Origin: Acidobacteriaceae bacterium
GTDB lineage: Bacteria; Acidobacteriota; Terriglobia; Terriglobales; Acidobacteriaceae
Direction of reading: 5' to 3'
DNA length: 32,555 nucleotides
Assembly (NCBI GenBank): GCA_003131315.1
Contig: PKUV01000163.1
Coordinates: forward strand, 233-32,787
In this document: in pieces, positions 1 through 32,555 of the stretch
Numbering within the stretch: position 1 is the stretch's first letter
Layout: each line of letters opens with the position of its first letter
Notes under the pieces: model-generated
What the model was told of the DNA's origin: nothing
The model's database searches: none
Seen by the model: only the letters and a program-made list of their open reading frames with translations
Translations under genes and position numbers: made by a program

Positions 1-314
1 TGTTGAAGGATCCGCCGATCCTGATCCTCGATGAGGCGACCAGCGCGCTCGATGCCGTCACCGAAGCCAAGGTCAACGCCGCTCTCGACGAAGTGATGAA
101 GGGACGCACCACCTTCGTGATCGCGCACCGGCTCTCGACCATCCAGCGGGCCGACAAGATCATCGTGATGCACAAAGGCCAGGTCCGCGAGATGGGATCG
201 CATCAGCAACTGCTGGCCCAGCGCGGGATTTATTACAAGCTTTATCAACTGCAGTATAAGGATCAGGAGATGCCGGCTGGGTCTCCCTCAGTCACGGCGA
301 ACGCGGACGACTGA
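1..314 (+). CDS. ABC transporter ATPase C-terminus (MsbA-like lipid exporter), partial
   Basis: The frame is open from the left edge, so the 5' part, including the membrane domain and Walker A, lies outside the window. About 103 residues of the nucleotide-binding domain are visible. They hold Walker B with the D-loop ([12 protein letters not shown]) and the H-loop (AHRLST), followed by the usual regulatory tail with MGSHQQLL. The TTG at position 3 is an internal leucine codon, not a start. This tail is typical of full-length exporters of the MsbA/Sav1866 type, which carry a membrane domain fused to the ATPase. lpxB follows about 155 bp downstream on the same strand, so a lipid A flippase is the natural reading. 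That assignment is inferred from context, because many half-transporters share these motifs. Confidence 0.88.
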
Positions 315-359
315 ACACTCGTCTATCTAGTACCGTGACCGCGTGATGAGTCATACGGT

Positions 360-405
360 GGCTGGACGGGCGTCTCGCCCGTCCAGCCGGACGGGGACGC
401 CCGGC
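360..405. repeat. Intergenic hairpin repeat (two-hairpin family, copy 1)
   Basis: A perfect inverted repeat with 13-bp arms and a TCT loop spans 360-388, core GGACGGGCG / CGCCCGTCC. A second overlapping stem (GCCGG / CCGGC) reaches 405. Related elements lie at 15231-15273, 26801-26841 and 30926-30947. It sits between the transporter and lpxB and has no T-tract, so it does not look like a standard terminator. Confidence 0.75.
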
Positions 406-470
406 TCTCCACCAGCAAGCTTGGATCGACAGCAGTAACAATCACGCGGTCGCGGCACTGGCCCGCTACA

Positions 471-1619
471 ATGTGTCCCGTGCAAGTTCTCGTCTCCGCC
501 GGTGAAGCCTCGGGCGAAATGTATGGCGCGCAACTAATGGAAGCGCTGCGGCGGCGTGAGCCTTCTCTCACTTTTTTCGGGGCGGGCGGGGAGCGCATGC
601 GGGCTGCGGGATGCGAAATCGTTGTCGACGCGAAAGACCTTGCGGTCGTCGGCATCACTGAGGTTCTGAGCCATCTGCCGAAGATTCTTGGGCTCTATCG
701 GAAATTGATTCGTTCGGCCGATGAGAAACGGCCGGCGCTCGCCGTCGTCATCGACGCTCCGGCTTTCAACTGGCGCGTGGCGCGGCAGATGCGCAAGCGT
801 GGCATTCCGGTCGTTTACTACGTCTGCCCGCAGTTTTGGGCCTGGCGGCAGGGACGCGTGAAGTTGCTGCGCAAGTACGTCAACAAAGCGCTGGTGATTT
901 TTCCCTTCGAAGCAAAGTTCTATCGCGATCGTGGTGTGGACGCCACGTTTGTCGGCCATCCACTGGCGGATCTGCCTACGCCTGCGATTACTCGCGAAGC
1001 TTATGCGGCCGAGAACCGGATCGACGCCGCGAAACCCTGGATCACGCTCATGCCGGGCAGCCGCCGGAACGAAGTGCGCATGAATCTGCCGACGATCCTT
1101 GAGGCGGCGGATCGGCTGGGTAGTGGTTATGAGTTCCTGCTGCCGGTTGCGCGCACGCTGGACTCGGCGTTTCTCAAAGAGCTGATGGAGACGCGGCAAG
1201 CCGCGTCTCTACAGGGGATTCATCTGGTTCCGGAGGCGCTGCCTGCGCTGTTTCACTCGCGCGCGGGGATTGTGGCCAGCGGCACGGCTACGGTCGAAGC
1301 GGCAATTATGGGCACTCCGTTTGTCATGGTGTACCGCGTATCTCGGCTGACCTACGCGCTGGGCAAGCCGCGAGTGAAGGTTCCTTATTTTGCGATGGTC
1401 AACCTGATTGCGGAGGAGGAGGTCGTCCCAGAACTGGTCCAGCATAAGTTCACGGCGGAAAACGTGGTCACGGAGATGAACAAGATCATCCCTGACGGCG
1501 AGCCGCGGGCGCGTATGATGCAGCGATTGGCGACGGTGAAGGCAAGACTGAAGCAAGGCAGCGGCGGCGCGCATCCTTCGGAAAGGGCGGCGGAGATCAT
1601 ATTGGAAATGATCGAGTAG
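471..1619 (+). CDS. lpxB: Lipid-A-disaccharide synthase LpxB
   Basis: LpxB joins UDP-2,3-diacylglucosamine and lipid X (2,3-diacylglucosamine 1-phosphate) to form the lipid A disaccharide at the inner face of the cytoplasmic membrane. The 382-residue product has the family length and the GT-B motifs. They are an N-terminal SAGEASGEMYGAQLM, the YYVCPQFWAW block, MPGSRRNEV at the start of the second Rossmann half, and ASGTATVEAA near the donor site. The start is either ATG 471 or GTG 480; no good Shine-Dalgarno is seen, and a TACAAT box at 467-472 hints at a near-leaderless transcript from the GTG. The stop is TAG. Residues 240-248 are encoded by a palindromic dispersed repeat (1188-1209), which is odd but keeps the frame. 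The gene implies an LPS-bearing outer membrane. Confidence 0.96.
   Translation: MCPVQVLVSAGEASGEMYGAQLMEALRRREPSLTFFGAGGERMRAAGCEIVVDAKDLAVVGITEVLSHLPKILGLYRKLIRSADEKRPALAVVIDAPAFNWRVARQMRKRGIPVVYYVCPQFWAWRQGRVKLLRKYVNKALVIFPFEAKFYRDRGVDATFVGHPLADLPTPAITREAYAAENRIDAAKPWITLMPGSRRNEVRMNLPTILEAADRLGSGYEFLLPVARTLDSAFLKELMETRQAASLQGIHLVPEALPALFHSRAGIVASGTATVEAAIMGTPFVMVYRVSRLTYALGKPRVKVPYFAMVNLIAEEEVVPELVQHKFTAENVVTEMNKIIPDGEPRARMMQRLATVKARLKQGSGGAHPSERAAEIILEMIE
1188..1209. repeat. Palindromic repeat inside lpxB
   Basis: Arms GAGACGCGGC and GCCGCGTCTC (10 bp, perfect) enclose an AA loop. The same element, longer and with one mismatch, occurs between genes at 4881-4908. Here it is translated as part of LpxB (E-T-R-Q-A-A-S-L). 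Confidence 0.85.
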
Positions 1620-1679
1620 GTCCGAGCGGCGGGGCAGAATCGATTATCCCTCGCTTCGCTTGATAGGTTTGAGCCTCCC

Positions 1680-1714
1680 ACTCATTCGCAAAGAACGCGA
1701 ATGAGTAGGGCACC
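1680..1714 (-). repeat. Covarying hairpin repeat, copy 1
   Basis: A 10-bp perfect stem (1680-1689 with 1697-1706) with a 7-nt loop is flanked by GGGTGCCC on the minus strand. The layout matches hairpins at 13757-13785 and 15860-15888, although the stem bases differ. Confidence 0.7.
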
Positions 1715-1748
1715 CGCTTTTCTCTCGGACCCCGCTTTTCTCTCGGAC
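1713..1748. repeat. Tandem 18-bp duplication
   Basis: Two adjoining perfect copies of CCCGCTTTTCTCTCGGAC lie at 1713-1730 and 1731-1748, directly downstream of the hairpin repeat and before the end of the minus-strand gene at 1760. Confidence 0.9.
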
Positions 1749-1759
1749 CGTTACGCTAA

Positions 1760-2305
1760 CTATTGCGGCCCACACTGGGCTGGGGGGCATCCTGACGGAG
1801 GTTGGGTTCGAATGCTGCCAATCGCGTTCTTGGTATGGATCGCCACCATGGCCGCGGGATAGGCCCACCAGAGTTTTCGGATGACCTTGTCGCCGGGAAG
1901 CCAGGAGTGGGGCTTCTTGAGTTCGTAGGCCAGGAGCAATTCGGCCGCATAGATCCCCGCGTACTTGGCGACCAGGTGCTGGTTCGGAGGGACGCTGGTG
2001 ACCCAGGGAGCGCCGGCGGCGAACTCGTGGTCGAGCACCAGCTTGTGCGTGGTGAAACGCAGACTCTCAGCGCCAGCAAGCGCTCCCATGACGGCGATGA
2101 ACTTTTCGTCGATGACTCTTTGCGGGCCGGGCGTGTCGGGAAGCGAAACCGACGGGGCAGCGGTGGCCGTATAGACGGCCGTCGGGCTGATTTCATCGCG
2201 CACTTCGCGGAGCATTTCGTTGGGCAGGTTGCTTTGGGCAAATGCAGGAGCGATGACCAGAAGGACGACCAGAGGCGTGAGAACGAGCAACCGCGCGGTT
2301 GGCAA
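1760..2305 (-). CDS. Small exported protein of unknown function
   Basis: I chose a TTG start at 2305 because AAGGAG (2313-2318 on the complement) sits 7 nt upstream and the resulting N-terminus is a clean signal peptide: PTAR, a long LVLTPLVVLLVIAP core, then AFAQS. Longer in-frame starts up to 2488 would bury this signal. The product has 181 residues. After the signal come a TAAPS-rich linker and two moderately hydrophobic helices, near LVAKYAGIYAAELLLAYELKK and KLWWAYPAAMVAIHTKN. I recognise no family. It converges on lpxB, with a hairpin repeat and an 18-bp tandem duplication between them. A periplasmic or membrane location is inferred from the signal only. Confidence 0.7.
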   Translation of the reverse strand: MPTARLLVLTPLVVLLVIAPAFAQSNLPNEMLREVRDEISPTAVYTATAAPSVSLPDTPGPQRVIDEKFIAVMGALAGAESLRFTTHKLVLDHEFAAGAPWVTSVPPNQHLVAKYAGIYAAELLLAYELKKPHSWLPGDKVIRKLWWAYPAAMVAIHTKNAIGSIRTQPPSGCPPAQCGPQ

Positions 2306-2819
2306 GTAGAATCTCCTTATGGACTTGTCATCGCGAGGCGCTTGCCATGAGGAGGGCGGCGGACCGCTTGCTGGCTGGGCGATTCGAGATGTACTCAGCA
2401 GTACAGTGCAACCTCTGCGCCACGTCTGCGCCAGTTTTGGGAAACTTGTTTTTAACGAGGTAGGAGTTCTTTTCCCGAACTGGGACACATTGCGGTGTGG
2501 GCATGTGCAGGAACTTTGACTAGATGAACTTTTATTTTTCCGTCGCGGGCGGGTGTTGTTCCATCACTTCGCTCATTTTCCAGGCATGCTCGCTTCTAAT
2601 GCGCCCGCTGAGCCGGCCAAAGCTGTAAATCATGTCCCCGGTCTATTCTGTAAACTATAGGCTTGGTCTGTACCGGACTTGCGGCATCGCCAAAGGTTTC
2701 CGTCCCGCGGTTCTGCGACAGAAGTTTAACCAAACAAATTTGGCTAACCCTTGTCCTCACAGCATCTTTTGCGGGAAAATTAACATCTTAGAATCTGTAG
2801 TCCTGCCAGGAGACTCTAC
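2306..2819. other. Divergent intergenic region, no gene supported
   Basis: This stretch separates the minus-strand exported protein from the M1-like protein. Short frames in it lack ribosome sites and coding character. It must hold the promoters for both genes. AGGAG at 2808-2812, 7 nt before the TTG at 2820, is the clearest signal. I could not assign -35/-10 boxes with confidence. Confidence 0.6.
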
Positions 2820-4850
2820 TTGAAGCTCTGCCATTCTCGACCAGCGCGTCGGGCGCTCTGTTTAACGGTTGTCTTCTTTCTTTGCTTTGTCGTGAACCGG
2901 CCGGCGATGGCGGCCGAGAAAACGCGCCTGCGCGTGGACGACTACCAGATCGACGTCGAACTCCTGCCGCAGACGCACAAGCTCACTGCGCGCGCCACGG
3001 TCAAGGTCACGGCGCTCGAAGACCTCAGCGTAGCCGTGTTTCAGTTGAACAACGCGCTGCGCATTACCAAGCTCACGGACGCGAACAACAAGCCACTCAC
3101 TCCCGAGCGCAACACGCAGGATTCGACCGTGCGCTTCGGGCTCAACAGCGGCCTCGCAAAAAATGCGAGCACCACCTTCACCTTCGAATACGAAGGCACG
3201 CTGGAGAGCGCCGACGACAGCCCGGTTCAGGGATTGAAGCTCGCCTACATCGGCCCGGAGACCAGCTACCTGCTTTACTCCGGACTGTGGTTTCCGGTCG
3301 CGGGATACGGCGTCAACCGCTTTACTTCGACGATCGGCGTTACCGTCCCGGCGCATATGGTGGTGATCGGCAGCGGGAAGGAACCGTCCGCGGCTGCAGC
3401 GGCGGCAACTGCAATTCCAAAGAAGCCCGCAGCGGCGCTGGCGAACTCCAAGACCTTCACCTTCACGTGGGACAAGCCGAGTTTTCCGGGCACGATCATT
3501 GCCGGCACGTTCCAGGAATTCAAGAGCGATGAAGCGGGCATCGACCTGCACGTGTTCTTCAAGCCGAATCACCAGAACCTGGGCGCAGAGTACGCATCGA
3601 CGGCGGTCAAGGCGTTCACCTACTTCGTCACCCAGTATGGAAACGCACCCTCGACGCGGTTAAAAATCGTTGAACTCCCGGATGACACGGTGCCCTCGGC
3701 GTGGGCGCCTGAAATCGCAGCGCTTTCGAGCCGCGCGATCACCGACAAGACCAACTACCGGTTGCTGGCCAATACGATTGCCCATCAGTGGTGGGGCGTC
3801 TCGGTGAGTCCGGCATCGAAAGACGACTGGTGGATCAGCGAGGGCTTCTCGCGTTACTCCGAAGCTCGCTACGTAGAGAGCGCGGCGGGCGAAGCGGGCC
3901 TCGAGGAAATGGTGAAGGACATGTCGGTGGGCGCGCTCGCCTATGACAGCGTGCCGCTTTCGAGCGCCTCCAAGCTGGACTATTTTTCTCCCGAATTTCA
4001 GTCTCTGGTAACCGACAAGGGCGCCATGATCCTGCACATGCTGCGCTGGGTTGTGGGCGAGAACAAGTATCTGAAGATCATGCGCGAGTTTGCCACCAAG
4101 TATGCGGGCAAGTCCGCCGGCACCGACGATTTTCGTGAACTCAGCGAGCATGTGTTCGGCGAAAAACTTACCTGGTTCTACTCGCAGTGGATGGATTCCA
4201 CCAGCGCCCCCGAGTTCAAGGCCAAGTACACGGTCTACCGGCTGGGCAGCAACAAGGGCTTCCGCATTGTCGGCGCGATCACGCAGGACCTCGATCTGTT
4301 CCGCATGCCGGTGAATTTGAGAATCGATACCGATGGAAGAACCGAAGAAAAGCGCATTGAGGTGGTGGGCACCGATTCCCCGTTTTCGGTCGAAACCTTT
4401 GGACGCCCGCGACGAATCACGGTCGATCCCGAAAACCGCGTGCTGACCAACTCCACCGACATCAAGCTGCGGTCATCCCTCGTGCGCGGACAGGGCCTGA
4501 CCCAGCAAGGCGATCTGGCGGGAGCTCTGAGCGAGTTCAACAAAGCGCTCGAAGTCAACAAGAACAGTTCGCTCGCTCACTACCGGATCGCCGAGGTGTT
4601 TTTCCTGCAGAAGAATTATCAGGCGTCGGCGAACGCCTACCGCGAATCGCTGAATGGCGACGGCGAGCCGCGATGGACCGAGGTTTGGAGCCACTTGCAG
4701 CTGGGCAAGATTTTCGATGTAACCGGCCAGCGCGAACGCGCCGTCAACGAATACCGTCAGGCCATCCAGACCAACGACAATACCCAGGGCGCGCTCGAGG
4801 AATGCCGGAGATACATGCAAAAGCCTTACGAGCGGGAAAAAGGAAGCTAA
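2820..4850 (+). CDS. Exported M1-peptidase-like protein with TPR tail, likely catalytically dead
   Basis: The start is TTG 2820, with AGGAG 7 nt upstream. The 676-residue product has a signal peptide (basic start, LTVVFFLCFVV core, AMAAE cleavage region). An N-terminal beta domain comes next, then an M1 (gluzincin) catalytic-type domain at about 240-450 and two or three TPR units at about 550-655. M1 enzymes use HExxH followed by Glu 18 residues later. Here the motif reads N318-T-I-A-H322-QWWG, with E341 in WWISEGF. The second His and the downstream Glu ligand survive, but the first zinc His and the catalytic Glu are lost. A GAMEN-like exopeptidase motif is also not visible; that region reads SAWAPEIAAL. 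I infer a secreted binding or scaffold protein derived from an aminopeptidase, not an active enzyme. Confidence 0.88.
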   Translation: MKLCHSRPARRALCLTVVFFLCFVVNRPAMAAEKTRLRVDDYQIDVELLPQTHKLTARATVKVTALEDLSVAVFQLNNALRITKLTDANNKPLTPERNTQDSTVRFGLNSGLAKNASTTFTFEYEGTLESADDSPVQGLKLAYIGPETSYLLYSGLWFPVAGYGVNRFTSTIGVTVPAHMVVIGSGKEPSAAAAAATAIPKKPAAALANSKTFTFTWDKPSFPGTIIAGTFQEFKSDEAGIDLHVFFKPNHQNLGAEYASTAVKAFTYFVTQYGNAPSTRLKIVELPDDTVPSAWAPEIAALSSRAITDKTNYRLLANTIAHQWWGVSVSPASKDDWWISEGFSRYSEARYVESAAGEAGLEEMVKDMSVGALAYDSVPLSSASKLDYFSPEFQSLVTDKGAMILHMLRWVVGENKYLKIMREFATKYAGKSAGTDDFRELSEHVFGEKLTWFYSQWMDSTSAPEFKAKYTVYRLGSNKGFRIVGAITQDLDLFRMPVNLRIDTDGRTEEKRIEVVGTDSPFSVETFGRPRRITVDPENRVLTNSTDIKLRSSLVRGQGLTQQGDLAGALSEFNKALEVNKNSSLAHYRIAEVFFLQKNYQASANAYRESLNGDGEPRWTEVWSHLQLGKIFDVTGQRERAVNEYRQAIQTNDNTQGALEECRRYMQKPYEREKGS

Positions 4851-4880
4851 GCCCATCCCTGAAGGGGTGTCTGATTTCCC

Positions 4881-4908
4881 GTAGAGACGCGGCAAGCCCC
4901 GTCTCTAC
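4881..4908. repeat. Palindromic dispersed repeat, intergenic copy
   Basis: Arms of 13 bp with one mismatch and an AA loop (GTAGAGACG... / ...GTCTCTAC). The core matches the palindrome embedded in lpxB at 1188-1209. It lies just after the M1-like gene. Confidence 0.85.
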
Positions 4909-4944
4909 AGGCTTTGTCGCAGATTGCTAAGCGGGGAAAAAGAG

Positions 4945-4978
4945 GGCCCGTACCACCAGGCGAATAGCGGTACGGGCC
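4945..4978. repeat. Inverted repeat between convergent genes
   Basis: Perfect 10-bp arms GGCCCGTACC and GGTACGGGCC with a 14-nt loop. It could end transcription of either convergent gene, but no T-run follows the stem on the plus strand. Confidence 0.6.
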
Positions 4979-5081
4979 AGGAGGGAACGATTCAAAGCAT
5001 AGAGCAGTTTTCAAATAATGTCAAGTAAGTCTATGGACTTTATTTTAGGCCCCCGCAGCCAAGATGATCGCGCACCGAAAA

Positions 5082-5109
5082 ACAGCCGCATCCTACTGAA
5101 AGCAGGATG
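5082..5109 (-). terminator. Possible weak terminator of ppa
   Basis: On the minus strand, CATCCT and AGGATG form a 6-bp stem with a 9-nt loop about 27 nt past the ppa stop. A short spacer and a TTTTT run follow. The stem is weak and the T-run is offset, so this is tentative. Confidence 0.35.
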
Positions 5110-5135
5110 GTTGTCGACGGCCGCACCGCCGGCAA

Positions 5136-5690
5136 TCACGCTTTGACCCCGTCAAATCCCTTGCGCCGCTGCTCGCTGTAGCGGTGCAAAGCATCCTCGA
5201 TGATGGGATAGGCCTCGCTTGCCGGCTGGATCTCGTCCACCTCGACCGACTTTCCCTCCAACTGTTTGTAGTCCTGAAAAAAGCGGCGCAACATGATCAA
5301 CCGGTGCGGCGGCATTTCCGCCGCTTCGCGGTAGGCGTTGAACTCCGGGTCTTCGGTGGCGATGGCGATGATCTTGTGATCTTTCTTGCCCGAGTCGATC
5401 ATGGTCATCAGCCCGATCGCGCGCGCGTGGATGATGGTCAGCGGAACCACGGGTTCCTGGCACAGCACCAGCACGTCGAGCGGGTCGTCGTCTTCGGCCA
5501 GGGTTTGCGGAACGAAGCCATAGTTTGCGGGATAGTAAACCGCCGAGTACAAGATGCGGTCGAGCTTGATCAGGCCGCTGGTCTTGTCCAGTTCGTATTT
5601 CACGCTCGATCCGAAAGGAATCTCGATGACGGTATTGAACTCCTGCGGGAGCTTGCTGCCGGGAGTCACGTCGTGCCAAGGATGGATCAT
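5136..5690 (-). CDS. ppa: Inorganic pyrophosphatase, family I
   Basis: This soluble cytoplasmic enzyme hydrolyses pyrophosphate to two phosphates, pulling biosynthetic reactions forward. The 184-residue product (ATG 5690) has the family I layout: EIPFGSSVKYELDK near the N-terminus, RILYSAVYYPANYGFVP, and the metal-binding signature EDDDPLDVLVL with its clustered aspartates. K and R substrate residues are present in the central part (GKKDHKI). The open frame reaches upstream to 5837, but that extension has no family character, so I set the start at MIHPWHDV. The ribosome site is weak. It is divergent from the ccm operon, with about 186 bp between the two starts. Confidence 0.95.
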   Translation of the reverse strand: MIHPWHDVTPGSKLPQEFNTVIEIPFGSSVKYELDKTSGLIKLDRILYSAVYYPANYGFVPQTLAEDDDPLDVLVLCQEPVVPLTIIHARAIGLMTMIDSGKKDHKIIAIATEDPEFNAYREAAEMPPHRLIMLRRFFQDYKQLEGKSVEVDEIQPASEAYPIIEDALHRYSEQRRKGFDGVKA

Positions 5691-5876
5691 GGAATCAGGC
5701 CTGCCTTTGTGAGTTCCTATATGCTGCTGAAAGGCATTGTAAATGCAGTGGGATCGGCAAGAGTTGGGGCAAGCGGGCTGCGCCAGCCCGAAAGTGTACC
5801 GGCACGGACCCACCTGTCCCGCATCTTGACCCATCACGGGGCAGCGCGTACAGTTTTGATCAGGAGTGGGGTTTTT

Positions 5877-6362
5877 ATGTCGAGCGAAGTCAGCAAGTAT
5901 CTGAAATTTGGTTCCGTCACCGTGTTAATTCTGCTCTCCCTCGGCTATCTTGCCTACACGGGCGTCCAGGACAGCAAAAGCTACTACGTCACCATCAAAG
6001 AATTGAACGGCATGGGGAACGAGGCGTACTCCAAGCGCCTGCGGGTGGCTGGAAACGTGGTGCCGGGCTCGATCAAGCGCTCCGGAACCCGCGTGGACTT
6101 CCTATTGAAGGAAAACGATCTTACGTTGCCCGTTGCGTATACCGGGACCGAAGCTCCGCCCGACACTTTCAAAGACGACTCGCAAGCTCTGGCCGATGGC
6201 AGCTTCGGACGCGATGGCGTTTTCCACGCAAAACAATTGCAGGCCAAGTGCGCGTCGAAGTACGCGACGCAGCCCGGTCAACCCGGAACCACCCCGGCGG
6301 CTGAGCCCGGCAAGAGCATGTCGCAGAACCAGAATTCCGGAAAGAGCGGGATGGCGAATTAG
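5877..6362 (+). CDS. ccmE: Haem chaperone CcmE, CxxxY variant
   Basis: CcmE takes haem from CcmC/CcmAB, holds it covalently on the outer face of the membrane and passes it to the cytochrome c ligation machinery. The 161-residue product starts at ATG 5877, with AGGAG at 5862-5866. It has one N-terminal anchor helix (about 11-28, VTVLILLSLGYLAY), then an OB-fold beta domain (YYVTIKEL, KRLRVAGNVVPGSI, RVDFLLKEND, LPVAYTGTEAPDTF-like). In classical CcmE the haem-binding motif is HxxxY; here it is C125-A-S-K-Y129. Cys-type CcmE proteins are known from archaea and some sulfate reducers. The C-terminus is a flexible Pro/Gly/Gln-rich tail. It is the first gene of ccmEABCD, with ccmA 18 bp downstream. 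Confidence 0.93.
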   Translation: MSSEVSKYLKFGSVTVLILLSLGYLAYTGVQDSKSYYVTIKELNGMGNEAYSKRLRVAGNVVPGSIKRSGTRVDFLLKENDLTLPVAYTGTEAPPDTFKDDSQALADGSFGRDGVFHAKQLQAKCASKYATQPGQPGTTPAAEPGKSMSQNQNSGKSGMAN

Positions 6363-6380
6363 CCGTCACCCTTAATTCCT

Positions 6381-7085
6381 TTGACTGAAACCGCGCCCGT
6401 CCCCGTCATTACAGTCTCGAACCTGATCAAGCAGTTTGGCCGTTTTGCCGCTCTGCGCGGCGTTACCGCCGAATTTTCTGGCGGGAAACTCTATGCCATT
6501 CTGGGCGATAACGGCGCCGGGAAAACCACGCTGCTGCGCACTCTGGCAGGACTCAACCAGCCGTCGAGCGGCGAAGTCACGATCCTTGGGGCGAGCAAGT
6601 TTCACGACATCTGCCAGCAGGTGGGCTACATGGCGCATCCTTCGCTGCTCTATGACGAAATGAGCGGGATGGAGAACCTGGAATACTTTGCCCGGCTGTA
6701 CGGAATCACCAGCGGCACCCGCTGCGCTGAGGTCATCCGCGCGGTAGGCCTTGATCCCGAGCTCGTGCGCCCCGTCGGCCAGTATTCACAGGGCATGCGG
6801 CAGCGGATGTCGTTGGCGCGCGCGCTGCTGAACGATCCCAAGATATTGCTGCTCGATGAACCCTTCTCGAATGTCGACCTGCATTCCGCGACGGAAATGG
6901 TGCGCCTGCTGGCCGGCACTCGCGATCAGGGCAAAACGATATTCATCGTCACTCACCAGGCGGCGTTGCTTGAGGGCGCGGCCGACGAGTTCGTCTGGAT
7001 GGAATACGGCAAAATTGTCGCGCGCACGCGGGAACTGAAACGGCCGGCGAGTTCAGGAGAAAGATCGGGGGAGAGCACAAAATGA
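6381..7085 (+). CDS. ccmA: Haem exporter ATPase CcmA
   Basis: CcmA is the ATPase of the CcmABCD complex, which releases haem-loaded CcmE from CcmC. The 234-residue product has a Walker A at 42-50 (GDNGAGKTT), a signature motif variant YSQGMRQRMSLARAL, Walker B ILLLDEPFSNVD and an H-loop histidine in FIVTHQ. The LDEPFSNVD-type Walker B and the short length fit CcmA rather than a general importer ATPase, and ccmB follows directly. The start is TTG 6381 with no clear Shine-Dalgarno, so translation may depend on coupling to ccmE 18 bp upstream. Its TGA overlaps the ATG of ccmB by 4 nt (ATGA). Confidence 0.93.
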   Translation: MTETAPVPVITVSNLIKQFGRFAALRGVTAEFSGGKLYAILGDNGAGKTTLLRTLAGLNQPSSGEVTILGASKFHDICQQVGYMAHPSLLYDEMSGMENLEYFARLYGITSGTRCAEVIRAVGLDPELVRPVGQYSQGMRQRMSLARALLNDPKILLLDEPFSNVDLHSATEMVRLLAGTRDQGKTIFIVTHQAALLEGAADEFVWMEYGKIVARTRELKRPASSGERSGESTK

Positions 7086-7756
7086 GCGCGCCCACCGGCA
7101 TCACCCGCGTCACGCTGCTCAAAGACCTTCGGTTGGAGTGGAGGTCGAAGGACGCCATCAACTCGATGCTGTTTTTCTCTCTGCTGGTGGTGGTCGTGTT
7201 CAGTTTTTCGTTCGATCCGAGCGCCGAAGAATCGCGCCAGATCGCCGGCGGCCTGATCTGGGTGGCGTTCCTGTTCGCGGCGGTGGTGGCGCTCAACCAG
7301 ACCTGGGCGCGAGAGATTCGCAACCAGGTGCTCGACGCCTACCGGGTATCGCCCGCTCCTGCCAACTCCCTGTTCGCGGCCAAGGTGCTGGGCAATTTTA
7401 TTTTCGTGACCGTGCTGGAAGCGCTCATGACTCCGCTCTTCATCGTGTTTTACCGGCTGCGGGCGCTGGGCCCGGCATGGCAATTGCTGCTGGTTGCAGT
7501 GCTCGGGACCTGGGCCCTGGTCGTGAACGGAACTTTCTTCGCAGCCATGTCCCTGCGGACGCGCAGCCGCGAGATCATGCTGCCGCTGCTCCTGTTCCCG
7601 ATCTCGATCCCCGCCATCCTCGCCATGGTGCAATCCACCACCGCCATACTGAACGGCGAAGGCGCGCGCTTCTGGATCGTGTTGCTTGTGACCTACGATC
7701 TGGTGTTTACTACAGTGTGTCTGCTCTTGTTTGAAACGGTGCTGAACGCGGAATGA
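7082..7756 (+). CDS. ccmB: Haem exporter permease CcmB
   Basis: CcmB is the membrane subunit partnering CcmA. The 224-residue protein has about six hydrophobic helices, including SMLFFSLLVVVVFSFSF, IWVAFLFAAVVAL, FIFVTVLEALMTPLFIVF, LLLVAVLGTWALVVNGTFF, MLPLLLFPISIPAILAMV and WIVLLVTYDLVFTTVCLLLF. The family's N-terminal cytoplasmic stretch (LLKDLRLEWRSKDAI) and the LNQTWARE loop are both recognisable. The start overlaps the ccmA stop (ATGA), so the two are translationally coupled. Confidence 0.93.
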   Translation: MSAPTGITRVTLLKDLRLEWRSKDAINSMLFFSLLVVVVFSFSFDPSAEESRQIAGGLIWVAFLFAAVVALNQTWAREIRNQVLDAYRVSPAPANSLFAAKVLGNFIFVTVLEALMTPLFIVFYRLRALGPAWQLLLVAVLGTWALVVNGTFFAAMSLRTRSREIMLPLLLFPISIPAILAMVQSTTAILNGEGARFWIVLLVTYDLVFTTVCLLLFETVLNAE

Positions 7757-7763
7757 ACGAAGA

Positions 7764-7884
7764 ATTGAGACATTGAATCATTTAAACATTGAGTCATTGA
7801 TTTCATTGAGCCGTCGGGATGCCCAATGATTCAATGACTCAATCGCTCAATGATTCAATCGCTCAATGATTCTAATGACTCAAT
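7764..7884. repeat. Low-complexity word array between ccmB and ccmC
   Basis: About 120 bp is built almost entirely from degenerate copies of words such as ATTGAGTCATTGA and their complements (AATGATTCAATGACTCAAT), with a short unrelated core (CCGTCGGGATGCCC) in the middle. The array reaches the ccmC start and leaves no visible Shine-Dalgarno. It could fold into a long imperfect hairpin. Confidence 0.8.
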
Positions 7885-8575
7885 GAAACGCGCCTTCCCC
7901 ATCCTCGGAGTCCTGACCGCGATTCTGCTGAGCTATGGGTTGTACATGGCGCTGGTGGGCGCGCCCACCGAGCGGACCATGGGCGACGTGCAGCGGATTT
8001 TCTACTACCACGTGCCTTCGGCCTGGACTGCGTTCATCCTCTTCTTCGTCAATTTCGGAGCTTCGGTTTTCTATCTGATTAAGCGCCGCCCTGCTGCCGA
8101 TATCGTCGCCCTGGTCAGTGCCGAAGTCGGCGTCGTTTTCTGCACCATCGTGCTGGTCACGGGCCCGATCTGGGCGCGTCCGGTCTGGGGCATCTGGTGG
8201 ACGTGGGACATGCGCCTGACCTCGACCCTGGTTCTGTGGCTCATCTACGTGAGCTATCTTTTTCTGCGCCGCTTTTCCTCCAGCGGACAGACACCCACAC
8301 TGGCGGCCGCCCTTGCGGTCCTAGGCGCGCTGTGCGTCCCGTTCGTCTACTTCTCGATCTGGTTCTTCCGCACCCAGCACCCGCAGCCGGTCATGGGCGG
8401 AGGCGGTTCCATCGATCCGCGCATGTTGCACGTGCTGCTCATCAACTGGCTGGCCTTTTCCTGCTTTGCTTTTCTGGTTTGCTGGTCGCGCTATCGCCTG
8501 GAAAAGCTGCAGCGCGACGTCGACCAGGCCCATGCCCTGGAATCGCTGTTGGACCCGCGCAGAGGTGTGCGATGA
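7883..8575 (+). CDS. ccmC: Haem-handling protein CcmC (WWD domain)
   Basis: CcmC binds haem through its tryptophan-rich WWD loop and two histidines, and loads it onto CcmE. The 230-residue product (ATG 7883) has six hydrophobic helices and the periplasmic loop WGIWWTWDMRLTS. It also has a first histidine in IFYYHVPSAW and a second in FFRTQHPQPVMGG. These match the usual CcmC pattern, and the length is normal. An upstream ATG at 7850 is in frame but would add residues encoded by the ATTGAGTCA word array, so I prefer 7883. The stop overlaps the ccmD start (ATGA). Confidence 0.94.
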   Translation: MKRAFPILGVLTAILLSYGLYMALVGAPTERTMGDVQRIFYYHVPSAWTAFILFFVNFGASVFYLIKRRPAADIVALVSAEVGVVFCTIVLVTGPIWARPVWGIWWTWDMRLTSTLVLWLIYVSYLFLRRFSSSGQTPTLAAALAVLGALCVPFVYFSIWFFRTQHPQPVMGGGGSIDPRMLHVLLINWLAFSCFAFLVCWSRYRLEKLQRDVDQAHALESLLDPRRGVR

Positions 8576-8700
8576 GCGGAAACGGATACCTGTTTGCAGC
8601 CTACGCCGTCACCTGGATCATCCACATCGTTTACCTCTCGACGATCGTTTCGCGGTATTCGCGGCTCCAGCGGGAGATCGAGGGATTGAAGACGAACTAG
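8572..8700 (+). CDS. ccmD: CcmD-like small membrane protein
   Basis: The 42-residue product has one transmembrane helix (GYLFAAYAVTWIIHIVYLSTIV) and a basic, coiled tail (SRYSRLQREIEGLKTN). That is the shape of CcmD, which stabilises CcmABC with haem-loaded CcmE. It starts inside the ccmC stop (ATGA overlap), which argues strongly that it is a real gene of the operon. CcmD proteins are poorly conserved in sequence, so the call rests on size, topology and position. Confidence 0.85.
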   Translation: MSGNGYLFAAYAVTWIIHIVYLSTIVSRYSRLQREIEGLKTN

Positions 8701-8705
8701 TCAAC

Positions 8706-8790
8706 AGGTCTCAGGTCTCAGACTTCAGCTTAAGATTTCAGCGGCGACGTTTTTCCTGAGACCTGAGACCTTGGACCTGAGACCTTTTTC
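8706..8790. terminator. Long inverted repeat after the ccm operon
   Basis: Perfect 16-bp arms lie at 8706-8721 (AGGTCTCAGGTCTCAG) and 8756-8771, with a third partial copy CTGAGACCT at 8777-8785 running into TTTTT. The T-run after the last copy makes termination of the ccm transcript plausible. The doubled GGTCTCA word also resembles the low-complexity arrays elsewhere in the window. Confidence 0.5.
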
Positions 8791-9007
8791 TTTGCAACCA
8801 TTTGCCCCTCTTTCGGCTTCTCACTATAGCGGCCCATGTTGTCTGCCCGGCTTGACAGCGTATCTGTTGGATGTAAAAGTATTTGTTTGGTTCAATCCCA
8901 GTTCTGGTGACAGGTACGCAACCGCTTCCTAATGGCGTCGAGCGGCAGCGGCGTTTGTGTGCCATTCTTGTTCTCACCCCACGAAATTGGGAAATCGGAG
9001 GAGCTTC

Positions 9008-12000
9008 GTGAATCGGAATTACCCTGTGTCGGTAGAAGGTTCGGTGAGACGTTCAGTGACAGGAAAGACAGGAAATTGGATGAAAGCTGCGTTTCTGGCG
9101 GTGGCAGTGCTCGCCACCGCAGGCGTCGTGTTTTATTTTGGAACCACAGTACATGCCGCCAAAGCCAGCGGGCCAGGATCTGCCGAGCAAATATCTGCCG
9201 CCCATAAGGCGCTTGCGTCGAAGTCACTGTCGCTGCCGCTGTTCTTCGAGCCCAACCAGGGCCAGACCGCTCCTCAGGTCAAGTTCCTCGCGCGCGGCGC
9301 CGGCTACGGCCTATTCCTGACCGCCGACGAAGCGGTGCTGGAACTTCAGCCGTCAGCCGTCAGCTCCGAGCGTGCATCCAGTTCGGTGATTCGGATGCGG
9401 CTGGAGGGAGCCAACTCTTCGGCTCGTGTTTCGGGCGCTTCGCCTCTGCCGGGCAAAAGCAACTACTTTATTGGCAACGATCCTTCCAAGTGGCGTCATG
9501 ACATTCCGCAGTTTGCCCGCGTGGAGTATCAGTCCGTTTATCCCGGCGTCGACTTGGTTTACTACGGCGATCGGGGACAGCTCGAATACGACTTCCGCGT
9601 CGCCCCAGCCGCCGACCCGAACCAGATTACTCTGAGCTTCCAAGGCGCTTCCGCCCGCATTGTTTCGGGCGATTCGGGCGATTCGGGCGATCTCATCCTC
9701 GCAACCGCCAACGGAGACGTTCGGTTCCACGCGCCTCATGTTTATCAGCCCGCGGTGCCGCAGTCCGGAAATTCGTCCGGAAATACCGAGAAAACGGTCG
9801 CGGGAAGTTTCCGCCAGCTCGCTGACAACAAAATCGGATTCGCCATCGGAGACTACGACCACAGCCGCGAACTGGTCATCGACCCGACCCTGAGCTATTC
9901 GACCTACCTCGGCGGCAACGGCGGCAATGAGGGCTTTGTGCAAGTCGCGGTCGACTCCGGCCTGCAGATTTATGTCGCGGGCTCGACCACCTCGCCGTGC
10001 TTTCCGGGTACGGGTACGATTACGAGTGCGTGCCCCTTGCCCAACCCGAACAACCCGCCGTATCAGTCCTGTCTTGGCGAACCCGGAGTTGCAGCTGGGA
10101 ACTGTACCGCCAATACAGCGCAGAACATCTTTATCGCGGTGATCAACCCGACTCTGGTGACAACCTCTCAACTGGTTTACGCAACCTATCTTGGCGGTTC
10201 GGGAGCCGACACCCTGGCGGGACTCGCGGTCGATTCCGCCCGCGGCATCTACGTCGCCGGTACGACTACTTCGACCGACTTCCCTACTACCAGCAATGCA
10301 TTCCAACACCCCCCGGGCGTGGCCGGCATCCACGGATTCCTCAGTAAGATCGCCTTCACCGGGCCCACCGGCGACCTCGTGTACTCTCTTACCTATTCCA
10401 CCTATCTCGCCGGCAATGGCTCCGATGTGGTCGCCGGACTCGCGATCGACACCAATCAGAACGCCTACGTCACCGGCAGCACCACTTCCAGCAACCCCGC
10501 CAGCGACTACTTTCCCGCGAACCCCAATGGCTATCAGTTGGTGTCGAACTCTCCCGGACCGGTACCGAACGCTCCCGGGAACCCCCAGTTCTTCGCCAGC
10601 AAGATCAATACCAACGGCAGCGGTCAGCGGAGCATGCTTTACTCCACCTACTTCGGTGGCGGCTATCCCGATGTCGCAATCGCCGGCTGCTCGGCCACGG
10701 CTCTTCAGCCTCCGTGCGGCGGCGTCGCTGTGGACGCCTCTGGCAACATGTACATCACCAGCACCACCAACATGCTTCCGGTGAAAGGACCGAACGGCGA
10801 GTTACCGTTTCCACTCCTCGATGCGCAGCAGCCCTGCCTCAACCAAGGCAACACGAGCCCCACCTGCAGCTCGAACACCCCGACGACCATCACGGACGCT
10901 TTCGTCGCCAAGTTCAACCCGAACTATGCTGGCACTTCCAGTCTGATCTACTCCACCTATCTAGGCGGAAACGGAAACGATACGGGCAACGCCATCGCCG
11001 TGGACTCCACCGGCAACGCCTACGTCACCGGATCGAGTAACTCAACTAACTGGATTTGCAGCTGCGGGCAATTTCAGACCACCGGTTATGGCGGGAACGG
11101 CGACGCCTTCATCGCCAAGATCGGCCCCCTGAGCGGGTCGGTGTATCCGCTGAACTACTTCACCTATTTGGGAGGCTCCGGCGTCGACGTCGGCAATGCC
11201 ATCCAGGTGAATTCCGTAGGGTCAGCCTACGTGGCGGGCTCGACCAGTTCCCCGGACTTCCCCATAACAACCGACAGCTATCAGTCGCAGTGCGGCGGGA
11301 TGCTTCCATCATGTTCGGGAGACGCTTTCGTCGCGTCGATTTCAACCACATCGGGGGGCACAGTCGCAAACCCCGCTGGCGATTTCTCAACCTATTTAGG
11401 TGGCAGCGGGTTGGATCAGGGCACTGGGGTAGCACTCGACATCTACGGCGCCACTTACGTGGCCGGCAACACCGCATCGACGGATTTCCCCCTTAGCGCA
11501 AATCCATTCCAGGGGGTGTTGAACCAAAACTCGACGGATGCCTTCGTAAGCAAGATCGGCGCCGTCAGCACACTCGTGCTGTCGAATCCTACCACCAGTC
11601 CAGCTCCCAACCCGGCCCCGGCTGGAGCTTCGGTCGCGTTTACCTTCGACATCAAAAACAACGGACCCGATAACGCGTCCCAAGTAAACTTTTACGGCAC
11701 AGTGCTGCCGAACACGGGGCTGGCATCGCTGCCATCGCCTCCCACAGGCAAAATCACCAGCGGTGGCGGTACGGGATCCTGCTTCACGGCGCAAGGACAA
11801 GGAGAGATAGTTCCTTGTTTTATTCCGACGCTGGCTGCAGGCGCCGTCGCAACCGTCGAAATCGACGTGACGACGAACGATACGACTTCGCCCGTAGTCA
11901 GTTTAATTACTGCCTCGGGCAGCGCCAACGCAAACGCCAGTGGCGTAACGGTAATATCGAATCCGCCGCAGCAAGTGAACGTCGTCGACTTCTCGATCCA

Positions 12001-12526
12001 GGCCCAGACCTCGACGCCCGTCATTACTGCTGGCCAGCCGGCCTCCATCCAAGCCACCTTTTGTCCCACGAGTACGCTATATGGGTATAGCGGCACCATC
12101 ACCCCGAGCCAAACCACTTCGCCTTCGATGGTGACCTCAACCACTCCCACCTTCATCCCCACCCCGGTCACTCTTTCGGGAAGCGCTTGCGCGTACACGA
12201 CGCTGAACATCGCTACCGTGGCCCGCCCCGTGACCACCGGCAGCCTGCTCCGCCGCGGCTCGTTCTACGCCGTCTGGCTCCCCATCGGAGGCATGAGCCT
12301 CGTCGGACTGGGTATCGGCGCCGGACGCAAGCGGCGCCGCTGGTTGGCCGGAGCCGTCCTCTGCCTGATCGCGGGCGCGATCCTGCTGCAGTCGGGCTGT
12401 GGATCGTCCAGCAGCAGCACTAGCCCCACCGGCGGCACAACGGCTGCAACCTACCACTTCACGATCGTCGGCTCTAGCGGAACGGGAGCGTCGCACAGCG
12501 CTTATGTGTCATTGAGGGTGAATTAA
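9008..12526 (+). CDS. Giant exported SBBP-repeat protein with C-terminal membrane anchor
   Basis: I chose GTG 9008 because GGAGGAG (8997-9003) lies just upstream; the frame is open back to 8957. The roughly 1172-residue product has a signal/anchor helix (AAFLAVAVLATAGVVFYF). A beta domain typical of SBBP proteins follows at about 75-290 (PLFFEPNQGQTAPQVKFLARG, YPGVDLVYYG). Then come seven SBBP-type beta-propeller repeats (about 295-855) built on YSTYLGG...AVD..GNAYVTGST..DFP. Next is a CARDB/DUF11-like domain (about 860-985), an Ig-like stretch, and two C-terminal hydrophobic helices separated by GRKRRRW, the second ending LLQSGCGSSSS. I infer a surface or periplasmic protein; the ligand is unknown. 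It is a single gene ending in a strong terminator. Confidence 0.9.
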   Translation: MNRNYPVSVEGSVRRSVTGKTGNWMKAAFLAVAVLATAGVVFYFGTTVHAAKASGPGSAEQISAAHKALASKSLSLPLFFEPNQGQTAPQVKFLARGAGYGLFLTADEAVLELQPSAVSSERASSSVIRMRLEGANSSARVSGASPLPGKSNYFIGNDPSKWRHDIPQFARVEYQSVYPGVDLVYYGDRGQLEYDFRVAPAADPNQITLSFQGASARIVSGDSGDSGDLILATANGDVRFHAPHVYQPAVPQSGNSSGNTEKTVAGSFRQLADNKIGFAIGDYDHSRELVIDPTLSYSTYLGGNGGNEGFVQVAVDSGLQIYVAGSTTSPCFPGTGTITSACPLPNPNNPPYQSCLGEPGVAAGNCTANTAQNIFIAVINPTLVTTSQLVYATYLGGSGADTLAGLAVDSARGIYVAGTTTSTDFPTTSNAFQHPPGVAGIHGFLSKIAFTGPTGDLVYSLTYSTYLAGNGSDVVAGLAIDTNQNAYVTGSTTSSNPASDYFPANPNGYQLVSNSPGPVPNAPGNPQFFASKINTNGSGQRSMLYSTYFGGGYPDVAIAGCSATALQPPCGGVAVDASGNMYITSTTNMLPVKGPNGELPFPLLDAQQPCLNQGNTSPTCSSNTPTTITDAFVAKFNPNYAGTSSLIYSTYLGGNGNDTGNAIAVDSTGNAYVTGSSNSTNWICSCGQFQTTGYGGNGDAFIAKIGPLSGSVYPLNYFTYLGGSGVDVGNAIQVNSVGSAYVAGSTSSPDFPITTDSYQSQCGGMLPSCSGDAFVASISTTSGGTVANPAGDFSTYLGGSGLDQGTGVALDIYGATYVAGNTASTDFPLSANPFQGVLNQNSTDAFVSKIGAVSTLVLSNPTTSPAPNPAPAGASVAFTFDIKNNGPDNASQVNFYGTVLPNTGLASLPSPPTGKITSGGGTGSCFTAQGQGEIVPCFIPTLAAGAVATVEIDVTTNDTTSPVVSLITASGSANANASGVTVISNPPQQVNVVDFSIQAQTSTPVITAGQPASIQATFCPTSTLYGYSGTITPSQTTSPSMVTSTTPTFIPTPVTLSGSACAYTTLNIATVARPVTTGSLLRRGSFYAVWLPIGGMSLVGLGIGAGRKRRRWLAGAVLCLIAGAILLQSGCGSSSSSTSPTGGTTAATYHFTIVGSSGTGASHSAYVSLRVN

Positions 12527-12579
12527 ACAAACGCACTTTTTTCGATTCAAGTTACGGGGTTCAAACCTCTCCTTTCAAG

Positions 12580-12604
12580 CCTTCGCTTCGGCGGAGGTTT
12601 TTTT
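12580..12604 (+). terminator. Rho-independent terminator with UUCG loop
   Basis: A 7-bp stem (CCTTCGC with GCGGAGG, one G-T pair) closes a TTCG tetraloop and runs straight into seven Ts. It lies 54 nt after the SBBP gene stop and is the clearest terminator in the window. Confidence 0.88.
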
Positions 12605-12661
12605 CTTTGGAACCGCGGTCGAAGCCTTCCGTAAGCCATTGCAAACAAAGCCGATCCGTCC

Positions 12662-12695
12662 TTGGCAATATTTCATATTGCGATATTATTATCGC
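12662..12695 (+). promoter_or_regulatory. Promoter with two abutting dyads upstream of the XRE gene
   Basis: TTGGCA (12662-12667), a 16-nt spacer and TATTAT (12684-12689) fit a sigma-70 promoter. Two perfect dyads overlay it: CAATAT/ATATTG with a 3-nt spacer (12666-12680) and GCGATA/TATCGC with a 4-nt spacer (12680-12695). Such symmetry beside an XRE gene suggests autorepression. A start site near 12696 would leave a leader of only about 12 nt. Confidence 0.6.
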
Positions 12696-12707
12696 GATCT
12701 GGCATAT

Positions 12708-13187
12708 ATGACGTTGGGAGAAAAAATCCGCTACCTCCGAGAGGTCGAAGGTTCCCTCCGCGGCATGAATCGGCCCCTCACGCAACAGGAGTTGATGAAG
12801 GCCGTTGCAGCTGAGATCGGCAAGACCATCAGCCAGTCCTACCTCTCGCAGATCGAGCGCGGCAAGCGTCCGCATATGACGCAGTCGTCGCGCACTTTGC
12901 TGGCGCGTTTCTTCAAGGTGCACCCGGGCTTTCTGGTCGACGACCCCGAGGGCTACCACACGGAACTCGTCAGCGACCTGCGCACCACCGAAGGTCAGCT
13001 TGATGTCTGGCTGCTGCAAGGCTCGGAGCGTTTCGCCAGCGACCCGGAGGTGAGCGAAGTCCTGATCAAGGTCGCGCGTGACAAGGACACCCGGCGCTGC
13101 CATCCACCGGATCTTTGGCGACTGATCTTCTGGCTGAAGAAACGCACTCCGGAAGAATCTTCATCCTGCTTATTCTGCCCGCCATAG
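12708..13187 (+). CDS. XRE-family transcriptional regulator
   Basis: The helix-turn-helix spans roughly residues 3-65: GEKIRYLREVEG, LTQQELMKAV, the recognition-helix region ISQSYLSQIERGKR, then RTLLARFFKV. This is a Cro/CI-type DNA-binding domain, followed by a C-terminal part (HPGFLVDDPEGYHTEL...) without enzyme features. I chose ATG 12708; the open frame reaches back to TTG 12639, but that would place the promoter and dyads inside the gene. No Shine-Dalgarno is visible. The last 30 or so residues (from RRCHPPDLW) look unnatural and overlap the next gene by 73 nt. Dropping one C near 13090 would give an ending AAIHRIFGD with TGA at 13123, so a C-terminal frameshift is possible. Confidence 0.82.
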   Translation: MTLGEKIRYLREVEGSLRGMNRPLTQQELMKAVAAEIGKTISQSYLSQIERGKRPHMTQSSRTLLARFFKVHPGFLVDDPEGYHTELVSDLRTTEGQLDVWLLQGSERFASDPEVSEVLIKVARDKDTRRCHPPDLWRLIFWLKKRTPEESSSCLFCPP

Positions 13188-13561
13188 TCGGACCCGCCAT
13201 TGCCGCGTCCTTAGTGCCCGTCCCGGCCCTGCGCCTTTCGATGGCCCTCGTCGGGCTGATCGGATTCGCCACCATCGCCGCCGTCTGGAGCGGATTCCAC
13301 TACAGTTTTCTCCGCCACGGCGTCGAGATTCGCACCCTCGGTTTCCGCCTGCGTTCCATACCCAGGCAGCAGATTCAGAGCTACGCGCCCGAATCTTGGA
13401 GCGCGTTGCGCGGCTATGGCATTCGCGGCGTCGGCAACACCCGCGCCTACGTGTGGGGCAACAAGGTCGTCCACATCAAGACTTCGAACGGCGAGATTTT
13501 CCTCGGTCACAGCGATCCGCAACGCATCGTGCGCGATCTGGACCGAGTCATGAGTCACTAG
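13115..13561 (+). CDS. Membrane protein with PH-like C-terminal domain
   Basis: The 148-residue product has two N-terminal hydrophobic helices, IFILLILPAIVGPAIAASLV and LRLSMALVGLIGFATIAAVW. A soluble part follows (GVEIRTLGFRLRSIPRQQIQSY...VHIKTSNGEIFLGHSDPQRIVRDLDRVM) that resembles a small bacterial PH-like domain after a membrane hairpin. The fold call is by pattern only. The likely start is TTG 13115, with only a weak ribosome site. It overlaps the XRE reading frame, and the pair is probably co-transcribed. A regulator/membrane-sensor relation is possible but unproven. Confidence 0.68.
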   Translation: MATDLLAEETHSGRIFILLILPAIVGPAIAASLVPVPALRLSMALVGLIGFATIAAVWSGFHYSFLRHGVEIRTLGFRLRSIPRQQIQSYAPESWSALRGYGIRGVGNTRAYVWGNKVVHIKTSNGEIFLGHSDPQRIVRDLDRVMSH

Positions 13562-13640
13562 CAAGCTGCGGAAACACTCGAGCTTTGCGCAGATTCTTGG
13601 GAAGGCACGACTTTACAAGCTGCGGCAACCACTCGCGCTT

Positions 13641-13710
13641 CGTATCAGGGCATCGCTTTAGCGATGCCGTAAGTTTTCGAAATCAGGCGCCCCTTTAGGG
13701 GCTGGGCAGC
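13641..13710. repeat. Two-hairpin REP-like element, copy 1
   Basis: Begins TATCAGGG, then a perfect stem GGCATCGCT/AGCGATGCC (13649-13668), the link GCCGTAAG, and a second stem GCCCC/GGGGC around TTTA (13689-13702). The TATCAGGG, GCCGTAAG and YTTYAG-type loop words recur at 30337-30430. Confidence 0.7.
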
Positions 13711-13749
13711 AAGCAACGATTTTTCAGGAGGCGATATGTTCGGCATAGC

Positions 13750-13790
13750 CGGGTGCCCCACGTCTCGCGCTTTTCGAGACGTGGGCCGCG
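13750..13790 (+). repeat. Covarying hairpin repeat, copy 2
   Basis: GGGTGCCC leads into an 11-bp perfect stem (13757-13767 with 13775-13785) around the loop CGCTTTT, followed by GGGCCGC. The same flanks and loop occur at 15854-15892 with different stem bases. Confidence 0.8.
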
Positions 13791-13828
13791 GCCGGTCTCG
13801 CAAATCGTTTTGGGAAGGCAAAGCTTCC

Positions 13829-13990
13829 AGAGTGTGCGTGAGAACTCGTTCTCGGGGAATTGGGGAAACAAAATGGTCAAGAATCAGCCCCGGAGGGGCG
13901 AACCAGCTTAGCCCCAGCGCTTCAGCGCTGGGAAACGTGGAAGAAATGATCTAAGTCCCGGAGGGACGACCCAATTCTCACGCACACTCT
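13829..13990. repeat. Inverted-repeat-bounded block
   Basis: Perfect 16-bp arms AGAGTGTGCGTGAGAA (13829-13844) and its complement (13975-13990) enclose about 130 bp. Inside are small palindromes: GCCCCGGAGGGGC, CAGCGCTTCAGCGCTG and GTCCCGGAGGGAC. No reading frame inside looks coding. Confidence 0.75.
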
Positions 13991-14056
13991 TAGCCCCTGA
14001 AAGACCTTGACTTTGCGAACGACTAACGACTAACGACCGATTCCAGGAGGTATCCC

Positions 14057-14236
14057 GTACAACAAGAAGTTCATCACGCCAGATCACTCGGCCTGTCCGT
14101 CGCTCTCGGAGCCGCCATGGGCGCGGCCATCGGCGCCGCCACCGGTCACATGAGCGTCTGGGTCGCCGCCGGAATCGCAGCCTACATCGCGATCGCGATC
14201 GTCGGCGGAGCATGGAACCGCGACCGCAATGGGTAA
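14057..14236 (+). CDS. Small glycine-zipper membrane protein, start codon apparently lost
   Basis: A 59-residue frame starts at a GTA codon (14057) exactly 6 nt after AGGAGG (14045-14050). No ATG, GTG or TTG is available in frame near that ribosome site; the first in-frame ATG is 14117. The product has two hydrophobic glycine-rich helices (SVALGAAMGAAIGAATGHM and VWVAAGIAAYIAIAIVGGAW) and a short basic end (NRDRNG). The next gene encodes a clear paralogue, so the frame is probably a real gene whose GTG or ATG has become GTA, or one that starts unusually. Function is unknown; its place upstream of pspA suggests an envelope role. Confidence 0.6.
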   Translation, partial: VQQEVHHARSLGLSVALGAAMGAAIGAATGHMSVWVAAGIAAYIAIAIVGGAWNRDRNG

Positions 14237-14288
14237 GGTCGCAGCATGAAACGCACGTTGAGCTGAGGACTCATCGAGGAGATTAAAG

Positions 14289-14657
14289 ATGAAACGGATC
14301 ATCGGAATCTCAATTGCAATTGGCGTCTCCATCGGTGCTGCGATAGGCCTGCTCTTCGCGCACGCCAATCTTCACGTCAGCATCGGTATTGCAGTGATCG
14401 CAATCGTGCTGGGAAGCGCACTCGCGCGCGCGCGGTTCGGCTCGAAGTGTGAAGGGTCGGCAGGAACGCGAACAGCGAACGACAAATCGCGAACGACCAA
14501 CGACGAACGACGAACGACCAACGACGAATTACACGAGGTGTCCTATGGCATTACTCGAACGCGTTTCCACCTTAGTCCGGGCCAACCTCAACGACCTGAT
14601 CGACAAAGCCGAGGAGCCCGACAAGATGATCAAGCAAGTCATCCTCGACATGCATAA
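14289..14657 (+). CDS. Small glycine-zipper membrane protein with run-on C-terminus
   Basis: ATG 14289 follows GAGGAG (14276-14281) with 7-nt spacing. Residues 1-50 form two hydrophobic helices (IIGISIAIGVSIGAAIGLLFA and VSIGIAVIAIVLGSALA) and resemble the preceding small protein. After about residue 52 the frame runs through a GAACGAC-type word array, giving RTANDKSRTTNDERRTTNDE. It then continues out of frame across the pspA start to 14657. The natural stop was probably lost, and the 70-residue tail is likely a by-product. Only the first 50 residues have family-like character. Confidence 0.6.
   Translation: MKRIIGISIAIGVSIGAAIGLLFAHANLHVSIGIAVIAIVLGSALARARFGSKCEGSAGTRTANDKSRTTNDERRTTNDELHEVSYGITRTRFHLSPGQPQRPDRQSRGARQDDQASHPRHA
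14462..14530. repeat. Degenerate CGAACGAC word array
   Basis: Roughly 70 bp of imperfect 7-8-mers (CGAACGAC, CAACGACG) ends 15 bp before the pspA start. A shorter related run (GAACGACTAACGACTAACGA) lies at 14017-14036, just before the other small membrane gene. Confidence 0.8.
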
Positions 14658-15204
14658 CTAGCTTTTGCAGGTCAAAACGCAGGTCGCCACCGCTATCGCC
14701 GACCAGCATCTGCTCGGAAAGAAGAAACTCGAAAACGACGACAAAATCCTGGAATGGATGCGCAAGGCCGAGCTCGCCGTCGACAAAAAGCACGACGACC
14801 TGGCCCGCGCCGCTCTGCTCCGCGTCGAAAGTTATCGCGACCTGAGCGCCAACTTCGCCCAACAGCTCGAAGACCAAAAAGCCCAGGTCGAGAACCTGAA
14901 ATCGGCCCTGCGCAATCTCGATCAGAAGTTGGCCGAGGCCAACGCCAAAGCCGATCTGCTGATCGCGCAGCACCGACGAGCGCGAGCCGCCACCCGAGCC
15001 ACCGACGCACAGTCCGGCATGAGCGCCAACGCCAAGTTCGAAACCTTCGACCGCATGAAGAAGAAAGTAGCCCGCGAAGAAGCCCTCGGAGGAGCCAAAT
15101 CCCAACTCCTGGCCGACGACGTAGAAGACCGCCTCGCCGCGCTGGAAAAAGAAGACCGCATCGAGCAGTTACTAACAGAGCTAAAGACGAAGCGGGGGGC
15201 GTAG
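14545..15204 (+). pseudogene. pspA: PspA/IM30 family protein interrupted by an in-frame amber codon
   Basis: PspA/IM30 proteins bind and protect the inner membrane as coiled-coil ESCRT-III-like assemblies. The frame starts at ATG 14545 after GAGGTG and would give 219 residues, a normal length. Its N-terminal helix is MALLERVSTLVRANLNDLID, then KAEEPDKMIKQVILDM. Codon 39 (14659-14661) is TAG, followed in the same frame by LLQVKTQVATAIADQ and the full coiled-coil body to TGA or equivalent at 15204. In the family this site is commonly Gln, so one CAG-to-TAG change explains it. Without readthrough only a 38-residue peptide is made, unless translation restarts at TTG 14665. The rest of the frame is undamaged, so the mutation is recent, suppressed, or a sequencing error. 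Confidence 0.85.
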
Positions 15205-15230
15205 CCGGCCGCACCACCACTCGCCACGTA

Positions 15231-15273
15231 GGGACACAGCCGCCCTCGGCTGTCCAGCCGGGCGCAGCCCGGC
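15231..15273. repeat. Two-hairpin repeat, copy 2
   Basis: Stem ACAGCCG/CGGCTGT with loop CCCT (15236-15253), then stem GCCGGGC/GCCCGGC with loop GCA (15257-15273). The element at 26801-26841 has the same order and the same two loops with compensating stem changes. Confidence 0.8.
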
Positions 15274-15283
15274 GAGGCCACTG

Positions 15284-15311
15284 TTGATGCAGCGGCGTAA
15301 CGGGTTATAGT
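15284..15311 (+). promoter_or_regulatory. Putative sigma-70 promoter of the DUF4019 gene
   Basis: TTGATG (15284-15289), a 16-nt spacer and TATAGT (15306-15311) lie 17 nt before the ATG at 15329. A Shine-Dalgarno AAGGAG sits between. Confidence 0.45.
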
Positions 15312-15328
15312 ACACAAGGAGAACTCTA

Positions 15329-15775
15329 ATGATCGTCAGACTCAAACAAGTTGAATCCAAGTTCGTGTCGGGCTTTTTGCTGCTCACGTTGCTGCTGGGT
15401 ATTTGCTCGGCAGTCCAAGCCCAGCAGAAACCTGAGCAAATTGCGCAGCAGTCCTCGGACTCTTGGCTGGCCTTGGTCGACTCCGGGAAGTATGCGGACA
15501 GTTGGCAGGAAGCCTCACAGATTTTCAAGGCCGCTGTCACCAAGGAGCAGTGGCAAGGCGCGCTGCGGGGAAGCCGCGATCCGTTGGGCAAGCTGCTGTC
15601 GCGCAAGCTCAAGAGCGCCACTTACAAGACAACGCTGCCAGGCGCGCCGGATGGCGAGTATGTGGTGATTCAGTACGAGAGCAGTTTCGAGCACAAGCAG
15701 TCGGCCGTGGAGACGGTCACTCCCATGCTCGACAAAGATGGGAAGTGGAGAGTATCCGGGTACTTCATCAAGTAG
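15329..15775 (+). CDS. Exported DUF4019 protein
   Basis: ATG 15329 follows AAGGAG. The 148-residue product has a signal peptide (FVSGFLLLTLLLGICSAVQAQQ). One small domain follows: DSWLALVDSGKYADSWQEASQIFK, KEQWQGALRGSRDPLGKLLSRKL, then LPGAPDGEYVVIQYESSFEHKQSAVETVTPML and a closing GKWRVSGYFIK. This pattern matches DUF4019, a periplasmic domain of unknown function that is often a single secreted copy. It has its own likely promoter downstream of pspA, so co-regulation with pspA is possible but not shown. Confidence 0.88.
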   Translation: MIVRLKQVESKFVSGFLLLTLLLGICSAVQAQQKPEQIAQQSSDSWLALVDSGKYADSWQEASQIFKAAVTKEQWQGALRGSRDPLGKLLSRKLKSATYKTTLPGAPDGEYVVIQYESSFEHKQSAVETVTPMLDKDGKWRVSGYFIK

Positions 15776-15782
15776 GTAATTT

Positions 15783-15888
15783 GGCGGGTCGCCTCATCTT
15801 CGGCGGGTAAGTATAGCGCGGGTTGTTCTTATTGTTGGTAGCGAAGAAAACGAGGGTGCCCCACTTTTCGCGCTTTTCGAAAAGTGGG
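15783..15888 (+). repeat. Long dispersed repeat, copy A, with covarying hairpin
   Basis: Starts GGCGGGT, continues through CGGCGGGTAAGTATA, GTTGG and CGAGGGTGCCCCA, and ends in an 11-bp stem (15860-15870 with 15878-15888) around the loop CGCTTTT. A related copy of about 100 bp lies inverted at 23971-24067. Confidence 0.8.
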
Positions 15889-16016
15889 CCGCCGGTCGGC
15901 CAGCACCAGAGTGCACTCCGGTTTTACGCCGCCAGCAGTCGAATCTTCATCTTGAGGACTTGCCACTCGTTCACTTTTACCGGACAACGGTAATCCAGGA
16001 TTGCGGATAGTATCCT

Positions 16017-17036
16017 ATGAAAATTCTCTTCATCGGTGGCACCGGAATCATCAGCACCGCCTGCACCACACTCGCCGCCAAGCGCGGCCTCGACCTCACG
16101 CTGCTGAGCCGCGGCCAGTATTCATCGCAGCTTCCGGCTGGCGTCAAAACTCTGATTGCGAACGTGAACGATCCCGCCCTACTCCAGAAACTGGAGCACG
16201 AGTCCTTTGATGCGGTCGTCGACTGGATCGCTTTCACCCCGGCCGACATCGAACGCGATCTCAAGCTGTTCCGGGGACGCACCCGGCAGTTCGTGTTCAT
16301 CAGTTCCACCAGCGCGTATCAGAAGCCGCAGACGCACTACTTGATGACCGAGTCCACTCCGCTGGCCAATCCGCATTGGGACTATTCGCGGAACAAGATT
16401 GCCTGTGAAGAACGGCTGATGCAGGCCTATCGCGAAGAGGGATTTCCCGTGACCATCGTGCGGCCATCGCTCACCTATGGCGATACGCAGATTCCGTTGG
16501 TGCTGAACAGCTGGCAGCAGTCTTACACCGCGGTCGACAGGATGATCCGCGGACAAAAAATGATTGTGCCGGGAGATGGCTCTTCCCTCTGGGTGGTGAC
16601 GCACAATACCGATTTCGCCAAAGGACTAGTCGGCTTGCTCGGCCACCAGCAAGCCATAGGCCACGCGTTTCACATTACGTCGGATGAGGTGCTGACCTGG
16701 GACCAGCTTTTTCGCATCGTCGGCGCCGCCGCCGGCGTGGAACCGCAGTTAGTGCATATTCCATCCGACTTCATTGCCGCGTGCCTGCCCGAAAAGAAGG
16801 GGACATTGATAGGGGATAAGTCCGTGAGCGTGGTCTTCGACAACTCCAAGATCAAACGATTTGTTCCCGGCTACTGCTCCACCACCACTTTCGCCGAAGG
16901 GATTCGACAGTCTCTAGCGTGGTTCAACGCCGATCCTTCCCGCAAACAAATCGACCACCAGGTCAATGCGACCATGGACAAGCTGATCTCCGCCTATGAG
17001 AAAGGAATGAGCGACGCCGTCCGAAGCTTCGCATGA
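16017..17036 (+). CDS. NAD-dependent epimerase/dehydratase (extended SDR)
   Basis: The 339-residue protein begins with a Rossmann dinucleotide motif (ILFIGGTGIIS, G7-G8-T9-G10). It keeps the SDR catalytic pattern: a serine stretch in FISSTSAYQ and Y123-S-R-N-K127. Further on, VRPSLTYGDTQIP and a C-terminal substrate region (YCSTTTFAEGIRQSLAWF) follow the nucleotide-sugar epimerase layout. The exact substrate cannot be read; the domain mix is that of extended or atypical SDRs acting on nucleotide sugars or related carbonyl compounds. The start is ATG 16017 with only a weak ribosome site. It stands alone, converging on rmuC. Confidence 0.85.
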   Translation: MKILFIGGTGIISTACTTLAAKRGLDLTLLSRGQYSSQLPAGVKTLIANVNDPALLQKLEHESFDAVVDWIAFTPADIERDLKLFRGRTRQFVFISSTSAYQKPQTHYLMTESTPLANPHWDYSRNKIACEERLMQAYREEGFPVTIVRPSLTYGDTQIPLVLNSWQQSYTAVDRMIRGQKMIVPGDGSSLWVVTHNTDFAKGLVGLLGHQQAIGHAFHITSDEVLTWDQLFRIVGAAAGVEPQLVHIPSDFIAACLPEKKGTLIGDKSVSVVFDNSKIKRFVPGYCSTTTFAEGIRQSLAWFNADPSRKQIDHQVNATMDKLISAYEKGMSDAVRSFA

Positions 17037-17064
17037 ACCCAGCAGCGGCCCCACCAGCCCAGAC

Positions 17065-18456
17065 TCATCGGCTTGAATCTTCTTTGGGATGCTCTTCTGC
17101 CGTGTAAACTTCCTCCTCAGCCCGCAACAGCGCCAGGGTGCGGGTAGTGGTCTCGATCTGGACCGGTTCCGGCATTTCCCCCGCACTCGCCGCTCCCAAC
17201 TCAGGGAAGCGCCGCGCGGACACCAGAACCCGGCTCTCCAACGAACCAACTGCCTTGTTGTAAGACTCTACCGCCCGGTCCAAGCCCCTCCCTACGGCAT
17301 CGAGATGGCCCGCAAAGATGCGCAAGCGCTCATACAGCTCTTTGCCGAGATCACTGATCTGCTGCGCGTTTTCAGCGATTTTCTCTTGCGTCCATCCGTA
17401 TGCAACCGCCTTGAGGAGCGCAATGAGGGTTGTCGGGGACGCAGGGATTACGCCCTGATTCACTCCATTTTCGATTAAGCCGGGATCCTGTTCGAGTGCG
17501 GCGCTGAAGAAGGTTTCTCCGGGTAGAAACATGACTACGAATTCGGGAGCAGGCTGAAACTGGTCGGCATAGGATTTCGACCCAAGCTTGGCCATGTGCC
17601 CTCGAACCTGCCGAGCGTGTTCGAGCAATTTTGCTTTCCGGACTTCATCATCGGTTGTTTCCACCGCATCCAGGTAGGCCTGCAGCGGTGTTTTGGCGTC
17701 AACCACGATATTCTTCCCGCCAGGCAGCTTCACCACTAGATCGGGACGCAACCGGCCGTCGATCGTGTTAGCGGATACTTGTTCCTCGAAGTCGCAGTAG
17801 CTCAGCATTCCTGCAATCTCGACAACCCGTTTCAACTGGATCTCTCCCCAGCGGCCACGGACCGTAGGTGTGCGCAGAGCCTTCACTAGGTTTCCGGTCT
17901 CGCTGCGTAACTGCTCCTGCGTTGAAATCAATGACTGGACTTGCGCGGTAAGAGTTCCGTAGGCTTGGCTTCGCTCCTTCTCGATCTGCTGGATCTGGGC
18001 GTCAACCTTAGTTAGAGATTCCTTGATCGGCGACACCAGGCCTTCCACGGCCTTCTGGCGGGCTTCTAAATCTCCCTTCGCCTCGGCTTGATACTTATCC
18101 AGGCGCGTCCTTGCCAGCTGCAAGAAGGATTCGTTGTTGCTGCTTAGGGCGTCAGCGGCCAAGGCTTGGAAAGCTTGGCGTAGTTCCGCCGACGCAGAAT
18201 TTAGAAGTTGGAGCTTTTCCGCACCCGTCTTGCGCTCTTCTTGCAGTGTGGAATTGAGTCCTGCAACTTCAGCCCTAAGGCCTGAGTTATTGGAGTTCGC
18301 CGTTCTGAGTTCTTCTCGCACACCGGTTAGCGTATGCCCCAGAGTCGATACTTGCTCCCCTAGCACGGCGGATCTGGTTCGCAAAACCAACCACGAGACA
18401 ACGCCCCCCAGCACAGCGGAAATAGTCGCCAGGGCCAGTATCGAAAGGCTAACCAT
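17065..18456 (-). CDS. rmuC: RmuC-family protein
   Basis: RmuC proteins are membrane-anchored, nuclease-like coiled-coil proteins linked to limiting DNA inversion and recombination. The 463-residue product (ATG 18456, GGAGG 7 nt upstream) has an N-terminal helix ([22 protein letters not shown]) and a long coiled coil (about 25-190). The RmuC domain follows: [24 protein letters not shown], then [26 protein letters not shown] with the nuclease-like D...DAK pattern, and [10 protein letters not shown]. The upstream frame to 18555 lies inside another gene's region and is rejected. Its start overlaps the small coiled-coil gene upstream by 8 nt, so the two are coupled. Confidence 0.94.
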
Positions 18457-18670
18457 GGCGGGCCTCCATCTGCTCCAGCCTACTGGCCATATCGGCAGTA
18501 GCGGCACTGAACTTCTGGCCGAGGGAAGTACTAAGCCTTTCGAGCTGACCTGCAACTTCCGCCTTTACATCCATTTGCGCGGCAGCCGAAACGCGGCGCA
18601 GCAGAACCGCCGAGAACCCAAGCAGGACAAGGGTTCCGACGAGCACGGTAACCAGCAGTATGGTCTCCAT
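18449..18670 (-). CDS. Small membrane coiled-coil protein coupled to rmuC
   Basis: The 73-residue product has one N-terminal helix ([21 protein letters not shown]), then an amphipathic stretch ([37 protein letters not shown]) likely to form a coiled coil. The stop codon TAG lies within the first bases of rmuC (8-nt overlap), which indicates translational coupling. The topology copies the N-terminus of RmuC itself, so it may pair with RmuC. That is inference; I do not recognise a named family. The ribosome site is weak. Confidence 0.68.
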
Positions 18671-18765
18671 AGTAAGTAGCTGAGCTGAATTCTAGAGGTT
18701 AGCGTGAGAGATGGAAAGCGGAACTTTGCCGGCGATCCCCGCGCCGAATCGCCAACCACACAATT

Positions 18766-19689
18766 ATGCTTCGGGCCCTGGCGGTTTCATTCGCGATGTT
18801 GGCGGTAAATCCCGGACCCTGCGCGGCACAAACGACTGCGCCAGCAGTCGCAGTTCGCAACGACTCTCGCAGCAACTCTCGCAACGACGTTAGCACCAAG
18901 CAGCCCGCCCCCCACTCGAACTCGGCGGTCGGATCATCTCCTGGTGAGGACTCCGCCGCCGAGAACGAACTTTTGCAAGCGGCAAACAAGAGCCGCGAAC
19001 TAGCCGGCGTGCCGCCGTTGCGCATGGAAGAGAGTCTGCGCGAAGCGGCGCGAGCGCACGCCCGGCGGATGGTTGAGAGCGAGCGTCTGGAGCATCAGTT
19101 GTCCGGTGAGTCCTCCCTACTCGAAAGAATTGCCCAGGTCAGCCCGCTGAAGGGCGCGCTGAAAATCGATCGCGCCGGCGAGAATATCGCCCACGCCACT
19201 TGCGCTCCGGGCGCGAATGAAGCCCTGATGCGCTCGGCTCCGCACCGGCAGAACCTGCTTGATCGCGGATTCAATGTCGCGGGCATCGCAGCCATCTGGA
19301 GCCAAGGCAAACTGTACGTGGTCCAGGATTTCGCGCACGAGGTCCCGTCGTATTCCGCGCAGCAGAGCGAAAAACTGGTGGGCCGGGCCGTCGATGAGAT
19401 GCGTCAACAATCAGGACTGCCGGAACTCGTCCAACTCACGCCGCCGAATCTTGACGAGGCCGCCTGCTCGCTAGCACGAGAGAACCGTCCGAACGCCCAC
19501 CTGCTCGCAACCGCCTACGACAATCGAAAAATTATTGCCTACACGCAGAGCCGTCCGGAAGTCCTGCCGCAAGGCGCCCTGCGTCTGCTGCGCGACCCCG
19601 GCGTTCGCCAGTTTGCGGTAGGCTCCTGCTACGCGCGCAATGCGGCGTATCCGACTGGGACTTACTGGGTCGCGATTCTTCTCTACTGA
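18766..19689 (+). CDS. Secreted CAP/SCP-domain protein
   Basis: The 307-residue product has a signal peptide (LAVSFAMLAVNPGPCAAQ) and a low-complexity Asn/Ser/Arg linker to about residue 65. A CAP domain of the bacterial SCP/YkwD type follows at about 67-190. Recognisable pieces are NKSRELAGVPPLRMEESLREAARAHA, the RLEHQ histidine, GENIAHA, and MRSAPHRQNLLDRGFNVAGIAA followed by KLYVVQDFA. The remaining 110 residues have no clear match. CAP proteins are secreted, with varied and mostly unknown roles in bacteria. The start ATG 18766 lacks a visible ribosome site. Confidence 0.85.
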   Translation: MLRALAVSFAMLAVNPGPCAAQTTAPAVAVRNDSRSNSRNDVSTKQPAPHSNSAVGSSPGEDSAAENELLQAANKSRELAGVPPLRMEESLREAARAHARRMVESERLEHQLSGESSLLERIAQVSPLKGALKIDRAGENIAHATCAPGANEALMRSAPHRQNLLDRGFNVAGIAAIWSQGKLYVVQDFAHEVPSYSAQQSEKLVGRAVDEMRQQSGLPELVQLTPPNLDEAACSLARENRPNAHLLATAYDNRKIIAYTQSRPEVLPQGALRLLRDPGVRQFAVGSCYARNAAYPTGTYWVAILLY

Positions 19690-19743
19690 TCCTTCTCTGT
19701 TGAGATTGTTTATTTTCTGAGGATTCCGACATGCTCGCGGCAT

Positions 19744-19770
19744 GCGCGGACAGGAGTGTCCGCGCCACAC
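19744..19770. repeat. GCGGACAGGAGTGTCCGC dispersed repeat
   Basis: A short palindromic word (GCGGACA...TGTCCGC) followed by GCCACA. A second copy, with two changes that break the palindrome, lies at 30475-30501. Confidence 0.75.
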
Positions 19771-19808
19771 AAGCGTTGTGCTAACCTGCGAACATCTGGC
19801 TCGCCCGT

Positions 19809-20744
19809 ATGGAACATGCTCAGCGAATCCGCATCGGGACTGCCGGCTGGTCGTACAAAGACTGGGACGGGATTCTGTATCCGCCGGAAGTGACGCGGAA
19901 GAAAGTGCATCCGGTCGAATTTCTGGCGAGATTCTTCGACGTCATCGAAATCAACACGTCGTTTTATGGACACATACGCCCGGAACTGGGGCGACTGTGG
20001 TCGCGGAAGGCAGCGGCGGTCAATTCAAATTTTCTTTTCACCGCGAAGCTGCACCGGTCGTTCACACATTCTCCACTGGCGGTGATGGAACCAACTTCGG
20101 CGGCCAGCATCCGGCCGAATGACCTGGACGAACGACTTGCCCGCGAGGGTCTGGACTCGCTGGCCGCGGAAGGCAAGCTGGGCGCGCTGCTCATCCAGTT
20201 CCCCGTTTCGTTCAAGAACACCAGTCTGAACCGCGAATACCTGGAGCTGTTGCTGCGGCAGTTCATCGAGTATCCGCGAGTGGTAGAAGTTCGGCACGAG
20301 AGCTGGAACCAGCCGGAAACGATCGCCGAATTCATGCGCCACAACGTCGGTTTCTGCAACATCGATCAGCCGCTGCTGGGCCGTTCGCTCGCGCCGACCG
20401 AGCATGTCACGTCGGGCGTCGGATACGTCCGCCTGCACGGCCGCAACTACGAACAGTGGTTCGACAGCGACAACCGCGACGACCGTTACAACTATCTCTA
20501 CAAGCCCGCGGAATTGGAGAAGTGGAAAGAAAAAGTGGAGATCATCGCGCAGAAAGCCGAGTCGACGTTCGTGATTGCGAACAATCACTTTCAGGCCAAG
20601 GCCGCCGTGAACGCGCTGGAGCTAAGGCATCTGCTGGACGGAAAGAAAGTGCGCGCCCCGGAGACGCTGGTGAGACACTATCCCGAACTGAGGGAGATGG
20701 TTGAGGTCGAAGATACGGGAGGGAATTGTTCGCTGTTGGGGTGA
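19809..20744 (+). CDS. DUF72 (YecE-like) protein
   Basis: The 311-residue product shows the DUF72 TIM-barrel signature. It opens RIGTAGWSYKDWDGILYPP, continues with FDVIEINTSFYGHI, FLFTAKLHRSFTH and GALLIQFPVSF, then VVEVRHESWN and VGYVRLHGRNYEQW, and ends with FVIANNHFQAKAAVNALEL. The family is widespread; its biochemical role is not settled. The length is slightly above the usual 240-280 residues, with an acidic C-terminal extension. ATG 19809 is the start; its ribosome site is poor. It stands alone between a dispersed repeat and the chloride channel gene. Confidence 0.92.
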   Translation: MEHAQRIRIGTAGWSYKDWDGILYPPEVTRKKVHPVEFLARFFDVIEINTSFYGHIRPELGRLWSRKAAAVNSNFLFTAKLHRSFTHSPLAVMEPTSAASIRPNDLDERLAREGLDSLAAEGKLGALLIQFPVSFKNTSLNREYLELLLRQFIEYPRVVEVRHESWNQPETIAEFMRHNVGFCNIDQPLLGRSLAPTEHVTSGVGYVRLHGRNYEQWFDSDNRDDRYNYLYKPAELEKWKEKVEIIAQKAESTFVIANNHFQAKAAVNALELRHLLDGKKVRAPETLVRHYPELREMVEVEDTGGNCSLLG

Positions 20745-20832
20745 GGGCAAACGTGGCACCTGGTTTTCCTTTCTTCCAAGAACCTAGGCGCTAATCCAGT
20801 GCGGTATTCTTTCGAGAGGAAATTCCCGAACC

Positions 20833-22563
20833 ATGAGTGAAACCGTCCAGACGACGAGTGGGAGTGGTTGGAAAGCCTGGCTTTTACTTCGCGCAGCCGA
20901 ACTGCGGCAACGCGAGGGTCAGGTCTTTCTGGTCCTGGCGCTGGTGATCGGCGCATTGACGGGCTTGGCGGTCGTCGCCTTCATCCTGCTGACCGAACGC
21001 CTGGGAATGCGGTTGTATCCGGTAGGCGGCGCGCCCTGGCGGCGGGTGCTGTTCCCGGTCGTCGGCTCGCTCGGCATCGGCTATCTGCTGTATCGCTACT
21101 TCCCTGACGCCCGGGGCAGCGGAGTACCGCAGACTAAGGCTGCGCTGTTCGCCCGCGAAGGGCGCATCACGCTGCGCACCGTGCTGGGCAAGTTTTTCTG
21201 CACGTCGGCAACGCTCGCCAGCGGAATTCCGCTGGGACGCGAAGGGCCTTCGGTTCAAGTGGGCGCGGGCATTGGTTCCGTGCTCGGACTCTCCCTCGGC
21301 CTGCGCACCGAGCAAGTAAAGAAGCTGATCCCGGTGGGAGCGGCGGCGGCCATTGCAGCCGCGTTTAATATGCCTCTGGCCGCGGTGGTGTTCTCGCTGG
21401 AAGAGATTGTGGGCGATCTCCACGCGCCAGTAATGGGCGCCGTGGTGCTGGCCTCGGCGACGGCGTGGATGGTGCTGCGCGTGTCGCTCGGCAACAATCC
21501 TCTGTTCAAGGTTCCGCAATATCAACTGGTCCACCCCGCGGAGTTTGCGGTGTATGCGGTGCTGGGCGTGGCCGGCGGTTTGGTTTCGGTGGCCTTCACA
21601 AAACTCTTGCTCGGCATGCGGGCGCGCTTCCGGCGGTTCCCGGCAAGAACGGTTTGGTTCCAACCGCTGGCGGGCGGGTTGCTGGTCGGCGTGATGGGTT
21701 GGTTTGTGCCGCAGGTTCTGGGCGTCGGTTATGGCTTCGTCGGCGACGCGTTGAACGGAAAGATGGCGTTCCAACTCATGGTGCTGCTGATAGTGCTGAA
21801 ACTTCTCGCGGTTACCACAAGTTATGCTTCGGGCAACGCGGGCGGCATCTTCGGACCATCCTTGTTTATCGGCGCCATGTTGGGAGGAACGGTGGGGACG
21901 GTGGCCCATCACTTGTTCCCCGCGTACACCGCGACGCCGGGCGCCTACGCGCTGGTGGGGATGGGTGCGGTTTTCGCGGGGATCGTGCGCGCTCCCATGA
22001 CCTCGGTATTGATGATCTTCGAGATGACGCAGGATTATGCGGTGATCGTCCCGCTGATGATTGCGAATCTGGTGAGTCTATTCATTGCTTCGCGATTGCA
22101 GCATGAGCCCATCTACGAAGCCCTGGCCGTGCAGGATGGCATCCACCTGCCGAAGTCGGAGACGCACCGACGACATGGTCAATGTCAGGTAGTAAGAGTA
22201 ATGCAAACGGCGAGCCAGTTGCTGCCTGCCGAAATCACGGTTCGGGAAGCGCTGGAGCGGGTGCACGCGAGTGAAGCCCGAACCTGGCTGGTTACGGATC
22301 GACGAGGCGTGATTGGCGTGATCAACCTTGCGAGGCTGGAGCGTGAACTGGTCGAAGATGCGGATAAGAAGCTCGGTGAGTTGGTGGATGCGCTGTTTTT
22401 TCCCCACGTCCACCCGGACCAGGGGCTTGATTTGGCGCTCGAGCGCATGGGCGCAAACCAGATCGAAATTTTGCCGGTGGTGAACCGCGCGGATGTGCAC
22501 AAGCTGGAAGGAAGCGTTACGCTGCGGGATGTGCTGGACGCGTATGGGGTGAGCCGCGCTTAA
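20833..22563 (+). CDS. CLC-type chloride channel/transporter with CBS domains
   Basis: The 576-residue protein has the CLC membrane core (about 30-430) with its three selectivity-filter motifs: GSGVPQ (about 95), G135-R-E137-G-P139 with the gating glutamate, and GIFGPSLFIGA. The helix PLAAVVFSLEEIVG keeps the intracellular proton glutamate position seen in Cl-/H+ antiporters of the ClcA type, so exchange rather than a pure channel is likely. Two CBS units follow (about 450-575), which usually tune CLC activity by nucleotide binding. A GAGAGGAAA stretch upstream may serve as the ribosome site. It is a single-gene unit. Confidence 0.95.
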   Translation: MSETVQTTSGSGWKAWLLLRAAELRQREGQVFLVLALVIGALTGLAVVAFILLTERLGMRLYPVGGAPWRRVLFPVVGSLGIGYLLYRYFPDARGSGVPQTKAALFAREGRITLRTVLGKFFCTSATLASGIPLGREGPSVQVGAGIGSVLGLSLGLRTEQVKKLIPVGAAAAIAAAFNMPLAAVVFSLEEIVGDLHAPVMGAVVLASATAWMVLRVSLGNNPLFKVPQYQLVHPAEFAVYAVLGVAGGLVSVAFTKLLLGMRARFRRFPARTVWFQPLAGGLLVGVMGWFVPQVLGVGYGFVGDALNGKMAFQLMVLLIVLKLLAVTTSYASGNAGGIFGPSLFIGAMLGGTVGTVAHHLFPAYTATPGAYALVGMGAVFAGIVRAPMTSVLMIFEMTQDYAVIVPLMIANLVSLFIASRLQHEPIYEALAVQDGIHLPKSETHRRHGQCQVVRVMQTASQLLPAEITVREALERVHASEARTWLVTDRRGVIGVINLARLERELVEDADKKLGELVDALFFPHVHPDQGLDLALERMGANQIEILPVVNRADVHKLEGSVTLRDVLDAYGVSRA

Positions 22564-22610
22564 GCGGGCCAGCCGGCATTCGCAAGGGGGCCGCGCCGCG
22601 GAGTCCCCGC

Positions 22611-22994
22611 TCACGGCTCCTGCATGCACCGAGCATTCGGAGGATTTGCCGTGGGAACAGCCTTCGATTCGTCGAGATTCACCTTCAACCATTGCCGGAG
22701 CGGCAGCAGAGCTTTCATCCCATGTTCCTGCACGGTCCGCGTGAACCTGCCGGCCACGACTTGAAGCGACTGCCAGGCATCGAATGTCTGAGTCGTTCCA
22801 TCGCGCGGGAATGAGACGACTGTATGAGCGGGGCCTCCAGTAAGCGGTATAGCGAGTTCTGATGGCCGGGGACCCGCGGGCGGGCTCCTTAATTCAGGAG
22901 CATCGAGAATCTGGCGAAGTGAAGTGATCTGGCGGGTGGAAGTGCTCCCGATGAAAATCGTTTCACAGTGTCGCGAACAGGCGAGACGGGTGTA
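22611..22994 (-). pseudogene. Remnant of a protein-coding gene, 5' part missing
   Basis: On the minus strand about 128 codons are open between a TAG (22995-22997) and a TGA (22611-22613). No ATG, GTG or TTG lies near the 5' end. The translation has coding character: IFIGSTSTRQITSLRQILDA, then SELAIPLTGG and HTVVSFPRDGTTQTFDAWQ, then QVVAGRFTRTVQEHGMKALL and PLRQWLKVNLDES. I recognise no family. It looks like the C-terminal part of a gene whose start was lost. The SYLF gene's leader takes up the sequence just upstream. Confidence 0.5.
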
Positions 22995-23055
22995 CTATGG
23001 TGCCGTTTTCGAGATCAAAATGGTTGAGTAACCTAACATTTCCTGGAGGAATTTT

Positions 23056-23769
23056 ATGAAAAAAATCACCGCGTGTTTCCTGGCGGTAGTGCTGCTGGGA
23101 GCGTCCGCGTTCGCGGCTAAGGACGGGAAGGAACAAGAACGCGTGAAGGAGGCAGGCGAGGTGCTGAAAGAGATTCTGAACATTCCCGACGACATCCCCC
23201 AGGACCTGCTGGATAAGGCCGAGTGCGTGATCATATTGCCCTCTGTGAAAAAGGGAGCGTTTGGAGTGGGTGGCAGTTACGGCCGTGGCGTGATGATTTG
23301 CCGAAGCGGCGAGCATTACACGGGAAAGTGGGGAGCTCCTGCCCTGTATGCGCTTGAGGGAATCAGCATCGGGTTTCAACTGGGCGGCCAAGCCACCGAC
23401 TTTGTGCTTCTGGTAATGAACCCCAAAGGCGCGCGATCATTGCTTTCCAGCAAGGTGAAGCTGGGCGCCGATGCCTCCGCCGCCGCCGGCCCAAAAGGAC
23501 GCACGGCCGAGGGCGCGACGGACGTCGTCATGAACGCGGAGATTCTCTCTTACTCGCGTAATAAGGGACTGTTCGCAGGAATCTCGCTTGAAGGCTCGAC
23601 TCTGCGTTCCGACGGCAGCGCCAACGAGAATCTCTATGGAAGAAAATTGAGCGCCAAGGAAATCATCCGCGGGGGGAAGGTCGGCATTCCGGCGTGCGCG
23701 CATGAGCTGGTTTCTCGGCTGGATTCGAAGTCGCCCAAGAACAAGTCAGAGTCGAAGTCGCTGGAATAG
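23056..23769 (+). CDS. Exported SYLF-domain lipid-binding protein
   Basis: ATG 23056 follows GGAGGA 7 nt upstream. The 237-residue product has a clear signal peptide (KKITACFLAVVLLGASAFAA) and then a SYLF (Ysc84/DUF500) domain. The motifs are LNIPDDIPQDLLDKAECVIILPSVKKGAFGVGG, YGRGVMICRSG, WGAPALYALEGISIGFQLGGQATDFVLLVMN, then LGADASAAAGPKGR and ILSYSRNKGLFAGISLEGSTLR. In other organisms this domain binds phosphoinositides or membranes; the bacterial role is unclear. A Lys/Ser-rich tail ends the protein. Divergent from the gene remnant at 22611. Confidence 0.93.
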   Translation: MKKITACFLAVVLLGASAFAAKDGKEQERVKEAGEVLKEILNIPDDIPQDLLDKAECVIILPSVKKGAFGVGGSYGRGVMICRSGEHYTGKWGAPALYALEGISIGFQLGGQATDFVLLVMNPKGARSLLSSKVKLGADASAAAGPKGRTAEGATDVVMNAEILSYSRNKGLFAGISLEGSTLRSDGSANENLYGRKLSAKEIIRGGKVGIPACAHELVSRLDSKSPKNKSESKSLE

Positions 23770-24168
23770 CACATTTCTCGGGGTCGAAACCCAGCAGGTG
23801 CGATGATCGCAAAGCCGAAGACTCTGGCTCCCTGGCGGGTGGTCCACGTCTCCGGCAGGAGTAGGCAATTTCGAGAGTGCGTCGCAAACAACGTTTATAG
23901 GCCATCTAAACGATAAGTTTTTTGATGCCACATCTAGTTAGAATCTTGAGTCTGGATTTTTCGCAGCTTCAAACCGCGAAAACTGGGGCACCCTCGCTTC
24001 CTTCTCTGCCAACACTTAAGAGAAACGTCGGTTATACTTACCCGCCGGAGAAGGGGGCCACCCGCCATTACAAAATTGTATACACAGAAGAGTCTCGCTG
24101 GCGTCACATGGCTGGCCGACTTCCTCGATGCACGGCTATTGTGGTGCCAGTAACCTAAACTTAGTCTT
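23770..24168. other. Intergenic region with inverted repeats, no gene
   Basis: No convincing gene lies between the SYLF gene and the convergent phosphatase. It holds a 27-bp element GGCGGGTGGTCCACG... (23835-23861), and the same element inverted and extended as repeat copy B at 23971-24067. Together they bound about 230 bp. Confidence 0.65.
23971..24067 (-). repeat. Long dispersed repeat, copy B
   Basis: Read on the minus strand it starts GGCGGGTGGCCC, then CGGCGGGTAAGTATA, GTTGG and GCGAGGGTGCCCCA, ending TTTTCGCGG. It aligns with copy A (15783-15888) with a one-base length difference in the first block and another in the middle. The hairpin end is decayed compared with copy A. Confidence 0.78.
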
Positions 24169-24777
24169 CTAACGCAGGTCCCGGAATGCGGGGTTGGTCT
24201 TAAAGCGCTGGGGAAATTTCTCTTCATAGGAAGACAGGCCGGGGCAAATCAGACGTCTGTGGGTGAAGGAAAAGCCAAACTTCTCCATTTCCTTTTCGGC
24301 TCTCTCCGCAGACCAGCCCTCTTGGGCCATACGGTAGGATGCAATCATCATTCCCGTGCGGTCGTCACCCAAACGGCAGTGGACGAAAATCTTTTTACCT
24401 GGATTCTTCCGCAGCAATGTAAGGAATTGCGCGAATATTTTATCTTTTGGAAACGAGCAACGCCAGGGTAGTGCCACGTACTGCATCCCAAGATGTGTCA
24501 CGATCTTGCGCTCACTATCGCGCGACCCACCTAAGTCTACCACGATGTTGATCCCCATCTTTGCCAGGATGCGAAATCCGCTTTTCGAGGGCTGGCCGCC
24601 GTGGTATAGGGTCGTAGTCGCCTCGCCGAAGTTTGGCAGGTTCTTGCGCATCGATTTGTTCACCGGATGCGCATGCGCAGTGGTGGATAACGTGGCCGTA
24701 AGGAGAGCGAGGATTGCAAAACAACCGACGGTACGAGTTATACCGCTCCGAACTCGTAATTTTCTCTGTCCAACCAT
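24169..24777 (-). CDS. Exported dual-specificity/tyrosine phosphatase-like protein
   Basis: The 202-residue product has an N-terminal signal/anchor (GCFAILALLTATLSTTAHAH). A cysteine phosphatase domain follows, with the P-loop H133-C134-RLGDD-R140-TG matching HCxxGxxRTG; Cys134 would be the nucleophile. LYHGGQPSKSGFRILAKMGINIVVDL is typical of the DSP/tyrosine phosphatase-like secreted family. A general-acid Asp is not obvious in the LPWRCSFPKDK region, so D112 is only a candidate. It follows the exported gene at 24800-25156 by 22 bp on the same strand and is probably co-transcribed. ATG 24777 is the start; its ribosome site is weak. Confidence 0.9.
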   Translation of the reverse strand: MVGQRKLRVRSGITRTVGCFAILALLTATLSTTAHAHPVNKSMRKNLPNFGEATTTLYHGGQPSKSGFRILAKMGINIVVDLGGSRDSERKIVTHLGMQYVALPWRCSFPKDKIFAQFLTLLRKNPGKKIFVHCRLGDDRTGMMIASYRMAQEGWSAERAEKEMEKFGFSFTHRRLICPGLSSYEEKFPQRFKTNPAFRDLR

Positions 24778-24799
24778 TCGCGCCGCATATCCCCGGCAA

Positions 24800-25156
24800 T
24801 TATGATGATATCACCCGGTCATCATCAGACCTCAGCATTGGATCAGTGATCTGCTTCTGTTCCAGCCTATAGAGTTGATCGCCTGAAGCAATGTGAACAA
24901 GTTGGCGAGTTTCGTCGGAATCAAGGTGTCCTTCAAAAACCCGAACCTTTTCGGGGGTGTGACGCTCCAGGTGATATTGACCGTCTCCACGCAACAGCAC
25001 ACAAACTCCCTGCCGGTCACGGACTCGTTCCAGGCGCAGCAGGTAAGCGGCTTCCGTTTTGGCCTGCGATGAAGCGGGTGCCTGCGCCCACAGATTTCCC
25101 GCAGAGAATGCGAGAAGACAGAGCGCTCTAGGGATTGGTTTCGTGAGAGTGTCCAT
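24800..25156 (-). CDS. Small exported protein upstream of the phosphatase
   Basis: From ATG 25156 the product has 118 residues: a signal peptide (PIPRALCLLAFSAGNLWAQAPA) and a small soluble part (LLRLERVRDRQGVCVLLRGDGQYHLERHTPEKVRVFEGHLDSDE...). I do not recognise a family. The frame is open to 25219, but that extension precedes the signal. The end (SDDDRVISS) is abrupt, and the gene may be shortened at its 3' end. A 7-bp inverted repeat (24802-24825) overlaps its stop, just before the phosphatase start. Confidence 0.65.
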   Translation of the reverse strand: MDTLTKPIPRALCLLAFSAGNLWAQAPASSQAKTEAAYLLRLERVRDRQGVCVLLRGDGQYHLERHTPEKVRVFEGHLDSDETRQLVHIASGDQLYRLEQKQITDPMLRSDDDRVISS

Positions 25157-25528
25157 CGACGCAGTTAACGCATATAGAACATTACACCGAAAAGGCTCAG
25201 AAATAGGCGGGCGGCTCACCCTTCGTGGGTTCGATCTCGCTGGAACTACCGGAACCGGGCGTACACCTCGATAGTAACGGCGAACGCGACAACCTGGTCC
25301 ACCCCGCCGTCCGGAAATGAGCCATTCTGCACAGTATTTCGAAAGGGAATGAGCGAATCTATGGAGGACTCAAGAGAGCAGTTTATCCGCCAACCAGACG
25401 GCCTATTTGTGGCGACGGACAGACTTGTAGCCGCTCCGGTACAATGCGACCATCGCGGCGCGCAGAGAAGTTGCGCCATCGGCCGCGAACCGCGAATTGG
25501 CCTTTGAAGATACTTCTCGGGAGGTTCC
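25157..25528. other. Intergenic region, no gene supported
   Basis: The region lies between divergent genes. A 52-codon plus-strand frame (25349-25507) and a minus-strand frame (25246-25479) have no family character. A TACAAT word occurs at 25440-25445, but no matching -35 was found. Confidence 0.5.
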
Positions 25529-25816
25529 GTGGCGAAACTTGAATCGCACGATCACGAAGCGCAACTCGATGAACTAGGAAGCGATCCCGGGCAGGTAGGC
25601 TCGGACAGCGCTGGGCAATCAGGGGATACTCAGGGCCTCTCGCAAATCGCAGACGCTGCCGGCGAAAGCGTCGAAGAACTCGCCGATACGGATCAAGCAT
25701 ATGAGGCGGGGGTCGTCGGCGGCGTCGAGGATGCTGCTGACCACCCGGAGAGGCCTGTACGCACCCGTGAGAATCATGCCCGGTCAGATGAAATTCCGCC
25801 GAAGCGCGGAGAATAG
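25529..25816 (+). CDS. Small acidic hydrophilic protein
   Basis: GTG 25529 follows GGGAGG with 5-6 nt spacing, a good ribosome site. The 95-residue product is strongly acidic and low in hydrophobic residues (LDELGSDPGQVGSDSAGQSGD, VEELADTDQAYEAG, VEDAADHPERPVRTREN), with no signal or membrane helix. It is probably disordered. No family recognised. Confidence 0.62.
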   Translation: MAKLESHDHEAQLDELGSDPGQVGSDSAGQSGDTQGLSQIADAAGESVEELADTDQAYEAGVVGGVEDAADHPERPVRTRENHARSDEIPPKRGE

Positions 25817-25951
25817 GCGGCTGGCCCTCGTCCCGCTGATCCTGGCCATGTTTCCCGAAGAGGCACGCTAGAAGCCAACCGTTGCCCGTGGGCCCTTATC
25901 CCATTGCACACACTGGATTTCGTGTGTTAGCTTCGATTTCGAGAGGTCCGC

Positions 25952-26782
25952 TTGCGACACACGGTTCCGGCTGGGATGGAGCGCAAGGAAACTGACGTTT
26001 ACCTGCGGCTCGATTCGGCGCGTCTTCCCCAGCATATCGCCATCATCATGGACGGAAACGGGCGCTGGGCCCGGCGCCGGCACATGCCGCGCGTCGCGGG
26101 ACATCGCGCCGGCGTTGACGCCGTGCGTTCGACGGTCGAAACCGCGGCCCGCATCGGAATCCCGGCGTTGACGCTCTACGCCTTCTCCGAGGAAAACTGG
26201 AAAAAGCGTCCGAAGACGGAAGTCGATTTCCTGATGCGCCTTTTGTGCCGCTATCTGAAAGCGGAAATCAAGATTCTCAACGAAAATAATATCCGTTTGA
26301 AATACATCGGACGTAAGCATGAGTTACCGGAGTCGGTGCAGCGCGAAATGGAAGAGGCGAGCTGCGCCACATCCACCAATACCGGGATGCTGCTGACGCT
26401 GGCGCTGAATTACAGCGCGCGCAGCGAGATCGTCGACGCGTTTCGCTCGCTGGCGGAGGCTGCGGCCCGCAATGGCGGCCTCGATCACATGGAAGTCGAT
26501 GAGCAGGCGATTAGCGATCATCTCTACACGCGGGGTCTGCCGGATCCGGACTTAGTAATTCGCACCAGCGGCGAGATGCGGCTGAGTAACTTTCTGCTCT
26601 GGCAGCTTGCTTATGCGGAGATCTATGTGACGCCGACGTTGTGGCCCGATTTCCGCGGCGTTCAACTGCTCGAGGGCATCGAAGAATATCAGAAGCGCGA
26701 CCGCCGCTACGGCGGGCTGGGGCAGGACGGGCATGCTCCGCAGCATACGCCGCTCCGGGCCCACGCTGAGGCGAAGCGTTGA
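25952..26782 (+). CDS. uppS: Isoprenyl (undecaprenyl) diphosphate synthase
   Basis: UppS condenses isopentenyl diphosphate onto farnesyl diphosphate to make the C55 carrier for peptidoglycan and LPS sugars. The 276-residue product has HIAIIMDGNGRWARRR with the catalytic Asp at residue 34, then GHRAGVDAVR and LTLYAFSEENW. Further on are NYSARSEIVDAF and DPDLVIRTSGEMRLSNFLLWQLAYAEIY. All are cis-prenyltransferase motifs. TTG 25952 follows GAGAGG by 5 nt; ATG 25976 is an alternative start. The basic, His/Ala-rich C-terminal tail after about residue 250 exceeds the usual length. No cdsA or dxr neighbour follows, which is unlike the common cluster. Confidence 0.95.
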   Translation: MRHTVPAGMERKETDVYLRLDSARLPQHIAIIMDGNGRWARRRHMPRVAGHRAGVDAVRSTVETAARIGIPALTLYAFSEENWKKRPKTEVDFLMRLLCRYLKAEIKILNENNIRLKYIGRKHELPESVQREMEEASCATSTNTGMLLTLALNYSARSEIVDAFRSLAEAAARNGGLDHMEVDEQAISDHLYTRGLPDPDLVIRTSGEMRLSNFLLWQLAYAEIYVTPTLWPDFRGVQLLEGIEEYQKRDRRYGGLGQDGHAPQHTPLRAHAEAKR

Positions 26783-26800
26783 TGGGCACTGCTCGTGTGG

Positions 26801-26841
26801 GGATGGGCGCCCTCGCCCGTCCAAGCCGAGCGCAGCTCGGC
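26801..26841. repeat. Two-hairpin repeat, copy 3
   Basis: Stem GGATGGGCG/CGCCCGTCC with loop CCCT (26801-26822, one T-G pair), then stem GCCGAGC/GCTCGGC with loop GCA (26825-26841). It lies between uppS and the convergent transglutaminase gene. Confidence 0.82.
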
Positions 26842-26876
26842 AGCTGCCGGTGGCCACAGCAACTCTGGATTCGCTT

Positions 26877-29054
26877 CTAGCTGGCGGCTGCGCGGTTCGA
26901 CGTTTTTCTGGAATTCGCCGTTTCGGGGGCAGTGATGTCCTGGAAAAGCTCCGGCAGGCTTTGGGCGTTGTCCACCGACTTGCCGAAACGCGCGGATTCA
27001 TAAGCGCGCGTAAACCTGGCGACCTTCTTCTGCAGTGCCGCTTCCTGAATGGCCGCGACGAAATCCAGCGGTGTTTGCGACGGCGACTTGCGCCAGCCAA
27101 GCCGTGCCATGCGGCCCACCATCCGGTCATACCAAAGTGCGGCGGATTCGCGCGGGGCACGCTCCGGATGCGCCCGCAGACTGCGGTCACGCAGCCCACT
27201 GACCAGGCGCCGGAGATTCAGCAGCGTGATCAGGACGGCCGCGAACACGACGATCCCGCTCAACCATCGCACAGGAAAATTGGTGAAGTGGTCGTGCGCG
27301 CGCCGTGCCGACCGCAGCATGGCGCGATGCTGCCGCCCAATCCACCGGCGAGCCTCGTCAAAGAACTGCCGGCTGCTGCTAGCCGCATCTTTCCCCAAAG
27401 TGCGCTGGTGGCTGACGTCGTAATTGATGATCCACTCGCGCCAAAACGATGCTGCCGCATCCACATAGAGCTGCATCCGCGACCAACCGGTCCGCGTCGG
27501 CAGGCTTCCCGCCGGAGTGGGATCAAAGCTGATCCAACCAGACCCGGGGAAGTAAGCCTCAACCCACGAATGGGCGTCACTGGCTCGCACCACATACTGG
27601 CCGGTCAGGTCGTTGTATTCGCCCCCGCGGAACCCCGTTACAATTCGCGACGGGATGCGCAAAGAGCGCAGCATCACCGCCATCGAACTGGCGAAATACT
27701 CGCAGTGACCTTTCTTCCTCTCGAACAGGAAATTGGCCAGTGGGTCCTGCGGCAGAGTGCGGGGCAGTTCCAGCGTGTATCCGAAGCGTGTCGATAGATA
27801 CCGCTCCAGCGCGATTGCCTTGTCATAGTTACTGGGAGCCGGCGCGGTGATTTCCTCCGCCAACTTCGAAATGCGAATATCGAGCGGCGGCAGTTTCAGG
27901 TACCCGTCCATGCCAACGGGCGCGGTGTTCGCCGCCAGACGAAGCTCGTCGATGTCGGTCTCGGGCAATTGCGACACGGCTTCGTACCGGTTGATGGGAT
28001 GGTCGGCGTCGAGGTTGTAGACGGCCCCTCCGGCGTCCGTACTCACCTGCCGGAAATTTCCCGTGAGACTCTGCGGCCTCTCCGCCAGAAAAAAGACGTT
28101 GGTTCCAACCGGCTCCATCAGGACGCGATAACGAATGGATCGGCCCACGACCACCGATGCGTCGCGCGGGTCCACCAAGGGTGCCAACCGATAGCTTCCA
28201 TCTCCCGCCGGCCGCACCTGGGTTTGATCATACGAATTCGACCAGACTCTGCCGTCAAAAGCGCTTAGCGCAACCCCACGCCACTTCAGGTCGTAAGCGC
28301 CTTGCAGATCGTTCTGGATCTCGATGTGCATGACGACAGCACTGGACTGCTGAATTTGTCCGATGCGGCCCAGTTGCACGCGATCGGTGAAGCCAGTGGA
28401 GACATCGCTGGTCGGAGTGTAGGCGCTCAAATAGCGTGACGAAACGCGGGGAAGAAAAAAGAAGATCAGGAAACTGCCGGCCATGATCATCAGCATGAGC
28501 GCCGGAGCGATCGCCAGCAGCCCGTAGACCATGTGCCGGGTGGGAGAGGCAAGGTGTGGATCCTGCGCGAGCGTATGCTCGGCGGCGACCGAGTGCCGCA
28601 TCTCCATCAGAACAAAAGTGACGACTGCGACCAGCAGGAAGGCCGCAAAAGAAAGCAGGAACACACTGCCGACAGTAAGCACGGCGGCCGCCAGCACCAT
28701 CAGAAACGAAAGCGCCGCGAGCAGGTAGTGGTCGCGCGTCCGCTGCAACGAAAATAGCCGGACGACTAACAAGAAGAGCACAAGGTGAACGCTTGCCGCT
28801 AGAAAACCGCGCGAAAGAAAGAAGTAGTCGGCGAAGTAGATGAAGACGTAAATCAGGGTGAGGATAGTGGTCCAGCGTTCCGGGATCACAAACTCGCGCC
28901 GCGTCAGAAGCTGGCCTCCGCGGAGCGCCAGCGCTAGCCCCACCAGAACCACTGCCGGCAGATCCAGCCCTCCGGTCGAAGCCAGGGAGCCGAAGCCACA
29001 GAGCACGAGCAGATAAAGCGCCACATTAAAGTAGCGCTCGATGGCCTTAGCCAT
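26877..29054 (-). CDS. TgpA-like membrane transglutaminase
   Basis: The 725-residue product (ATG 29054; GTG 29090 is an alternative) starts with at least six membrane helices (DUF3488-type region, residues 1-200) and a periplasmic part. The transglutaminase core comes next, with the triad C451 (GHCEYFASSMAV), H495 (SDAHSWVEAYFP) and D511 (SFDPTPAG). After it come one more helix (WLSGIVVFAAVLITLL) and a DUF4129-like cytoplasmic tail (RESAALWYDRMVGRMARLGWRKSPSQTPLDFVAAI). All catalytic residues are present, so an active peptide-modifying enzyme facing the periplasm is expected; the substrate is unknown. The usual DUF58/MoxR partners are not next to it. Confidence 0.93.
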   Translation of the reverse strand: MAKAIERYFNVALYLLVLCGFGSLASTGGLDLPAVVLVGLALALRGGQLLTRREFVIPERWTTILTLIYVFIYFADYFFLSRGFLAASVHLVLFLLVVRLFSLQRTRDHYLLAALSFLMVLAAAVLTVGSVFLLSFAAFLLVAVVTFVLMEMRHSVAAEHTLAQDPHLASPTRHMVYGLLAIAPALMLMIMAGSFLIFFFLPRVSSRYLSAYTPTSDVSTGFTDRVQLGRIGQIQQSSAVVMHIEIQNDLQGAYDLKWRGVALSAFDGRVWSNSYDQTQVRPAGDGSYRLAPLVDPRDASVVVGRSIRYRVLMEPVGTNVFFLAERPQSLTGNFRQVSTDAGGAVYNLDADHPINRYEAVSQLPETDIDELRLAANTAPVGMDGYLKLPPLDIRISKLAEEITAPAPSNYDKAIALERYLSTRFGYTLELPRTLPQDPLANFLFERKKGHCEYFASSMAVMLRSLRIPSRIVTGFRGGEYNDLTGQYVVRASDAHSWVEAYFPGSGWISFDPTPAGSLPTRTGWSRMQLYVDAAASFWREWIINYDVSHQRTLGKDAASSSRQFFDEARRWIGRQHRAMLRSARRAHDHFTNFPVRWLSGIVVFAAVLITLLNLRRLVSGLRDRSLRAHPERAPRESAALWYDRMVGRMARLGWRKSPSQTPLDFVAAIQEAALQKKVARFTRAYESARFGKSVDNAQSLPELFQDITAPETANSRKTSNRAAAS

Positions 29055-29282
29055 GGTGATCCCGCCCGGGTTGATGGAGGCTTCGGTCACGAGAAACTTC
29101 TATTGTTGGCGAAACCGGCGCGGAAGGGAAGTGTCCGCAGTAACAATGTTGATCTTTGGGCTGTATTGGCGCAAGGTAGCCTGTGGGCGGTTTCGCAGTG
29201 TTCTGGCCTACCAGGCTCATCGTCTCGACCCTGATTTCTGCGGCCGGTTCTATCGCGCCGAGAGTGTATAGGAGGTGTACTC

Positions 29283-29705
29283 GTGCAGGTCAGCGCTTTG
29301 CTTGCCGGTCATGGCCGGATCGTCAGTGTCGTCGTGCTCGCACTCAGTTTCACTGCATTTTCGGCGGAGCAGATGGGCCCCCAGCATCCCCGTCCGAAGG
29401 TGGTTGCGCTGGACAGTTCCGTGAAGGAATTGATTGTGCTGAAGGGACCGCCGGAGAGCGTGAATATGAAGTCCGGATATGTAGTGTTGAGTCCTGGAAA
29501 GTCGGTAGGCAAGCACAGCACTGAACATCACGAGGAACTGCTGGTGGTCCTGGAGGGCGCTGGTGAGATGCTTTTCAAGGACGGTTCGAAGCTGCCAGTC
29601 AAGGCAAACTCAGCCGTCTATTGTCCGCCGGAAACCGAACATGACGTGATGAACTCTGGCAGCCAAGTGTTGCGGTATGTGTACGTAGTGGCAGAAGTGC
29701 GGTGA
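29283..29705 (+). CDS. Exported cupin-domain protein
   Basis: GTG 29283 follows AGGAGG (about 6-nt spacing). The 140-residue product has a signal peptide (IVSVVVLALSFTAFSAEQ) and one cupin barrel. Cupin motif 1 reads GKSVGKHSTEHHEELLVVLEGAGEM, supplying His and Glu metal ligands. Motif 2 reads KANSAVYCPPETEHDVMNSG with a further His. The metal site looks complete. The function is unknown; single-domain secreted cupins may bind small ligands or act as dioxygenases or isomerases. Divergent from the transglutaminase. Confidence 0.88.
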   Translation: MQVSALLAGHGRIVSVVVLALSFTAFSAEQMGPQHPRPKVVALDSSVKELIVLKGPPESVNMKSGYVVLSPGKSVGKHSTEHHEELLVVLEGAGEMLFKDGSKLPVKANSAVYCPPETEHDVMNSGSQVLRYVYVVAEVR

Positions 29706-29813
29706 CGAGTATCGCGAGCACGAGAAGCGAATTGTCGTAGTCGAAGTTCACAGAAGTACAGGCTGCACTGCCTTGTGGGCTGATTTCTTCCTTCTGTAAT
29801 TTGTTTTTGTCAT

Positions 29814-29819
29814 TACAAT
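29814..29819 (+). promoter_or_regulatory. TACAAT -10-like box close to the EVE start
   Basis: TACAAT ends 8 nt before the ATG at 29828, with no Shine-Dalgarno between. lpxB shows the same spacing (TACAAT 467-472, GTG 480). No consensus -35 was found, so this is tentative. Confidence 0.35.
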
Positions 29820-29827
29820 ACCTGCCC

Positions 29828-30208
29828 ATGGACTACCTTCTGAAAACGGAACCGGCGGTGTATTCATTCGCGGATCTTGAGCGGGAGAAGACGACGATTT
29901 GGGATGGGGTGACGAATCCAGCGGCGGTGAAGCACCTGCGCGGGATGAAGCCGGGAGAGCGGCTGGTGATTTACCACACGGGGGACGAGAAGAGCGCGGT
30001 GGGGACGGCGTCGGTGGTGGCGGTGGATGCGAGCGATCCCAGGAATCCGCAGGTGAAGATCAAGGTTGGGAAGCCGATCGCGAAGGCGAGGACGCTGGCG
30101 GAAATCAAGATGCGGGCGTCTTTTGCGGAGTCTCCGCTGGTGAGGCAGGGACGGTTGAGCGTAGTGCCGCTGACGGCAGCGCAGCACGGATGGCTGGTGG
30201 GGGAGTGA
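29828..30208 (+). CDS. EVE-domain protein
   Basis: The 126-residue product begins MDYLLKTEPAVYSFADLEREKTTIWDGVTNPAAVKHLRGMKPGERLVIYHTGDEKSAVG in segments typical of EVE: the KTEP turn, W.GV.N and YHTG. These form a PUA-like pocket known to bind modified cytosines or similar bases in DNA or RNA. The C-terminus (LSVVPLTAAQHGWLVGE) is slightly shorter than usual. ATG 29828 is chosen over TTG 29801 because KTEP must lie near the N-terminus. The gene is strikingly purine-rich on the coding strand, G most of all. No restriction or modification genes lie nearby. Confidence 0.92.
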   Translation: MDYLLKTEPAVYSFADLEREKTTIWDGVTNPAAVKHLRGMKPGERLVIYHTGDEKSAVGTASVVAVDASDPRNPQVKIKVGKPIAKARTLAEIKMRASFAESPLVRQGRLSVVPLTAAQHGWLVGE

Positions 30209-30504
30209 CCGGGATTGCAGAGGTCAGAAGTTAGATTGCAGAAGTAAAGCAAGTCTTTCTGACAGCGTCGAACCGATGCCAGAGTGAGCCAGTCCTGGGA
30301 TCGACGGCTAGCAGCCCGTGGTGCAAGTACGATTTGTATCAGGGTATGCCTTCAGGTGTAAAGTTCCACCACATCCTTCAGGCGTGCCGTAAGTGCTGCG
30401 TTATGAAAGCGCCTTCAGGCGCTGAGGCCGGAGACTGGAGTTTCGCCACAGGCTCCTAGGCGCCTGCGCTGCTTTCGCGGACAGGAGTGTTCGTGCCACA
30501 TGAG
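30209..30504. repeat. Intergenic region with REP-like element, copy 2
   Basis: No gene is seen. At 30337-30430 the words TATCAGGG, TTCAGG, GCCGTAAG and the stem AGCGCC/GGCGCT around TTCA (30408-30423) repeat the architecture of 13641-13710. At 30475-30501 a GCGGACAGGAGTGTTCG word repeats 19744-19770. Confidence 0.65.
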
Positions 30505-30813
30505 TCAGGTCCGGACTACCCGCTCGGTGCAATCGGGTTCGGGGCAGGCGTAGATCACGTGATTGCGCTGGCGGTCGAGGCTGATGATGAACATGGGGCG
30601 TCCGTGGCGATCGCAGGTGGGCTGGTTGGGGGTGAGGACGGGCGCGTCTCCGCGCTTGGGCGTGGTGTAGCCGATGCGCTCGCCGAAGCACCGGTGGCAG
30701 AATTTGTCGGTGCAGCGAAAGAATTCAATGGCATAGTCGGCGTTGTAGGGAGCCAGTATGGGCTCCATGGTGCGGTAGTGTTGGTCGCAAAGGGGCAGGA
30801 TGTCCGTCCGCAT
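30505..30813 (-). CDS. Tandem zinc-ribbon-like small protein
   Basis: From ATG 30813 the product has 102 residues with two similar halves, each a CDxH pair followed by a C-x4-C pair. The first is CDQHYRTMEPI then RCTDKFCHRC; the second is CDRHGRPMFI then YACPEPDCTE. The residues fit two treble-clef or ribbon-like zinc sites made from an internal duplication. The frame is open upstream to 30846. No signal or membrane segment. Family unknown; nucleic-acid or protein binding is possible, and a catalytic role is not indicated. Confidence 0.68.
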   Translation of the reverse strand: MRTDILPLCDQHYRTMEPILAPYNADYAIEFFRCTDKFCHRCFGERIGYTTPKRGDAPVLTPNQPTCDRHGRPMFIISLDRQRNHVIYACPEPDCTERVVRT

Positions 30814-30840
30814 GCGAAGCGAGTTTAGCACTTTGAAGGG

Positions 30841-30900
30841 GGCCAAACGGAATGCTGCGGGCAGGATGCCGCCCGGACAACTGGAGAGACGCCGGCGCTA
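30841..30900. repeat. Direct repeat, left copy
   Basis: GGCCAAACG.AATGC.GCGGGCAGGATG.CG.CCGGACA.CTGG recurs at 31642-31700 in the same orientation. The two copies flank the gene at 30971-31492. Confidence 0.8.
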
Positions 30901-30925
30901 CAACAACAAAGTTGCGGCGTGATGC

Positions 30926-30947
30926 GGACGGGCGAGGACGCCCGTCC
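30926..30947 (-). repeat. Hairpin repeat (two-hairpin family), copy 4
   Basis: Perfect 9-bp arms GGACGGGCG/CGCCCGTCC with a 4-nt loop (TCCT on the minus strand). Only the first of the two family hairpins is present. Confidence 0.75.
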
Positions 30948-30970
30948 CTACACTGGTCGGCGCGACTACA

Positions 30971-31492
30971 TTACTTCTTGATGGTCTCGTTGGTGGTAAG
31001 GGGCTGATGCTGGCGCTTGCCACTCGCCTGTCCGGTGGCGACATCGCGCGGGTTCTGGACTTTCGAAGGGCTGGTGGCGGTGATAGCTTCGGTGGCGTGG
31101 GCGGAATTCTTGCTTGCTGCCACGTCAGGGGCGCCGTCCCCATTCACGTCGCCTTTGGCCACGCGCGGCTGTGCTTTCGTGTCGGAACTCGATACGGGTT
31201 TCACGCTCGCAGGGCTGCTGGTGGGGACCGCAGTCGCCTGGCTCCAGTCGTCATGCGCCGACTTATTGCCGGAGGCTTGACTGGTGGCAACATCGCGGGC
31301 CGCAAGGTCCCTGTGGATGACCCCGCCGCCTTCGGCCTTCTGGTCCGTGCTACGAGCGCTGACGTGGTCACTCGGTTTCGGTCTCTGAGTCTGCGTGGTG
31401 GTGGGCTTGGGTTTCTGCTGATCGGTCTTTGACTGAGCAGCGGCGAACAGCGATAGACCGACCGAAGCGGCGATCAGAATCTTGTTGTTCAT
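30971..31492 (-). CDS. Exported low-complexity protein with internal repeats
   Basis: ATG 31492 follows AGGAG 7 nt upstream. The 173-residue product has a signal peptide (KILIAASVGLSLFAAAQS) and then a hydrophilic Thr/Ser/Gln/Lys-rich chain. RDVATSQASGNK is echoed by RDVATGQASGKR near the end. KGDVNGDGAPDVAASKN contains a DxNxDGxxD loop like those of dockerin/EF-hand or FG-GAP calcium sites. Otherwise disordered. I infer a secreted, possibly calcium-binding protein; no family recognised. Confidence 0.65.
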   Translation of the reverse strand: MNNKILIAASVGLSLFAAAQSKTDQQKPKPTTTQTQRPKPSDHVSARSTDQKAEGGGVIHRDLAARDVATSQASGNKSAHDDWSQATAVPTSSPASVKPVSSSDTKAQPRVAKGDVNGDGAPDVAASKNSAHATEAITATSPSKVQNPRDVATGQASGKRQHQPLTTNETIKK

Positions 31493-31641
31493 GATTTTCT
31501 CCTGTGTGGTGCGGGCTCGCAACGCGCGGTTCCCCGTTGGGCGCGGAAAGGCTGAAGTGGTGCCGGCCCATTAGGACTCGATGATTTTCGCGGTCTTCGG
31601 GGAGATCGGCAAATTACCGAAGTAACTGGCCCGGGAACGAA

Positions 31642-31700
31642 GGCCAAACGAAATGCGGCGGGCAGGATGGCGGCCGGACAGCTGGCGAGCCGACGGTGCC
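31642..31700. repeat. Direct repeat, right copy
   Basis: Matches 30841-30900 at about 38 of the first 43 positions. It lies between the exported low-complexity gene and the FtsX-like permease. Confidence 0.8.
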
Positions 31701-31721
31701 ATGCGGAACGTCCGGATCGCG

Positions 31722-32555
31722 TCAGCCGATGTGGCGTAGGGCGTCGACGATGCCGAGGTTCGAGGCGCGGTAGGAGGGAATGAGGCCGCTGACCAGCCCG
31801 ACGAGGGCTGCGACCACCATGGCGACCGCCGCTGTCGAAGCGGTCATGTGCATCGAGACTGGCAGCCCGATTCCGGGTTGCGCCATGAAGAGAATGGCCC
31901 CGCTCGCGAGCGCGACGCCGATCAACCCTCCGATTACAGAAATGGCGATCGATTCGCTTAAGAGCAACTTGAGGATGCTTCCGCGGGTGAAGCCGAGGGT
32001 GCGGAGGACGGCGACTTCGCGGGTGCGTTCGCGGATCGACATGGCCATGGTGTTGGCACAGACGAGCAGGGTGGTGAAGAGTACGGCTCCGCAGATGCTG
32101 AGGATGAATGCTTTGACGCTGCCGAGAGTGTTGATGAAATCGAGTTTGAACGCCTGTTCGCTCTCGCTCTTGGTGGGAACCGGAGTGCCGTGGAACATGT
32201 GGTCGATGGCGCGGGCCGCTCGGGGCATGTTTTCAGGAGTATCGACGCGAGTGAAGTAAAAGCCGGCGGTGTCTTTGAACCAGCCGACGGATTCTTCCAG
32301 GTATTTGGTGTGGAAGTAGAGGATGCTGGAGGGCGGGTCGATGGTGTAGATGCCGCGCAAGGTCAGGTCGAGATTGGCAGGGAAGATGGTGCCTTGCAGG
32401 ATGATGTGGTCGCCGATCTTCCAGTGGTGTTTCTTGGCAAGTTCAACGTCGACAACGCAGCCCGCGCGGTCGCGCTTCCAGGCGGCGAGTTGGTCGGCGG
32501 GCATGACTTTGTCGGCGGCGACGTCGAAGTATTCGTCGGGGTCCGTGGCGAACTG
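31722..32555 (-). CDS. FtsX-family ABC transporter permease, C-terminal part
   Basis: The frame runs off the right edge, so the N-terminus is missing; the ATG at 32504 is internal. About 277 residues are visible: the end of a periplasmic MacB-type domain (DVELAKKHHWKIGDHIILQGTIFP..., TAGFYFTRVDTPEN), then an FtsX domain with three membrane helices. The first helix region is VKAFILSICGAVLFTTLLVCANTMAMSIRERTREVAVLRTLGFTRGSI, split by the characteristic RERTREVAVLRTLG loop. The next two helices end in VSGLIPSYRASNLGIVDALRHIG, the normal C-terminus. It probably acts with an ABC ATPase outside the window, in lipoprotein release, export or mechanotransmission. Confidence 0.92.
   Translation of the reverse strand, partial: QFATDPDEYFDVAADKVMPADQLAAWKRDRAGCVVDVELAKKHHWKIGDHIILQGTIFPANLDLTLRGIYTIDPPSSILYFHTKYLEESVGWFKDTAGFYFTRVDTPENMPRAARAIDHMFHGTPVPTKSESEQAFKLDFINTLGSVKAFILSICGAVLFTTLLVCANTMAMSIRERTREVAVLRTLGFTRGSILKLLLSESIAISVIGGLIGVALASGAILFMAQPGIGLPVSMHMTASTAAVAMVVAALVGLVSGLIPSYRASNLGIVDALRHIG

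Follow-up and report, generated by a model that had tools for sequence, protein, structure and literature searches.

An interrupted pspA gene and its surroundings

The window, i.e. the whole stretch of 32,555 nucleotides analysed here, derives from the 6.0 Mb draft genome of an Acidobacteriaceae bacterium (G000; 194 contigs, 99.69% complete, 2.41% contaminated). It carries a gene for PspA/IM30 that is interrupted by an amber codon, together with other genes of what in relatives is a common cassette. The features of this locus are the following.

12708–13187, forward strand: XRE-type regulator; similarity to the relatives stops at 13100 (131 of 167 residues), with an unrelated tail after that point
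13101–13123, no strand: deletion junction (approximate), with the regulator tail and the entire gene at the YuaF/NfeD position gone
13115–13561, forward strand: PH-type gene, retained, omega not raised, ending in TAG; weak match to bPH_5 (E 0.038, below the cut-off)
13736–13750, forward strand: flotillin remnant of about the first five codons, with a ribosome-binding sequence immediately upstream; remainder absent
13752–13787, forward strand: REP-like hairpin, sitting on the junction of the flotillin deletion
14057–14236, forward strand: gene for a 59-aa membrane protein, first codon GTA (GTG in 13 of 14 loci of relatives, ATG in 1 of 14)
14289–14657, forward strand: second small ORF for a membrane protein, sharing about 45% identity with the 59-aa protein across 51 positions and overrunning into pspA in another frame
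14545–15204, forward strand: pspA/IM30, probable pseudogene, 219 codons with TAG as codon 39
14659–14661, forward strand: premature TAG; Gln is encoded here by 100 of 100 aligned loci of relatives

The pspA frame starts with an ATG and is open beyond codon 39 as far as a terminal TAG at 15202–15204. A prior sequence-only reading had proposed that one TAG at codon 39 lies inside a PspA frame with both flanks in register, and this was borne out by the frame and its translation as well as by profile searches, in which residues 1–38 alone (E 5.8e-9) and the portion from 14665 alone (E 6.5e-20) each matched Pfam PspA_IM30. The read-through translation scored 120.3 bits against the PF04012 cut-off of 33.9, with a match across the entire domain, so that the protein belongs to PF04012 by its profile while its frame is interrupted by the TAG; no other PF04012 match was found in the window's genome. 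All 47 other near-invariant PspA positions retain their residue in the window. The first 39 residues hold 19 of the 48 near-invariant positions and include the membrane-binding helix of PspA.

Codon 39 was compared over 103 loci, of which 101 could be aligned (one being the window's own) and two gave no tblastn match. The relatives are nearly all Acidobacteriota MAGs, many of them named after bog, fen or palsa, and one is labelled Gammaproteobacteria. The equivalent position was Gln in 100 of 100 aligned loci of relatives (84 CAG and 16 CAA), representing fewer than 100 distinct genomes since the two source collections overlap; a stop thus replaces a conserved sense codon in one lineage. Among the 53 PF04012 matches listed from 101 relatives, an internal stop was seen solely in the window's copy and, judged from these sequences, the stop at codon 39 is lineage-specific within the sample.

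Damage to the cassette upstream of pspA

In relatives such as G017, G003, G012 and G015 the full cassette order is visible, in which an XRE-type regulator is followed by the membrane protein at the YuaF/NfeD position, then by a PH-type protein, a flotillin having Band_7 and Flot domains, the 59-aa membrane protein and finally pspA. No PH match was found in the cassette of G002. When the window was aligned to 15 loci of the genus, the flanks proved largely collinear (ccm genes, beta-propeller protein, epimerase and CAP), with gaps at the pspA cassette. A long single frame in G047 that resembled a flotillin–PspA fusion was rejected, being a scaffold gap of Ns.

The earlier claim that there was no other damage thus holds for the pspA frame itself but not for its surroundings, where the partners upstream have been disrupted or deleted. 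The gene at the YuaF/NfeD position had no match anywhere in the window's genome, and a flotillin of the cassette type had none elsewhere in it. A band 7/Flot protein hence stands beside pspA in the relatives but not in the window, whereas an NfeD protein was recognized in neither, with the protein at this position in the relatives lacking an NfeD match in Pfam or NCBIfam and the gene being absent from the window. What is left of the flotillin gene, namely a conserved ribosome site followed by about five codons, leads into the REP-like hairpin (DNA fold z −3.9). The core of this hairpin, TCGCGCTTTTCGA, occurs at window positions 13752 and 15855 and at position 817 of locus L126. It is present in 3 of the 183 loci compared, all from the window's genome and none among the loci of relatives; loci L001 and L156 repeat the copies of the window. 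The two copies in the window flank the pspA remnant in the same orientation.

Between the GTA of the gene for the 59-aa membrane protein and the preceding stop at 14024, no ATG, GTG or TTG lies in frame, and the next in-frame ATG of this gene is codon 21. Loss of this start codon may matter little, since G009 has no match to the 59-aa gene and yet an open pspA. The second small membrane ORF, at 14289–14657, is rich in glycine and alanine and traverses repeat DNA into pspA; in the relatives compared, no counterpart was seen in the spacer separating the 59-aa gene from pspA, and a similar extra copy lies upstream of the 59-aa gene in G015. Repeats of the CGAACGACCAACGACGAACGA type occur at 14470–14535 of the window and in other spacers; several relatives also have them ahead of pspA.

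Co-occurrence of pspA with its partner genes

The genus set comprised 24 genomes, including that of the window. Flotillin (E<1e-100) and the gene at the YuaF/NfeD position were found in an identical set of 16 of these, with weaker matches to the flotillin query (E 1e-7 to 1e-4, 19–23% identity) taken as other SPFH proteins. DNA of pspA was present in 17 of the 24, namely in 15 of the 16 flotillin-bearing genomes, in the window's genome and in G020; in G023, the one flotillin-bearing genome without pspA, the flotillin match reaches the contig edge, and in G005 pspA is divided between two contigs. The regulator was found in the 16 flotillin genomes, in the window's genome (cut at residue 131) and in G020.

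Only two of the 24 genomes therefore carry pspA without flotillin and the gene at the YuaF/NfeD position, these being the window's genome, with its nonsense codon, and G020, having an independent in-frame deletion of 87 bases (29 codons) in pspA, the shortened product of which may still be functional. A single deletion common to both was ruled out, as G020 has the full regulator and no PH match and the window the reverse. Damaged pspA was thus seen in 2 of 2 partner-less genomes versus 0 of 15 partnered ones (Fisher's exact p 0.007, a post hoc value that ignores kinship and counts the G020 deletion, which need not inactivate).

Regulator, membrane protein, flotillin and pspA were all absent from G004, G006, G007, G008, G011 and G022. 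The site itself could be seen empty in G008 and G004, in which the flanking genes share a contig and the cassette is missing. On the stretches compared, G007 and G022 showed ccmC alone and G006 showed ccmC together with the beta-propeller gene, while no close ccmC match was found in G011. Since G007, G008 and G011 are 75–88% complete, absence carries less weight for these, with the exception of G008, where the empty site was seen. At this cassette-less site (L179, 10618–11594) the PH-type and DUF4019 genes are adjacent, showing that the PH-type gene is not lost together with the cassette.

Of 101 relatives, 47 had PspA, at least 42 had flotillin (E<1e-30) and at least 40 had both, with at most 16 flotillin candidates per genome being scored. 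Among the family members listed, PspA without flotillin was seen in the window and G020 only. Outside of the family it was seen in G080 (below the cut-off), G081, G083, G089 and G100, and this flotillin is consequently not required by PspA everywhere. Single in-frame stops were also noted in other genes of the relatives, i.e. a TAG in the flotillin gene of G085 (G085:C8:16451-16933) and a TGA in ccmC of G009 (G009:C102:55038-55739) as well as in the flotillin gene of G014 (G014:C283:7090-7458).

Constraint on the window's branch

Selection was assessed using a custom-written codon branch model with codon 39 masked, and the likelihood ratio tests (LRTs) given here are uncorrected for multiple comparisons. 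For pspA in 15 taxa, omega was 0.126 on the window's branch versus 0.041 elsewhere (LRT 7.08). With G020 added, the 16-taxon values were 0.114 versus 0.044 (LRT 4.39), with a p of 0.036 that fails correction for 16 tips. The branch of G020 was also raised (0.181 versus 0.043, LRT 12.77), and taking the two jointly as foreground gave an LRT of 17.17; the remaining 14 tips had omega values of 0.014–0.087, the highest being that of G019 (LRT 2.96). Support in the gene tree close to the window was weak.

In eight control genes (ccmA, ccmB, ccmC, epimerase, CAP, the gene at 19809, DUF4019 and PH) the window was not raised (LRT ≤1.72), with less power in these as they covered 6 to 10 taxa. For the regulator, the window's omega was 0.199 versus 0.043 (LRT 6.41). 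The intact-cassette genomes G017 (LRT 7.45) and G003 (LRT 5.95) fell significantly below the mean for this gene, showing that omega varies among regulator branches anyway. G020 was raised also in the regulator (LRT 18.74), CAP (LRT 13.72) and ccmC (LRT 4.63), and the values for CAP and ccmC indicate that its rise is partly lineage-wide.

Constraint on the window's pspA is thus relaxed, as in a nonsense pseudogene. The decay signal is modest, since an omega of about 0.11–0.13 is still far below 1 and every near-invariant residue other than that at codon 39 has been kept. A simple mixture, with the background omega prior to release and an omega of 1 thereafter, would make about 7–9% of the window's branch free of constraint, and with omega well below 1 such a release would be recent.

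Origin and possible decoding of the internal stop

We consider it likely, with a probability of roughly 0.87, that the TAG arose recently as an inactivating mutation, in what is among the last still recognizable genes of a collapsing PspA–flotillin cassette. A fresh loss of this membrane-stress protein was one of the options raised at the outset, and it gains support here, the broken or deleted upstream partners making it the better explanation.

It is conceivable, if rather improbable, that the stop was instead selected. Orphan PspA would then be costly once its scaffold is lost, and each lineage would disable pspA separately, by the nonsense codon here, by the 29-codon deletion in G020 and by full deletion elsewhere, with the 38-residue peptide maybe being kept.

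Also improbable is a consensus or sequencing error, with the true genome having a sense codon at position 39. The assembly is a draft of 194 contigs, a single transition would be enough and the rest of the pspA frame is well conserved. Against such an error, the same cassette is damaged independently in flotillin, regulator and the start codon of the 59-aa gene, and omega is raised on the window's branch even with codon 39 masked. Stops are furthermore infrequent in this assembly, since none of 54 ABC_tran matches holds one and the single case among 77 Response_reg matches is a TGA in a 63-residue fragment.

Restart downstream of the stop, for example at TTG 14665 and perhaps coupled to the end of the ORF at 14289–14657, would give a working, N-terminally truncated PspA. 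This ORF does end 7 bases ahead of the TTG. A ribosome-binding sequence could not be seen by eye ahead of that codon, however, and the N-terminal part with its 19 near-invariant positions would be lost, making the proposed restart very unlikely.

Very unlikely, too, is suppression of the stop or read-through to full-length PspA, even though the frame is intact beyond the TAG. A search for a suppressor tRNA, suggested in the sequence-only reading, gave no CTA anticodon among the ARAGORN calls, which cover 49 out of 52 Rfam matches, a tRNA set that is incomplete, with no His tRNA called and 42 of 192 first-look candidates left unscored. Of the three uncalled Rfam matches, the one on contig C187 had GGG in its loop as read by eye, and that on C43 had Ns in the anticodon loop and was not readable. 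The third, a Leu-like tRNA match on C4 (L152; G000:C4:57986-58099), has 33 bases inserted into its anticodon loop, and its anticodon could not be read. Four ARAGORN tRNAs, for Leu, Ser, Tyr and Leu, are clustered at G000:C155:22589-23053 (L144); three have low Rfam scores, and the cluster is perhaps from a mobile element. The genome encodes two release factors, one with a PAT and one with an SPF motif, which we take to mark them as RF1 and RF2, and the presence of both argues against suppression, as does the raised omega of pspA in the window. Of 14 genes examined in the window, moreover, 5 terminate in TAG (lpxB, ccmE, the PH-type gene, pspA and the DUF4019 gene), agreeing with the initial view that wholesale recoding was improbable. 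Genome-wide recoding of TAG was ruled out by these TAG-ended genes, by RF1 and RF2 and by the finding of no internal TAG in any of the 131 ABC_tran (54) and Response_reg (77) matches.

DISCUSSION

The interrupted pspA gene appears to be a case of ordinary gene loss still in progress, not a trick of the genetic code. The simplest account is that a co-inherited membrane-stress cassette is being lost step by step and that the window represents a point between the intact and empty states. The partners, i.e. the regulator tail, the gene at the YuaF/NfeD position and flotillin, would have been lost first, an order that we infer, whereupon PspA would be deprived of its role or of its attachment to the membrane, constraint on pspA would fall and a stop would be tolerated. 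The predicted product is an N-terminal peptide of 38 residues and no working PspA.

An ordinary bacterial nonsense pseudogene has an early stop in an otherwise aligned frame, is lineage-specific and shows reduced constraint. The pspA gene of the window shares these properties, but differs in lying inside a multi-gene cassette loss of which both end states are found in the genus. In the literature text available to us, nothing on PspA/IM30 nonsense pseudogenes matched apart from a genome report on a fish pathogen.

As given in the available text of a survey in mSystems (2022; PMC9239133), the neighbours of PspA in Acidobacteriota are a band 7/FloT protein, NfeD and an HTH regulator, with a band7_Flot neighbour for 11 of 19 Acidobacteriota PspAs. 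The relatives studied here are similar to that network in combining an HTH-type regulator, a band 7/Flot protein and pspA, whereas the set in the window is broken and the protein at the NfeD position was not recognized as NfeD by Pfam or NCBIfam. A wider survey, in the portion accessible to us, also ties PspA to flotillin-type band-7 proteins (PMC11237479). In Bacillus subtilis, the localization of PspA depends on an SPFH protein and on membrane proteins encoded alongside it (the pspA-ydjGHI operon), according to the available sections of that study (PMC8581546). By analogy with this published dependence, it is plausible that PspA became useless after the loss of flotillin, reliance upon neighbours being a possible reason. 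The B. subtilis operon differs in gene order and membrane partners, and its decay is not described in those sections.

The stop itself is ordinary, and an isolated internal stop of this kind should be read together with its operon before recoding is considered. The value of the finding lies in the series seen within one genus, leading from an intact cassette, via partial loss with a damaged pspA, to an empty site. The order of loss is testable, and the series suggests that these bacteria retain PspA only where flotillin and its neighbours are retained as well.
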